Below, piece by piece: positions 1 to 64,000 of a stretch of 64,000 bases of DNA. The stretch covers positions 3,881,506 to 3,945,505 of the forward strand of contig NC_090611.1 in NCBI RefSeq assembly GCF_004359215.1, given 5' to 3'. Both the position numbers and the translations under genes were made by a program. The notes under the pieces are model-generated. The model was given only the letters and a program-made list of their open reading frames with translations, had not been told where the DNA came from and made no database searches. Within the stretch, counting starts at the first letter, position 1; each line of letters starts with the position of its first letter. This DNA is from Bremia lactucae (taxonomy: Eukaryota; Oomycota; Peronosporomycetes; Peronosporales; Peronosporaceae).

Positions 1-1
1 T

Positions 2-862
2 TTCGAGCAATGCTCGAAAGTCACCGGGGGGGTGTGCTGCTTTGATTGCGGTACAATGGGCGACCCCGTGTACGGAGACACGGTCTCCTACGCGTCGGAC
101 GGCGTCACGGCTGTGGTCAAAGCAGGCACGTACATTGCATTCACGTGGGGTGACGCTGTGAACGTCACGTATATTTCGCTTAAAACGGGACAAAAGAAGA
201 CAGTGACTCCGACCGTCACGGATTCCGCCGCAACGAAAAAGGCACAGACGTTTTTAATTTGTGCGAAAAGTGCGGGACTGATTACGTTTCGTGGATGGGG
301 GAGCGACACGTGTCGGGAGGCGTCGCCCGAACATTCCGTGACTGTCGAAGCCAGTGACTCGAGCTCGACTACATGTGGCGATTCGGACGTGAGTGTCAGT
401 ACGGAAGACGCAGAAGAGTCTGCGTCCAAGGCCCAGAGATCGAGCGCGGTTGGAGTCCCCGCGGACGACACGGTGGCTACTTGCAACGCTCAACGGGCTA
501 GTGTACAAGTGATTGACGGAACGCAAACGTGTGTATGTGTGTCCGATTGGACAAATCCCCCCGTGTGCGATCAATGGCCCGTTTGGAAATGGATCGTCAC
601 GGTCGGAGGAGGTGTCGCGGCCTTGTTTTCAATTATTATTTCCGTACGAGCGCTTCTCGCAGGTCTTGAAAAGAAAAAGCACGACGAAGAGGCACGAATC
701 AATATGATTCGTATTACGCCAAAGAGCGACGTTGCGACTTTAGAAGGCAATAGTAGCGTGTACCATGGCCATTCAATGATGGTGCCAATTGCATACGATC
801 CGCAGAACGACCGTACATCTGGGATTCCGAGAAAACCTGTTGACAATGAATTTACGCTTTAA
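2..862 (+). CDS. Cys-rich single-pass membrane protein, 5' end cut by window edge
   Basis: The reading frame is open from the first bases of the window to a TAA at 860-862, so the N-terminus (signal peptide) lies outside. The visible part starts in a Cys-rich block (CCFDC), continues as a roughly 90-residue ectodomain ending near FRGWG, then an acidic/Ser spacer, then a juxtamembrane CVCVSDW..PPVC motif that resembles the last half of an EGF-like module. One hydrophobic segment (about bases 580-660) follows directly, then a basic stop-transfer KKK and a 60-residue cytoplasmic tail ending in FTL. It aligns along its length with the gene at 1420-2463, so the two are tandem duplicates in the same direction. 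I infer a type I surface protein; the family and function are not recognised. Confidence 0.8.
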   Translation, partial: FEQCSKVTGGVCCFDCGTMGDPVYGDTVSYASDGVTAVVKAGTYIAFTWGDAVNVTYISLKTGQKKTVTPTVTDSAATKKAQTFLICAKSAGLITFRGWGSDTCREASPEHSVTVEASDSSSTTCGDSDVSVSTEDAEESASKAQRSSAVGVPADDTVATCNAQRASVQVIDGTQTCVCVSDWTNPPVCDQWPVWKWIVTVGGGVAALFSIIISVRALLAGLEKKKHDEEARINMIRITPKSDVATLEGNSSVYHGHSMMVPIAYDPQNDRTSGIPRKPVDNEFTL

Positions 863-1419
863 ATGCCCTTGAATTCCAGGAATTTGGTAGATCGAGTGGA
901 CAAGAAAGGAGTTTAGACGGTATTTTGATAGCGTGATGTCGTAGTTCTAAATTATATAAAACTTCGAGAATCGTGTAATTGCATTAATAATTTTTCCATT
1001 TTTGTGTTAATGCGAGGTAAGATTTAAAATGTGCGCTCCTGATTTGGTATCGACAGATCGTCGAGGTGATTTGAATACTAAACCCCACTTCCTACACAAA
1101 AAACTCCGTAAAAGTCTTTGGAATTTCAATGAATCTTCTAGTCATTTTAGCAAGTTTAGGCAATCGCATAAACTTGCCAAAATGGCTAAACGATTCACTT
1201 CTGGCATCATAGCTTAAAGCACATGCAATCGGTTTCGAAGGAACGACATCTGATACGACATGTCAATAAATCAGTCGCGGCCGTTTTAAAGTTCATCGTC
1301 AATACGAAAGACCTCTTCGCCTCTTTTTAACCTCGCGATAAGGACTATTGCAAGAAAGACCTCGTCGATCCTTCCTTGTGCGGGAATCATTTTGTTACTC
1401 GCGACCGAGACCCCGAAAA
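863..1419. other. Intergenic region between tandem paralogues
   Basis: About 560 bases, AT-rich, with no supportable gene or RNA. It must hold the terminator of the upstream gene and the promoter of the next one; no clear core promoter motif could be assigned. Confidence 0.5.
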
Positions 1420-2463
1420 ATGAAAACTCTCGTGTCTGTCGTGCTAAGTCTTGTTCTTCTTCTCCTTGACGCGATTCAAGGTGCTTTTGAGGCTTCTTCC
1501 GCTACCTCGTCGTCCGAATGTTGCAACACGTGCATTGGCAAAACTTCATCCGTCCCGTATACTTACGACCCCGTCGTTTTTGCGGATTGCACCAAAGCAA
1601 CAGGAGGAGTCTGTTGCTTTGACTGTGGCACGCTCGGAGAAGTCCATTACGGCGACAGTGTCTCGTGTAAAGACGACGGTGTGACAGCAATTGTCAAAGC
1701 GGGATCGTACCTGTCGTTCACGTGGAGTAACGTCGAGAACGTTACGTACGTGATGCTTAAGACTGGACAAAAGAAGACAGTGACACCGACAAGTACCGAT
1801 ACAATGGCAAACAAGAAAGCCAACACGTTTGTAATTTGTGTTCCATCGGCTGGAAGTCTTTATTTTCGAGGATGGGGCAAAGACGCCTGTCGCGCAGCGT
1901 CTCCGGAACACGCAGTGATTATAGAAGCGAACGACGCTGGCAACAGTCAAACGTGCGATGCGAACGACATGGAGGAATTTATTGTACCATCAAGTGGCGT
2001 GAAAACCAAGGAAATTGATTCAAACTCGCTCGAGGCTGATAAAACCGTGGATCAATGCAGTCACGAGCGAGGGAGTGTGAAAGTTGTGGACAATGTGCGC
2101 ACGTGTGTGTGTGTATCCGACTGGACACACCCTCCAGAATGCAACCAATGGCCCTTGTGGAAGTGGCTCGTGACAATTGCCGGTGGCCTTGCGACCCTTT
2201 TTTCAATTGCCCTTTCGATTCGAGCATTTCTTCAAAATCGACATAAAAACAAACAAATAGACGATAATTACCATCTGCCTCCGAAGAAGCAAGAAGTGGG
2301 GTACCGAGAGAATTTGGCCCCAATGGGAACGAAAAGTGACGCTGAAGTATTGGATTTATCAAGTGCTAGCGGCTATCATGGTGCCCCAATGTCGTTGTCC
2401 AAGGACGAACAGCGGACACCTGGTGGCACCCGAAAACCGGTTGAGCGCTTATTTTCGCTTTAA
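1420..2463 (+). CDS. Secreted/anchored Cys-rich type I membrane protein (347 aa)
   Basis: The start chosen is the ATG at 1420 because it is followed at once by a strong signal peptide (MKTLVSVVLSLVLLLLDAIQG); upstream in-frame codons have no ATG. After the signal come CC..C and CCFDC clusters, a domain with alternating hydrophobic strands ending FRGWG, an acidic spacer, a CVCVSDW..PPEC EGF-like tail, a single transmembrane helix at about residues 245-268 (WPLWKWLVTIAGG...), and a basic then polar tail ending FSL. Cysteines, the CVCVSDW motif, the membrane helix and the C-terminal PRKPV..-F-(T/S)L pattern are shared with the gene at 2-862. No catalytic motif is visible. Likely a surface receptor-like or adhesion protein; function unknown. 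Confidence 0.85.
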   Translation: MKTLVSVVLSLVLLLLDAIQGAFEASSATSSSECCNTCIGKTSSVPYTYDPVVFADCTKATGGVCCFDCGTLGEVHYGDSVSCKDDGVTAIVKAGSYLSFTWSNVENVTYVMLKTGQKKTVTPTSTDTMANKKANTFVICVPSAGSLYFRGWGKDACRAASPEHAVIIEANDAGNSQTCDANDMEEFIVPSSGVKTKEIDSNSLEADKTVDQCSHERGSVKVVDNVRTCVCVSDWTHPPECNQWPLWKWLVTIAGGLATLFSIALSIRAFLQNRHKNKQIDDNYHLPPKKQEVGYRENLAPMGTKSDAEVLDLSSASGYHGAPMSLSKDEQRTPGGTRKPVERLFSL

Positions 2464-3329
2464 ATACGGGATATTAGAAAATGGATTGTAAATTACGGAA
2501 ATCTTGTAGTGCTTGGATGAAATGATTTTTTTCAATCGAGTTTTGAAAGTGAATTATTCCTCATCGAAATCAAATTATCGCTTATTGTATGTCGTTTCAT
2601 GATATCTCATTACCGCCGATAGATGCAGATGCAAGCCTCCGATGTTTAGTAGCAGAATTTGTACAGCTGTTTACCTTTAATTTTCCACGGTTGTTTGACT
2701 TCACACAACAAAAATAGTCAAGACGATGATTTGATGTCCTTGTAAAGGAATGTATATAAAGTTATAGAGGTAGAAGGTAACGGGGTGCGTCGTTGAAGAA
2801 ATTAACACTTACAGGTTGTTAATTGATTTATTATCTAAAAGGTAGAGAATATTTGGAGAATATTACTTTTAGTAATATTCGAAAAGCTTATCCAATAGTA
2901 GATATAGGCCATTATACCTACTTGCTCCGCGGTCCAGTCCGCACTGGACGCACGCAAAGAGAGAGACAGAAAGGACCTTATTGCATGATTTGAATTAATT
3001 TTTAATTAAGTTAGTATTGAATAGATAAAAGCAGAAAAACTTAACCATATTAAATACAGTTCACTTTTAACCCTCTTTACAAGCAAGTGTTTTAAAGAGA
3101 GTCTTTCTCTGCACGTGCTTTTGTACGTGAAGTGATGTGAAGGCACCACTCGCACTGACGCGGACATGAACTGAAGCAGTACAAGTAGGCAGTGTCCCGT
3201 TACATAGAAACAATGTATTCTTTGTACTCTCTAGGACAAATTCCTAAGTTGAAAAGGTGTGTATATTAATGTTATAGTGATGGACTAATCAATTACCTGG
3301 CTAAAATCTGATGTTGTGCGATACTATTC
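2464..3329. other. AT-rich intergenic region, nothing recognised
   Basis: No gene, RNA or element ends could be supported here. Confidence 0.5.
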
Positions 3330-4440
3330 TAGTGTGTATTGTTCTTTAGAAAGGAGAGATCACAAACGGATGTGGTATGGCAAAGCACGCCTACTCCTGG
3401 GACTCGCACGCTTCTCCGTCGTGATAATGGTGCATCGGCGACTCCAAGTTCTTCTTTCGATGAGTTTTGGGGACAAAGGTTGTGCTGTCACTCTCCGCGT
3501 CTGTCCGAGGCGTGGCATTTTCCATAAATCAGAAATTTTCAGTTATATATTTGCCATAGCCATTGTGACTGGGTTATTGCAGCCCAAAACAACCCGAGCC
3601 AGTAAAAAAAGCCCTGGTAACGGACCAGCCTGGTAACGGCTCTTCTCAATCCGGACTTCTACGATTAACGAAAGCGCCAAAATAGTGGTGGCTGTAGGTC
3701 CCGAGGCTGGGAAGAGATGCGCCGTTGGTTGAATAGCAGACACAGTATTGCAAACTGGCTTAAGAGAGAGTGGTTTAACTTCGAAGAGCCGAGGCCGAAG
3801 CGCAGACGATTACGTCAGAGCTTAAAGTCTTGGGCGATATAGAGGAGGAGGAGGAGAATGATCAAGCCGAGCTTTCTGAAGCCCGGGTGATGGGATTCGT
3901 GGGAGCGGCACCGCACGGGTGTACTTGGTCCAATCGGAGGACCGGTCGGCGGAGATGAATACCGTCGAAGAGCTGAAGAACTGTGCGAATTTGGTAAAGA
4001 CTTGCGACCGATACCTCGTATCGTACCGGGATCGCACAAACCGTTATGCCGAATTGATCGCCACGGGCCTGCCAAGCATTAAGCTGATGGTTGACAGCCC
4101 AAGAACAATTCCATTTTCACTCTGACAGGTCACACAGCAAATCACAGAGGAAGTTCTTAACTGATTAATATTGAAATCTTTTAGCATTCTAAATACAGTA
4201 AGAAATCAGGCCACTAAATGCTACTAATTTAGTTCTGCTGAATATAACTACTGCGTACTTGAGGTGCCGACACGTGTCATTCGTACCTAGCTGAGCCTAA
4301 ACGGAAGCCCATCTACATTCTTAAATGTGCTCTAACTCACTGACAATATGTTAGTTTTCACGCCTTGCAGATGGCCTTTGAGCTGATGAGAGGCTTGGAT
4401 GAGACGGCTGCGGCATTAGAGCAGCTAGCGCAAGAGTAAA
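3330..4440 (+). pseudogene. Unrecognised decayed plus-strand coding remnant
   Basis: Several short stretches look protein-like in different plus frames: one with SSSFDEFWG (about 3400-3520), an acidic DIEEEEENDQ stretch (about 3810-3890), a charged segment with CANLVKTCDRYLVSYRDRT (about 3965-4045) and MAFELMRGLDETAAALEQL after an AG acceptor-like site (about 4370-4435). They are separated by stops and frame changes. This fits an old multi-exon gene or element fragment. No family was recognised, and it could be chance in part. Confidence 0.3.
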
Positions 4441-4678
4441 TAAGGTGGATGCGATTTAGCGACAGCAGGTAGTTCGGGGAGGGGTGAATTTCGGACAGCT
4501 AGCTCAGTTTTTCCGGAATGATGTTTTCCGCACAGGGGTGGGCCGTGGATACAGAACGGAACGTTCATGCAAAACCGAAATAGGGACGTATGTTTCGAAC
4601 CCCTGCGCATAGCGCAGATGGTTTTGCAGAAGGAAGAGTCGCTTAAAGATGGTGCATGCGACAGATACCTTGTAAGAA
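4441..4678. other. Flank of the copia element, nothing recognised
   Basis: Short spacer between the decayed remnant and the first copia LTR. No gene is supported. Confidence 0.4.
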
Positions 4679-4923
4679 TGTTCTGTTCTAACAGGTGACG
4701 AAAGGTCAAGAGCGCCCGCACTTGATTGGCAAGTCATAGCGACAAGAAAAGATAGCAATTCGAGGAAGAGCGGTAAAATAAGCAGGAAAAAACGCGACAA
4801 GAGCAGGAAGTGCCCTCTAACGCATGCATGTTAGTTCGTCTTGGCCGGTTTTAGCTAAGTATGAATAAATTTCACTTTTACTCCTACCTGCTTCTGCGGA
4901 AGTGCATTGCTTACCTTCTAACA
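4679..4923 (+). repeat. Copia LTR, left copy
   Basis: Starts TGTTCTG and ends TTCTAACA, giving TG..CA termini. It matches 8800-8995 along its length, including the shared CACTTGATTGGCAAGTCAT block, apart from about 45 bases lost from the other copy. Confidence 0.75.
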
Positions 4924-4943
4924 ATTTATGAGCCCAAAAAATT

Positions 4944-5140
4944 ATGACAGTGGTGCAACTAAGTCGGCTTCGCCTGCTGAGGTGGGCGGTGGTCATTAAG
5001 GGACGTGAATATTATGTTAAAGGAAAGTCGGAGGTGCCGTGGGCAGCACTGGATAATTTGATGACTATTCTCGGACACTTGTCTGAGTGAATGGGGAGGA
5101 TGAAATCCTCTCTATCCGGACAAGTGGGACGGCCTCTGAA
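4944..5140 (+). pseudogene. Copia gag N-terminus remnant
   Basis: Directly after the LTR an ATG opens a frame beginning MTVVQLS that continues about 50 codons to a stop in LGHLSE*MGRMKSS. The same peptide is readable after the second LTR (9013 on), where its ATG is changed to ACG. The frame ends at the deletion that joins gag to integrase. Confidence 0.55.
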
Positions 5141-5583
5141 ATAAAACTTACGGACTCAAAGCGAGAAATCGTTTTAGCCTGCGCTACGGGAAAACAAAAA
5201 ATAATGTGCAATCACACCGGGAAATTCGTTAATTGATGTCATTGGTGGAGTAATTTTTTCCGACCTCAAATGTCCAATAATCCCTCGCTATCATCGCATT
5301 AGTCATTGTTTGATGACTTCGACCACAAATCCAACTATGGCCGTGTTTTTCTGAGGACATTGCTGTCCTGAAATTTAGGCATTCCTTGGCTGCTTCGAGT
5401 GACAATTTAATTTTCAAATTCACGTTTCACGATTGATGGAGGTGGGGAATACAAAGCTCTGGAGGCTTTCGTGTAAGACAGCTGGTATTTTGCGTCAGAT
5501 GAGCGAGGCAATTAACCAGGCGAGCAACGAAAAAGGCTAAGCGGATGCACCGCACTATCATGAACATGGTGTGACGCATGGTT
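5141..5583 (+). pseudogene. Copia integrase, N-terminal and core part (broken)
   Basis: Translated pieces show the second half of the HHCC zinc motif (LACA), a DHKSNY..VF segment of the catalytic core, TDGGGEY and a degenerate NGKAERMHRTIMN equivalent. Many stops interrupt it. The frame is cut at about 5568-5583 by the foreign module and resumes at 6636. Confidence 0.7.
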
Positions 5584-6635
5584 GGAAAAATAAAATGTAG
5601 CATAAAATCGGATGACCAATGAAATATTCGCGGTCGACAGATCACGACCAATGAGACAGCCGTTGACAATAATCAATCGTCGCGTACGAGCCAAGACGAA
5701 GTATCACAATATATTTCCAGTCCAAGACAACATGCGAACGCATAGCGAGGACGGACAGGAGTCAGCGGGCGTGCGTATGGCGAATAATTCGAAGTCGTAC
5801 ACGTCGGTGGTATGGCCGCCTTCAGTAGACGTCACACCGATGGATGCGTTAAGGCTTCCCTTTCCAGAGGGAATACGGGCAGGCTTTAAATGCGCACTCC
5901 TGCATCATGTGGCGCTGGGAAATATATTGTCTGCGATCCATAAGAGAAGAAAAAAATGGGCTGCAAAAATTGGCGGGATGGAGCCACGCTCCGTGTTCAT
6001 AAAATGGGTCATAAGGGGAAAGACCGGATTGGCCTGCGGTGGAAATCTCGGAAGTGAGCCACATGAAGGTGGTGAAGCGAAATGAATATTATTCCTGGGA
6101 CGAGGAAATGGCTGATCCAGAACGTTGCGGTGGGTCAGCAGGTCGTGACCTAACGACGTCGAGAATTAAAAAAATGAAGAACCCCTTGAAGATAGAGGTT
6201 GATATCAAGGGAACGCGAGACGACAATTGCGGCTGTGATGGTCGTGGCGTGATCAACGATTGCCTGAATGCCGTCGAAACCAGGTATGTGAAGGAACAAC
6301 CTGTTCAGTGGGAGCGAAGGGGCGTCAAAAGAGGTTCCGTTCCTGTCATCTGCAGCTGCCCGTGACAAGCCGGGGGATAGGCGTAGTTGCTGCCCGACCA
6401 ATTACGCAAGGAACGGTGGAGCGCCAAAACTGGGGAAAGTTTGCGCATACGATACTCCCACCAGCGTCGCACACGATCCGACTGCGCGAGAAGGATACCG
6501 GTGGGCACCCTTCGTTCGTGAGCGCGGAGGAAGAAAAAAAATCTCGATTTATTTTACACTCCTGCACTCCCAACACGGAATATGTTTAAGTGCGTGGACT
6601 GTGTAGAGTCAAGGTATCCACGATCGCTTAGATAT
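5584..6635 (+). pseudogene. SET-domain (AWS-SET methyltransferase-like) module nested in copia integrase, copy 1
   Basis: This segment has no counterpart in copia elements. Its frames encode, in order, a 150-residue N-terminal region, an AWS-like Cys stretch (NCGCDGRGVINDCLNA, then CSVGAK..RFRSC), the N-terminal SET motif RGIGVVAARPITQG (about 6371-6412) and the SET core motif SRFILHSCTPN (about 6542-6574). AWS-SET proteins (SETD2/NSD/ASH1 group) are histone lysine methyltransferases. The last SET part (GEE..YDY) is missing. One frameshift separates the two halves of AWS. The module is flanked by a 16-bp near-duplicate (5568-5583 and 6636-6651, GGTGCGAAGCATGGTG in the right copy), which looks like a target duplication. 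Copy 2 carries the same module. Confidence 0.75.
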
Positions 6636-7100
6636 GGTGCGAAGCATGGTGTTTACTAGCGATGTACCATTAAGTTCTTGGGGAGATGCAGCCGAGTATG
6701 CTGCATACATAATCAACTGGAGTCCTACAAAGGCAAACATAGGGCATATATTCCTAATCCAAATGCTCGCGAAAAGGACACCTGTCTTAAGTGACGAAGT
6801 GGCATTTGGTACACTATGTACAGTATACAAGGAAGCTAAATAAAAGGCGCTGGGCGAACGTCGAACGGCGGCTTTCGTCGTCGGAAATGTGACGAGCCGA
6901 TGAAGGTACAAGGTTTATATCCAAACGTCGAATCGTGGTGATCACCCAGCTTGTCCAGAATGTTAAACGTTTGACGAGAAGCCAAAAGTGAACTTACAAG
7001 GACCTTAAAGTATGCTGTTGAACGGGGGAGTATAGCGATGCGCCGCCCAACAGAAATAGAGAACGGTTGTCTGGATGGACATGTGATAGACATTTGACCC
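6636..7100 (+). pseudogene. Copia integrase C-terminal part (broken)
   Basis: An open stretch at 6634-6843 reads MVRSMVFTSDVPLSSWGDA, then AYIINWSPTKAN and a degenerate FGTLCTVYKEA; this is the typical copia integrase C-terminal region. After the TAA at 6841 the frame goes on as GERRTAAFVVGN. The same sequence recurs at 12454-12905. Confidence 0.75.
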
Positions 7101-7224
7101 GGTCGATGTGCAAAAATTAGACTAAGGTTGTACCATCTGAAGAACTTCATGGAGTCGTCAATATGGCATGTGAAGCCGATCCAAGAATTTTGGTGAGGTG
7201 ATGAAAAGTAAAAAAAGACTGTAC

Positions 7225-8040
7225 GGGTTACAGCAATGTCTGAAAAGTTAAATTTTTTGAAAGCGAACGGTGTGTGGGAGGTGGTGATACCACCTAATTC
7301 ATCGCATGTTTTGCACAACAAGAGGGTGTTAAAGACAAAGACAGACGTAAATGATAAGTCGGAAGATTCAAAACTCTACTCGTTGCATGTGGAAATGATA
7401 AATCATTCGGCATCGACTACACTTTGACATTTGCTGCAGTCATGAAAAAAAGTACATCCAAAGTGGTACTGGTTTTTTCACGTCGATTGAACGTGCCGGG
7501 TCGCCATGGAGATGTACCAAACTAAATGCATACGTAAAGGCGGCCAAAGAAACACATCTGGACATTTTCATGAAGATTTTAAATGGAATAAATTTTGACA
7601 AGACAAGTTAGAAGAACACGGTGTCAAAAGTTCAACTCACCTAGCATTTCTAGTGAAGAAATTATTGTGTGGTTTTAAGCAAGCTGGCAGACTTTCGAGC
7701 AAGTTACTGTAGTCGAAAATGTGCGATGCTAGATTTGTGCAGTGCACGACAGACATGTGCCTGTATTTCAAGATAGGCAAGGACGAGCTCACAGTAGTCG
7801 GGAGTTTACATGGATGCTACGCTGGTTACAGGTACATCAAAGATTGCAATGGACAATTTTTTTGAAAAGATGAAATGATTGAAGATAAAAGGTTTGAAAA
7901 TTGCAGATAATTTTTGGGTCTTCATATTTCGCTGGATAAGAATTTGAGCTATGTGTTAGACCAAGAAGTATATATTGAGTTACTGCTAAAAGAACACGAA
8001 TTAAAGATAGTGAACGGAGCGCGAGCTTGAATTGTTGAAG
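7225..8040 (+). pseudogene. Copia reverse transcriptase remnant
   Basis: The reading starts EKLNFLKANGVWEVVIPP, then VLHNKRVLKTKTD, then DYTLTFAAVM and VVLVFSRRLNVPGRHGDVPN, which are the conserved copia RT entry motifs. Further on, KQAGRLSSKLL and CTTDMCLYFKIGKDELTVVGS (the block before the YVDD site) and FLGLHISLD are readable. The YVDD residues themselves are lost and frames change several times, so it is dead. Confidence 0.8.
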
Positions 8041-8269
8041 ACACTAAAAAATCACTAATTAAGAGCCAGATTACCTCCCTGTAACGGAAGCAAATGGATA
8101 TGCGAGCGAGAGGATATATTATTCTCTGGTAGTTTTTCTTATTTGCGCGTTGTACAAGACCGGACATGTGCTTTGCGGTGCATCGAGCAAATCAGCAAAC
8201 TCACAAGCCGACTATGAACGATTGGAAAAAGGCCAAATGAATTTCGAGATTTTTGAAAGATACTTAAGT

Positions 8270-8799
8270 TGAAGTTCCAGATAGGCGGTACCGGCAAATC
8301 ATCAGATGATATCAAGATCGAGACCTGGAGCGATGCCAATTTGCAGCTGACGAACCGGATCGCAATTATGTGTCGGGTTATGGTGTGAAGATGGCCACGG
8401 TGTTGTACTATTATGTCGTACGTTAGAACAGCCTGGTGATCGATGAAAGCCAAATTTATTGCGACATCGCAGGCTGGTCGTGAGTTTTTGGGATTAAAGA
8501 AACAATTCCAAGAGCTGGGCCTGTGGATTACTAAGCCTACGCAAATAAAGATGGACAACAAGCGGCAATAAAGCAATTGGAGAGCGAACAAAGCACGGCA
8601 AGTACCAAGCATGTGTATATTCGCTTCAGAATTATCTGCCACTACGCTAGCGCCAAGATTGTAGAACTATGTTTTGTGTGTAAAGCCTGGCATGATTACA
8701 GATTTGCTACCGAAGACCCTCCCTGCGCCAAGAATTGTCGAACTGCGCGATTAGTTAAACTTGAAGGCTATAAGGTACGGGTGAGGAGGAATGCCAAAA
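8270..8799 (+). pseudogene. Copia RNase H remnant
   Basis: Frames encode the RNase H region: WSDANLQLTNRI..YVSGYGVKM, AGWS*VFGIKE, AAIKQLESEQSTASTKHVYIR and a final KLEGYKV, all typical of the copia C-terminus. Stops and at least three frame changes are present. The 3' LTR begins directly after. Confidence 0.8.
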
Positions 8800-8995
8800 T
8801 GTTCTGCTTTTAGCAGGTGAGGAAAGGCCAAGAGCGCACGCACTTGATTGGCAAGTCATAAATGTAGCAATAAGAAAAGCTAGCAATTCAAGGAAGAGCA
8901 GTAATATGAGCAGGAAAAAGCGACAAGAACAGGAGGTGCCCTCTTACACATGCATGTGAATATATTTCACGTCTACTTCTACCTACCTTCTCACA
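8800..8995 (+). repeat. Copia LTR, central copy shared by both tandem units
   Basis: Begins TGTTCTGC and ends TTCTCACA. Compared with 4679-4923 it lacks about 45 bases near its middle. It is the 3' LTR of copy 1 and the 5' LTR of copy 2. Confidence 0.75.
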
Positions 8996-9012
8996 AATTG
9001 AGAGCCCAAAAA

Positions 9013-9330
9013 ATTACGACGGTGGTGCAACTAAGTCGGTGGCATCTGCTGAGGTGAGCGACGGTCGTAAAGGGACGTCGAATAACATGTTGAAGAATAG
9101 TTGAAGGTGCCGTGAACAGCACTGGATAATGTGTTGGCTATTCTCGGGGACTTGTCTGAGCGGATGGGAAGGTTGAAATCCTCTGTATCCGCACTAGTGG
9201 GACGCCATGAAACGTCTCTGCGGAGTCAAGTATTTTTTTCTCAAACGATCTTGGGAGTTGCAGCAGAAATGAACCTCCAGGCATTGGAGCGTACTATTTC
9301 TCCGAAAAGTTTGCCAAACATCTAACCAAC
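9013..9330 (+). pseudogene. Copia gag remnant, copy 2
   Basis: It parallels 4944-5140: VVQLSR..LL, LGDLSERMGRLKSSVSALVGRHET, then an open tail to 9325. The original ATG is changed to ACG. No zinc knuckle could be seen downstream. Confidence 0.5.
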
Positions 9331-10690
9331 TACTTAATTTAGTGCCCAGCGACCGGCTTATGCAAAAGGTTTAGAGCTTCGTCAGAATGTCAATTGTGAC
9401 ATGGGACAGACACCTGGGCCGTAAATGTATGGACAGAACGTTAACGGTAACTTCTCCTCGAAAGAGTATACCACACCCTGTCATTGCGCCTCCTGGTCGT
9501 CAACTTGATGGGGTGCCGGACGAAAGAAAATGAATGTTGGCCTTGCAGCCATTTAATGGAACATAACTATACCATGAACTTAAACGTGATTTCTAGAATG
9601 GGGCAAGAAATTCGTTCGCCAAGTGGTTTTTCTGAGCGCATGTGGTTTTGTTGGCCGAGGATATTAAGGTTGATGTTCTTGGACAATACCTTGCGGATAC
9701 GGCACAAAAAAATAAACCGTAGACAGGTCGAATCTTGGTGGTCGGTAAGTCAAAATCTGGTGTATGATTTGAAACTGTTACTTCAAACTTATTCCACCCG
9801 CTCAATGTAAGAGATTATTTGCGGCGGGTAAAGCGCCTCATCGGAGTTGGACTGGTCATTTCTTTTACTGACAGCTGTAAGTGACACTTATGGAGGTGCG
9901 CACCATTCGTTTTGAATAACGTCTTTCATTATGCGGACCCATCGATGCGTATAATAATGGAATCCAGCCCGAATACCCATAGATAGGATTTTCTTCGTCA
10001 AGTGGAAGAATAATGCCAATTTGAACAGTCTACGAAATTGAGCCGCGCACCAAGAATTTCGGTTGCGACGTGGGAAACGTTGTCGAGTCAGCAAATAATT
10101 TAAGAACAACACTGATTAATAGGGGCTTAGAAAATGATACCGCAGTGGTCAAACGGTTCCCTCAAAGTCGCATGCTCTCGAGAAAAGCGAATGGAACAGA
10201 AAAAAAGACTCTACCTTTGCAGTCGGAGATCGCTGTGCGATCACCAAAAACCAATAATTTCTTGATAGTGGCTCAAATTACCATCTTGTGAGCGACTTAA
10301 GTTTAATGCAAGACCCCGCACCGCCGATTTCTTTGGAGATTGTCTGAAGGCGGCATCAGATGGTGAACCATTTCGAATTACAAGGAATATGCAGCGTGGT
10401 GATAAAGGCCAAAGGTTTGGGCACAGAAAACGGTTCGACTTCTCGATGTTCAATACGCGGCAGACCTAAGTGAACATGATTTTTATGGAAAGCTTAAACA
10501 CAAAAGTTGTTACTTGAATATCGCAAAGGAAGGCGTACAAGAAGAATTCCTATCATGGACGTTGATTGCGGGAATAATGCACTGTTCGTCTAGATTCACA
10601 AAGACATTTTACGCAAACCCCATCAGCTTTGATAGAATCATGACTGTCCTGACAAAAAAGGATCATGAGATAGATTCGGATGTTCAGTGT
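9331..10690 (+). other. Copia interior, gag/protease part too decayed to read
   Basis: By position this should be the rest of gag and the protease. No motif (zinc knuckle, DTG/DSG) could be read with confidence, and no other gene is supported. Confidence 0.4.
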
Positions 10691-11232
10691 GGCACGTAAA
10701 TGAAAAAACACTATCGCCGTTATGTTGCAACCTCAATTGTCAGAATGGCCCGAAACACTGTCTCTAAAGTTAAACTTACGGACACAAAGCGAGAAAACTG
10801 TTTGGCCTGCGCTAAGGAAAACAAAAGAAATGTTTAATCAAGTAAGAACACCGGTAAAAATTCGTTAATTGATGCCATAGGTGAAGTAATTTTTCACGAC
10901 CTAAAATGTCTGATAACCCCTGGCTATCAACTTGATAGTCGTAATTTGATAACTTCGACCACAAAATCCAACTTTTGCCGTGATTTCCTGGCAAACAACG
11001 AAGGAAATAGCTGTCCTGAAATATAAACATTTTTTTGGCTGCTTCGAGTGACACTTTAATTTTTAAATTCACGTTTTACGACTGATGCAGGTGGAGACAT
11101 ACAAAAATCTGGACGTTTTCTTGTGAGACAGCTGGCAGTTCGCGTCCAGTGAGCGGGGCAATTAATAAGGCGAGCAACGAAAAGCCTGAGCGGATGCACT
11201 GCAGCATCATGAACAGGGTGCGAAGCATGGTG
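10690..11232 (+). pseudogene. Copia pre-integrase and integrase core, copy 2 (broken)
   Basis: Frames read KVKLTDTKRENCLACAKEN (zinc motif CxxC), then NSLIDAIGEVIFHDLKC, RNLITSTTKSNFCRDFLA and, after further frame changes, the degenerate ASNEKPERMHCSIMNRVRSMV. The catalytic region carries multiple stops. It is cut by the SET module exactly after VRSMV, the same point as in copy 1. Confidence 0.75.
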
Positions 11233-12453
11233 AAAAAAAATGTAGCCTCAAATCGGAAGACCGATGAAATATTCGCGGTTGACAGATCACGACCAATGAG
11301 ACATGCGCAGACGAAAACTATTCATTCGGTTACGAGCCAAGACGAAGTCTCACAATATATTTCCAGGCTTAGACAACATGCGAACGTATAGCGAAGATGG
11401 ACAGGAGTCAGTGGGCGTGCTTATGGCGATGAATTCGAAGACGTACACGTCAGTGGCATGGCCGCCTTCAGTAGACGTCACACTGATGGATGCGTGAAGA
11501 CTTCCCTTCCCAGAGGGAATACGGGCAGGCTTTAAATGCGCACTCCTGCATCATGCGGCGCTGGAAAATGTATTGTCTGCGATCCATAAGATAAGAAAGT
11601 GTGTTCCAAATATTGACGGATTGAGCCACGTGTTGTGTTCGTTAAACGGGGTAGAAGACTGGTTTGGCCTGCGGCGGAAGTCTCAAAAGAAGGGCCACAT
11701 GAAGGTGGTGAAGCAAAGTGGGTGCTCAATCACCGGGGCGCCAGAGCAATCTGGATACACATAAACGATAACGACGGCAGCTTCGACGCGGACGAGAGGG
11801 GCGACGGCATCGACGAAACTGATTATGATGTCCGAGATGGAGATGGTAAAGAGGTGTTCGGCGAGATTATCGACCATACTATGTGCGTCAGTGACGAGAA
11901 AGAGGCTAATCCTGGGACGAGGCAATGGCCGATGTAGAAAACGTTGCAGTGTGTACGCAGGTCGTGACCTAACGACGTCGAGAATTAAAAAAAGAAGAAC
12001 CCCTTGAAGATAGAGGTTGATATCAAGGGAACGCGAGAAGACAAGTGCGGCTGTGTTGGTCGTTGGGTGATCCCCGATTGCTCGAACGCCATCAAAACCA
12101 GGTATGTGAAGAGAAAATCTGCTCAGTGGGAGCGAAGGGGTGCCAAAACAGGTTCCGTTCTTGTTGCCTGAAGCAGTGCATGACAAGCCGCGAAGTAGCC
12201 CAAATTCCTGCCCGATTAATCACGCTAGGAGCGGTGGAGCGCCAAAAACTGGGGAAAGTTTGCGCATACGATACTCCCACCAGCGTCGCACACGATCCGA
12301 CTGCGCGAGAAGGATACCGGTGGGCACCATTCATTCGTGAGCGCGGATGTAGAAAAAAAATCTCGATTTATTTCACACTCCTGCACTCCCAACACGGAAT
12401 ATGTTAAGTGCGTGGACTGTGTAGAGTCAAGGTATCCGTGATCTCTCAGATAT
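11233..12453 (+). pseudogene. SET-domain module nested in copia integrase, copy 2 (longer version)
   Basis: Same module as 5584-6635 but with an extra acidic stretch (NDNDGSFDADERGDGID..., about 11763-11900) that copy 1 has lost. AWS-like cysteines are readable (DKCGC, then CEEKICSVGA..NRFRSC in another frame) and the SET core motif SRFISHSCTPN is at 12361-12393, followed by NTEYVKC. The flanks GGTGCGAAGCATGGTG (11217-11232) and a one-mismatch copy (12454-12469) look like a target duplication. Several stops and frame changes show it is inactive. Confidence 0.75.
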
Positions 12454-12905
12454 GGTGCGGAGCATGGTGTTTGCTAGCGGTGAACCATTAAGTTCTTGGG
12501 GAGATGCAGCTGAGTATGCTGCATGCATAACCAACTGGAGTCCTACAAAGGCAAACATAGAGCATATGTTTCTTATCCAAATGCTCGCAAAAAAACACCT
12601 GTCTGAAGTGACGAAGTGGTATTTGGTACTCTATGTACAGTATAGAAGGAAGCTAAATAAAAGACGCTGGGTGAACGTCGAATGGCGGCTTTCGTTGTCG
12701 GAAATGTGACGAGCCGAAAGGATACAAGATTTATATTTCAAACGATCGAATCGTGGTGATCACCCAGCATGTCCAGAATGTTAAACGTTTGACAAGAAGC
12801 CAATAGTGAACTTACAATGATCTTAAAGTATGCTGTTGAACGGGGGAGCATAGCGATATGCTGCACAACAGAAAAGAGTAAGGTCGTCTAAATGAGCACG
12901 TGATC
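12454..12905 (+). pseudogene. Copia integrase C-terminal part, copy 2
   Basis: Reads MVRSMVFASGEPLSSWGDA, NWSPTKANIEH and degenerate downstream pieces matching 6636-7080. It ends where copia similarity is lost. Confidence 0.7.
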
Positions 12906-13344
12906 GACATTCGCTAGCATTATTAACAGTACTAGACAACATACACTTGTCACAGTGAAGGTGGGGCGCCTCGATTGCTTCACGTACACTGACGAGTAGA
13001 GGAAGATTACAGATAGTTAAGAAACCTTAGCTACCAAAGATTATTTCTAAGGCTTTAGAATGGAGAAAAAAGTAAACCTGTAATAATGTATTAAGTATAT
13101 AAGTAACGATCTTCATTCTACTACTGACTTAAGTCTATATATAACAAATCATATATGGTGCCTACTTGCGCGCCGCACATTCGTGTCTTATAACGATTGG
13201 CGGGATTGATTTAAACTTAAATCACAAATCAATAAAACCAATGTCTTATGCGCCAATATTATTAAATATTTTAATATCGGAATTATTTAGCCAAACTTAT
13301 TAAAGATTATAATGATGAATTTTTTTATTTCTTCTCATACAAAA
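12906..13344. other. AT-rich spacer, nothing recognised
   Basis: Very AT-rich sequence between the truncated copia copy and the Mutator-like element. It is the target into which the latter inserted. Confidence 0.5.
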
Positions 13345-13353
13345 TAATATTTA
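13345..13353 (+). repeat. MULE target-site duplication, left
   Basis: TAATATTTA, identical to 16306-16314. Confidence 0.85.
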
Positions 13354-13478
13354 GGCCGCCGTTCGGGACACAGACGTTTTTGATCCGGACACAGACGTTT
13401 TCGTTCCGTACACAGAAATTACTAGTTGGCTAGATCTAAGCTTTTTATTGGCTAACTCTAGGACATTTGATTGGTCAG
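13354..13478 (+). repeat. MULE terminal inverted repeat, left
   Basis: Begins GGCCGCC. It is about 20 bases longer than the right repeat because an ACAGACGTTTT-like segment is repeated within it. Confidence 0.85.
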
Positions 13479-14439
13479 CGTTTGAATTGGAATACAAGCC
13501 CAGCGCTAAAAATCGCCATATCTTCACAATTAACAACCGAGCAACCTTTGCATTTGACAACGACAGAAGATAGTGTATGTGAATGCAAAATACTTCAATT
13601 TTGATACGGAAAGGATGAAATACTTTCAATTTTGATTGAGAAAGAATGAATACCATATGAATGAATCAATGGCGTAGCTCTATTCTGATTCGAATACTGT
13701 CGATGTCTGTGTCGAGTCCGTCGCTTCTACTGCCGGTGAAACCGCTGGTATATTGCACCCCATTTTTTTTTCTTGTTCGGCCGGCAGCCCTGAAAAGAAT
13801 ACAAAGTCGTGAGTCGTGACGGTAGGCCAGCTGCCCGCAAGCGCGACAAACAGGTGGCCTGCGTATTTTTGAAGGGGCTCAGCGTATTCGAATGCCGAAG
13901 TATCGCGACGAGTGGAAATATTTTAAGGCACGGAAGTCGAGGAAAGTGGCCGTTCTCCTGTTCCTACCGGCTCCGGTTCTTGTATGACTACTAGAGTCTT
14001 TTGAGAGAGCTTCTCCAGTTCTGCTGCTGCCGGACAGGAAGGTGCCTAAAAGTTGTAGCAACTATTTCCATTACAGCTGGCAAAACTTCCTCGGGATTTG
14101 CGATCGCCTGAGGACGAGGAAAGTAAGGTCTGTATAGGTAGGTGCAACTGCTCTGCAACGTCCGAAAGTTGAAGTTGTCGGTCAATCCGTGGCTGATGCC
14201 GTAGTCGGTGTTGGCAAGGAACAATCCAACTGCTGCAAATACATTTTGGCATTGATTTGGCGCATTACTGGGATCAAAAGGTCGCTGCGCAAGTTCAAGC
14301 CGTAAGAAAGGTTGAATTTTAGTTGGCAACATTGAAATTTCGATAATTTTATCAAGTAAAGAACCTCACCTGACAATGCACATTCGTGAGCGCAGAGTAC
14401 GACACCAATCGATTCACATTTTAAAGATTATACCTGACG

Positions 14440-15830
14440 GCGTTAGCATGGCGAGGGCAAGATTTTTCTTTGCTGATTTGCCAACTCCGACCGGTATTCG
14501 AGCATGGAACTTTCCATGGATCGTTGTATCGTCTCACAGCATCCGAGTAAGTTTTTCATACTGGTTGGGAGAAAGCGTTTTAATCGACTGTGTGCACCTT
14601 CTCCACGAGAGGTCGCAATGTGTCCGAAATGGCGGATCTGTCTCGTCCATGCCTTAACACAATTTTCTTTGTGGGGATCAATCCATACGATCTGGAGATA
14701 TTGAATTGCCGTCCCACTTCCATTATTGATTTGTTTTGAAATGTACTCCTTAATTAATTGAAGTACGTTTCGGTTTCAGCATACATGCCCTAAAAGAAGG
14801 GGAAATTTAAATTAGGTATAGGTCTTAGACGATTGAGTGGATGAGTGCCAATGGACTTACTGAATGCCATTCCTTATGGAGCTCATTCCATTCATCTTCT
14901 TGTACCAAAGGTTTGTATTTTGCTAGGACATTCTTTGCAAAATGCCAAGCGCAGAAGAGGACTGCGGGTTTGAGAAGCTGGATTTCAATGCGGTGAATAG
15001 AGCAAGCTCGCATCACCTACGAAAGCCACTGGAAGAGATCTCTCCCGCTCAAGAGGCCCTTGAAAAAAAAAATTGCCGTGATATAGAACGGCTCATCCTC
15101 GAACCTCATAAAACAAAGCTGGCTTAGAACGACGTAAACAGATTAGTATATCTAAACAGATAAAACAGAGGAAATCGGCATCTGCTCGTCTTGTAAGTCG
15201 CATCCATATTAAAAACTTCGTAAAGTTGTCGCAACATTTGGATGGATTCCGGATGAGCGACGAACATCTGGGTCACATGCCCATTGTTATCCAATATTAC
15301 GTCGATTTCATTTTTTTTCCTCCGAAGGTCTCCATCCGTTGGCGTACGTCCATTCAACTTATCATTTTTTTTGCTTTCCGGCAAACATTGTAAAGTTTTT
15401 GCTTGGTCACGTCAATATTATCTTCTTTGGACCTTAGGTCTCGATCTCTCGGACTCGCACTCCAGATTCGATCAAGTCCTTCACTGCCGTCTCTTGGTCT
15501 TCGGTCAGACGCATGCAAACAGCGTGACCAGTTGGATGTGATGATGCCTCATGGTTGTGCTCCCCGTGCTCGACTAAAAAACTCCATTGGCCATCTACAA
15601 GATAAAATATGGGTAAATGCATGAAGAGATAATCGAATTTCAACTGATCAACAAGGTAAATTACTTTGGCATGATGTTCCGTGCCGACCATTATGAAAGG
15701 ATAGCCAGTACAAGAGCTCGCGGAGCTTCTTTTCCAACTTCCCTCCTCTAAATTGTGATTGTTTCGGTACATTCCTACGCGATCGCATTTACAATGCACT
15801 TTCTGCTTTCCGTTACGTTGCCTGTAAGAA
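14440..15830 (-). pseudogene. MULE transposase (broken)
   Basis: From the N-terminus (15799 downward): a Cys/His-rich FAR1-like region with SSASSCTGYPF, a WSFLVEHGEHNHEASSHPTGH motif and LTEDQETAVKDLIESGV; then PTDGDLRRK and FNMDATYKTSR (about 15190-15215), where the Asp is the first catalytic residue expected of MULE transposases; then VLFCAWHFAKNVLAKYK (about 14915-14965); then, in another frame near 14560-14620, a SRGEGAHSRLK motif that carries the expected catalytic Glu. Stops and frameshifts separate these pieces, so the element cannot make its own transposase. Confidence 0.8.
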
Positions 15831-16202
15831 TGTTTTGTAAAAATTTAGTATATTTCCTCAGCAAAAACGCATTGAAGGCTTTTGCACGTCATCCTTTGAG
15901 GAGTACATTATTCCAGCAAGAGAAACAGGAGGTTGGAGAAACATATTTCTTAAGTTAAATAAGGAGGTATACAGGGGGCGAGATAAATGTTGAAATGGTT
16001 GTAGATCCGGATTTGTAAATAAAATATCGAAAGTAGTAAATTTGATCTAATATATAGGTGATAAATTTATGTATAAAAAAGGAAACACCCCGTTTTAGGG
16101 AGGGAAAACGGATAAATAAGGTAGAGCATACGAAGGGGCTTAAACTAACATTGGGGGCTAAATATTTGGGGGGGAGTTGAATCGGGAAGGACGCTTTACT
16201 GT

Positions 16203-16305
16203 AGCCAATCAAATGTCCTAGAACTAGCCAATCGAATAGCTTAGAATTAGCCAGTTAATCGTGTCTGTGTCCGGATCAAAAACGTCAGTGTTCCGAAAAG
16301 CGGCC
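16203..16305 (-). repeat. MULE terminal inverted repeat, right
   Basis: Reverse complement begins GGCCGCTTTTCGGAACACTG and matches the left repeat through the CTAGGACATTTGATTGG block. Confidence 0.85.
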
Positions 16306-16314
16306 TAATATTTA
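16306..16314 (+). repeat. MULE target-site duplication, right
   Basis: TAATATTTA, identical to 13345-13353. Confidence 0.85.
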
Positions 16315-16342
16315 TTATTCCTCTAATAGGAAATAATATTTA

Positions 16343-16363
16343 TGTAACGGGAGACCCGTTACA
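16343..16363. repeat. Perfect 9-bp hairpin, TGTAACGGG / CCCGTTACA with AGA loop
   Basis: The two 9-base arms are exact reverse complements. TGTAACGGG is also how the A-type chromovirus LTRs start in this window (38015), so this may be the end of a decayed LTR. It lies 295 bases upstream of an effector start codon. Confidence 0.5.
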
Positions 16364-16657
16364 ATTTCTGTAATATCAAACAATTAGTGTGAGATGTCGT
16401 TCGATACTTAATTAAGATTATTTTGTTCTAAAAGTAAGAATTCAGTAGACAATATAACGAGAAGAGCGTGAATTGTTGCGGTATAGTTTCCACATATGAC
16501 CTAGCCTCTCGATATAGTCACTGGACAAGGTCATAAAGACGTGTTAAAATCCCAGCTGTCTCTGTCGTCTTAGCAATATATGATGCACTACTTGGCAGAT
16601 GTTCGTATAATCGGTTGCATAAGCCACTTATGCTTCAATTAGCAATTTGCCTCATCG

Positions 16658-17749
16658 ATGAAGTTCGTTTTTGTGTTTGGAGCGCTTTTTGCTCTCTTCA
16701 TACGCTTGAATCGTGCCGCACTGGTGGCTAGGGAGGCAAATCCACTTGAATTGAGCCACGACCGAGCGAATTTTCGTAGAATTACGAGGAGGCTAAGAAT
16801 TGACACTTTGAACGCTAGTGAAGAGAGAAACATCTTTAATTTCTGGCGTCGGAAAAAGCATGCAAACTGGGAGGGTCTCTTGAACGTTGATGATGTGCCC
16901 CAATTTACTCCTCGTCAAATTCAAGAAAATATCAAGTGGTCGAAGAAGGACTTGAAAGAAGTCTTGACAGCGCTGAACTTTCGCAAAGTGACAAGCCCAG
17001 AAGTTACCAGACAGAAGATGTTCCAACTCGACGAGTATCTCGATTCGCTGGACCTAAAGACAGAGGTTAAGACGATGGACGAAATTGTAGCGAAAAGGTT
17101 GAAGGTCTTAGGCATGCTTAAAGGAAATGATTGGGAGCACACGAAGGAATTGAAGAGACATTTGGCTCATGTTTGGGTTATTAAAAGGATTCCTGTGAGA
17201 AACGTCTACAGGGGCCTAAAAATGAATGAAGAAGAGTCTTTGGAAAACCTTTTCTCGATTCGAAGCGGCGAAGAGACGCTTGACTTTTTCCTTGATTTCT
17301 TTTACGCCACTCGTAAATACCACAATGATAAGGAAGAGTTGGCTGAATTGTTTCTCGAGACGTACGATGTAGCAACTGTCTTGCATTTAATAAATGTCGG
17401 ATCGCGACTAGACTCAGCACAAGTATTTGTAGCGCAGTTGGAGCATAGTCTTCACCGCAAGTGGAGCTCAATGAGCCACAATAAGGTGTTTTTCGATATT
17501 CTTCACCTCGACAAAAAGGGATCTCAAGTCTTTAACACGTTTGAGATGCAGACGTGGTACCGATTTATTAAAGGCACCGATCCTGACGAGGCAGAAGCCA
17601 AAACATTAATTTTTTTGATCCATAGCTATGGCACCGCTTTTCTGTCGGACGTGTTGATTCGTGGACAAGGACAATCGATCTCATCGCTACGTCCGATCTT
17701 CCGAAAAGCGTTGCTTGATCATTGGGCAAAGCAGAAAACTGGATCTTAG
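16658..17749 (+). CDS. Secreted RxLR-EER effector, C-terminally truncated by frameshift
   Basis: A 363-residue protein with a signal peptide (residues 1-21, MKFVFVFGALFALFIRLNRA), a canonical RRLR at residues 44-47 and EER at 55-57. This is the layout of Peronosporales effectors thought to be delivered into plant cells. The remainder is helix-rich with repeated hydrophobic/Trp-Tyr positions (for example TWYRFIKG), suggesting WY-like folds. It is clearly paralogous to the protein at 46873-48309, which continues about 100 residues further. Here the frame stops at 17749, while similarity to the paralogue's C-terminus goes on downstream in other frames. Its virulence target is unknown. The truncated product may still be functional. 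Confidence 0.8.
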   Translation: MKFVFVFGALFALFIRLNRAALVAREANPLELSHDRANFRRITRRLRIDTLNASEERNIFNFWRRKKHANWEGLLNVDDVPQFTPRQIQENIKWSKKDLKEVLTALNFRKVTSPEVTRQKMFQLDEYLDSLDLKTEVKTMDEIVAKRLKVLGMLKGNDWEHTKELKRHLAHVWVIKRIPVRNVYRGLKMNEEESLENLFSIRSGEETLDFFLDFFYATRKYHNDKEELAELFLETYDVATVLHLINVGSRLDSAQVFVAQLEHSLHRKWSSMSHNKVFFDILHLDKKGSQVFNTFEMQTWYRFIKGTDPDEAEAKTLIFLIHSYGTAFLSDVLIRGQGQSISSLRPIFRKALLDHWAKQKTGS

Positions 17750-18035
17750 AACAGTTATCAGCGAGCTAGATATTTTCCAGGGAAATGATGATGCTGGAAG
17801 GTTGAGGTTGCTATGTTGGAGGCTTACGTGGAGCACAAGGCTGATATGTTGCAATCGCAAGTGGGAAGAGACAAACGCGGTGAAGCAGCTGGAAGACTGG
17901 GGCGCTTTTGATAACATGCAAATGAACAGTCACAAAAACGAGCTTAATATATTGAAACGGAAGTTGCTGACGAATTATAACCTCTTGGATCAACTATTAA
18001 AAGGGCTTACTATAACGTATTTTAAACAGAAATAA
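17750..18035 (+). pseudogene. Frame-shifted C-terminal remnant of the RxLR effector
   Basis: After the stop at 17747-17749 the sequence keeps coding similarity to the C-terminus of the 46873-48309 effector, first in a shifted frame (ELDIFQG, about 17759-17782), then in the original frame (MLEAYVEHKADMLQ, 17813 on), then again in the shifted frame (WEETNAVKQLED and a Lys-rich tail to 18035). At least two indels are therefore needed. A sequencing or assembly error is an alternative for one of them. Confidence 0.6.
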
Positions 18036-18754
18036 AGTATATGTCATGCTCGACTTGCTGCAAATTCACTTTTGCATTGTTTAGGTTGTGAATTTCCATG
18101 ACAGCTAAAAACGTAAATTTCTAACGACACGCTGGCAAGGATATTATTGCCATGATTATCCGCACTATCTTAAAGCACCAGTGAAAGCAATCAACCAAAA
18201 CGTGATATGTTGCTTATGGTCTAAGTGACGTGGCCTAGCTTGATTTAAATTGTTGGGCACCTAATTTTGCTTCTAGCTACAATAACGTAAGCAAACTTTC
18301 AAGGTGATAGCCGCAAGCACTAGTTGTTAAGACAAGGACACGAATTGAAGATGATTAAGCAGAACATGCCTCGTACGGTGCTGCTAGTCTTTTCTACGCT
18401 TTCGTGTGGTAAAATTTATCAAGCGATCCTCTTAATTTTATCGATGAGCTATTAAAATGATCATTTAAATGCAGTTACTTGTAAGAAGTCATCGAAGCTC
18501 CCCTGCTGCTTTCATTTTCCCTGCGGATTGACATCTTGCAATATTTGCGGCACAAGATTCATGAAGTCGCAAAGCCACGACGACTTGCAAATAATTGAGG
18601 CTTGAATGGCTTAAGATTGCACTTCGGAAGATTGAGGCTTACGGTTTCTCTCGTCGCACTAGAAATTTGAAGCCTGCTCGTTGTGCAACACACCGTAATG
18701 TGCCTTGTTCACCTTTTCAAAAACTAGCTGGAAAATAATAACTGAACATGCCCG
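18036..18754. other. Intergenic, nothing recognised
   Basis: AT-rich DNA with no gene supported, ending at the gypsy target duplication. Confidence 0.5.
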
Positions 18755-18759
18755 ATTAT

Positions 18760-18968
18760 TGTCAGGAATGACGGTAAATGACGACTGAATCAAATTTTAG
18801 TTTTACTAACTGATACTTTTGGTATACTCCTTAAGGTATCTCCTATCCTAAATCTAAATCTTATCATCTCTCCTAATTGCGCAAACCTTTTTACTTGTTT
18901 TTTATTATGGCGCATGTGTAAAATTGAATTAAAAAATGAATGGTTCAACAGATAATTCGAAATTTCGG
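18760..18968 (-). repeat. Gypsy 3' LTR (inner end lost)
   Basis: Matches 24021-24232 (TCAGGAATGA.GGTAAAT, CTCCTAATTGCGCAAACC, GAATGGT.CA, GATAATTCGAAAT). The last 35-40 bases before the internal region do not match the other copy. Confidence 0.75.
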
Positions 18969-19528
18969 TTTATACTTGATAAAACATCGAAATTAAAGGT
19001 TGGATTAATCCTATCCATACTTAAGCCTTGCCACATTTAGGATTAATCATTTTAATAATTTCGAATGTCCCACCTTTCTTGCCGCAAACTTAGCTCTTGG
19101 TGTCCCCATATCTTTCGCAGCGTGCTTCTGCGAGTATCAAGCATAACTAGATCTCCAACCTTGAATTCAACTTGATTTATTCGGCGCTTTTAATCGTAGT
19201 ATGGTTTTTGCGAAGCTTGTGCTTTTAAAAGATTATTGCGAGCCTGATCGATGATCGCTGCTCGTTCTTCGATAAACTCTTTTGCGTATACGTCAATCTC
19301 CTCGTATCTATTTCAAAGGGAGAGTATCCCCCTGGATGCACTAACCAGTGTAGAGTGTGCATACTCTATGCTTCCCAAGTGTTCGGTCCAGTCAGTGCCA
19401 TGGTAAGATATCATGCATCTGAGTGCGTCCTCTACCACAAGGTTCTGGCGCTCAGTCTGTCAACCGACTTGAGCCCGATGAGCGGTTGTCATACTTAGAC
19501 GAACACCGATGATCGTCATCAAAGACTT

Positions 19529-20256
19529 TCAAAACATGGACGTGACACTCATGATAACTTCTGGAAGGCCATGGTGTCGAACGACAGCATCGAAAAATAC
19601 TTTGGCTGTTGTGCATGCATCGTCCTTTACGTGCACTACTAAGTACTTCGTTCGTTTGGAAATTTTGTCGACAACAGTTAGGATGGCATCAAATCCATTG
19701 GACAAAGGAAGCTTTGTTATGAAGTCCATTGACACCACTTGCCAGCAAGCATCCGGTATTGGAATTGGCATAAGTAATCCGTTTTTTCGTTGATTATCAT
19801 ATTTCCAACGTGCGCAGGTTTTACAAGTTTTGACATATTCCTTGACGTCTTTCTGCAACGATTTCCAGTAATACCATTGAGCAAATCGCAAGAATGTTCT
19901 GCGATTTCCGGATGAGCAGCTATTGCCGAATCATGATATTCCGATATTACTTTCGTTCGCAAACGGTTGTTGTTGGGCACGCAAAGATGTGTGAGTTTAT
20001 TTGATGTGCGCAAAAACAACAATTCCTCTTGCTTGACAAACAACGAACTTGTTTCGGAGCTTTTCTATGCTTCTTCAAACTCGGCATCTCTGGCGTAGCC
20101 TTGTTGAAGTAGCTTAAGAACTTCTAGTGACAACTCGACATACGACGCTGTCATTAAGGGGGCAACTTGCAGAGCCTTCGCCTCCTCCCGAGTTAGAGTT
20201 GGCACCGAGGGCGAACAAAGTAAACGTGTACCTCGTTGTTGGCAACTGAATCGCAC
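19529..20256 (-). pseudogene. Gypsy integrase (broken)
   Basis: Minus-strand frames give an HHCC region (AHPEIAEHS... then WKSLQKDVKEYVKTCKTCARWK, the CxxC), followed by PIPIPDACWQVVSMDFITKLP with the first catalytic Asp, and VDKISKRTKYLVVH. The frame shifts inside the zinc domain and the DDE C-terminal half is lost. Confidence 0.8.
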
Positions 20257-20470
20257 TTATGAAAGTAGATATTGTCCACGACAGTATCATCAGGTCGGCG
20301 CGAAAGCACATTAGCTTACGACCATTAATGTGGTGTATCGTAGACGTGTATTGAGCGAAGGTGGTCAAGGATCGAGCCAACTTCGGCGAGACTTTCGGAT
20401 GATGAAGCATCCAAGAGCAGGCGCTATTGTCCGTGAGAATTTTAAACTGATGGCGATAAAGGTAATAACG

Positions 20471-20674
20471 TCATTTGTCAAATACAGCTTTGATTGCAAA
20501 GAGCTCCTTTTCATGAGCAGGCCAATTAATCTTATGGACTCTAAGCTTCTTCGAATAAAACGCTACTGGATAGTCATGTCCATTGAGAAATTGCGATAAA
20601 ACACCTCCAACGCACGACCCTGATGCATCCGTAGTGAGAACAAATGGGCGTGAAAAGTTGGGCAAAGTCAGCAC
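20471..20674 (-). pseudogene. Gypsy RNase H (broken)
   Basis: Reads LTLPNFSRPFVLTTDASGSC, then GGVLSQFLNGHDYPVAFYSKKL and PAHEKELFAIKA, the usual RNase H core with its catalytic Asp (TTDAS) and Glu (KELFA). It lies out of frame with RT, and a 40-base segment is duplicated just upstream (20640-20720). Confidence 0.8.
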
Positions 20675-20714
20675 AGGGGCGACTTACAAAATGGGCGTGA
20701 AAAGTTGAGCAAAG

Positions 20715-21691
20715 TCAGCGCAGGTGCAATTTGTAAGCCCCCCTACGAAGGAATCCTCTTGTTCTGCATTTTTGGGAATCTTTCTTACCGAGATGTCTCA
20801 ACGGCAGAACTATGTGCGCAAACTGATGAATAAAGCGGCGATAATAACCAGCAAGACCAAGAAACCTTTGCAATTCCTTTACAGAGGTAGATGGTGGCCA
20901 CTTAGCGATTGCTTCCGTTTTCGTGTTATCAACGGATAATCTTTTGCCAGAAACAGTGTGCCCCAAAAAGCTGACCTCTTGGCGCGCGAACTTGCACTTG
21001 CCGATGTGAGCGAAGAGTGTCTCCTTGCGTAATCCGTCGAACACGATAGCATGATGTCCAAGATGCCCGTCGCATGAGACGGAAAAGATGCATATATCAT
21101 CTAAATACCACAACAAATGGGAACTTTCCAAAAAGAACACGCATCAAGCGCGACCAAATGCCAGGCATTCCAGCAAGGCCCATCGAAGCAACGCCCCCCT
21201 GATACGTCTCGTTTGATGTGCGAAACGCAGTGTACTTTTTGCCACGGATGGATACGCATCTGATGGTACCCTTGAGCGAAGTCAATGACTGTGAAATAGC
21301 TTATACCTCGCATCTTATCGAATAATTTATCGATTCGCGGCAAAGGTATTTTAGGGACGACTGACTTTAAGTTGACGTAACGAAAGTCAATCACCCAACG
21401 GGGCAAAATTTTCGCATTTTCGGATTGAATCCATTCCGAACGAGATACACTCGTACCGGTTGTTGGGTCCTTTTTAGGAATGCCAAAGATGTTTGATACC
21501 CAAGGCGAATCTGAAAGCTTGATTCTTTCGCGCGAAGGGTTCTCATCGACGAATTTCTGTAAAGCCTTTTGTTCAATTTGTGAAAGTCGAATCGGCGGAC
21601 GACTACTCGGTTGCGCACCGGGTTGCATATTAATTTCAAACTTAACCGACCGTTGAGGAGGCAAACAATCCGGGAACATTTCCGAATACAT
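20715..21691 (-). pseudogene. Gypsy reverse transcriptase (broken)
   Basis: Readable motifs are INMQPGAQPSSRPPIRLS, DSPWVSNIFGIPKKD, RWVIDFRYVNLKSVVPKIPLPRID, FTVIDFAQGYHQMRI, then in another frame WYLDDICIFS (the YxDD box, here YLDD) and FLGHTVS, ETLFAHIGKCKF, ELQRFLGLAGYYRRFI. Frameshifts near 21150 and elsewhere inactivate it. Confidence 0.85.
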
Positions 21692-21755
21692 CTTTATAGG
21701 AATCGAGTAAAGCCTTTAACCTTTTTTCACGAGGTTTTGAAGATTCCGACTCTTG

Positions 21756-22256
21756 TTAAATTTTGACACGATAGACTTCTTCGTATTGTGATGTTTTCAA
21801 TTTCCTTGAAAAGTCGGCAAAGGAAATAATGTCCGGTTCAAAAACCTCATCCTGTGGTATGTCACCACTTTTGAACGAAACTTGATGAGTACGCAAATTT
21901 ATGATTGGATCGTGCGCAGTAAACCAAGGCTTACCCAGAATTACATCACGGGAACTGCTCATTGGCCACTCAATAACCGGAACGTCAAAGAATTATTTAC
22001 CATCAAAGGAGATACTTGCGACTCCTTTCTCCACCTTCTTTTTGGTGGTATTAGTGCCGTCGAGACGAGTGGCTTGAAATGCCACTTCAGACATGACGCG
22101 TTGCAGCAACCCCGACTTCACATTGCAGGTGGCGCCAGAATCGAGCATTATAAAGACAGCACGATCTTCAAGATGACCCTTTTTGACGATCACATATTTT
22201 CCCATGAAGGAAGCAAAGTCAGCTTCACTTAGTGTGCTGATAGCTTCATTTGACAC
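21756..22256 (-). pseudogene. Gypsy aspartic protease (broken)
   Basis: Contains FIMLDSGATCNVKSGLL with the DSG active site (about 22140) and, in another frame, RDVILGKPWFTAHDPIINLRT, the usual block between protease and RT. Confidence 0.8.
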
Positions 22257-23010
22257 AGTTGCGATGGTTTCTTCTTCGACTGACTCATTCTCGAAATAGT
22301 TGACGTTTGCACGATCGCGACGATATCCGTTAGCTCGATTATTTTGCTGGTTCCTGTGCTTGTAACACTACTGATTCGTGTGCCCCAGTTTTTTTTGCAG
22401 TACACACACTTTGGTTTATTTGGACGTCGGTTCTGGACGCAAGAAGACCTATGAAATGGCCGAGCATTGTCGATTTCCATCGGCTCTGGCTCATTGTTTA
22501 ATTCTCTGGCCACATTTGGTGGACCAGGACGAGGGGTTGTAGCGGTGTGATGATGATAACTACCCGAACGTGCGCATTGAAAGTCAAGCACCACAGTAAT
22601 AGCCTCCGACAGTGTGACATATTCTTAAGTTCTTGTTTTAACCCTTGTTGAATATAGATGATTTGGTCTACTTCAGTCATGTGCTCAACTTGCGGAATAA
22701 TATATCGAAATTTCGCAATGTAGTCCGTTAAGCCTTTGCAATTGGCTTAACTCAGCCGATGCAGATCGTCTCGAAGACGTTGTTGCAGATCCGCAGGAAC
22801 GAATTCCTTTTCCACTGCTAGAAAAAACCATTGGCTGAGTGAATTTCTGATTGATGTAGCAAGAACCATTGTGCTGCTGGTCCTCGCAATGAGCTTTCTA
22901 TTACAGCAAGTAATTGAGGAGCCATTGCGTCCTAATTCCACTTCGTACCGCGCGCAATAAAAAATTGCTATAATTGCAAGTAATAAAGTCAAATCGACTC
23001 TTCGCTTCTT
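22229..23010 (-). pseudogene. Gypsy gag with zinc-knuckle start (broken)
   Basis: Minus-strand pieces include MTEVDQIIYIQQGLKQELK, PEPMEIDNARPFH and PKCVYCKKNWG, the start of a CCHC knuckle. Many frame changes are present. The region upstream to 23680 shows only short Gln-rich coding scraps. Confidence 0.65.
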
Positions 23011-23819
23011 CCGCTTTACGTCGGTATCCTGTCCACCTTAAGCCCACCTTCCTTTTGGGAATTTGCCAAATTTTTGATTAACTCTTGTTGTTGCTGTAGC
23101 ATATGCATCATTTGCTGCATTAGCTTGGAGTTTGAGGGCTCGCCCAGGATGAGAGAAGGATGTGTTTGGAACTTTTAAAATACTTAGTTGTTTAACTTAT
23201 TTAAGTCTCTTAAGCTAAACTGAAGATCCTTCAAAATGGTGCGCTCGGCTTCTTTTAAAAGTGCGTCTACTTCGTGTAGCAGAGCTGATAAGGTGACCCT
23301 TGCTTAGGCAGGCAGGCTTTTTCCTTGGTGAGTTGTTTTGCTAAGATCTTTGCAATGCGTTCGGTCTTTTGTAAAAACGCAAGTCGATCGTTTGCAGTCT
23401 TGCAGACTTCCCACCGTACTCAAAGTGGAAAGCCTTACTGCAGTCGAATGGAATCTGAGTATTTGCCTTTCACTTCTTGCTCATAGAACTTAACGATTTA
23501 CTTTAGCCTTTAGGCGTAATGCGTTAAAGATGTAACCTTATCCCAGTTGGTATTTCACTGAGTTGAGTCGGACCCAACCTTACACAGACTAAGCGACTAT
23601 ATCTGCCTGACAGACGCTTAGATTTTACAGTGGAAACTGAAAGCCACACACTCAAAACTGCTACGCAGCGCTTTCAAAAAGAATGGAGCAATTGACTGCG
23701 GGCGGAATTTCCCACGCTACAAGCAGTACGTTACTGGCTGCGAGCGGAATCTCTCACGCTACAAAGAGTGCCGGGCAATACAACGCAGTGCAGTCCAACG
23801 AAGTGCGAACGAAGAATAA

Positions 23820-23999
23820 GCGAGCAGACGGCAGAGACGGGAGCGGACGGCGAAGATGCAAGCGGACGGCAAAGACGCGAGCGGATGGCGAAGACGCAAG
23901 CGGACGGCGAAGACGCGAGCGGATGGCGAAGACGTAAGCGGATGGCGAAGACGCAAGCGGACGGCGAAGACGCAAGCGGATGGTGAAGACGCAAGCGGA
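23820..23999. repeat. 19-bp minisatellite, nine full units plus a half
   Basis: Units such as GCAAGCGGACGGCGAAGAC repeat head to tail at exactly 19 bases (23820, 23839, 23858, 23877, 23896, 23915, 23934, 23953, 23972, then 9 bases). Units differ at a few positions (GCAAG/GCGAG, GGACGG/GGATGG). It lies between the 5' LTR and gag of the minus-strand gypsy element. Because 19 is not a multiple of 3, all frames read through with the same cycling peptide. Confidence 0.9.
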
Positions 24000-24020
24000 A
24001 AACCAACAAGTGCTACTACT

Positions 24021-24268
24021 TGCCAGGAATGAGGGTAAATTACGACTGAATTTAAATTTAGTTCTACTACCGATGCTTTTGGTACTCTTTAAGGTCTCGC
24101 CTATCCTAAATTTAAGTCTTTCTAAGTATCATCTCTCCTAATTGCGCAAACCTTTTTACTGGTTTTTTTATAATGGCGAATATATAAAATTGAATTAAAG
24201 AAAATGAATGGTCCAAAAGATAATTCGAAATGAGTGGTCAAGGGCTCAGCGAGTTGACTGTCCTGACA
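24021..24268 (-). repeat. Gypsy 5' LTR
   Basis: On the minus strand it starts TGTCAGGACAGT and ends TTCCTGGCA. Flanked outside by ATTAT. Confidence 0.8.
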
Positions 24269-24273
24269 ATTAT

Positions 24274-25117
24274 ACATAGATTAAGAACACGGACTATTTA
24301 CAATGTGTTGCTTGCAATTCTGTCCCTTACATCTACATACGAGTATAAGTGCACGTTTACAAAATTGAACACAAACGTCTTAAACTACACAATATAACTA
24401 CTCTTGGTCGTTGGATGGACTAAAATTTTGCCATGTTACGATAAATCCAGACTTTTTTGCCGTTCTATCTACGAGCACGATGCGGTAGAAATTATTGCGC
24501 GCAACCCCCAAATGACTTCTTTCGCAAGCCACCTTAAAGATGCAATGGCGTTCCTTTAATATCATTGCGAACGGAATTTGTCTCTCGATGAGTCTTGTAT
24601 CTAGATAATCCCTTCTAGTGGACTTAAATGTGATGGCTTCACTCAAAAAACAGAAGTCGCTTGAGCAGAAGGATAAAGAATGCAGCTTTTTAAGATTCTT
24701 CAGCCGTTGCTTAAATTCTCATCACGGAGCTAACTGCTTCGTCAGGAAAGTGAAGTAAAACAAAAAAAAACAGCCGTATGAATATCCTCACAGTAACAGC
24801 TTAGAAATGGCATAGCCTACTTAACTAAACAGCAATGAGATGGTCTGACGTTATGAAAAGTCGCAATTTATCTATCAAGTATCTGAATTCGTAGTGGCAG
24901 GTCGTAGAAACGCTACAACAATCTCTCTGCCACGGCCTATAGTCCGGGCAGGGTGTGCTCAATTGTTTTCATCTGGCGTTCAGTACTATACGTTTCCACA
25001 TCGCTATAGTGCCTGGCTTGTAAGCTATCCCAACATTCTGACGTATTCATTTCGGCCTTGGCAACTCGAATTACTCGCTTGATCCGTCATTTGACTTAAT
25101 ATTTAGCGGCGGTTAAT
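24274..25117. other. Intergenic; weak minus-strand ORF only
   Basis: A minus-strand frame of about 105 codons without ATG (about 24401-24715, containing RDYLDTRLIERQIPFAMILKE) is the only open stretch. It could be a decayed exon, but nothing was recognised. Confidence 0.35.
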
Positions 25118-26512
25118 ATGTCAGCACAGGACTCGCTATATGGCAACTATACTCTCCATTTGCGAGTGCATTCGGCCAAGAACTTGCGCGCGGTCACTCG
25201 AGGTTTTTACTGCAAATTGTACCTAGGAGATTCGCCCGTCGTCGAGGGTCTTGGACAGCGAAAATATTTAATCAAAATCGACAAGGATCAAGGTAGCAGT
25301 TACCAAACACTCCATACTAAATTGCAATTGACTACCAAGAAAGACTGTCCGGAGTGGAACGAAAAGTTTCAGCTAAATGTTAGGAACCCGCAACGAGAGG
25401 TGCTTACAATCCGTATCAAGAATCACACTTTGATATACAGTCCAACCATTGGGGCGTGTGTCGTCCTTTTGCGACACCTTCAACTTGGGCAAACCCTTGA
25501 CAAGTCTTTTCCGCTGTATAAAAAAGATAAACTTAGTGGCGAGATTCGACTGCAATTTTGTCTTCAGGAACGCGTTCGATCGGCAATTACAAGACGTCGA
25601 CATTCGCAATCAAGTGAGGAACTGATTCGAAGATTAATGCAAAAACATCAAGCGTTGGAGGACGAACATCAACGAAAGTCGGCTTTGGAAAAGGGTTGCA
25701 AGAACGACGGAAACGCTGTAGGGTCTACAATTTACAATCAAGAGTGTGACATGGACTTCCTACCAAATTCCAAGCATTGTGGAGTGAGTAAAGAGGTTCG
25801 TGATATTACGCAGCAGGCGACGAGTTCAAGGGTACATACCAATATCGTGGATAACAAAAAGCGTGAGACGACTTTATGTTTTCGGAATGGAACTTCTTGT
25901 TTTTCAAATCCTACGAAAAATCAAAATATTGGTACGAAGTTTCTATCAATAAAAAAGCGAGAACAGGTTGTGCGCATTCCTCCGATGACGTCGGATTTCT
26001 ACGAATCTAGACCATCTATGCGCGAACATCGAGACGAACGTCCATACGGCAAAAAATGGAATGAGAAAAGATGGAGTTGTGATGGTAAGCTTTCTAGTTC
26101 TAGCTCGAGGAATCGTCAAGAAAAAAACTGTGAAATTTGGTCAGAAAATACATCCGCGTTATCTGGAAGCAGAGTCAAAAGTCAACTTTTAAGCCAACAG
26201 GGGAACGAGTTTTTCAGCAGGTCAGCGCACTTCGAGGACTCATTTTTGTCATCGTCTCAGGATGAGCACCACATTGGCTTTGGTCATCGAGGCGAATCGG
26301 CCCAGATGCAAAGGAGACGTGAATGCGCACAAAGGGTTGGCAATGCTCGAGAGAACCACGAAAACAGCTATTCGTCATCTATATCATCATCAGAATCATC
26401 CATGTCGTCGTCTCAAGAGAACAGCTTTTTAGCTTCTATTCAGAGGACAATGAGACAAGCTCAAGGTTGTGCTATGCATGCTAGAAGGACAGATTTACGC
26501 GCTTCCATCTAA
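25118..26512 (+). CDS. C2-domain protein with Ser-rich tail (464 aa)
   Basis: ATG at 25118 starts an uninterrupted 464-codon frame. Residues 10-152 have the strand pattern of a C2 domain: YTLHLRVHSAKNL, FYCKLYLGDS, PEWNEKFQLNV, VLTIRIKNHT, IGACVVLLRHL and GEIRLQFCLQE. C2 domains bind phospholipids or proteins, often with Ca2+. Only some of the acidic loop residues of Ca2+-binding C2 domains are visible (the first loop has AVTRG where Asp would be expected), so binding may be Ca2+-independent. A short helical segment follows (EELIRRLMQKHQALEDEHQ), then about 280 residues of low-complexity, Ser/Arg/Gln-rich, probably disordered sequence. Its role is unknown; membrane-associated adaptor is an inference. 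Confidence 0.8.
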   Translation: MSAQDSLYGNYTLHLRVHSAKNLRAVTRGFYCKLYLGDSPVVEGLGQRKYLIKIDKDQGSSYQTLHTKLQLTTKKDCPEWNEKFQLNVRNPQREVLTIRIKNHTLIYSPTIGACVVLLRHLQLGQTLDKSFPLYKKDKLSGEIRLQFCLQERVRSAITRRRHSQSSEELIRRLMQKHQALEDEHQRKSALEKGCKNDGNAVGSTIYNQECDMDFLPNSKHCGVSKEVRDITQQATSSRVHTNIVDNKKRETTLCFRNGTSCFSNPTKNQNIGTKFLSIKKREQVVRIPPMTSDFYESRPSMREHRDERPYGKKWNEKRWSCDGKLSSSSSRNRQEKNCEIWSENTSALSGSRVKSQLLSQQGNEFFSRSAHFEDSFLSSSQDEHHIGFGHRGESAQMQRRRECAQRVGNARENHENSYSSSISSSESSMSSSQENSFLASIQRTMRQAQGCAMHARRTDLRASI

Positions 26513-29245
26513 TCTTCCTTACGATATACCACATACACTCAGATGGATAGGATCGATTATTAATCTTATGTAGGTAGGAGTATTAGTGACCATTTCCTGA
26601 AAATATTGCTAAATTTGCTTCAAGCTCCTTGTGTGTGAAAAACCCATGTTAATTGGCAATTTACGCGTTATTTCAATCACCATTGCGCTTAATACTAATT
26701 TGGCATTTCATAAAAAAAAATATTTTTGCTATTTTGCGGAAATTGGCTGCTTAAGTTTGGGAAATACAAGTTTGTAATTATGAGTAGATACAAATATCCC
26801 CCGCATGTATTGTAGTGGTTGGTAGCATGCAAGTAGTACATGTGGTGTCAAGGGCTGTTAAGACTGTCAAATTAGAAAATAGCAAAGGACACTTTAAAAT
26901 AGAGAAATCATATCGCTTTTATTTGAGCAGACATATTTCAAACAATAGAGGTTCACAGATTGATATCCAGATGGCAGAGTAAAACACTTGGGCATCAACA
27001 CATTAATATATCCATTTCAAGAAAATGATTTGGTAACTTTTAAGCTTGATATTATTTAGCAATTTTTGAAATTTGTCGACAAATATAAACCTGCGAAGAC
27101 AGACATCATTAGGGAGTGATCAAATTTTGGACAAACTGCTACCAATGTGACGTTACGAGTCAAAATATTTCGATAAATTTGTGTTACACAGAAATATGCT
27201 CAGACCTTAGTTTCAGAAATTAGTCATATACATTCCAAGAGATCTTTAATTGTCGTTTTGTCAAGACGTAAAACCAAAGCGGTTTGTATCAAAATTTTGG
27301 TAAATACACATAAATCAGGGCTCAAGGACTTCTGCAATGTCATTGTGAGGCAATAACTGCTACCTACCGACTACAGAATCTATATTAAACGTTCAAATCC
27401 CCATAAATATCTCGTTGTCACATAGTGATACATGCTGACCGGACTTCCTGTGACATGGATACGTTCGAATCCAAGGCCGCCGGGGAGCGATAAAATCTGT
27501 GATTTCCAATACTTTTGCTGCTCGCTACGGCGATTTCTCAAACGACCTTAATTTCAATAATCCCAACATTCATTTAAAAAATGTGTTGCAAAAATATTAA
27601 TATATTCTTGCAAGACATTTTCTTCTACTTGATTGTACCTTCGATTAAAGACGTGGGTAGACTCCAGCTAAATTAAGCTTTTTCGTAGCCATTCGTTTGC
27701 GCTTCTAAGTCGACAAGTTTGCTGTCATTAGTCAAAGTTTATCTAACGCTAGCTTACACGATTATGGTCAGGCATCACTGTAAATCCTAAGTACTTAACC
27801 TCTGCACTTGAGCATTTGTAGATCATTACGGTTATATATAAAACACGCGTTGCTTTGCAAGTGTTGAGGCTAAGAAAGCAAAAGCGTTTCTGCAGCATTT
27901 CGCCACCAAAATAAGAATTCTTTCTTCGGCAATGATTGCAATATTGATTAAGAATCGACTGCAATCTTTGCAATAGTAAGAATCTTGAGCCGGTTTGAGC
28001 AATAAGCATATGGTGACGACTTCTTCTGTAATGAAAAAGTACTAATCTCAGCATAAGAGCTTCGCAAGTTGGTTGAAATGCAACGATATTTCTTAAGCAA
28101 GCCAGTTCAGCTCAAATCTTAAAGTAAATACATGCTAGAGTTGACAAAAACTTGTTCGCTTTCTTACAATATTTTTCTTAAGACATCTGTATTTATGCTA
28201 AGTAGTTTATCTACCATCGTCTAACCTGTTAGTGAATGACACGTGTTTTTTTCTTAGCCACAAAAAGAATCACAGCCTGGTGTCGAACACACCAATCCAG
28301 TGGGCCATAAATTATTTTCATCTTTATTCCGCAACAACGCCTTAATTTGTCGTCTTAGCTTCCTGCAAAAGATGAAGTATGTATAATACGAGTATTTCAT
28401 TGAGGCGAAGTGCTTATTCCATGTATGTGCAGTCAATTAAGCGAAAGTTCCGGCTTAAAATTTCGACCAACGATTAAATTGTATCGGATTCGAGCCCATT
28501 AATCAAATTGAACAGGTATAAGAAGTCGCTTTATGGTTTTACCGATCAGCTGAAAATGTAAATATTGAGAGAGAGTGTAATTTTTAATTATTTGAGACTT
28601 CTAGGTTATCCACAAAACGATCCAAGTACGTGAACATAGTCAGACCCAAGAGCAGAAAAAACGACTTTGAGTTATTACCTGCTATTTAAAACATATATTG
28701 GTGACTTGGGAAAAGCACGAGAAAACAGCGAAGCCGTGTGTTGTTGCGTAGTTGTGGTAGTGATGCAATAAGATGCTTAGAATGCCCGTGAAAGTGCCAA
28801 GTGGGCCCGCATTAAAACAGTCGCGGAAAATAAATGATTTCTTATAATCTACAACTTCCGAGCTTTTTTTTTTTTCACGTTCCCTATAATCTTATCGCAA
28901 TGTCAGCCCCACATAGTGCGAAATTATCATCCTCGGTGTATTCTTTCTGCTGAACTTGCATCGAGGACGTAACAATCAGACGTTACGTCAGGATTAAAAA
29001 TATGCGACCTCTCCATTGTGCCTGTCCAAAATACACCAAGAAAAAGTCTCTCGCAGCAGCTACGAGGATCTTAAGTATACAACACTCGTCGTGTTCGCCT
29101 TGTCTTCGTACTTTATCGAATCAGGTTGTAAACTAAGAAACCCGTGACACAAAAACGTACCGTAGTAATAAAAGACCTCACTTGCAGACTCGCCTCATAA
29201 AAAATTCAACGTGTCCAGCGTGATAGTATCAAATTAAATCCAATC
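26513..29245. other. 2.7-kb AT-rich gene-poor region
   Basis: Only short open frames occur, such as a minus-strand one at 27749-28054 with no ATG context or recognisable motif. No RNA gene or element end was seen. Confidence 0.5.
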
Positions 29246-31042
29246 ATGATGACGCTGTCTGACCGACCTCGTCGAAAAGCAAAACGAACGGACGTGGATT
29301 ACGCCGTTCTATCCTCGGGTCAACAGATCCCCGAGTATTCAGACGAGAACGACGACTCGAACGACGAAAGTTACGGCTCAAACTATCGAAAGAAGCGTCG
29401 CAAGCAAAAGACCGAGTGTTTCATTTGCCATCGACCACCCCGAACGTACAAACGGACTATGCTTCAATGTGACAGCTGTTCGCGACTGTAAGTTTTTTTT
29501 TTCATTTCTTCCATTTTTTTTCATTTCTAAAATGAAGGGATACGATTTTAATCCTTATAGCTACCATGCCGCGTGTGGCAAGCCATTTCAGTCCGCTTCG
29601 ATTTTAGGCAACACAAGCTGTTACGAATGTCTTCAAGAAGCCAAAGTAGACTCGTTAAGTGCTCTTCCTCGCGAACCTTTAAATTCCATTGCGGATTTTG
29701 TCAAAATTTTGAAAAAAGCCAAGAAAATTCTCATCATTGCTGGAGCAGGAATTAGTGTGTCATGTGGGATTCCTGATTTTCGTTCAAAGGATGGCATTTA
29801 TGCCATGGCACGGAAAATGGACGTCGTGTTGCCGGAACCCGAGTGTTTGTTTCAAATTGACTACTTTCGAGACGACCCGGCCCCGTTCTTCGAAGTCGTA
29901 CGCCATGCGTTTGCCACTTCACCGAAACCGTCATTGACTCATTGGTTTTTTAAACTTCTTCAAAACAAGAACAAATTGCTTCGTGTGTACACGCAAAACA
30001 TTGATGGACTTGAACAAGCTGCTGGCGTAACGCGGTGCATTCCTTGTCACGGTAGTTTTGCTTATTCAGCGTGCATGCGCTGCAAGAAGCGGATGTTAAC
30101 AAGTTCATTAATGCCAGTGATTCAAGCTGGCATTGTTCCATCTTGTTCCGAAGCACATTGTCGGGGTGTTTTCAAGCCTGAAATTACCTTTTTTGGTGAG
30201 ATGCTTCCGGACAAAGTTAGCACCATGATCACCAAGGATCGAGTACGAGCCGATTTGCTGCTTGTCATGGGCACATCGTTGAAAGTCGCACCGGTGATGG
30301 AAATTCCAAGTTACTTACCGTCACACATTCCGCAAGTGGTGATTAATAAAACGGCATTAACGAAAAAAAAATTGAAAGCAAAAGTACGTGTGACGAATGG
30401 CATGGTGAATTCAAGGAGTGGCTTTTTGAACGACAAGCTGGAAACACGGGATGAAGAGGACTTTGATATGTCACTCTTGGGAAACTGTGATGATATTCTT
30501 CGGTACGTATGTGCACAAGCGGGTTGGGAATTGGAGCCACCCGCGCATCAAGTGGAGATGACAGAGGCAGCAACTTTAGAGAATCAAGTCGTTTTGCATG
30601 AAAATACTTGTCGAAAGCGCGTTTATTGTTTTGGTACATGCCAATGCAAGAATAAATTAGCGACTAATATGGACAAGAAGGATGAAGGACAGGATGAGGA
30701 GCAAGAGAAAGAAGAGCTACACGACATTGCATGGTACGTTAAATAATCGAGGGTGTTTGATTCATTGTTTTGACGCAACGACTTGATGTAAATTGGCGTG
30801 AATAAGTAGCAATTACTGCAGACAACGAATTGATACGGAGGCCGAGCCAATCATTGGCTCCAAGACTGTGCACTATCATTGCAAGTACGTCTTGTGAGAC
30901 TTTGTTTTAAAGAATTTGATGAATTTAAAAAAGTACTTGTGCTTGCAGCGATTGCTTTGATTACGATTTGTGTGGCGAGTGCTATCTTATGAGAAAAGAC
31001 AAGCACAAGGGGGGCAGGCATCGATTCTCGCAGTGTTTATAG
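29246..31042 (+). CDS. PHD finger - Sir2 deacetylase - ZZ finger fusion protein (4 exons, 527 aa)
   Basis: Exons are 29246-29487, 29561-30733, 30810-30884 and 30949-31042; introns of 73, 76 and 64 bases have GT..AG ends and the spliced length is exactly 528 codons. Residues 58-104 form a C4HC3 PHD finger (C58, C61, C75, C78, H83, C86, C101, C104) split by intron 1. Residues about 120-440 are a class I sirtuin: GAG at 142-144, GIPDFRS 150-156, TQNIDGLE 225-232, catalytic H244, Zn cysteines C252, C255, C276, C281, FFGE 291-294 and GTSLKV. Residues 472-527 are a ZZ finger (C472, C475, C496, C499, C505, C508, H516, H521); its first Cys codon is created by splicing. Sirtuins remove acyl groups from lysines using NAD+. 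PHD and ZZ modules read histone tails, so a chromatin deacetylase is likely. Confidence 0.88.
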
Positions 31043-31524
31043 GGTTGAAGGCTTTGCCTGAAACTTTCAAGATAAATGCTCTACCAATTTCTTTAATCAA
31101 ATAAAAAAAGGCTGTAATTGTAGAATTTCCGGATTTTTGAATACAATTGGTATGAAAGTGTACCTAAAGTTACGCTTACTTTGTGAAGAGACAAACCTCC
31201 TCTAATTTACATGAATTCAAAAAGGAATTGAAATTAACGTTTTACAATTTAAAATTGCTTGGCTTGATTTAATATATCTTACATATTCAATTGGCTCATG
31301 AAGCCGCAGAAGTCGTCAATGACGTATGAGTTTTTGACTCCATAGTCTTCCTGCCTACTTGATCTCGTACAGAAACTTCTAATTCCAATACTATCTGGCT
31401 CCGTGTTTCGCATTTAACTTACGCCTGTCGTCGACGAGAACCTCCATACCTAGCGGTACACGCAGATAAATCTCTAAATGCTCATCCTTGCCTTGACGGA
31501 GGTGCAGGCACGCGCCGATTCCTT
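31043..31524. other. Intergenic, nothing recognised
   Basis: AT-rich 3' flank of the sirtuin gene up to the first A-type LTR. Confidence 0.5.
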
Positions 31525-32055
31525 TGTATTGGGCTAAAGTTGCTCTAATGTTACACAGTTTCCGTTAAGTACACTTAGTGTACTTAACAGGATGGTCAAT
31601 TACTTCAAAAAGGTAATTAGACCCAGCACTCGGGTGTGGTTCTCATTTGTGACCAACCCTTGTGTATGTGATGCACATGGGTGCATTCACATTAGGAGGG
31701 ATGACGGCTAGCGTCATCCGTTGCGCGAGATATCTAGTAAGATATGCTCGCAGTACATGTTAGTGTTGTCGACAGAGATGACACTTTTGGATTGGTTAGA
31801 AATAGGTTTTTAGATTTAATGCGATTAAATATATACTATTTTGAAAACTACTTCTTACTTGGTAAGTGCGTACGAAAGCTGGATCACCGCTCCCGTGATG
31901 ACACGAATATCAAAGAACTTAGTGCGTTAGGTAAGGTCGGTAAGGCGCCCACCACAACAACCTCACTGCACGCGAGAGTGGACGGTCAAACCGCTTCCTC
32001 TCTGTTCTAGGGTATCTAAGTAGAGCTAGGCCGCATTAAGACGTGCCCGCCTACA
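31525..32055 (+). repeat. A-type LTR, left
   Basis: Starts TGTATTGGGC (elsewhere TGTAACGGGC) and ends CCCGCCTACA. It contains a perfect 12-bp inverted repeat with a 1-nt centre at 31564-31588 and a GGATGACG/CGTCATCC hairpin at 31699-31719. A primer-binding-site-like TGGTAGCAC follows at 32058-32066. Confidence 0.85.
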
Positions 32056-32057
32056 CT

Positions 32058-32066
32058 TGGTAGCAC
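32058..32066 (+). promoter_or_regulatory. Putative tRNA primer-binding site of the A element
   Basis: TGGTAGCAC lies 2 bases after the LTR end, as expected for minus-strand priming by a tRNA ending GTGCTACCA. The same 9 bases lie 2 bases after the B-type LTR (39144-39152). Confidence 0.55.
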
Positions 32067-32099
32067 TTGTAATCTTTCCCGCGACCCGCATCTCTGAGC

Positions 32100-33210
32100 G
32101 GGTACGTGGATGAGCCTCAACATCGAATGAGCTCATTTCCAACATCGAAAAGGCTCATTTCCCACACCTTTCCGAACATCATCCGGAGGTGAAAGAACAC
32201 TTGGCGCCGGGAATTGTCGAACAAGCCCTGGCAAGGTTCTTGGGTAGTCCTCCTGAGCGACATGTTGCTCAGTTCGAGCAGTTTGAGGTAAACGTGCTCG
32301 GACAGCGGAGAGCCGCGTCCGAGGCACAAAGCCATGCTGCGGCGGAGTCTGTCACCCAGACTTAGGCTGAGCTGAGGCATGAGCAGGCTCGGGGCGAGGC
32401 TCTCAACAGGTTTGTTGAGATGCTTTCTGCCCGGACTCATCAGACGAGGCCCATTCGGAAGGACCTTCCCAAGTTCGATGGAGCTGCAGCGCACACAATT
32501 GTCGACTGGCTGTGAGCCGTGGAGCAATGCAAATTCGCGCTGCACATCGAGGACGACAGCCGGGTGGTGTCGTAAGCAATGTCGCATCTGCGATGTAAGG
32601 CCTCAAAGTGGGCTTTCTCAGCGCTTATGGCGGACGTTAAGGCGTTCCCTGCATGAACGATCTTTAAGACAAAAATTCGCGCCATGTACCAGTCGACGAA
32701 CAACGAAGTACTCCTTCAGGGGCGCTTCTTTGGAGCGCGACAGTGAAGCAATTTCTGCAGGGTTAGTTGCAAGAGATGCGCTCGCTGTCGGCGTCCATTA
32801 CCTTAGGTCCGATTCCGGAGCACGTTGAGGTGCCCACGTTTATGAACGGACTACGGCATGGCCCATCGCGACAAGCCCTTTTAAGAAAGGAGCCGTGGAC
32901 AATGAAAAAAATAATCCAAATTGACTTGGTTGAGGAGCAATCCTACAATAGTGCCTCGGCGACAGCTTGGTATAGGCCGTCAGCCGAGAGGTCAGATGCC
33001 ACTCCCATGGTGTTGGGCAATGCAGACGTTGTCTGTTACAAATGTGGCAAGCGCGGCCATATGATGGCTTGCTATGCCAGGGCACCTGCTAAGGCAAAGA
33101 TGCCCAGCAAGAGAACTCCCATCCAAAAGGGCGATGGCAAGAACCAGCGTGCAAGACGCATTAGTTCTGCATCGACCACTGAGGGGTCGGGAAATGCAGG
33201 AGCGCAGTAG
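32100..33210 (+). pseudogene. Chromovirus gag (broken)
   Basis: Multiple frames carry gag pieces. The C-terminal part (32767-33210) reads PEHVEVPTFMNGLRHGP, then a zinc knuckle CYKCGKRGHMMACYA (about 33034-33078). The spacing between His and the last Cys is three residues instead of four, so the knuckle appears damaged. A basic tail follows. Confidence 0.7.
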
Positions 33211-33289
33211 GAACGGGATGCCCTACTGACGCGGACTCTGAAGCTACCCCTAAGCTCAGATTTTTCGAACAAATGGGTAGTATAGTTCC

Positions 33290-33690
33290 TGAGGTACCAA
33301 AATTTCTGACCTTGACCCTGCTGGTCTATAACGCTCACGTGCGAGGCTGTGACCAGGTGATGATCCTCCCAGTGGATTCGGGTGCATCTTAAAATTTTGT
33401 ACGACTCGCGGCTCTAAGAATGAAACCGGCGATGTTTGAATCGATTTGCCAGGATGGCAAGCGAGAAGGCGACCGTTCGTTTAGCGAACTGCGCGCTCGC
33501 TAAGTCTGAAGATTTTCAGTTAGAACTCGCCTTTAACTTTAGTGACTTCTCTTGTAACGAGAAGTTCACAGTGCTAGGTATGGAGAGTCCGTATGACCTC
33601 ATCCTAGGCATGCCATGGTTGGCAGAGCACCAACCATGGATAGACTGGCGTACATGCAAAGTTACGAACTCTACGGAGGACACCTGAAAG
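33290..33690 (+). pseudogene. Chromovirus protease (broken)
   Basis: Reads PVDSGAS followed directly by a stop (about 33372-33392), then in another frame FTVLGMESPYDLILGMPWLAEHQPWIDW, the end of the retropepsin region. Confidence 0.75.
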
Positions 33691-33823
33691 GATGTGCTCC
33701 TGCAAGAGGCGTATGCAAATGATGTCGTGACGAACACAATTGAGGGTGCGTTGACGGGATGTCAAACGTCACCAATTTCTACCGAGCTCGTGGAGACGAG
33801 GGTAGTGAAAAAGGCAATGACAA

Positions 33824-33960
33824 GTAGTCATGTGTCCCATAGTCCTGCACAGAGCCGAGGGCCTGTGGCAGTAGACGGCGAGCTGGCAGGAAGTCATGCG
33901 TCGCATAAATCGGCACAGAGCCTAGAGCCTGGTGCGGTTTGGAGGGGTGCGTTAGCCAGG
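33824..33960 (+). repeat. 66-bp tandem repeat in the protease-RT linker
   Basis: AGTCATGYGTCSCATA starts at 33826 and again at 33892; the units encode SSHVSHSPAQSRGPVAV and GSHASHKSAQSLEPGAV, a 22-residue period. The second unit is incomplete. Confidence 0.6.
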
Positions 33961-34059
33961 AGAGCAACGCACCCATCCTGTGACTCGAAGAACGAGTACC
34001 CGACAGAAAAGGACGATCAAAGGCACGTCTAACGAGTGACCTTTGGATCAGATCCTATC

Positions 34060-35187
34060 AAAAGAGGACGGGCCTTCCAACGAGGTGCCAAAGACAAGAT
34101 TGCGGAGGCATCTTCAGTAAAGGTGCTCCGGCAAGCCCTTAAATCTGCCGCGGAGCTAGTAAAACTCCCGGTGATGTCGTTGGATCTATTCCTTGCCGAA
34201 ATAAAGGAAGCAAAGATCCACGAAATAGTCACGACAGTTCCAAAAGAGAACATGGTGGACTCTTGTGGTGCTCGTCGTCCACAATGGGCGAGAGCATCCT
34301 AAAAATGAACAAAAATAATCTGTTCGCTGCTCGAGGCTGTGATGCCTTGAGAGACAGTCCGTTCTTGAGGTTCTGTGGAAACATCGCGATTTGTTCCCAG
34401 AAGAAGTGCCGAGCCGCCTACCAGCAGATAGGAACATCTGGCACGGCATTGACTTCGACCCTAGCACAAAGTATTGTGTCACCAGGCAATGGCCGTTGCC
34501 TAAAGAATAAGCCGATTATATTGATGAGTTCTTCAACAAACGAGCCAAGGCGGGCACATGTACGTGAGAGCAAGTCGCCTCACTGCAGCCCGACCTTTTG
34601 TGCGTGTAAAGCCACAGGTGGATGGCGCGTGGTTCATGCTTACAATAAGCTGAACACGGCAACCACTCCGGCGCAAATGTGAAAGTCAACTATTTTTTCC
34701 GCGTTAAATTTAGAAGATGGCTACTATCAGGTACTCATGAGATAGTCCGATGTAGCCAAAACATCTGTAAGCACCGCAAGCGGTATGCTTTAAGAGTGGC
34801 TTGTGATGCCCCAAGGTTAAAAAAAACGCACCAGCGATATTCAACCGAGTGGTGGCTGACGTGATGCGTCAGGACCGTGCCTTCGCGCCCCATTACTTTG
34901 ACGATGTATTCGTGCATAGTAGGGCCGAGGACGGGCTGAGTACAAAAAGAGCCGCACTAGCGCCATTTAGACGCTGGGTTGCAGACTTTGAAGGACGCCC
35001 AGTTGTACGTCAACTTGCAAAGTGCGTCATAGGGGGCCCCGAGATACCTGTACTGGGCTGCATCGTTGGTATACATGGTGTGCGAGCAGACCCAGACAAG
35101 GTAAAATCAGTAAAGGAATGGCCAATCCCACGGCATTGGAAGGATTTGCGCCAATTCCTAGGGCTCGCTAATTACTTGCATAAATAA
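34060..35187 (+). pseudogene. Chromovirus reverse transcriptase (broken)
   Basis: Frames show DFDPSTKYCVTRQWPLPKE, RESKSPHCSPTFC, GGWRVVHAYNKLNTATTPAQ, HYFDDVFVHSRAEDG (YFDD box), VLGCIVGIHGVRADPDKVK and DLRQFLGLANYLHK. Several frame changes and stops are present. Confidence 0.85.
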
Positions 35188-35245
35188 AGCAAGAATTATT
35201 CAGAGCAAACTAAACATTATTTGACCTCCTTAAAAAGGACGCAGA

Positions 35246-35925
35246 ATGGGTTTGGTTAAAGAACAAGATGATGCGTTCACATCAGCGAAGCAATCTCTTG
35301 TGGAGGCACCGGTCTTGGCATTGCCAGACGCGAATAAGCCTTTGAGCGTCGTCTGCGATGCAAGTAATTTTGCAATCGGCAGCGCGCTCATGCAAAAGGA
35401 TGACGACGGCATTGACCGTGTCATCTCTTATCAGTCCCGACTTTTAAAAGCCGCGGAACCGAACTATCCTGCGCATGAAAAGGAGCTACTTTCATAAGGT
35501 ATGCTCTTGTTAAGTTTCGAGTGCACCTATTGGGCACCGAACCATTCGTAATTTATACGGATCACGCATCATTGCGGACCGCAATAAACTCACCGCACTT
35601 CTCGTCTAGAATGGCAAGATGGCTCACATTCTTCTCTGAATTCAATTTCAAAGTTGAATATAAGCCGGATAAGTCGAATGTTTCGGCTGACGCTTTACCG
35701 CGCAGACCAAGCTTCGAGGTAAGACACCAGGAGAGTTTGTCTAGTGCTAAAGCACAATTTCAGCCGTCAACGTTGGCAACCATGAAGGCATACCACGTGA
35801 CGAGCTCATTAGCCTCTAAAATAAAAGAGAGTTACAGTCAGAACGACCATTTTCGCCTGGTGTTTGATCACTTTGGTGAACGAAAGGTTTCCCTTCCGTC
35901 GCACCTAAAAGCTGAGCTAAATTGA
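35246..35925 (+). pseudogene. Chromovirus RNase H (nearly open, stop-interrupted)
   Basis: PLSVVCDASNFAIGSALMQ carries the catalytic Asp and PAHEKELL the Glu; a TAA at 35495-35497 breaks it. The next frame reads FVIYTDHASLRTAI, RMARWLTFFSEFNFKVEYKP and NVSADALPRRP. Confidence 0.85.
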
Positions 35926-35999
35926 TTTAGGTACAGCGATGGCCAGTTATGGTATCAGCTGCCACCTTGTCATCTCTTCAGAATCTATGAGCCTCATGG

Positions 36000-36800
36000 C
36001 ACAGATCTCAAGCTAATGATCCTTCACGAGCTCCATGGTGCGCCATCTAGTGAGTATCTGGGCCGTGAAAAGACATTCTTACGAGTGTCAGAGGAATTTT
36101 GGTGGCCACATCTATATAGATGGGTGGCCAACTATATTCGCTCTTGCGAACATTGTCAGCGCATTAAGCCTGCACCGTCCAGCGGTGCGCCACTGAAGCC
36201 GCTACCGATTCCAACCAACTGGTGGAAGTCAGTAAATTTGGACTTCATGTTTGGCATGCCGCCTGATCATAAGGGTCGGGCGGGGCTGGTCGTCTTTGTA
36301 GACAGACTGGGCAATATGGTCCAATTAGCACCATGTAAAACATCGATCACAGGTAAGGAAGCAGCTCTCTTGTTCCTGGATCATGTACCAACGCCACGCG
36401 ATGCCCGAGACCATCTTATCGAACCGAGATCTTTGTTTTACGCCTGGTTTTTAGCGACATGTGGTCGAGCTGCTAGGTAGCAAGCTCCACATGTTTCAAT
36501 CGCAGATCATCCCTAGACCAATGGTCAAACAGAACGTGCCAACTTGGTCGTGGCAGATGTCTTGCGCACTATAGCAACTCCCAAAGAGTGGAGCAAGCGA
36601 TTGCCCTTCCTGGATTTCGTTATATACGACAGTGTTCTTGCCAGTACGGATGATACACCATTTTATTCTAACGGACTGCGCCATCCTCGGACGCCAGTCT
36701 CGTTTGTGTGCAGTCTGAGTCTTAGAGGGGGAGGGCCCCTCAATATTGGCGGTGCGGAAGAGGGAAATAGCTTCGTCAATATGACGATGACCCATGAGGT
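36000..36800 (+). pseudogene. Chromovirus integrase (broken)
   Basis: Contains the HHCC zinc domain (ELHGAPSSEYLGREKT, then CEHCQRIKP), WWKSVNLDFMFGMPP with the first catalytic Asp, VFVDRLGNMVQLAPCK, and in a shifted frame TNGQTERANLVVADVL with the region of the catalytic Glu. Confidence 0.8.
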
Positions 36801-36839
36801 TATCATGTAAAAGACAGAAACTTGCCCTGTTGGAAGGTT

Positions 36840-37003
36840 GCTTGCCCACCGCTCCGGGAGGCAAAGGTATCAGATCCTTGTCCAATGGAAAGGTTACCCG
36901 AAGAGTTATGAATCTTGGGAACCGATCGATACCCTACGTATTGATGTGCCCGACTTGGTAAATGCCTATGAAAAGGAGCACCAGCTGAAGCCTCTTCGCT
37001 AGT
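36840..37003 (+). pseudogene. Integrase C-terminal chromodomain
   Basis: Reads RYQILVQWKGYPKSYESWEP, then IDVPDLVNAYEKEH. The aromatic residues and the W-x-W-E-P motif identify a chromodomain, which in chromoviruses targets integration to modified histones. Upstream frameshifts make it non-functional here. Confidence 0.8.
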
Positions 37004-37013
37004 CTCAAATGGA

Positions 37014-37893
37014 CTAGCTGAAGTACGGTAGTGAGAAGAAAAACGGGGTACAATACCGTGCAGTCCGCCAACGATTTCTTTCACACGCAAGCGGGCGAAA
37101 TAAATTCGCTGCGACCGCTGTTTCATCGCATCGTAATGCGGATGAATGCGGCTTGAATTCCGCTTCGTAATTTCCGGGCGTTTCATTTGAATGCAATAGT
37201 ACCGGGATCGGGGAAATATGTCCAACCGATTTTCCCTGAGCCCTCCATGACTTTAAGACGCCATAATAGTTATGTGCGTCTACAAGAGCGCGCTCTAGGA
37301 GCGACGCTCTTGGCCCGTCTAAACGAGGCCATTTAGATGGAGGGGGCATCTTTGGAATGCCACCCGTCACATAGCCGCGTTCTAAACGACTGGCTTGTGA
37401 CACCGACTGAGCACGGTCACGTTTCGTCGGCGGAGCTTAAGGCTCCGAATCCTCTATGTCAGAATCATTATGGACTATGGTCTGAGCATAAGGCGTTGTG
37501 GTTATACCCAACGGAGAGGCGGCTGCGCATTTATGGGCAGCGCTCTCATTACCTGTCGCTGCGTTATCCAGCGCAGACGACGAGACAGCATTCGTAAATG
37601 TTGCTGTCTCCATGTTGCGAGCCATGAGAAAAGTTTCGATTGGCAATAACGCGCCATTATCCTTCCTCATGAACTCGTTCCCGCATCACTACGATGAGAG
37701 ACGGATCAACATCATCACTATTAAATTGGGACGGATCGTGAAGCCCCGTTAACGCGACAGCAGTAGTAGCTGTCGGCGTTACGACTAAGGCATTGGCCGT
37801 GGCCGGCGAGTTAACGCGGCGCGTGCGGTTAGTGCGAGGTTGAGTGAGCGTCTTCGCAGACGACCCACAAACATTGCCCCTTTTAGGTGGCAT
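37014..37893 (-). pseudogene. Antisense ORF between pol and 3' LTR of the A element (broken)
   Basis: On the minus strand an ATG at 37893 starts MPPKRGNVCGSSAK. After a frameshift near 37665 the frame continues through SALDNAATGNESAAHK, one stop near 37437, and KMPPPSKWPRLDGPRAS to 37014, about 290 codons overall. Composition is Ala/Ser/Thr-rich then basic. No family is recognised. The B element has an antisense ORF in the same place. Confidence 0.5.
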
Positions 37894-38014
37894 CTTTGGC
37901 GCCGTGTAGGTCGCTAAAGTGATTGAGAGATTTAGCGGCGCGCAAAGCTGCTCGCAATTCCTCGCTACTCTATGACTTATTTAAAATGTAAATTTGTTCT
38001 TGAAGGGCGGATGA

Positions 38015-38550
38015 TGTAACGGGCTAAAGTTGCCCTACTGTATAACAATTCCCGTTACGTACACTTAGTGTACTTAACGGGATGGTCAATTCCTTCAAAA
38101 AAAAGTGATTAGACCCACCACTCGGGTGTGGTTCTCATTTGTGACCAACCCTTGTGTATGTGATGCACATAGGTACATTCGCATTAGGAGGTATGACGGC
38201 TAGCGTCATCCATTACGCGAATATCTAGAAAGATACACTCGCAATACATATTAAGTGTTATCTATAGAGATAACATTTTGATTTGGAGAAATAGGTATTT
38301 TCATTTAATGCGATTAAAAGTAAAACAGATTGAAAACTACTTTCTGCTTAGTAAGTGCGCACGAGGAGCCGGATACCGCTCCCGTGACGACACTTACTAG
38401 AGTACTTAGTCTTAGTGCGTTGGGTAAGGTCGCTTAGGCGCCCACCACAACTACCTCACTGCACGCAAGAGAAGCTGGTTAACTCTTTCTCGCTGTGCCA
38501 GGGTGTGAGTCTAAGGAGAGCGTGGCCGCATTACGACGTGCCCGCCTACA
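38015..38550 (+). repeat. A-type LTR, right
   Basis: Starts TGTAACGGGC and ends CCCGCCTACA. It contains a 15-bp inverted repeat with one mismatch (38051-38065 / 38067-38081); the left arm CCCGTTAC can also pair with the LTR start GTAACGGG. Confidence 0.85.
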
Positions 38551-38679
38551 TTGGCAATTATCGACAAGGAAATTTCCTACATCTAATTTCACATTTAGTT
38601 TCTTACTAAGTCGTAATTAATTATCGATTTTTTAGTGTCTTTTTTTAATCAACACTTTGAGAATGCCTACGGTTCTATT
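38551..38679. other. Spacer between A and B chromoviruses
   Basis: 129 AT-rich bases with no feature. Confidence 0.5.
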
Positions 38680-39141
38680 TGTAATGGAGCACCCGTTGGT
38701 TGGAGACCGTTGTTGTGGTCTTTTTATTTTATTTAATATAGTTAATTACTTAAATCTCATTTATTATATGGGTAACAAATGTGGTCGCGGCCGGCCAGAT
38801 ATGAATCTGGCGGCCGAAATCTATATTTAAATTAGCTAGGGAAAGGTTTTAGATTTAAATAGTTAAATAAAGTACAGCTCCCCTTTTGATCTGAAAGCGT
38901 CTACTCCCTTACTAAGGCTTGCGCAGTGATTTGTAAGATAGAAGCCTTTCAAGGTAAATACTCTTGGGCAATAGTTGCCACTTGGTTCTACGAACCCTGG
39001 ATTCCTTGAACTAGAATTCATTAAGCTTTAATAGCTTGTACGACTCCCTGAGAAATTAAAACTATTACTTCTATAGAACTAAAAGACTATTTGAGTCTTA
39101 AAGTCTACCTCTGACTTTAGGAGCGAGGTAGCTCCGCTAAA
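38680..39141 (+). repeat. B-type LTR, left
   Basis: Starts TGTAATGGAGCACC. It contains a hairpin around GCCAGAT-ATGA-ATCTGGCGGC that recurs in the right LTR. A TGGTAGCAC primer-binding-like site follows at 39144-39152. Confidence 0.8.
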
Positions 39142-39239
39142 CCTGGTAGCACTCGTAGTCAGTCTACGCCTGAGTCTTTATAACACGAAACCTCCACTGA
39201 ATAGGAAGAGTTTCCAGAACTTTCAGAGGCGCAACGCAC

Positions 39240-39900
39240 AGCGTAAAACAAGCTCAAAAACTTTATTTGGGCTTGAACATGTAGAGTTTTTATATCCCAG
39301 GGATCAGAGGTCCTGCATGCAAGGCTTGAAGCCTTCATGCGATATGAATCCTCCCTGATCGGCCAGGCTCAGGATCATCTTGCGATATATATGCCAACTC
39401 GGGACATTTCTGCACCTGATTCAGAGCCTAAGGCTCGCCCTCAAGTTTTCATGCAAAGACATTTGAGTGGAAAGAGGAAAAAAACTCCCTTTTTGGATTA
39501 AGCAGATGAAGTTGTCATTTGACTCCGCCTTGTTCTTAACAGAACGGCAAAAGGTGGCTATGGCCATTTCTAAACTCGGAGGTAGAGCCATTGGGTGGGT
39601 ACTATCGTGCAGCACGTCCATAAGCGACGCTCTTCCCTCATGGGATTCGCTGAAGCAGCAAATTACCAGCATGTTTGCACCACCTGAGTAGGTTTTTCGC
39701 ATGCGATCACGGCTCATAGCAACTCGAGAGGGTAAACGAATTCTAGGGTTTTTATGTCCAGGAGCTGAGAACTCGGTGCAAGAAGCAATTGTTGTAAGAA
39801 AATTCGTAGGGGGGGGCTCAAAGAGGCCGCTGCTCGGACGGAGTTATTCCGATTTCATCCTGCTACCTTCGAAGAGGCAGTTGCCATAGGGCTACGCGCT
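39240..39900 (+). pseudogene. Chromovirus B gag (broken)
   Basis: Short frames, for example LSFDSALFLTERQKVAMAI with GGRAIGWVLS and LPSWDSLKQQITSMFAPPE (39467-39691), match the capsid region of gypsy gag. Frames change often and no zinc knuckle was found. Confidence 0.6.
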
Positions 39901-40339
39901 GAGTTCGACTTTATGTCTGCTCGCGTTAGCACCCCTGTTTACCGAAAAAGCTCTTCGAGCACATGGGTACCGTCCAATAGACCGGATTTCATGGATCTAA
40001 GCTTTGTTGAGGAAGAAGAAGAAGCACTTCAATCTGTGGAACAGCATAAGAAAAACCGTAGATGTTGTATGTGCGAAAGCACAAACATTTAAGTCCGGCC
40101 TGTCCCCTACGAAATACGCGTAAAGCTCGAAAGAGCACCAATTCCGACCAATACCAGAAATCTGGTACGGTGCGGGAAAACGTCGATACCCAGTAGTTGC
40201 GGCGCGCGCTCTTGGGAGTGCCCTAGGGTCTGTTGAACCTTTAGGAGGTGAGAGTAATCAGGACCTAGCACCAGTTAGACGGGGCATAATGGCACGGGGC
40301 TTAAGTACAAGTCTGGCTTGTTAGTCGCTGAAGCGACTG

Positions 40340-40753
40340 TGAAGGGCTTTGATAAGCCATGGTCAATTTTAATTGACTCAAGAGCGTCTTGCAGTTATGC
40401 TCGATGTCGTTCCCTTAAGGATAATTAGCATACGTTGAACCGCTTAAAGCGCATGAAAGTGATACAACCACTGTTAGCTAAGCGGCTGGGACTCGTGTCA
40501 CTTTTCTTAGCGTCTATTGAACTTAGGTATAAGGTTTCTGGACTTTGACAGAGTGGAACGCTGTCTCATCCTTGATTTGGATTCGAGATATGATCTCGTC
40601 CTTGGTATGGCCTGGCTTGAACGCCATGAGCCATGGATCGATTGGAGATCTAAGACCTTAGGCGCCACGCGCAATGTTCTTAGCAATGTTTTGGAGAGTC
40701 ATGGACCACCTTTGCAAGATAATAAAGCACTATTCGCGCGGATCACTGACTGA
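40340..40753 (+). pseudogene. Chromovirus B protease (broken)
   Basis: LDLDSRYDLVLGMAWLERHEPWIDW marks the retropepsin end (40560-40645). Upstream a degenerate ILIDSRASCSY replaces the expected DSGA active site (about 40370). Confidence 0.7.
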
Positions 40754-40939
40754 ATCTGTCAAAGTTTCAGACATTGGAATCTCTGAAGTAATAAACTTCA
40801 ATGTTGAAAACAATAATTCTCAGCCCGACTCAGAAAGAGGGAGTAGAACGACACGTACTCCGTCGAGTGACACTCAATGTAATAACGATTTTCTAACATG
40901 AAACTGAGACTTTACCTAAGCATTGTGGGCCTAAGGGCG

Positions 40940-41179
40940 AGTCATCAAGTATGCAATATCTCTGAGATACGTGGAGTGGCACGTCTAAGTTCACCGAGTA
41001 TGGTTGGCCGAGGTGGCACCATGCTGAGTGTCAAAAGTGATACTATTGGCGGTGAAACAGGGCATCAAGGGTGCAATATCCCTGAGATACGTCGAGTGGC
41101 ACGTCTAAGTCCACCGAGTGTGGTTGGCCGAGGTGGCACCACTTTGAGTGTCAGTAGTGACACTATTGGCGGTTCGCCA
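40940..41179 (+). repeat. 120-bp tandem duplication in the protease-RT linker
   Basis: Two units start at about 40942 and 41062. In the open frame 40898-41329 they encode a 40-residue repeat (NISEIRGVARLS..S.VGRGGT.LSV.SDTIGG), differing at about eight residues. A third partial unit begins at about 41180. Confidence 0.75.
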
Positions 41180-41664
41180 GGGCATTTCGGGTCAAACCCT
41201 TTTAATGCACTTGAAGTGACACGCAAACGGTCGCTACACAAGGAAGTTGAGTTACCTAAATTCCTTGTCGAGTGTCGAACTAGACACCAGCTCTGGTATA
41301 GAATTAATATGGGCTTAAAAATTTGGTGACGGAATGTCCCCGCCTCTAGGAGGCGTATTGTCTTTACTCCGAGACAGAAGAGACACAAAGCGTCTATTTC
41401 GTCAAAAAGTCATACGAGCGAGCAATTGCATACGCTTGTAAATGGTCTAACCGAGTAAGTCGAGGGAGAAGTTAGCCTTGCGGCAATCCTCTCGTTACAT
41501 GCTCTTTTAGAGCTAGACGAACTGTCTATTGATGAGTGCGGTCGAGCCTTAAAAGCAGGTGACTTATCTGAAATGGTGGTCATTCGACCTATGGTTGAGT
41601 TAAAGTCATCGTCAATTCTAGACGAAGCTATCCTGGATAACACAAAAGCTGCACTTAGTGCGCG

Positions 41665-41721
41665 AAATGGGTCATCGATCCTTAAAGATCCGTAGGATCT
41701 TTAAGGATCGATGACCCATTT
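41665..41721. repeat. Perfect 27-bp inverted repeat, 3-nt loop
   Basis: The arms 41665-41691 (starts AAATGGGTCATCG) and 41695-41721 (ends ATGACCCATTT) are exact reverse complements around GTA. It sits where the protein linker before KEFQDVV should be and introduces two stops. Confidence 0.9.
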
Positions 41722-42597
41722 TAAGGAATTCCAAGATGTGGTATGTAATAACCCACCATCTGTTTTACCTCCGGATAGGGGTGTTCGTCATGAAATTGAC
41801 TTTGTTCCGGGAACCAAATACTGTGTCACACGACATTAGCCTTTACCAAAGGAACTGTGTGACGTCATTGACGATCTTCCGTGCTAAGCACGAGGCTGGA
41901 ATGTTACGAGAGAGCCAATCTTCTCATTCGACACCGACATTTTGTGTCAAAAAGCCAAATGGTACATGGCGCATTGTACATGCTTATAATAAGCTTAATA
42001 CTGCCACTTTATCAGCACAAAACCTCATTCCGAGAAAGGATATTCTTCAGAACAATATGGTGGGATGTGCAATGTACAGTGCACTTGACTTAGTTAATTG
42101 TTATTACCAACTGCTCATGCAAGCTAGCGATATCCCTCTTACAGAAGTTAGGTCTTCAAGCGGTATGCTATGGGAGTAGTTGGTTATGATACAAGGGCTT
42201 TCCAACGCCATGGCAACATTTAATCGCCTAGTGACGCACTGTTCCGCCCTTATCGAGGTTATGCAAAGACTTTTACTGATGACCTTTTTTCCACAGTGGT
42301 GTGGTGCAGGGTCGGTAGGATCCGGACAACCATTTAGATCATTTGCGAGCAGTGCTCAATTATATGCGCACAAACAAATTGTATACCAATGCATCTATAT
42401 GCATTTTTGGCGCAGACGAAATTCCTTTTTTAGAATGCTTCATTGGGAAGCGAGGCCTTACAGCGGATCCCGCTACGGTAATTGCCATAGTAGATTGGCC
42501 GGTTCCTAAAAACCAAAAGGATTTGCGAAAGTGGTTGGATCTTGCCAATTACTTCCCCAATTATAGCGAGCATTACGCTGATATGGATAGACCATAA
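41720..42597 (+). pseudogene. Chromovirus B reverse transcriptase (broken)
   Basis: Frames give KEFQDVVCNNPPSVLPPDRG, HEIDFVPGTKYCVTR, NGTWRIVHAYNKLNTATLSAQ, YSALDLVNCYYQLLMQ, and further on PFLECFIGKRGLTADPATV and DLRKWLDLANYF. The catalytic box is degraded to LLMTFFPQW. Frames change at least four times. Confidence 0.85.
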
Positions 42598-42623
42598 TAC
42601 AACCTCCTCAAAAGGATACAGAT

Positions 42624-43103
42624 TTGGGCTGGACTAGCCCAGAGTATAATGCTTTCCAAGCAGTCGAGAATTGTCTTATCCATGCCCCGATTCTGACACT
42701 GCCGAATCCAAATTGGCCTGTCAGTGTCGTCTGTGACGGGTCGGATCTTGCAATTGGCAGTACTCTGTTAGAGAAAGGTGATGATGCACGTGAACGTGTA
42801 ATTGCTTTCGAATCTAGACAGCTTAAAGCTGCAGAAAATACTACCCAGTTCATGACAAATAGTTACTTGCTATGAAGTATGTTCTCGACTAAGTCGTTTC
42901 ATCTTTCACAAAGAATGGCCAGATGGCTAACCTTTTTTGCCGAATACAACTTCGCTGGCAAGCAGAATGCTTTGGCTGATGCGTTATCGCGCAGGCCAAA
43001 TTATGATCTCCCTCCTCTAACGACTATAATGTCGCCTAATACTGAGTTAATCCGTTTGGTTCACGCCAAGGATGAACAGTGTGTAGCTGTTTTACGAGCT
43101 TAA
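42624..43103 (+). pseudogene. Chromovirus B RNase H (broken)
   Basis: PVSVVCDGSDLAIGSTLLEKG holds the catalytic Asp. Some sequence is deleted before MARWLTFFAEYNF, and ALADALSRRPNYD follows. Confidence 0.8.
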
Positions 43104-43127
43104 AAGAACTCTGATTCAGTTATTAAA

Positions 43128-44116
43128 TTGCCGGCACGTTTGCGTGCAAGGTTACATCGATTTTCTATTGATGTCGCCCTGTTGATTAATTGCACAGACA
43201 CTGCGAACCCTCTGCATGTCGTTGTTCCTCATCATGAGGATTTGAAGTACCGAATCCTCTATGAAGCATATGATACTGTCCTTTGTGGTCATCTCGGTAG
43301 AGAAAAGACCTACGGCTCTGTAAGCCAGATTTATTGGTGGCCCAAACTTTATAAATGGGTCCGCACATACGTTCGCACATGCGAGATTTGCCAAAGGTTA
43401 AACCCTCGGCGCATGCTGCTGCGCCACTGGCAAGTCTGCCAGTCCCCACATGGTGTTGGAAGTCCATTAGTATGGATTTTGTTTGCGGTCTATCGAAAGA
43501 TTCGGCCGGTAACTCCGGCATAGTGGTCTTTGTTGACCTTATGAGCAAAACGGCTCACTTAGCGGCTGGGGTGCCGGATATTATTAATGGTGAAGGAAGG
43601 CTGTTTATACATCGGGTTCGGCAACACGGTTTGCCAGTGGCAATTGTCTCTGATCGAGACCCCCATTTCAAGGGTCAAATCTGGAAATCAATTTTCCGAG
43701 TGCTTGGAACCAGATTGGACATGCGCTCAGCGGACCATTTGCAGACCGATGGTCAAACTGAACGTGTCAATCGCGTCATTGAAGATGTTTTATGCAGTGT
43801 GTGTGCACACATGCCAAAGCGCTGGAGCTCAATGCTCCCAGTGGTAGAATTCGCGTTAAATAACGCTGTACATGCCTTTACAGGCAATACTCCGTTCTAT
43901 GTCAATGGTCTCATCCATCCACGCGTTCCGTTAGATTCCCCTGCGTTGCTCAAGGCTTGGTGGGGAGAATTAGCCGATAGGCTTGCTAATATCAGCCCTG
44001 TTACCGTTCGGAAACAAATAAGCGAGTTTCTTGCTACGCGATTAAGTGTCTTAAGACATGTAAGGGATACGATGGCTGGTAGCCAAGACAAACAAAAAGA
44101 ACAAGCAGATGCCTAA
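43128..44116 (+). pseudogene. Chromovirus B integrase, long open stretch
   Basis: The zinc domain is in one frame (ILYEAYDTVLCGHLGREKT, CEICQRL); after a frameshift a 253-codon open frame (43355-44116) carries SISMDFVCGLSKD (first Asp), VAIVSDRDPHFKG (second Asp), DHLQTDGQTERVNRVIEDVL (Glu) and VEFALNNAVHAFTG. The catalytic triad appears complete, so this is the best-preserved integrase core in the window. Confidence 0.85.
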
Positions 44117-44229
44117 GGCAGGAGCTGCATTAATTCTTATGTAGTCGGAGACCGAGTTTGATTTAACGCTAAAAACCGTCCTAATAACTTGCTTCCGGGT
44201 CTTCAAGGCCAAATTGCGCCCGCGCTTTA

Positions 44230-44800
44230 TTGAGTGATTTACGGACTGGCCAAGAAGGGCCTCGCTTACACGCTAAACCTTCCTAGCAAGCTGCGTACAC
44301 AGCCAGTGCTCTACGCCGGCTTGCTGAAGCCATATCAGGACCCTCCCTACGTAAACTTAAAGGCGCTTGCGCTGAGACAGGCGGTCGTGCCGCAGATTGC
44401 TGCATCCTCATCAGGATGTCCAGCTGGCCCTCGTAACGAGGCTGCTGACGTTCCATCATGGAAAAACGGTTTTGAACCGCCTCAAAAGAGCTCTTAATCC
44501 GAGCATGGCTCTAGCGAAGAAGTTGCACCTCGTGCTTTAGAACATCAAATGCTTCCTTCGAGATTTCGGCCCTCTCCTGCACTGCTTGATGTGCGAGGGA
44601 ACCTTCAGTTTCACGTGGAGAAACTTTTAAAGCGACGCCGTCATAAAGGCCGATACCAGTATGTGGTGAAGTGACTGAGGGACCCTACTTCTGAAAACTC
44701 TTGGGAGTTTGGTGTACGTCTTCGGCAGATTGCCCGTACGCCGTTGATTTTTTCGAGCGCCGAGCTCAGGTCAAACTCGCGTCAAACGACGCTTCCACCA
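44230..44800 (+). pseudogene. Integrase C-terminal region and chromodomain, B element (broken)
   Basis: LNLPSKLRTQPVLYAGLLKPY (44270-44330) is the pre-chromodomain motif; LQFHVEKLLKRRRHKGRYQYVVK then a stop, then NSWEFGVRLRQ (44600-44725) is a degenerate chromodomain. Confidence 0.75.
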
Positions 44801-44811
44801 CTAGACGTGTT

Positions 44812-45698
44812 TTAAGTTGGATCTATAGCCTCAGTGCGGCTTCGATCCATGGTTGCAGGGTCAACCGAAGCACTGAAATATCGCCTTTGGCCTTGCTTGG
44901 CGAAAATCGAAGTGAACTTCCGTTCCAAGCGAACATCAACCATGTCCGTAGACTCTCTGATATTCCAAATATTGCGGAGGCGGCGGGCTCGATGAACCCG
45001 GTTTTCAAACGAAACTTTGATTTCCCTTTTTAATTCGTTTGGAAACAAAACGATGGAATTTTTCTCATCGAGGTCACCGAAGTCCCACAGACCTGATCAC
45101 GCAAAAGCGGCAGATACTGACTTCGCGTTTTTCATTTTTTTTCGGCGTAAGGAATCGCTCATGAAGAACGTCACAAGCAGCGAGCTCCTCCGGCGTCCTC
45201 GCCGTGGGACCGGATAATCCAGATGGCCAAGCTGTAACCTGTGATCTCTTTGAGACGCTCTTCCTCACTACGTGGAGTGAATCTGTATTTATTGTGAGCT
45301 TTAACTTTCGCTATCTCTGCAGCTCGACAACGATCTTGTTCCTCTATGGGGATTGCCCGTTCTTGCTCTTTATCGAGCGAATTCGGGATAATGTTGGACA
45401 CAGGGTCCTGTGTCCTGTGCAATGCAGTTAAGACATCGGCGGCACCACGTTCTGTGAACGGATTTAGGGCCCGCCGACGTTCATCCGGAGGAGAAGGCGT
45501 CAGAGAACGACGTTCTTTCTCCCCCTCCTCCGGTGGAGAGTGACTTTTAAAGTCCACCATTTCTTTGTCGTCGAGAAAGTTGCTAAGAGTCTGTGACTCA
45601 CGCTTGGTTGTCATGAGACAAAAGAAAGAACAGCACAACGAAACGGTTAGCTGTTTATGTTCCAACCTCAAAAAGAAAAATGAAGTGAATGCTGTCAT
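44812..45698 (-). pseudogene. Antisense ORF between pol and 3' LTR of the B element (broken)
   Basis: The minus-strand frame 45698-45171 is open for 175 codons (from an internal MTTKRES: acidic, Arg/Glu-rich, with RRSLTPSPPDERRR). After frame changes it continues (CDVLHERFLTPKKNEKREV, then LRNIWNIRESTDMVDVRLE) to 44812. Not recognised, and not obviously similar in sequence to the A element's antisense ORF. Confidence 0.45.
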
Positions 45699-45726
45699 TC
45701 GGTGTCAACAGTTTGATGGGGAAGGG

Positions 45727-46059
45727 TGTAATGGGGAACACATCGGTTGGAGAACTGTCGTTGTGGTACATTTACTTTATAGGTAAAATACCCTTTTATC
45801 CTATTCTAAAAGAGTGAATTACTTAAGCTCCCATTTATTATTGATAACATATGTGGCAGCCGCCAGATATAAATCTGGTGGCCGATATTTTATTAAATTA
45901 GCTAGGGTAAGTATTTAGATTAGAATATGTAAAGAAAGTTCAGTTCCCCTTTTTGATCTTAGAGCGTCTAGTGCTTTCCTAAGGCTTGTGCATTTGTGAT
46001 AAAATAATCATTTATAAGTTATATACTCTCGGGCATTAGTTGCTACTTGATTCTACGAA
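45727..46059 (+). repeat. B-type LTR, right (3'-truncated)
   Basis: Starts TGTAATGGGGAACA and matches 38680-39010. It contains the same GCCGCCAGAT/ATCTGGTGGC hairpin (one G-T change). It ends at TTCTACGAACC where the inverted A-type LTR begins. Confidence 0.8.
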
Positions 46060-46445
46060 CCTCTAGTAAAGTGTCGTACGGAGCGGTAATCCGACTCCTT
46101 GTGCGCACTTACTAAGTAGAAAGTAATTTTCGGACTGATTAATTTTAAATCGCATTAAATATAAAAACTTATTTTTACCAATCAAAAATATCATTTCTGT
46201 AGATAACAGTAATATGTATTGCGAGCGTATCTTTCTGCATATCTCGCGTAGCGGATGACGCCAGGCGTCATCCCTCCTAATGTAAATGTACCTATGTGCA
46301 TCACATACACAAGGGCTGGTCACAATGTGAACCACACCCGAGGGGTTGTCAAATTAGTTTATTTAAGTAAATGATCATCCCCTTAAGTACACCAAGTGTA
46401 CTGAATGGGGACTGTGTAACATTCGGGCAACTTTAGCCCGTTGCA
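46060..46445 (-). repeat. A-type LTR, inverted, 3'-truncated
   Basis: The reverse complement starts TGCAACGGGC at 46445 and follows the A-type LTR, including the AGTACAC/GTGTACT stem, to CACTTTACTAGAG. The last 150 or so bases of the LTR are missing at the junction with the B LTR. Confidence 0.8.
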
Positions 46446-46872
46446 TCGGCCCAACAGCTAATTTTTATATGTTTGGTTTACATACTTATGGTCCGATATC
46501 CTGCGGCAATCTACTTAGAGAATAAACGCTCCTCCTGGCAACGTAGAACTCGAACTAACCTCGAACCACTGCCAAAACTTGTTATCAGCATCGAGGCCGG
46601 CTAACATCATGTCGAACGATGGTGAAGGGTGCTACAAACTCATACGTTCTTAACATATAAAGTCATTTGTTGGTATTGCGAGACGGCTATCTATCTGTTC
46701 ATAACTGGCACTGATCTGTAAAAGGTGCCGAAATTGCTTAAATAGTTAAAATTGCTCATGTCGCAACTTCACTCAAAAAACATTTTAATGCTTATTCATT
46801 GGCCAATTCGTGTTTTAATCATTATTGGACGATAAACTAAATACAAAGCAGGTCATTGGCTTGTTAAACAAC
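46446..46872. other. Upstream region of the second effector
   Basis: 430 bases, AT-rich, with no other gene seen. Presumed promoter; no motif was assigned with confidence. Confidence 0.4.
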
Positions 46873-48309
46873 ATGGCACGGTTGGTGCCTCTCTTTCTCG
46901 TATGGGCTGCGATCTTCGCTGTCATTTTACGCAGTATTCGGGCCACGTGGCCACCTGTGAGCACAAATGCAGTTGCTCCTGAACGCAATGTAGCTCCTAC
47001 TCGTAGGAATAGCACCCGCGACAACTCCATTTCGAGGCGACAAAGAGCTTTTGAAGAAAGAAGCACAATCAGTCGTTATTTTTCAAAGCTCAAACAAATG
47101 TTTGGGGTCAAAAAACAGCTCGGTCTTCCGTTTCACCCAGTTGCAATGTTAGAGACCTATCACTTGCCAACCATGACCCCAACGGAAGTTATAAAGAAAC
47201 AAAAGCTATTTCGCAATCCACGTAATTCGGAACAAACCCGCTTGGAGGTCGAGCTTTACGACGCGTACGTTGAGGTATGGAACAAGCGCGCAGCATATCA
47301 TCAGAGTGGCAATGCTATATCAAAATGTAATGTCTTGTCAGGGCTGAGGGAGGTAGTTGAAACAGATCCGTATCAACTCTATACCTATTTGGCAACCAGT
47401 TGGATCAATCGAGGCATGTCTCTCGAGATGGTGTTTCACAAACTAGAGTTTAATGATCAACGGCATGTAACACAGGTTTTACACTCTATTCACGATGATA
47501 GCGCAGTGATCTTCTACCATGCCTTCTTTGACACGTTTCGTAAAAGTAGAAGCCAGGATTTAGAATTAGCCGACTTGTTTGTCAAAACGCACGGTCTCGA
47601 GTTTGTGGCTACGATGCTGTTATCGTTCCTTCCTCTTGAAACAATACAGACTTTTCAATCGTATTTAAAACGGAGTGTCTTTCGACTGTGGTCTCAAGTT
47701 GATGATCAAGAGCTTCTTTTCAGGTCCATCGTATCACAAGTCAACTTTCGTGAATTATCAGCCGATCCAGTGATTCATCTTTGGTATCAATACCTTGAAA
47801 GGCAAAACGGTCCCTCTGCTCCAGTAGTGGCGATTGATCTACTGATCCATTTGTATGGATACCCCCGCATTTTAGCGACTTTTAGTGGTGGAAGCAATTA
47901 TAAAGTACTACGTTTGCATCAGACGTTGCAAAAGGGGTTGTATACTAAATTCATATTAGACAATTTCTCGGCGGAGGATGTCTTGCATGACCTTGGGTTA
48001 GTCCAAGGTGAGCTGGAGAAGCTCGAGAAGCCACTTCTTGACGCTCGGGCGGAGTTTTGGGTCGAGTATTTTCAAATGACTTTGAAAGATTCGTCCGATA
48101 ATTTGGAGGTTCCGAAAGATTCGTCGATTCTATACTTTTTCAATCATATGATTGATATTAGCGTAGTCGAAGAAAAGTCACGTTGGGAGGAGTTAAAAAG
48201 AAAATGCCAGATCAAGAAGCCCGATGAACCCAAAACGGAAGCAATTGGGACACTTTTGGAGCAAAAGTTGAAAAAAGTGACTAGATTTAAAAGAGATGAT
48301 TTAGTTTGA
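46873..48309 (+). CDS. Secreted RxLR-like effector with RRQR-EER motif (478 aa)
   Basis: The ATG at 46873 is chosen because a signal peptide (about residues 1-24, MARLVPLFLVWAAIFAVILR) follows; the in-frame upstream codons have no ATG. RRQR at residues 55-58 occupies the RxLR position (Leu replaced by Gln), followed by EER at 61-63, a spacing normal for the family. Degenerate RxLR variants with an intact EER are known in downy mildews. The effector domain is helical with regularly spaced hydrophobic blocks and Trp/Tyr residues (ATSWINRG, LWYQYLERQ) and is homologous over most of its length to 16658-17749. The C-terminus is Lys-rich. A host-delivered virulence protein is likely by family; the target is unknown. 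Confidence 0.8.
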   Translation: MARLVPLFLVWAAIFAVILRSIRATWPPVSTNAVAPERNVAPTRRNSTRDNSISRRQRAFEERSTISRYFSKLKQMFGVKKQLGLPFHPVAMLETYHLPTMTPTEVIKKQKLFRNPRNSEQTRLEVELYDAYVEVWNKRAAYHQSGNAISKCNVLSGLREVVETDPYQLYTYLATSWINRGMSLEMVFHKLEFNDQRHVTQVLHSIHDDSAVIFYHAFFDTFRKSRSQDLELADLFVKTHGLEFVATMLLSFLPLETIQTFQSYLKRSVFRLWSQVDDQELLFRSIVSQVNFRELSADPVIHLWYQYLERQNGPSAPVVAIDLLIHLYGYPRILATFSGGSNYKVLRLHQTLQKGLYTKFILDNFSAEDVLHDLGLVQGELEKLEKPLLDARAEFWVEYFQMTLKDSSDNLEVPKDSSILYFFNHMIDISVVEEKSRWEELKRKCQIKKPDEPKTEAIGTLLEQKLKKVTRFKRDDLV

Positions 48310-48574
48310 TGCAAGATGCAAGAGCGCAATACTCTTCGAGTTCGTATTCAAGGTTACGTATTCTTAATTCAATATACTTGCGGTAGTCTTCACTTTACTA
48401 CGACCGTAATTTATTTGCTAAAATGTAAGACGAAATAGTTGCTACGGTTTTCTGTATATATATTATCTCCTGAGCAGCACCTTGTGTGCCTATACAGAGA
48501 TGGCATTATTTAAAATTGAGCCATGCATGATGAATACGACACACGAAAGCGCCCAATTAACCGTTTTGCTTGCC
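48310..48574. other. Convergent intergenic region
   Basis: Short 3' region between the effector and the cystinosin-like gene, which point toward each other. Confidence 0.4.
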
Positions 48575-49501
48575 CTAAATTGTAGCTCCAGTGGCCACTT
48601 CTTTCGGTAAAAATGGGTCACTCTCGCCTCCCAGAAACTTTGTCCGATCCGCGTAAAAGACGTAATGCTGCAGAAGAAATACCACGTCCACAAAAATGCT
48701 GACAAATCCGAGCGAAAACTTGACGGGATTTCCTGTCATCGCCGACCAGTCGTTCGTCGCCTTGGCATCCAATACTTGCTGTCCAATGGACAAAACTCCT
48801 CCCGCCATATCGAGCAGGACATTCCAAATGGTCCACCCCACGGTCGATTTGCGTTGATAATTCAACACAATTTGGGGAAGACACTTGACGAGGGATGTCA
48901 GAAGTTTTACGTAGCTGAACATATAAAGCAAATTAAGTGTATTAAACACAATTGAGGTTGTGGCATTGCCCGTAAATAGAATGACAAGGCCAAAGAGTAG
49001 AGCCGCAACACACGTTCCAAAGGACCACAAGATTGTGATTGGTTTTAATGTTTGATCCCCTCGTGGGTAGAGATAGCATTGATAAAGCGACACAGCGACC
49101 AATAGGGCCGCGTGTAATGAAAAGAAAACGTCGTTGAGTTCGACCGCATTGCGATGACCGTCGTGGCGCCGCATATACTGCTGTTGCACGCTCTCGGAGT
49201 AGTAAAACGCAACGTTAAAAATCGAGTAGCACATGAATCCAAGCATGTTGAGCATCGTGTAATCGAGGGACAATCCCACGACGCTCTGGCGTGCGCGGTT
49301 TAGAAATACTTGCGGATAAAAACTCACACTCCAGCAAAAGAAGTAGATCCACCCAATGATGCTCGAGACGCGATTCCACGGCTGTGGAATGTGTGCATTC
49401 GCGTGTAAAGATAGTCCAAAGACGAGGCCAATGAGAAGAATCAAGATCGAAATGACGGCCGCACGGCGATTTGGAGGGAGTTCCATGAACGAGCAACTCA
49501 T
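48575..49501 (-). CDS. CTNS: Cystinosin-like PQ-loop transporter (308 aa)
   Basis: The start chosen is the ATG at 49501 (MSCSFMELPP); a second ATG at 49486 is possible, and further upstream the frame has only non-ATG codons. The protein has about seven hydrophobic helices and two PQ loops: SFYPQVFLNRARQSVVGLS (PQ at 63-64) and CLPQIVLNYQRKSTVGW (PQ at 209-210). The block LLDMAGGVLSIGQQ with Asp231 and the terminal FVDVVFLLQHYVFY match cystinosins, which export cystine from lysosomes in symport with protons. The C-terminus (PFLPKEVATGATI) shows no obvious Tyr-based lysosomal sorting motif, so targeting may use another signal. Confidence in the family is high; the substrate is inferred. Confidence 0.88.
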   Translation of the reverse strand: MSCSFMELPPNRRAAVISILILLIGLVFGLSLHANAHIPQPWNRVSSIIGWIYFFCWSVSFYPQVFLNRARQSVVGLSLDYTMLNMLGFMCYSIFNVAFYYSESVQQQYMRRHDGHRNAVELNDVFFSLHAALLVAVSLYQCYLYPRGDQTLKPITILWSFGTCVAALLFGLVILFTGNATTSIVFNTLNLLYMFSYVKLLTSLVKCLPQIVLNYQRKSTVGWTIWNVLLDMAGGVLSIGQQVLDAKATNDWSAMTGNPVKFSLGFVSIFVDVVFLLQHYVFYADRTKFLGGESDPFLPKEVATGATI

Positions 49502-50837
49502 GATTTTGGTGGGAATTCGAATTCTGGGGGAGTTTTCGAGACATTGTTGCACAAGAACGAATGAGAGAGAGCAATTGCTTGACGTGGCAATTCGACAGGA
49601 TTGAAGTTGGATTTTAGAAAAAAGTTGTCGGATTCACCTGCCAATACAAACAAGTACGATTTAAACGTTTTTAGAATAAATTAGTAGGATGGCTGCATAT
49701 TGAGCCAATCAAAGAGGAAGCTATGGAATTATAGCAAAGATTACTTCTGGTGAATCTATTTATAACGAATGCTTCATGAGGCCAATTCGTGAAGCAATGG
49801 TTGTTTACTAGCCATGTGATTTGGATTTCTTGTTATGACAAGGACAGGGCTATTAGGTATTTTCATCGAGTTACCAGCTCCGAGAGCCGCGTAAATTTGA
49901 TGTCTTTTCAACAGCTGACTATCGACAATGGCCTCGTGGTACAAAAAAATATTCGCTACGGAAACTTTGCGAGTTATCCAAGCCAAGAGAGCAAGAGTTG
50001 AATAAGCTGATTGATAGAGGATGTAAAAAAAGTTTGTTCTTTGTCCTGATGATGAAGTCTTACAAGGCAATAAACCGGCATGCGCGAATTGAATGATGAT
50101 TCGCTTTCTGCACCTAGAAATTTATAGCACGGGCTCCAACTTGTAAGTCTCGACCTTCGAGGGCTACAAGGATTAACAAGAAATCACGAGGATACTTGTT
50201 AAAATAAGGGGCTAAGGGCATTTTTCGGGGTATGTAGATACGCGCGCTGAATTTTTCATGAAGAGGTATTAATTACGAAAATGCATTGCTGATTGATCAC
50301 CGTTAAATAGTACGGCATTTCTACACTTTTTCATGGAAAAATATCTAAAAATTATTGAAATGCAATAAGAATTATCGATGCATTCGTTGGCGTAGCCCAC
50401 ACCCAACATACTGAGCTTATAAGAAATGGGTTCTTTTCAGGCTGGTTTTATTGTCCTAAGAACTTACGATTGAGCAAAAAAATGCGAACGCATTCTTAGG
50501 AAGTGACAATGTGCTTACCGCTTATGACTCGATGCTTTTGCAAATTGGCCTTGCCACAGCGCACTTTTAATGATACAACATTTGAACTGCTCACGCTATA
50601 AAGTTGGACGAAAAATAACGAATTTTAAAAAGAGAAGCAGCATACTGAGCTCCAATAAGTTTCTACAAGGGTCAGCTCTAGATAGACGAAAAGTGAAATA
50701 GTGTCATACCGTCCGATGTAGCTCGGTAACTGAACATGACTGAAACTAGTTTGTTACAAAGTACCATTTATTTAAGGGAACCGCCAAGCTTCCAGCGTTA
50801 ATAATAACAAGCTAACAGTGATGCATCATATCTTCCT
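49502..50837. other. Intergenic, nothing recognised
   Basis: 1.3 kb, AT-rich, with no supportable gene. Confidence 0.5.
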
Positions 50838-51296
50838 TCATGGCAACAACACTGCAAGAAACACCATCAATATGTTCGCCACGATCGATGCGGGGCTGAT
50901 GGCAACAGATGAAATACGGCTATCCGTGAGATTGTCGGAAGAGACGAAGCCGTCGTTATTTGCTGAGCCGAGTGCGCTACATCTCTCTGCAAAAACATCA
51001 AGAATATCTGCTTGAATATAAATCTCGGTCTTTGGAACTCTGCAATTGCCGAGATTCAATGCAGCTACTTCCTTCATCAGCGCATTGCACGCAGTGCTCA
51101 CGCACACAACTTCGAGCTGCTTGGTCGTGAGCTTTGACATTTCAGACAAACCACCGAGACCGACGCCTTTCGAGCATCTACCAATGTTGGAATTACCTGC
51201 TACTTCTAATAGTGCGGTGTACGAACACAATTCGCTTGCACGTGAGCGACATACAAATGTCACGGTGATCAACACGAGAGCAATAAACGAAGTCAT
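50838..51296 (-). CDS. Elicitin-like secreted protein 1, probable GPI anchor (152 aa)
   Basis: Signal peptide at residues 1-20 (MTSFIALVLITVTFVCRSRA), then an elicitin domain with six cysteines in family order, including C-x4-C (CVSTAC) and NLGNCRVP before the fifth. A Ser/Asn-rich spacer and a C-terminal hydrophobic tail (SIVANILMVFLAVLLP) suggest GPI anchoring. Elicitins bind sterols and can be recognised by plants as microbial patterns. It is the downstream member of three tandem minus-strand elicitin-like genes. Confidence 0.85.
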   Translation of the reverse strand: MTSFIALVLITVTFVCRSRASELCSYTALLEVAGNSNIGRCSKGVGLGGLSEMSKLTTKQLEVVCVSTACNALMKEVAALNLGNCRVPKTEIYIQADILDVFAERCSALGSANNDGFVSSDNLTDSRISSVAISPASIVANILMVFLAVLLP

Positions 51297-51547
51297 TTCT
51301 GTTCGTGTGCTTCACTTGGCAAGTTTTTTGTAGAATGACGACTTTTTATTGTGTCATAGACAAGCAATAGAACCTGATAAGAAGCACAAAGCTTTGCCGA
51401 TTCAGCGATGTCCGAAAAATCAGGATTATAGATTGTAGAAATTCGTTCTAGAGTTCCTATTTCTTGTAGAATGCGCTGTGCAAAAACGTGTGTGAAATGA
51501 AAGCACTCAACACACATTTAGTTGCAAGATAGATATGTTTAATGGTA
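51297..51547. other. Spacer between elicitin-like genes
   Basis: 250 bases; no other feature. Confidence 0.4.
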
Positions 51548-52000
51548 TTAAAAACTTAGCAACAGTACAGTCAATAAAGTCAACCCGACAAGTTCCAGAG
51601 CAGCCTTGATTGTGACCGAGCTTGAAGTAATTACAGAAGAGCCGATCCCATCGGTCGAGGATGAATTTGCAACGTCTCCTCCGCCGCATCTTTTCTTAAA
51701 AGGATCAAGAAAGTCTTTGTCGAGTGCAACATTCGTGCCTTGAATGATACAGTCGCCGAGGTTCATGGACCTCATTTCGTCCATGAGCTTTAAACACTGC
51801 GGGCTGACGCAAACTGCTACGATCTGATCTTCCGAAAGCGTCGACATGGCTTCAAAGCCACGGAATCCAATGTCGGAGGTACACCCCTCTAGATGTACAC
51901 TGCCTGCGATCGTCAAAAACTGGGTTGTCGAGCACTCTTCGGCATATGCAGTGGCAACAAAGGTCAGGATTCCAATCACCAGCGTCGTCGAAAAGTTCAT
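51548..52000 (-). CDS. Elicitin-like secreted protein 2, probable GPI anchor (150 aa)
   Basis: The ATG at 52000 is chosen: it starts a signal peptide (MNFSTTLVIGILTFVATAYA) directly followed by EECS. Six cysteines have elicitin spacing (CVSPQC, then NLGDC, then KKRC). A short Ser/Thr-rich linker and a hydrophobic C-terminus (LELVGLTLLTVLLLSF) suggest a GPI anchor. It resembles both neighbours most in SxDIGF/GVGL...M and C-x4-C-x2-LM. Confidence 0.87.
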   Translation of the reverse strand: MNFSTTLVIGILTFVATAYAEECSTTQFLTIAGSVHLEGCTSDIGFRGFEAMSTLSEDQIVAVCVSPQCLKLMDEMRSMNLGDCIIQGTNVALDKDFLDPFKKRCGGGDVANSSSTDGIGSSVITSSSVTIKAALELVGLTLLTVLLLSF

Positions 52001-52853
52001 ATTGCGATTAAGAGATGGATTGGCTTTGGCAAATTGCAAAATGCAACAAGGTATTTTCTGAATTCCGAGGACGACACGGCACGACCATCTTTGGTTCTTT
52101 GATATTCAAGCATTTGCCGCATGATTTGCGATAAGATTATAGACAGCTGCTTTGTAAAAGCGGCATGGAAATGTGGTAAAAGTTGCCTGTGCTTACAACG
52201 TTTTGTAATAAAGTTAATGATGAATTAAGTACGCGCAACGAGATCCAATATTGAACTCTTTCGAGACTAATATAAAAAAATGCACTTGTATTTATTTATA
52301 TTGTGGCGACATGGAGCTTGAAGACATCACAGGTGCTGAATGTGCTTCGCACGAAATTCATTACGCAACGTATAAGGTATGTAAATCCATCACAACTAGT
52401 GCTCTATGTAACATCCGTGTATAATGTCATTGATGCGAGACACCTATTTTGTGGCTTACTTCTTCGCAACCAGCTAGTAAGTCTCAATTGAGCACATCAT
52501 TTTGACTCAATTCGTCCACATTGAGTAAAACGGATAAGTAAATGAGCGTCGCCACGGTAAATGGACTTTGTTTCGGAATTCTTAACGACAATCCATCTCA
52601 CACAAATTCTATTTGGTATAACACCAAGCAATACGCTTATAACAAGTCGCTCTGGGCACTTAGCGTCAAAATGCATGCAGCACCCTTCCAACCGCCTGCA
52701 AAAGTACCTATAGTGACTCTCTTAATTGTAGCACACCAAGAGAAGACTGCACAAAAGCAATTATAAGGTTGCAATCTTTGAAAGTGGGTGACCAGACTTG
52801 TCATCCCAAAAAAATCTTAACATTTACAATTTAAATTTATTTTTATTGACTGG
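52001..52853. other. Spacer between elicitin-like genes
   Basis: 850 bases with only short unsupported frames. Confidence 0.45.
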
Positions 52854-53390
52854 TCACGCCAAAATTACGACTAGCAGCACAATTGCAGACGCAAATTTGA
52901 CTTTGAGAGACTCGGCACCGCTTGTGGAGCTGCTGGGTGGACTTCTTTCCGAAGACTGTTCTTCATCTGCAATGTCAGCTTTCGACTCATCATCGACAAG
53001 TGGAACACTGCCGTTCATCGACCCCATTGATCCTGCTGAACCCATCGACCCCGTTGAACTCATCGAGTCAGTCTCTTGGCACGCAGTGGCAAATTTGCCT
53101 AAAACATCTTGCTGAATAGAAACATTGGTGCCTGGAACGGTGCAATTGCCGAGTTTTGCGGCCGCCAATTCATCCATGAGCTTCATGCAGGGCATGGTCT
53201 TGCATACATTTATCATCTTGTCCACAGTCATGGTTGGAATGGTTTCTAAGCTGAAACCCGTGTCGGCCGTGCAGAGAGCAAGATCTGGGCTGGCTGCAAA
53301 TTTCATTAAAAATTCCATCGGACAGTCTATACCATGAGCGGTTCGAGCAAAAGCGAGGAAGAAGAGGACGAATGAAATTAGCAATGGCAT
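52854..53390 (-). CDS. Elicitin-like secreted protein 3 with Ser/Gly/Met-repeat linker (178 aa)
   Basis: An in-frame ATG exists at 53462, but the one at 53390 gives a clean signal peptide (MPLLISFVLFFLAFARTAHG), so it is preferred. The elicitin domain has six cysteines (DCPMEF, LALC, NVCKTMPC, LGNC, ATAC). The linker contains a short repeated GSMGS pattern, then an acidic stretch and a Ser/Pro-rich segment, ending in a hydrophobic tail (VKFASAIVLLVVILA) compatible with GPI anchoring. Longest of the three tandem paralogues. Confidence 0.85.
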   Translation of the reverse strand: MPLLISFVLFFLAFARTAHGIDCPMEFLMKFAASPDLALCTADTGFSLETIPTMTVDKMINVCKTMPCMKLMDELAAAKLGNCTVPGTNVSIQQDVLGKFATACQETDSMSSTGSMGSAGSMGSMNGSVPLVDDESKADIADEEQSSERSPPSSSTSGAESLKVKFASAIVLLVVILA

Positions 53391-53462
53391 CGTAATGAGT
53401 CGGACGAATGGAGTGTGTTGGATAAAGAGACGTTTGAGGAATGAGTATCTCAAAATTGCCAT

Positions 53463-55912
53463 GCCTAGTCCATCCGAAAAGGAACGTGTTTAAGGTTACT
53501 ATCTCTCTAGATACATGCCCCAACAAAGGGGCTGTTGCGACTGTAGAAGCGATAAACTGGTTGAAACCGTTACTAACTTCTACCAACTGATTTACTCGCT
53601 ACTTATTGGGAAAAAACAGAGCGATTTAGGACAGCGATGTAACTTTCGTTGTTTCATAACTGACTGCATATTAACACGAACTTATTATTTTCACTTGAAG
53701 GTACACGAGAAATAGAGGGCATACAGGTCGCCGACCCCGAAATCTATTTTGCATTCATCTAGATAAAACTATTCGTTTCTAAATGATCGCTTATGGTTTC
53801 GCCGTCAGGCTGTCCTAAAAATTATTGTGATATATCAGCAACAGAATAATTATTTTCGGTTCGCTGAAAAGTCCCTTCTGCATTTTTTTTTAATCAAAAA
53901 CAGCTTGCTTTTAATTTTGACTCGCCAAAAGAATTATTACGTAAGGCTGCGTGGTCGCAACCCGGCAGAGGTAGCAATTCTTTAACGCTTAGAAAAGATT
54001 GCGCCTTGTCTCGACGGATAGCTTCGTGGCATTGTGGTTTAGAGCGATATGACCACCTTGCTCGTGTTCAAGCTGATCGTAATAACAAATCACTTTTTTG
54101 GTTTTCATTATGAATTCATCGCTGCCTTTGGCGATGATAATATTACGAGGCATACATGTCACTATCTTTTTATAATTATTGACTTATTACCTGGTTATAA
54201 TAGTAACAATCGAACACTTGACCAGAGTACAGACAACGCGCAACCTTCTCGCCATTGTGGGGTGAGATGACTATCAATATAGTAGAGGAGTGCTATTTAG
54301 CTTACGGGCTATCGTGGTGAAAACTTTGAGGGTTGCTTTGGAAGAGTCAACAAGTCTTATCCATAGATAAGACTTTAATAGATGTTGCGCAATCATGCTC
54401 AATTGTGCAAACAAAAGTTGAAAGACGCACAACGAGAACAATTAAATCAAACGCAACACTTTGGATTAAAACTGAAAGGGAGTTTCGAAAAAAAATTGCT
54501 GCTATGCAAAGTTTATATAGAATCTTGAAGTTTTGTCTTCTAAAACAAACTAGTTGTACTGTACAACGGTATCGCGAGCTAGAAGAACAGTTAATTAGTG
54601 GTGTTCACTTTCAGATTTCGAAAGTTAGGTAGGTAGCGGTGACATTAAGGACAATTGGAGCTCGATTTAAATGTTAACTGAAAGAGATTTGCTCACGCAT
54701 GCCCTCACTAATGAAGTAGGATATACGCGATTGCCTTTTGACGCTATCCACCGTCTATAAAGATTCGATATTAAAATTTAGTATTCTACATTGGCAAGCA
54801 TGTAAGCTGATTCAAGGATTAGGCCGTCGAGATTTTTCACGCTTAAGATGGCAACAAATTGTACAGATTGAGTCTTGAAATCTAATAGGCATTTTTAAGG
54901 TAAGGACTGCCCGCTACTTGCCTTAAGATTTTAGAAAAGATTTCATTTTCAGAAGACTTGTTCGAACGAGATTGTCGGCATCACCTGCTTCAGATTAACC
55001 GAATATGCAGGGTTTCTAATTGAAGTCTAGTGACTTTAATTATGACCTCAAGACGAAAATAAAACTGCACCCACTACAACCTTCCAAGCTAACTTATATT
55101 TTATAAAAGAGATTACATTGATAGTCCTCCTACCGCCTCCCGCACAAGAAGCCTACTTCCCATCAGCGTGCTCCGTATAACGCTGCCTGCGATGCTCAAA
55201 TCTCGAGCGCCACTCACATGGACGTGGTCCATGTGTTTGCAGTCAAAAGCCAAGACTCTGCGTTTCGGTAAAGTCCGATCTTTTTTATGCGGTACGCTAA
55301 AATATTGTGTTTATGCGCCATGCACCTTTCTCAGAAGGTGCAGTATTCCAAACGGTAGTTAAACATACATCTGCAGATAGGTTTCATGCAAAATAAAAAT
55401 ACCTTTTTTCTTGATTTTGGATGCGTCCCTTCATAAACGATGGTCTTTATCAAATACGCCCTCGCTAATTCTGCGTTCTTTATCCTGCGACTGTCTTAAT
55501 GTAACACACAGCACTGGAAGTGATACCGAGAAGAGAAGTTAGATTTGATTCTGAGAAGTTGTTTCATAGAAAAGAGTGAAACGGATAGCTTCTTCACTGA
55601 TGTAAAATGTCATTATTTCACAATATGGTACCATTTTCATGAAATAAAAAATGGGACGCACAATTCAAAGAGCTACCACAATTACTGCTTCTGTCTCTCT
55701 GACAAGGATGTCCCACGTCTTAACCCCATGTAGCTCTAAAAAAGATTTGAGCCGTTGCTGCCGCAATCGAATTCACACAAAGCTTAGTAAACTTCTGCAC
55801 GCGATTTGATGTCAACTCAAAGACGTGCCTCAACCATGCTACAGATCAGTTCTTCGAACGACGCCGAAGCACAGGGCGCTTAATCGGACTTCAATTATAA
55901 GGATATTGTAAC
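53463..55912. other. 2.4-kb gene-poor region
   Basis: No supportable gene. A plus-strand frame at 54333-54632 has charged helical composition but no ATG and no recognisable motif. Confidence 0.45.
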
Positions 55913-56446
55913 GTTCATTACTTTCCTTCGCAAGCGTTCTTAAGCTCTGCGACGCTCACTTTGAAAGCCAATCGAAGCCATCGTCTCCATCTGCAGCACC
56001 TTCGGTCAGCCTCATGAATTCGGCACTGTCAAACGTCCCTTTCAAAGCAATTGACTCAATTCTTTATGACTCGTCATCGTGCTAAAACGTGTAGACGCTG
56101 TGTTTGTCGTTTTGCGGCATGTCAGCGGCGAAGGACGGAACAGCATCGCCAAGTCAAGAGCTTTGGCCTTCGCTCTAACTTCAAGTGTCACTTCGGAAGC
56201 AATGCGTATCGAAGGAGGCTGTACTCAAACTTAAAACCGTCGTACTTTGACATGCACTGCGATGAAGCTCTTGAGCCCAACGAGCTCGCCATTAGCAGCA
56301 ACGATCTCCAAGTCATGCGCCATTCGTTCGACACGATGCAGCAGCAATTGAGTCGAGGTCTACGTGAGATTCATGAGATGCGTGACTTGTTTACAGAAGC
56401 TTTAAAAAAGGTCGACCGTAGGAACGTTACTTTAACGAGGTGTTAG
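55913..56446 (+). pseudogene. Unrecognised plus-strand coding remnant
   Basis: One frame (to about 56093) reads KLCDAHFESQSKPSSPSAAP and PFKAIDSILYDSS, Ser-rich and protein-like. An overlapping frame goes on to 56446 with LYSNLKPSYFDMHCDEALEP and a probable helix (VMRHSFDTMQQQLSRGLREI, then HEMRDLFTEALKKV). The two together look like one gene broken by a frameshift, or two exons. No family is recognised and there is no convincing ATG. Confidence 0.35.
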
Positions 56447-57375
56447 TTTTGTGTGATTAACGCACTCGGAATGCATCTTTATACTTTACACTGCATTATT
56501 TATTCTATGCATTGTGCCAAGAGTATTCTCGTGTATCACAACTGCACAACGTTGTCATGTAAGGGTAAATCAATTTGTTCACCTCTCCACAAACTAACCC
56601 GTGTGTTTACTGCCGAACTTCTTAAATCAAGCCCCACAAGCCTATTTGACAACTCATTTTTAAAGAGATATTTTTCTGTTGAATGTTCCAGCGAAATGAA
56701 AAGTTATACGAAATTACAAATAATAGATTTTTCTTCTTTGGGAATGTTGCATCCGGAAAGTCTGATTGAAAAGCTCCAGCTAATCTTCAAATAATACCTT
56801 CGTCGTCATTTTGAGATTAGTTATACACGAATATCCGCGCGTCAAGCAGCGATTGGCGGGGTTTATAAAATACTCAAATCAATTAATAAAAAGAGTTGTC
56901 ACATTACTGCCCCATTGTTATTATGGAAGCTAGTATGTTATTCAACTTTATTCTTCCGTTTATAATTATGTGCTGAACGACACTTTGACAAGCTGCTAGA
57001 TTCAAAGCTTGCTATGTTCCGTAAGGAACGAAACGTAAGACAACGCAGCTCAATGAAATGTCCAATGTATATCTTCAAACTTCGTGCTTTCGACGAATGT
57101 GCGAGACCTGAAGCAAATTATGTACATTTCAAGGTGTTGCAGCAAATACTATAATACTAAAAGAAGCAAGCCAGCATTATACAATCAAAGGCCAAATACC
57201 ATGTCTTACCACCATTCCAACTAAATAAAAAAAAATCGTCTTCCTTCCGGTGTTTCGAATCATTAAAATATATAATTATTTGGTACGATCATTTAAAGTC
57301 GATACGCATCTAGAATACTAAAAATGTGACGACGAGAAGAGATGATAAATCCAACTGCCAGCATGTGGCAATCGT
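56447..57375. other. Intergenic, nothing recognised
   Basis: AT-rich region downstream of the kinase gene on its strand. Confidence 0.45.
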
Positions 57376-59151
57376 CTAGACTTCCAAAACCCAGCTCGAT
57401 TTGCACGCTTCTTCACACGAAATCCGTTTATTTGGATCCGGATGCAATAGCGACGCCAATAAAAAGGCTGCACGAGGCGACAATGTCACTGGAAAAAACC
57501 ACGTTGGAAACACGACCGAGCGGCGATTCGTGACCCCATTGGACCCTTCTGGACCAAGCGAGGACGAAGTAGTGCCACTCGCCAATGAAGAGCACCATCC
57601 GACATTTGAATTCGTATTCGAGATGCAATTCGAGTTATTCCGCATCAAAGCTCGCGAAGCGGAAATTGTCGAATAAGTCAATGCCATGTCAGGCACTTGC
57701 GACTTGGAAAGACTCGTGGGACTTCCACTTTGGTACGAATTCGAGTCATACACGAGTTTGTTCGTATGTGAATCACACGGTAGCGATCGTAACCACTCGC
57801 TAAACTTGAGATATCGTGGACACGTGGTTAATTCACGTCCAAATGGGAGACTTCCAACCAATAAACCATAGAGAATCACACCAATACTCCACATATCGGC
57901 TTTCCGTCCATCGTAGCCATATCTTGCATTCGAAAGCACTTCGGGAGCCACATAATGAGGCGATCCCACCATCGAATTCAATCGTCGAAACCGTGACGGT
58001 GCCACTACTCCCGTGGAGAGAGTTGTCTCACTATGATGCTCCCGATCCTCCCCACTTGTGCCACTGCTCACAGCGGCAATATAATGAGCCGAGAGTCCAA
58101 AATCAGCAATTTTAAGCACGTCGGCCTCACTCAAGAGCAAATTCTCAGGTTTCAAGTCCCGATGGACAATACCCAATTGATGGCAATACCGGACTCCCGA
58201 AAGAAGTTGTTTAAAATACGTGCGTGCAACTGTTTCATCCACGCCCGTATCGCCTCGAATTCGATCAAATAATTCCCCGCCATACGCCAGTTCCAAGACC
58301 AAAAAAATCGTCGATTTGGATGGTTGAATCAATTCCAACACATCGTATAATTGCAAGACATTGGCATGGCCACTTCCAAGACGTTCCCCCGTGATCGTAT
58401 TGCCTGTGAGTTTATGCATGTGTGCGATTTCACGATAAATGGTTTGACGGGCTTGAAGGAAGGCGCGGTATTTTGCAGGAAGGTGTGGAATCACGTACGA
58501 AACGTCGTGAAGCATGACGACGGAATCGTCTTCGTCGCGATTGTGGGGAGGCACGGGCCTCGCGGACGCAGCCACGGCCACGGAAGCTGATGCTACGGAC
58601 CGTTGCGAGAATTCTTGAACGGGTTCTTCACTGGTAGACCGTTGGTCGGCGGTGCGAGGACGTCGTCGTCGCTGAGAAAGCGGTGGGTTTTGGAGCGCGT
58701 CGTCGTCGTGGTCCACAAGCCAGAGACTTACACACATTTCAAGGGTGAGTTCTCGAAGCACCGGAAGTGGCGTGCTGGTGACGTAACATGCCAGTAATTC
58801 ACGTCGATGGGGGAGATGGACCCAATAGACATTATCAAGTGTCATGCCACGGACGTGCCCAAGAATCGGGACGCCAGGTTTGACAATCTCGGCACGACGG
58901 AGAGCCCCTGGCGTCGTGAGTTTATACCCAACGGGATTGAGAATTTTGACGGCCACGGGTCGTTTCATACGCTGATCAAATGCTTCGTAAACGACGCCCG
59001 CGATGCCCCCGCCAAGGTAATTGCCCATAACAAACGCCGCAGTGTCGGGCGTCGAGGAAAGTGTGATGCGCTGGCCGTCGTACGTTGCCACGCGCTCGGG
59101 CGACACGTTGGCCTCGCTTAGAGGCATGTACTTGTTCTTAAGGAGCGCCAT
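57376..59151 (-). CDS. Ser/Thr protein kinase with large N-lobe insertion (591 aa)
   Basis: ATG at 59151; the frame is uninterrupted. Kinase landmarks: Gly loop LGGGIAGVVY (46-55), VAVK with Lys69, the probable alphaC Glu241 in REIAHMHKL, HRDLKPEN (330-337), DFG (350-352), APE (402-404) and DMWSIGVILYGLLVGSLPF. All catalytic residues are present, so it should be active. About 170 residues, including an Arg/Ser-rich low-complexity segment (155-200), separate Lys69 from alphaC, where 10-20 residues are usual. Shorter insertions lie in the activation loop (about 355-392) and between helices F/G and the C-lobe end (about 448-545). The catalytic loop and activation segment resemble the CAMK group. 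The substrate is unknown. No intron is apparent. Confidence 0.87.
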   Translation of the reverse strand: MALLKNKYMPLSEANVSPERVATYDGQRITLSSTPDTAAFVMGNYLGGGIAGVVYEAFDQRMKRPVAVKILNPVGYKLTTPGALRRAEIVKPGVPILGHVRGMTLDNVYWVHLPHRRELLACYVTSTPLPVLRELTLEMCVSLWLVDHDDDALQNPPLSQRRRRPRTADQRSTSEEPVQEFSQRSVASASVAVAASARPVPPHNRDEDDSVVMLHDVSYVIPHLPAKYRAFLQARQTIYREIAHMHKLTGNTITGERLGSGHANVLQLYDVLELIQPSKSTIFLVLELAYGGELFDRIRGDTGVDETVARTYFKQLLSGVRYCHQLGIVHRDLKPENLLLSEADVLKIADFGLSAHYIAAVSSGTSGEDREHHSETTLSTGVVAPSRFRRLNSMVGSPHYVAPEVLSNARYGYDGRKADMWSIGVILYGLLVGSLPFGRELTTCPRYLKFSEWLRSLPCDSHTNKLVYDSNSYQSGSPTSLSKSQVPDMALTYSTISASRALMRNNSNCISNTNSNVGWCSSLASGTTSSSLGPEGSNGVTNRRSVVFPTWFFPVTLSPRAAFLLASLLHPDPNKRISCEEACKSSWVLEV

Positions 59152-61257
59152 GGAGACGACGAGGATTGAGAGGAGAGGCGCCCCGAGAGTCGAGTGCCCC
59201 GTACAACCGGAGTAGGCGAAAGTGTAAATGTGGGAAGCTGGCTGGGTGGAAAACCGAATTAAGATTTTTTAGTGGACGATTTGTGTCCGTGTTGGAATCA
59301 TACAAGAAGAACAAGAACTCGTGGGTCTTTCGCACTCGGTATACGGTACTCGACGCGAGAAATGGCCACGTAGAAAGGTACGTTTGTCCCGGACGCAATA
59401 TGCAAGGGGAATTGATGTCAATGACGACCAGTGCGTTAACGCGAGAGGGAGGTTTTGTATAATAAAAAGACTTGTAGCGCGCGTACTTGCGGCACGTCGT
59501 AATGCGGTGGGGACTCCTTCCGACACGCTACTATGGGTTTCTACACGCTTAAAACTTCGGGCCAGAACACGACGATTTACGATGATTACGCTCCGATGAA
59601 GTTTAATTTTATTAATTGTATGCATTGAGCTGACTCCCTTCGGAGAAAATTGATACACGTCAGACCAGACACAGCAGACTGACTGATCTTTCATATGTAC
59701 GCGTGCTGCGATTCGTTAGAATTGCAACACACGGATTTTTGGACAAAAAATGTGTGGCGAACATCATCTAAACGGCTTCAAAGCTCCTTCCGAGAACGAA
59801 CATGAGCATTTTCCGAAGACGTAGAATGCGGTTGCCGCATCCTATTTGTACATATTTTCTTTAATTTAAAGCGAATGCGAGGAGAAATATCCGAGTGCCC
59901 TTATGGTTTCCTTGCAGTCGCATGCGCCACCAACTGGCGCTAGCACTCCGCCATGTGTGAGGTTTCTGTAACCGAATTGACCGCATTACGCACATTTAGC
60001 CATCGTATAGCTGGAGTGGGCGAATTTGCTTGCTCCAGCGCAAACAAATGCGGCAGCTTGTCGTCTAATCCCATGTCGCAACTGCTCCGACGCAATCCTC
60101 GTGTATGATTGCTGTGCTAAGCTTCCTCAACAGATTTTTGGTAGCCGTTTTGATCAAAGTTTTCGAACGAAACTTTATCTGCTAAACTTTTTTTTGGACC
60201 TTCTGGCGTGGTTCAGCCCCTTAGTAATCCAGTACCGGGACTGGCACTCTTAACTCGAAAAAAAAACGTGATATCCACGATTAGGCCGCATACGAAACAC
60301 ATGCGTAGCCCACGGCCTGTGGGACGTATTTGCCAATTCAGATAATAACGTACAGATACTGCTCGTCAATGTGGTACAGTGTCTCTCTCACGCTAGTTTA
60401 ACCACGCTCACTGGTCTACGCGTTGTCTCTCACGTCCCCAGATTGACGTCAGAATGAAATGTCGAGGCATCACGCAGAGACAACATGATCGACAGCGTCG
60501 AATTTTTGACGCAATGTCACGGTGTATGCCGTCCTATACTAAAATGTCTATTTTATCGCCATTTGACTTTCGTCATCAACGGCTTCTTGCGTCTACTTGA
60601 CACATTGTACCGCCGACCAATTGTCTGCACAAGGATCGACGCAATCTATACACTAAATAAGTGAATTCTCTTCTTAAATCAATTGATCAATTTGAGCAGC
60701 AAAATGTGCAAGCGTTTTGTTCTTATTTCAGGTGCTGGCGATCACGGCCTCGGTGCTCAAATTGGCAGCCTCTATCATAACTCATTCCTACGGTTTTTCA
60801 CTTTGTATGTCTTAGTGTTGAGGTCTTGTTCAATTATAAAAGTAGCAACGGCGTGAAAATTGCTTGATAAGTGCACAGGTTATTGAAACACCAATTTTAC
60901 CATATATACATGCATAGGCTGCTGCGCTACTTTTTTCACCAGCAGCCGTTTTTAGGGAAATCAGACAATGCCTTTCACACAATGGGAACGTTCTTTGTTT
61001 TAAGCTGCTCACCAGAAATTGTTGGATTGCGAAACGTTCTAATTAGTCGCCGTTTTCATTTTTTTAGCGCTGATCACGATTTGGTCGACAGCCATTCAAC
61101 GGCTGCCCAAGTTCTTGTAAGACTTCCGCATTTCATGTGATCCAAATTATCTACGTAATGCGTCATGTATGACTCATTAATAGAACAGGCGCCTTTTAGA
61201 AGAGACTTTTAATGAACTAATCAAATCTATTCTTCGAATGCTAAGGAATGGAAACGA
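59152..61257. other. 2.1-kb intergenic region, nothing recognised
   Basis: It holds the presumed kinase promoter near 59152-59300. No other gene or element end is supported. Confidence 0.45.
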
Positions 61258-61262
61258 CGGAG

Positions 61263-61806
61263 TGTATAACGGGCTAAAGTTGCCCTAATGTTATACAGTC
61301 CCCATTAAGTACACTTGGTGTACTTAAGGGGATGGTCAATTACTATTTTATAGTAATTAGACCCAGCACTCGGGTGTGGTTCACATTTGTGACCAACCCT
61401 TGTGTATGTGATGCACATGGGTGCATTCACATTAGGAGGGATGACGCCCAGCGTCATCCGTGATGACGGCTAGCGTCATCCGTTATGCGAGGTATCTAGA
61501 AAGATACACTCGCAATACATATCAAGTGTTATCTATAGATATGACATTTTGATTGGTAAATATAGGTATTTATATCTAATACAATTAAATAAAAATCAGT
61601 CTCCTACTTGATAAGTGCGCACGAGGAGCCGGATTACCGCTCCCGTGACGACACTTAATCAAAGTACTTAGTGCGTTGGGTGAGGTCGCTAACGCTCCCA
61701 CCACAACTACGTCACTGCACGCAAAAGGAGCAGGTTAAACCGCTTCCGCGCTGTGCTAGGAAGTGTGTCTAAGTAGAGCGTGGCCGCATTACGACGTGCC
61801 CGCCTA
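61263..61806 (+). repeat. Solo A-type LTR with 5-bp target duplication
   Basis: It starts TGTATAACGGGC and runs as the A-type LTR to CCCGCCTA. CGGAG lies on both sides (61258-61262 and 61807-61811), with no internal sequence attached, as left by LTR-LTR recombination. The GATGACG..CGTCATC hairpin is duplicated here (61439-61481). Confidence 0.8.
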
Positions 61807-61811
61807 CGGAG

Positions 61812-62030
61812 TGGGTATTCGGAACGCAATAAGTAAATACTTCACTGCCCTCTCTTATAAAATTCGCAATGGTAAGCAGCGACAAGATTTTCTCTGCAGC
61901 GAACATGACGTAGCTTTCGGCTGACATAAATTATTATAAGCGCTAAACATGATTTGATTACGCACCGAGGGTTCCAGCATTCTGCAATACCAATTGATTT
62001 TGTGTAATGCACACATCGGTTGGAGAACCG
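61812..62030. other. Junction zone with B-LTR-like fragment
   Basis: Unrecognised sequence to 62002, then 28 bases (62003-62030) similar to the start of B-type LTRs (TGTAATG, then CATCGGTTGGAGAACC), joined directly to the minus-strand pol fragment. Confidence 0.5.
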
Positions 62031-62583
62031 TTTGGCACGGGCGGAGCCGACCAACGTAAAACGTAGGATGCGTTCGCATCCTACGTGGCAATTCTATTGT
62101 GTACGCATTGCCTCTGCGATGCAATACACGGAATTGCCCAATGAACTTGGGTAGTAGTTTACTGCAACCCACGTTAGTGACTACACGCTTAATCAAGTTT
62201 ACCGTAGAGAGTAGTACTGGGTCATAAATTTTAAATGATAGAATATTTGTTCTTTCATGTTTTTCTGCGTTCCTTTTCGGACGGTCCACTGCGTTAGCAA
62301 TGTATTCCTGTACGAAACGGATTACAATTCTCGAGCCAGCAGAAATTTCTTCTGCTGACTCATTTGTTTTGTCTTTCCCAGAGCTTTGTGCGCATTTCCA
62401 TAAGATCTTGCTCAACTTCGATGTCGATTGCTTCGACATCGACATCATTCGCGTCGTTGGTACGGTGTATGTGTTGTGGACGCATGCACCGAAATATTGA
62501 TGGCGAGTTCGACCATCGGTAAAAGTTCGCTCTAATTCGGATATGATTGGACGTATCCTCGAAGTATATCTTCGAGGACGCAA
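62031..62583 (-). pseudogene. Integrase C-terminal region of the edge chromovirus (truncated)
   Basis: Contains ANAVDRPKRNAEKH, DPVLLSTVNLIKRVVTNVG, SKLLPKFIGQFRVLHRRGNA and ELPRRMRTHPTFYVGRLRP, the standard C-terminal module of oomycete gypsy integrases. The open frame runs past the break into unrelated sequence to 61855, adding about 55 foreign residues. Confidence 0.8.
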
Positions 62584-62891
62584 TTTACGCGTTCCATCTG
62601 ACCATCTGTCTCTGGATAATCAGAAGTTGACATAGTCAGCCGTGTTCCGAGAGATCGGAACACGGATTGCCAAAACTCCGCCGTAAACCGTAGATCTCTA
62701 CCCGAGACCAGTTCTCGGGGTAACCCGTGGAGTTTGAATACCGTGTCGATAAAGGCACGGGCACATCCCGGAGCCGTGATCGACTCTAGTACTGCAGCAA
62801 GATTTACTATCTTGCTGAATTTGTCTACAAAAACAAGGATTCCATTGGTTTTGTGATCGTCTTCGGGAAATCCGAAGACGAAGTCAGACAT
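62532..62891 (-). pseudogene. Integrase catalytic core of the edge chromovirus
   Basis: SDFVFGFPEDDHKTNGILVF holds the first catalytic Asp; LPRELVSGRDLRFTAEFWQS the second (S-G-R-D for the usual S-D-R-D); DYPETDGQMERVNCVLEDIL the Glu. The zinc domain upstream (62900-63103) is broken by stops. Confidence 0.85.
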
Positions 62892-63103
62892 TCTGCTGGA
62901 AGTGGTAGAGGCTGGAGAGGTGCACGGGATGAAGGGTTAGGCTTCACCCGTTGACATAGTTCGCAAGCACGAATGTATGTGCGCACGAACTGATACTGGC
63001 GGGGTCAGTAAACGTCGCGACTTACTGTGAGATAAGTTTTCTCACGTCCACGATACCCACTTCTTGTGCATCGTGACACTCATACATGATGCGCAAGCGC
63101 AAA

Positions 63104-63505
63104 TTATTGTGAGTTGGGGACGACGACACGTGGAGTATCGCCGGTAACGGCTGTGTAATACAATAAGCCGTTACGTGTTGTGTATCGATCGGATGACGAT
63201 TGATATAAAGCCGGTAAATCTTTAAAAGATTTATCGGATGGATTCATCAGATGATCCATCAAACTCAAAAGGTCTTTATCCTCTACGTAGGCTTTCTTTT
63301 TGTCATAAAATAAGGAACAAGGTTGATGACGGAACACTTGAAATGAGTGTTGCAACAGTGGGATTATTTTCACTATTGCAATGCGCAGCCGGCTCGAAAT
63401 CGGGTCGGCGTGATAACGCATCAGCGACGACATTAAGTCGTCCTGGTTTATATTCGACGAAGAAGTTATACTCCGCGAAGAAGGTAGCCACCTCGTCATT
63501 CTTTG
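63104..63505 (-). pseudogene. RNase H to integrase linker of the edge chromovirus (frame-broken)
   Basis: One frame reads ATFFAEYNFFVEYKPGRLNV and DALSRRPDFEP (63303-63491); another, after a shift, reads YVEDKDLLSLMDHLMNPSDK, LPALYQSSSDRYTTRNGLLY and DTPRVVVP (to 63104). Confidence 0.75.
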
Positions 63506-64000
63506 CTAGAGATGTGGGCTATTAACGGCCGTGCGTAATGACGCATGCTGCGTATATACGATGAACGGTCTATCTCCGAGGAGATGGACCCTAACTTTAG
63601 CCAGTGCATATTTCATGGCAATGAGTTCCTTGTCGTGCACTGGGTAATTGCGTTCAGCTGGTTGCAGCTGACGCGATTGGTAACAGACGACGCGCTCCGT
63701 GCCGTATGTATCGTATTGCATTAACGCACAGCCGATTGCGAAATCGCTGGCGTCATAGACCACATGGAATGGTCTGTCTTGATCTGCAATCGCCAAGATG
63801 GGCGATTGCATCAAGCTTTGCTTGATACCTTCAAACGAACGCTGACAATCAGCGTTCCATAACCATTTCTCGTCTTTTTTCAAGAGACGAGAGAGATGAA
63901 CTGTCATCTCTGCATAATTGCGAGAGTACTTGTGCAAGTACGCCGCTAAACCAAGGAACTTTCTAAGTCCCTTGACATCGACTGGAACTGGCCAGTCGGT
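63506..64000 (-). pseudogene. RT thumb and RNase H of the edge chromovirus
   Basis: The frame is open from the window edge to a stop at 63506: AYLHKYSRNYAEMTVHLSRLL, FHVVYDASDFAIGCALMQYD (catalytic Asp), PVHDKELIAMKYAL (Glu), FIVYTQHASLRTAVNSPH (the usual D of YTDH is Q). The stop falls where the frame should continue, so the polyprotein is broken. Confidence 0.85.

Follow-up and report, generated by a model that had tools for sequence, protein, structure and literature searches.

A truncated SET insert in a copia-like element of Bremia lactucae and its probable source in an 18S rDNA-targeted LINE-type retrotransposon

The copia-like recipient and its insert

The window, a stretch of 64,000 nucleotides of the Bremia lactucae genome (C2:3881506-3945505; 115.9 Mb in 220 contigs), holds two tandem copies of an element that we take, from its motifs, to be copia-like, its interrupted frame presumably being a copia integrase. 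No retroelement Pfam match was obtained among 10 short fragments of this element, and a whole-genome RVT_2 search placed no window match among the best 150 of 2508 candidates. The integrase is interrupted by a SET insert, as listed below.

4686..8783, + strand: copia-like element, copy 1, degenerate, with direct repeats in common with copy 2 (approximate bounds)
5568..5583, + strand: left target duplication of copy 1, from near-duplicate comparison
5584..6635, + strand: insert in copy 1, read as the end of a SET-bearing R-element that is truncated on its 5' side; its SET frame is broken
6239..6589, + strand: open frame with a partial SET domain (PF00856 E = 0.0026, under the cut-off)
6636..6651, + strand: right target duplication of copy 1, from near-duplicate comparison
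8808..12874, + strand: copia-like element, copy 2, in tandem, with direct repeats in common with copy 1 (approximate bounds)
11217..11232, + strand: left target duplication of copy 2, GGTGCGAAGCATGGTG, single at the empty sites on C18 and C110
11233..12453, + strand: insert in copy 2, counterpart of that in copy 1, opened by an A-run at 11233-11240
12454..12469, + strand: right target duplication of copy 2, GGTGCGGAGCATGGTG, from near-duplicate comparison

The near-duplicates reported by the first-pass annotation at 5568 and 6636 were found exactly at 5568-5583 and 6636-6651, where they are identical at 13/16 positions. Those of copy 2 are identical at 15/16, compared to a best of 14/16 and a mean of 9.8 when the copy 2 flanks were shuffled 300 times. 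Genome searches with the two copia flanks returned 7 and 16 matches, and the sole other loci matched by both flanks, on C18 and C110, are contiguous and carry one 16-bp copy each. Since the 16-mer is single at these contiguous sites and the insert is present in both window copies, both the insertion and the duplication of its target are real, and 5584-6635 is an inserted segment as had been proposed. The insertion predates the doubling of the copia-like element, because the same insert occupies the tandem copies and empty sites exist elsewhere; the earlier suggestion of a SET-carrying mobile unit that duplicated its target and was multiplied with its host is thereby borne out.

Similarity to other SET loci is confined to the insert (~5593-6618 and ~11235-12449). 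In both copies the insert is frame-broken and stops short of the C-terminal part of SET; it also lacks the terminal ~58 nt seen at C118a, C3 and C15, with an A-run at its start instead. One end lies at TGGTG, the SET 3' part and the reverse transcriptase (RT) are lost, and the truncated far end accompanies a 16-bp duplication, the combination of target duplication and 5' truncation that marks R-element insertions. The first-pass annotation had inferred a copia element with a working chromatin-modifying domain. This was rejected because the SET piece is truncated and frame-broken, interrupts the integrase and, among the loci matched by both flanks, was seen with these flanks only in this tandem pair. 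The copia-like element is a recipient only.

Downstream, the window contains a DNA-transposon-like unit (13343-16316) with 54-nt inverted ends that are 87% complementary and with broken antisense frames, one of four frames giving weak matches, under the cut-off, to ZSWIM RNaseH-like (0.00047) and MULE (0.098) profiles.

The SET gene and its relatives

Among six window ORFs tested, only 6239-6589 matched the Pfam SET profile PF00856 (E = 0.0026), its score of 18.6 bits falling below the curated cut-off of 22.4. Searched against the genome, the insert gave 18 matches on six contigs, so that the SET unit sought away from copia was indeed found at several other loci, three of which have a ~58-nt terminus in common. 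The best relative, L009 on contig C118, encodes a full SET domain (PF00856 E = 7.5e-13) in a frame of 444 codons counted from stop to stop, and L047, also on C118, provides a second intact frame of 514 codons (E = 4.6e-12); the SET domain is thus present in both, the window copy alone falling under the cut-off. Of the AWS-SET module originally described, the SET part stands with this qualification and the Pfam AWS part does not, as no AWS match at E<=1 was obtained in window ORFs or in the intact relative. The Cys-rich stretch read as AWS does align with ASH1L in its pre-SET part.

A profile of seven relatives searched against PDB matched EHMT2 (8.9e-16), ASH1L (~1e-11) and NSD proteins, histone methyltransferases with which the SET fold is common by profile. 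The product is methyltransferase-like by sequence; it differs from EHMT2, which has N in the NHxC cofactor motif, in that S or A replaces N in 7/7 relatives holding the segment. Because of this replacement, a binding or inactive role for the SET product is possible. Word-based protein searches, the second of them over 7986 candidates, returned at least five proteins of downy mildews, drawn from four species, and at least two short ENA fragments, and these relatives point to the downy mildews. SET relatives occur in Hyaloperonospora brassicae, Peronospora destructor, P. matthiolae and P. effusa. Over 391 codons, L009 and L047 differ with a pS of 0.76 and a pN of 0.29. As synonymous divergence is saturated (76%) and nonsynonymous divergence modest (29%), the SET protein has been under selection; judged by this codon comparison, both frames derive from genes under long selection.

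18S junctions and the linked reverse transcriptase

At two of the relatives the SET unit directly follows 18S rRNA sequence. In L009, 18S ends with GGAGGGCAAGTCTGGTG and the unit begins with AAAAAAAG; in L047, 18S ends with GGGCAAGTCTGGT and the unit begins with TTAACAAAG, and the 18S beside it is identical over 571 nt to that of L020 and L024. The insertion point is fixed: L009 and L047 join 18S after GGGCAAGTCTGGT, and so do L054 and L058, SET-less R-elements that end at the same 18S nucleotide. On C3 (L011), 18S also ends at this nucleotide, and a 155-bp unit stands between it and SET. On C15 the SET unit stands after AAGGTCTGTG within another repeat, and the C5 copy, having the same flank, was not counted separately. 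The terminal segment of ~58 nt is common to C118a, C3 and C15 beside different flanks. The junction reads TGGTG at C118a, C3 and copia copy 2, TGGT at C118b, TGTG at C15 and TGGTT at the more decayed copia copy 1. The copia 16-mer agrees with the 18S target at 10/16 positions, a score equalled or bettered by 0.15% of window 16-mers. A group I intron was also considered as a possible alternative occupant of this 18S site, and Rfam listed no intron family in the loci searched. A candidate pattern, GTCTGGTGAAAAA, was discarded after giving 4 matches versus 3 for its reversed control, with neither SET nor 18S seen within ~500 nt read around 3/4 of its matches.

These junctions bear on two other accounts of the data. 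Many gaps surround the loci (scaffold gaps cut C118a, C118b and C8), as would be expected if the 18S-SET joins were chimeras that arose when repetitive rDNA was assembled. Nevertheless, 18S is joined at one nucleotide by two different SET genes and by the SET-less elements, and the order of 18S, 155-bp unit and SET recurs on another contig (C3), so that we regard chimerism as very unlikely. The insert, for its part, is a gene fragment oriented as the copia-like element, which could have acquired a piece of SET mRNA through template switching or as filler during repair. This account, already weakened by the empty sites and by the 16-bp target duplication, leaves aside both the left end at TGGTG, as in the 18S copies, and the SET units with a shared terminus at other sites, and we consider it very unlikely. 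Because of the gaps, no complete target duplication was seen at 18S.

A LINE-type element lies antisense at the 18S site in L022 (C159) and L023 (C8); on its 5' side, repeats of an 18S stretch enclose a small unit. The RVT_1 match of L022 (E = 2.5e-26) identifies a non-LTR reverse transcriptase, accompanied by a weak Exo_endo_phos match under the cut-off (E = 0.0077). The small unit beside L022, L023 and L011 (L022 4502-4729; L023 3610-4432, several in tandem), which has 18S target flanks, appeared tRNA-like by eye; the likeness is by eye only, as ARAGORN found 0 genes in five loci.

The SET gene is linked to this RT family. At C1, C3 and C15, the SET gene and the RT gene, the latter with its 3' end, meet tail to tail, the RT family lying on the strand opposite SET at C1 and C3; at C3 this arrangement requires one internal inversion. 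The SET-linked copies at C1 and C3 were matched by tblastn to the L022 RT but are broken. Homology between C1 and C3 runs unbroken from the SET 3' side into RT (1590 bp, 80%). L055, the 3' end of a SET-less sister with an open RT frame, matches the C1, C3 and C15 copies at 82-85% identity as far as a single boundary, at which the SET part of these copies sets in, and reaches 18S after a gap of 214 N. At C118b, SET is followed by ~376-bp tandem repeats and, beyond these, by ORF1 and part of the endonuclease of this family, and no RT was found there. On L050 and L047 (C118), these repeats separate the intact SET gene from the endonuclease remnant. A satellite-like tandem array occupies C15:495000-523900 (L012-L014), each partial unit with SET and an RT 3' end.

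Such neighbours could also arise if the SET unit were a separate, non-autonomous element that uses the machinery of the 18S R-element, RT and SET having come together by successive insertions at one site. At least seven RT loci of >=55% identity were found among 92 matches (the best 91 of 462 candidates scored), and SET is known at 1/7 of those listed, on C1. Two other C1 loci have no nearby SET among the matches listed, one on C118 read as all N, and no SET match 3' of RT was present in the stretches read at L051 (C159), L054 (C118) and L055 (C8). That most RT relatives listed are without a nearby SET favours separate elements, as do the C118a and C15 termini without a readable full RT gene. 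Against this, no 18S target with <=5/18 mismatches separates SET from RT at C1 (L010), the junction is the same at C1 and C3, and the same RT 3' piece lies beside the C15 SET units. Counting against a single SET-bearing R-element, by contrast, the 3' termini of elements with and without SET have no clear relatedness, and no copy with ORF1, endonuclease, RT and SET all intact was seen among the loci read. On balance we judge separate elements unlikely.

A candidate 18S R-element with an antisense SET gene

The best reading of the insert's source, one that lay beyond the view of the first-pass annotation, is an 18S rDNA-targeted LINE-type retrotransposon. We assign a probability of about three in four to an 18S-targeted R-element whose 3' end bears a SET gene in antisense, with the copia insert as a truncated off-target copy. 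SET would lie at the 3' end of the element on the strand opposite its own ORFs, so that the element RNA would hold antisense SET, and an R-element inserted antisense in 18S would place SET in rRNA sense just after GGGCAAGTCTGGT. On the 18S-sense strand, the endonuclease of the element would nick behind TGG(T)G, and reverse transcription would be primed at the nick on the 3' end of the element RNA, setting SET beside the 5' part of 18S and leaving the far side truncated. The window insert would then be a 5'-truncated product at a look-alike site, GCATGGTG, in the copia-like integrase, bounded by the 16-bp duplication and later multiplied with the copia-like element. Internal initiation, described for a related element when the poly(A) tail is short (PMC7265360), would be consistent with its start ~58 nt inside the terminus.

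It has long been asked how R-elements persist in rRNA genes that the cell must run, and by what means the units they occupy are silenced. This question would become testable with a LINE that has its own conserved SET gene in rRNA sense. Gene, target and constraint coincide in the proposed SET-bearing R-element. SET could plausibly determine the chromatin state of rDNA units that hold an insertion; such a LINE would predict either a chromatin mark at these units or interference there. More tentatively, and at rather less than even odds, the 18S LINE lineage may carry exchangeable antisense 3' cargo (SET in one branch, an unrelated 462-codon ORF in a sister, L054, and none seen in another, L058) that is read in rRNA sense out of the 18S gene, with SET setting the chromatin of inserted rDNA for mutual tolerance of element and host.

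Elements with parts of this arrangement are known. R7Ag of Anopheles (R1 clade) and R8 of hydra (R2 clade) are 18S-specific R-elements, non-LTR retrotransposons in 18S rRNA genes as here; the likeness concerns the 18S target, and the descriptions consulted mention no SET cargo, in contrast to the element proposed here. SET genes have been described in oomycete DNA transposons, namely HarbingerS, MuDR and proto-Helentron-Pi of Phytophthora (PMC12730594, PMC4067079). These are likewise oomycete mobile elements with a SET gene, differing in being DNA transposons for which the descriptions consulted give no tie to rDNA, whereas a LINE in 18S is proposed here. Utopia elements are oomycete LINEs of low copy number that insert at specific sites in structural RNA genes and have gained domains; they differ in their target (the U2 snRNA gene), their restriction-like endonuclease and the domain gained, RNase H in Utopia and SET here. 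The one open-access library searched yielded no description of a LINE that bears a SET gene. Both SET in oomycete DNA transposons and LINEs in 18S are therefore known, and no report of their combination was found in that library. If the reading is correct, SET capture in oomycetes would extend from DNA transposons to a retrotransposon.

Two further frames were observed on C118. In the 3' region of the SET-less 18S R-element of L054 (C118:126600-130100), the minus strand of positions 1235-2620 holds the 462-codon antisense frame; its chromodomain-like or protease-like appearance by eye was set aside, as it gave no significant Pfam, PDB or protein-database match. In L021, a second LINE-type open frame on the minus strand (1419-6107) adjoins 28S rRNA sequence, which suggests another R-element at a 28S site.
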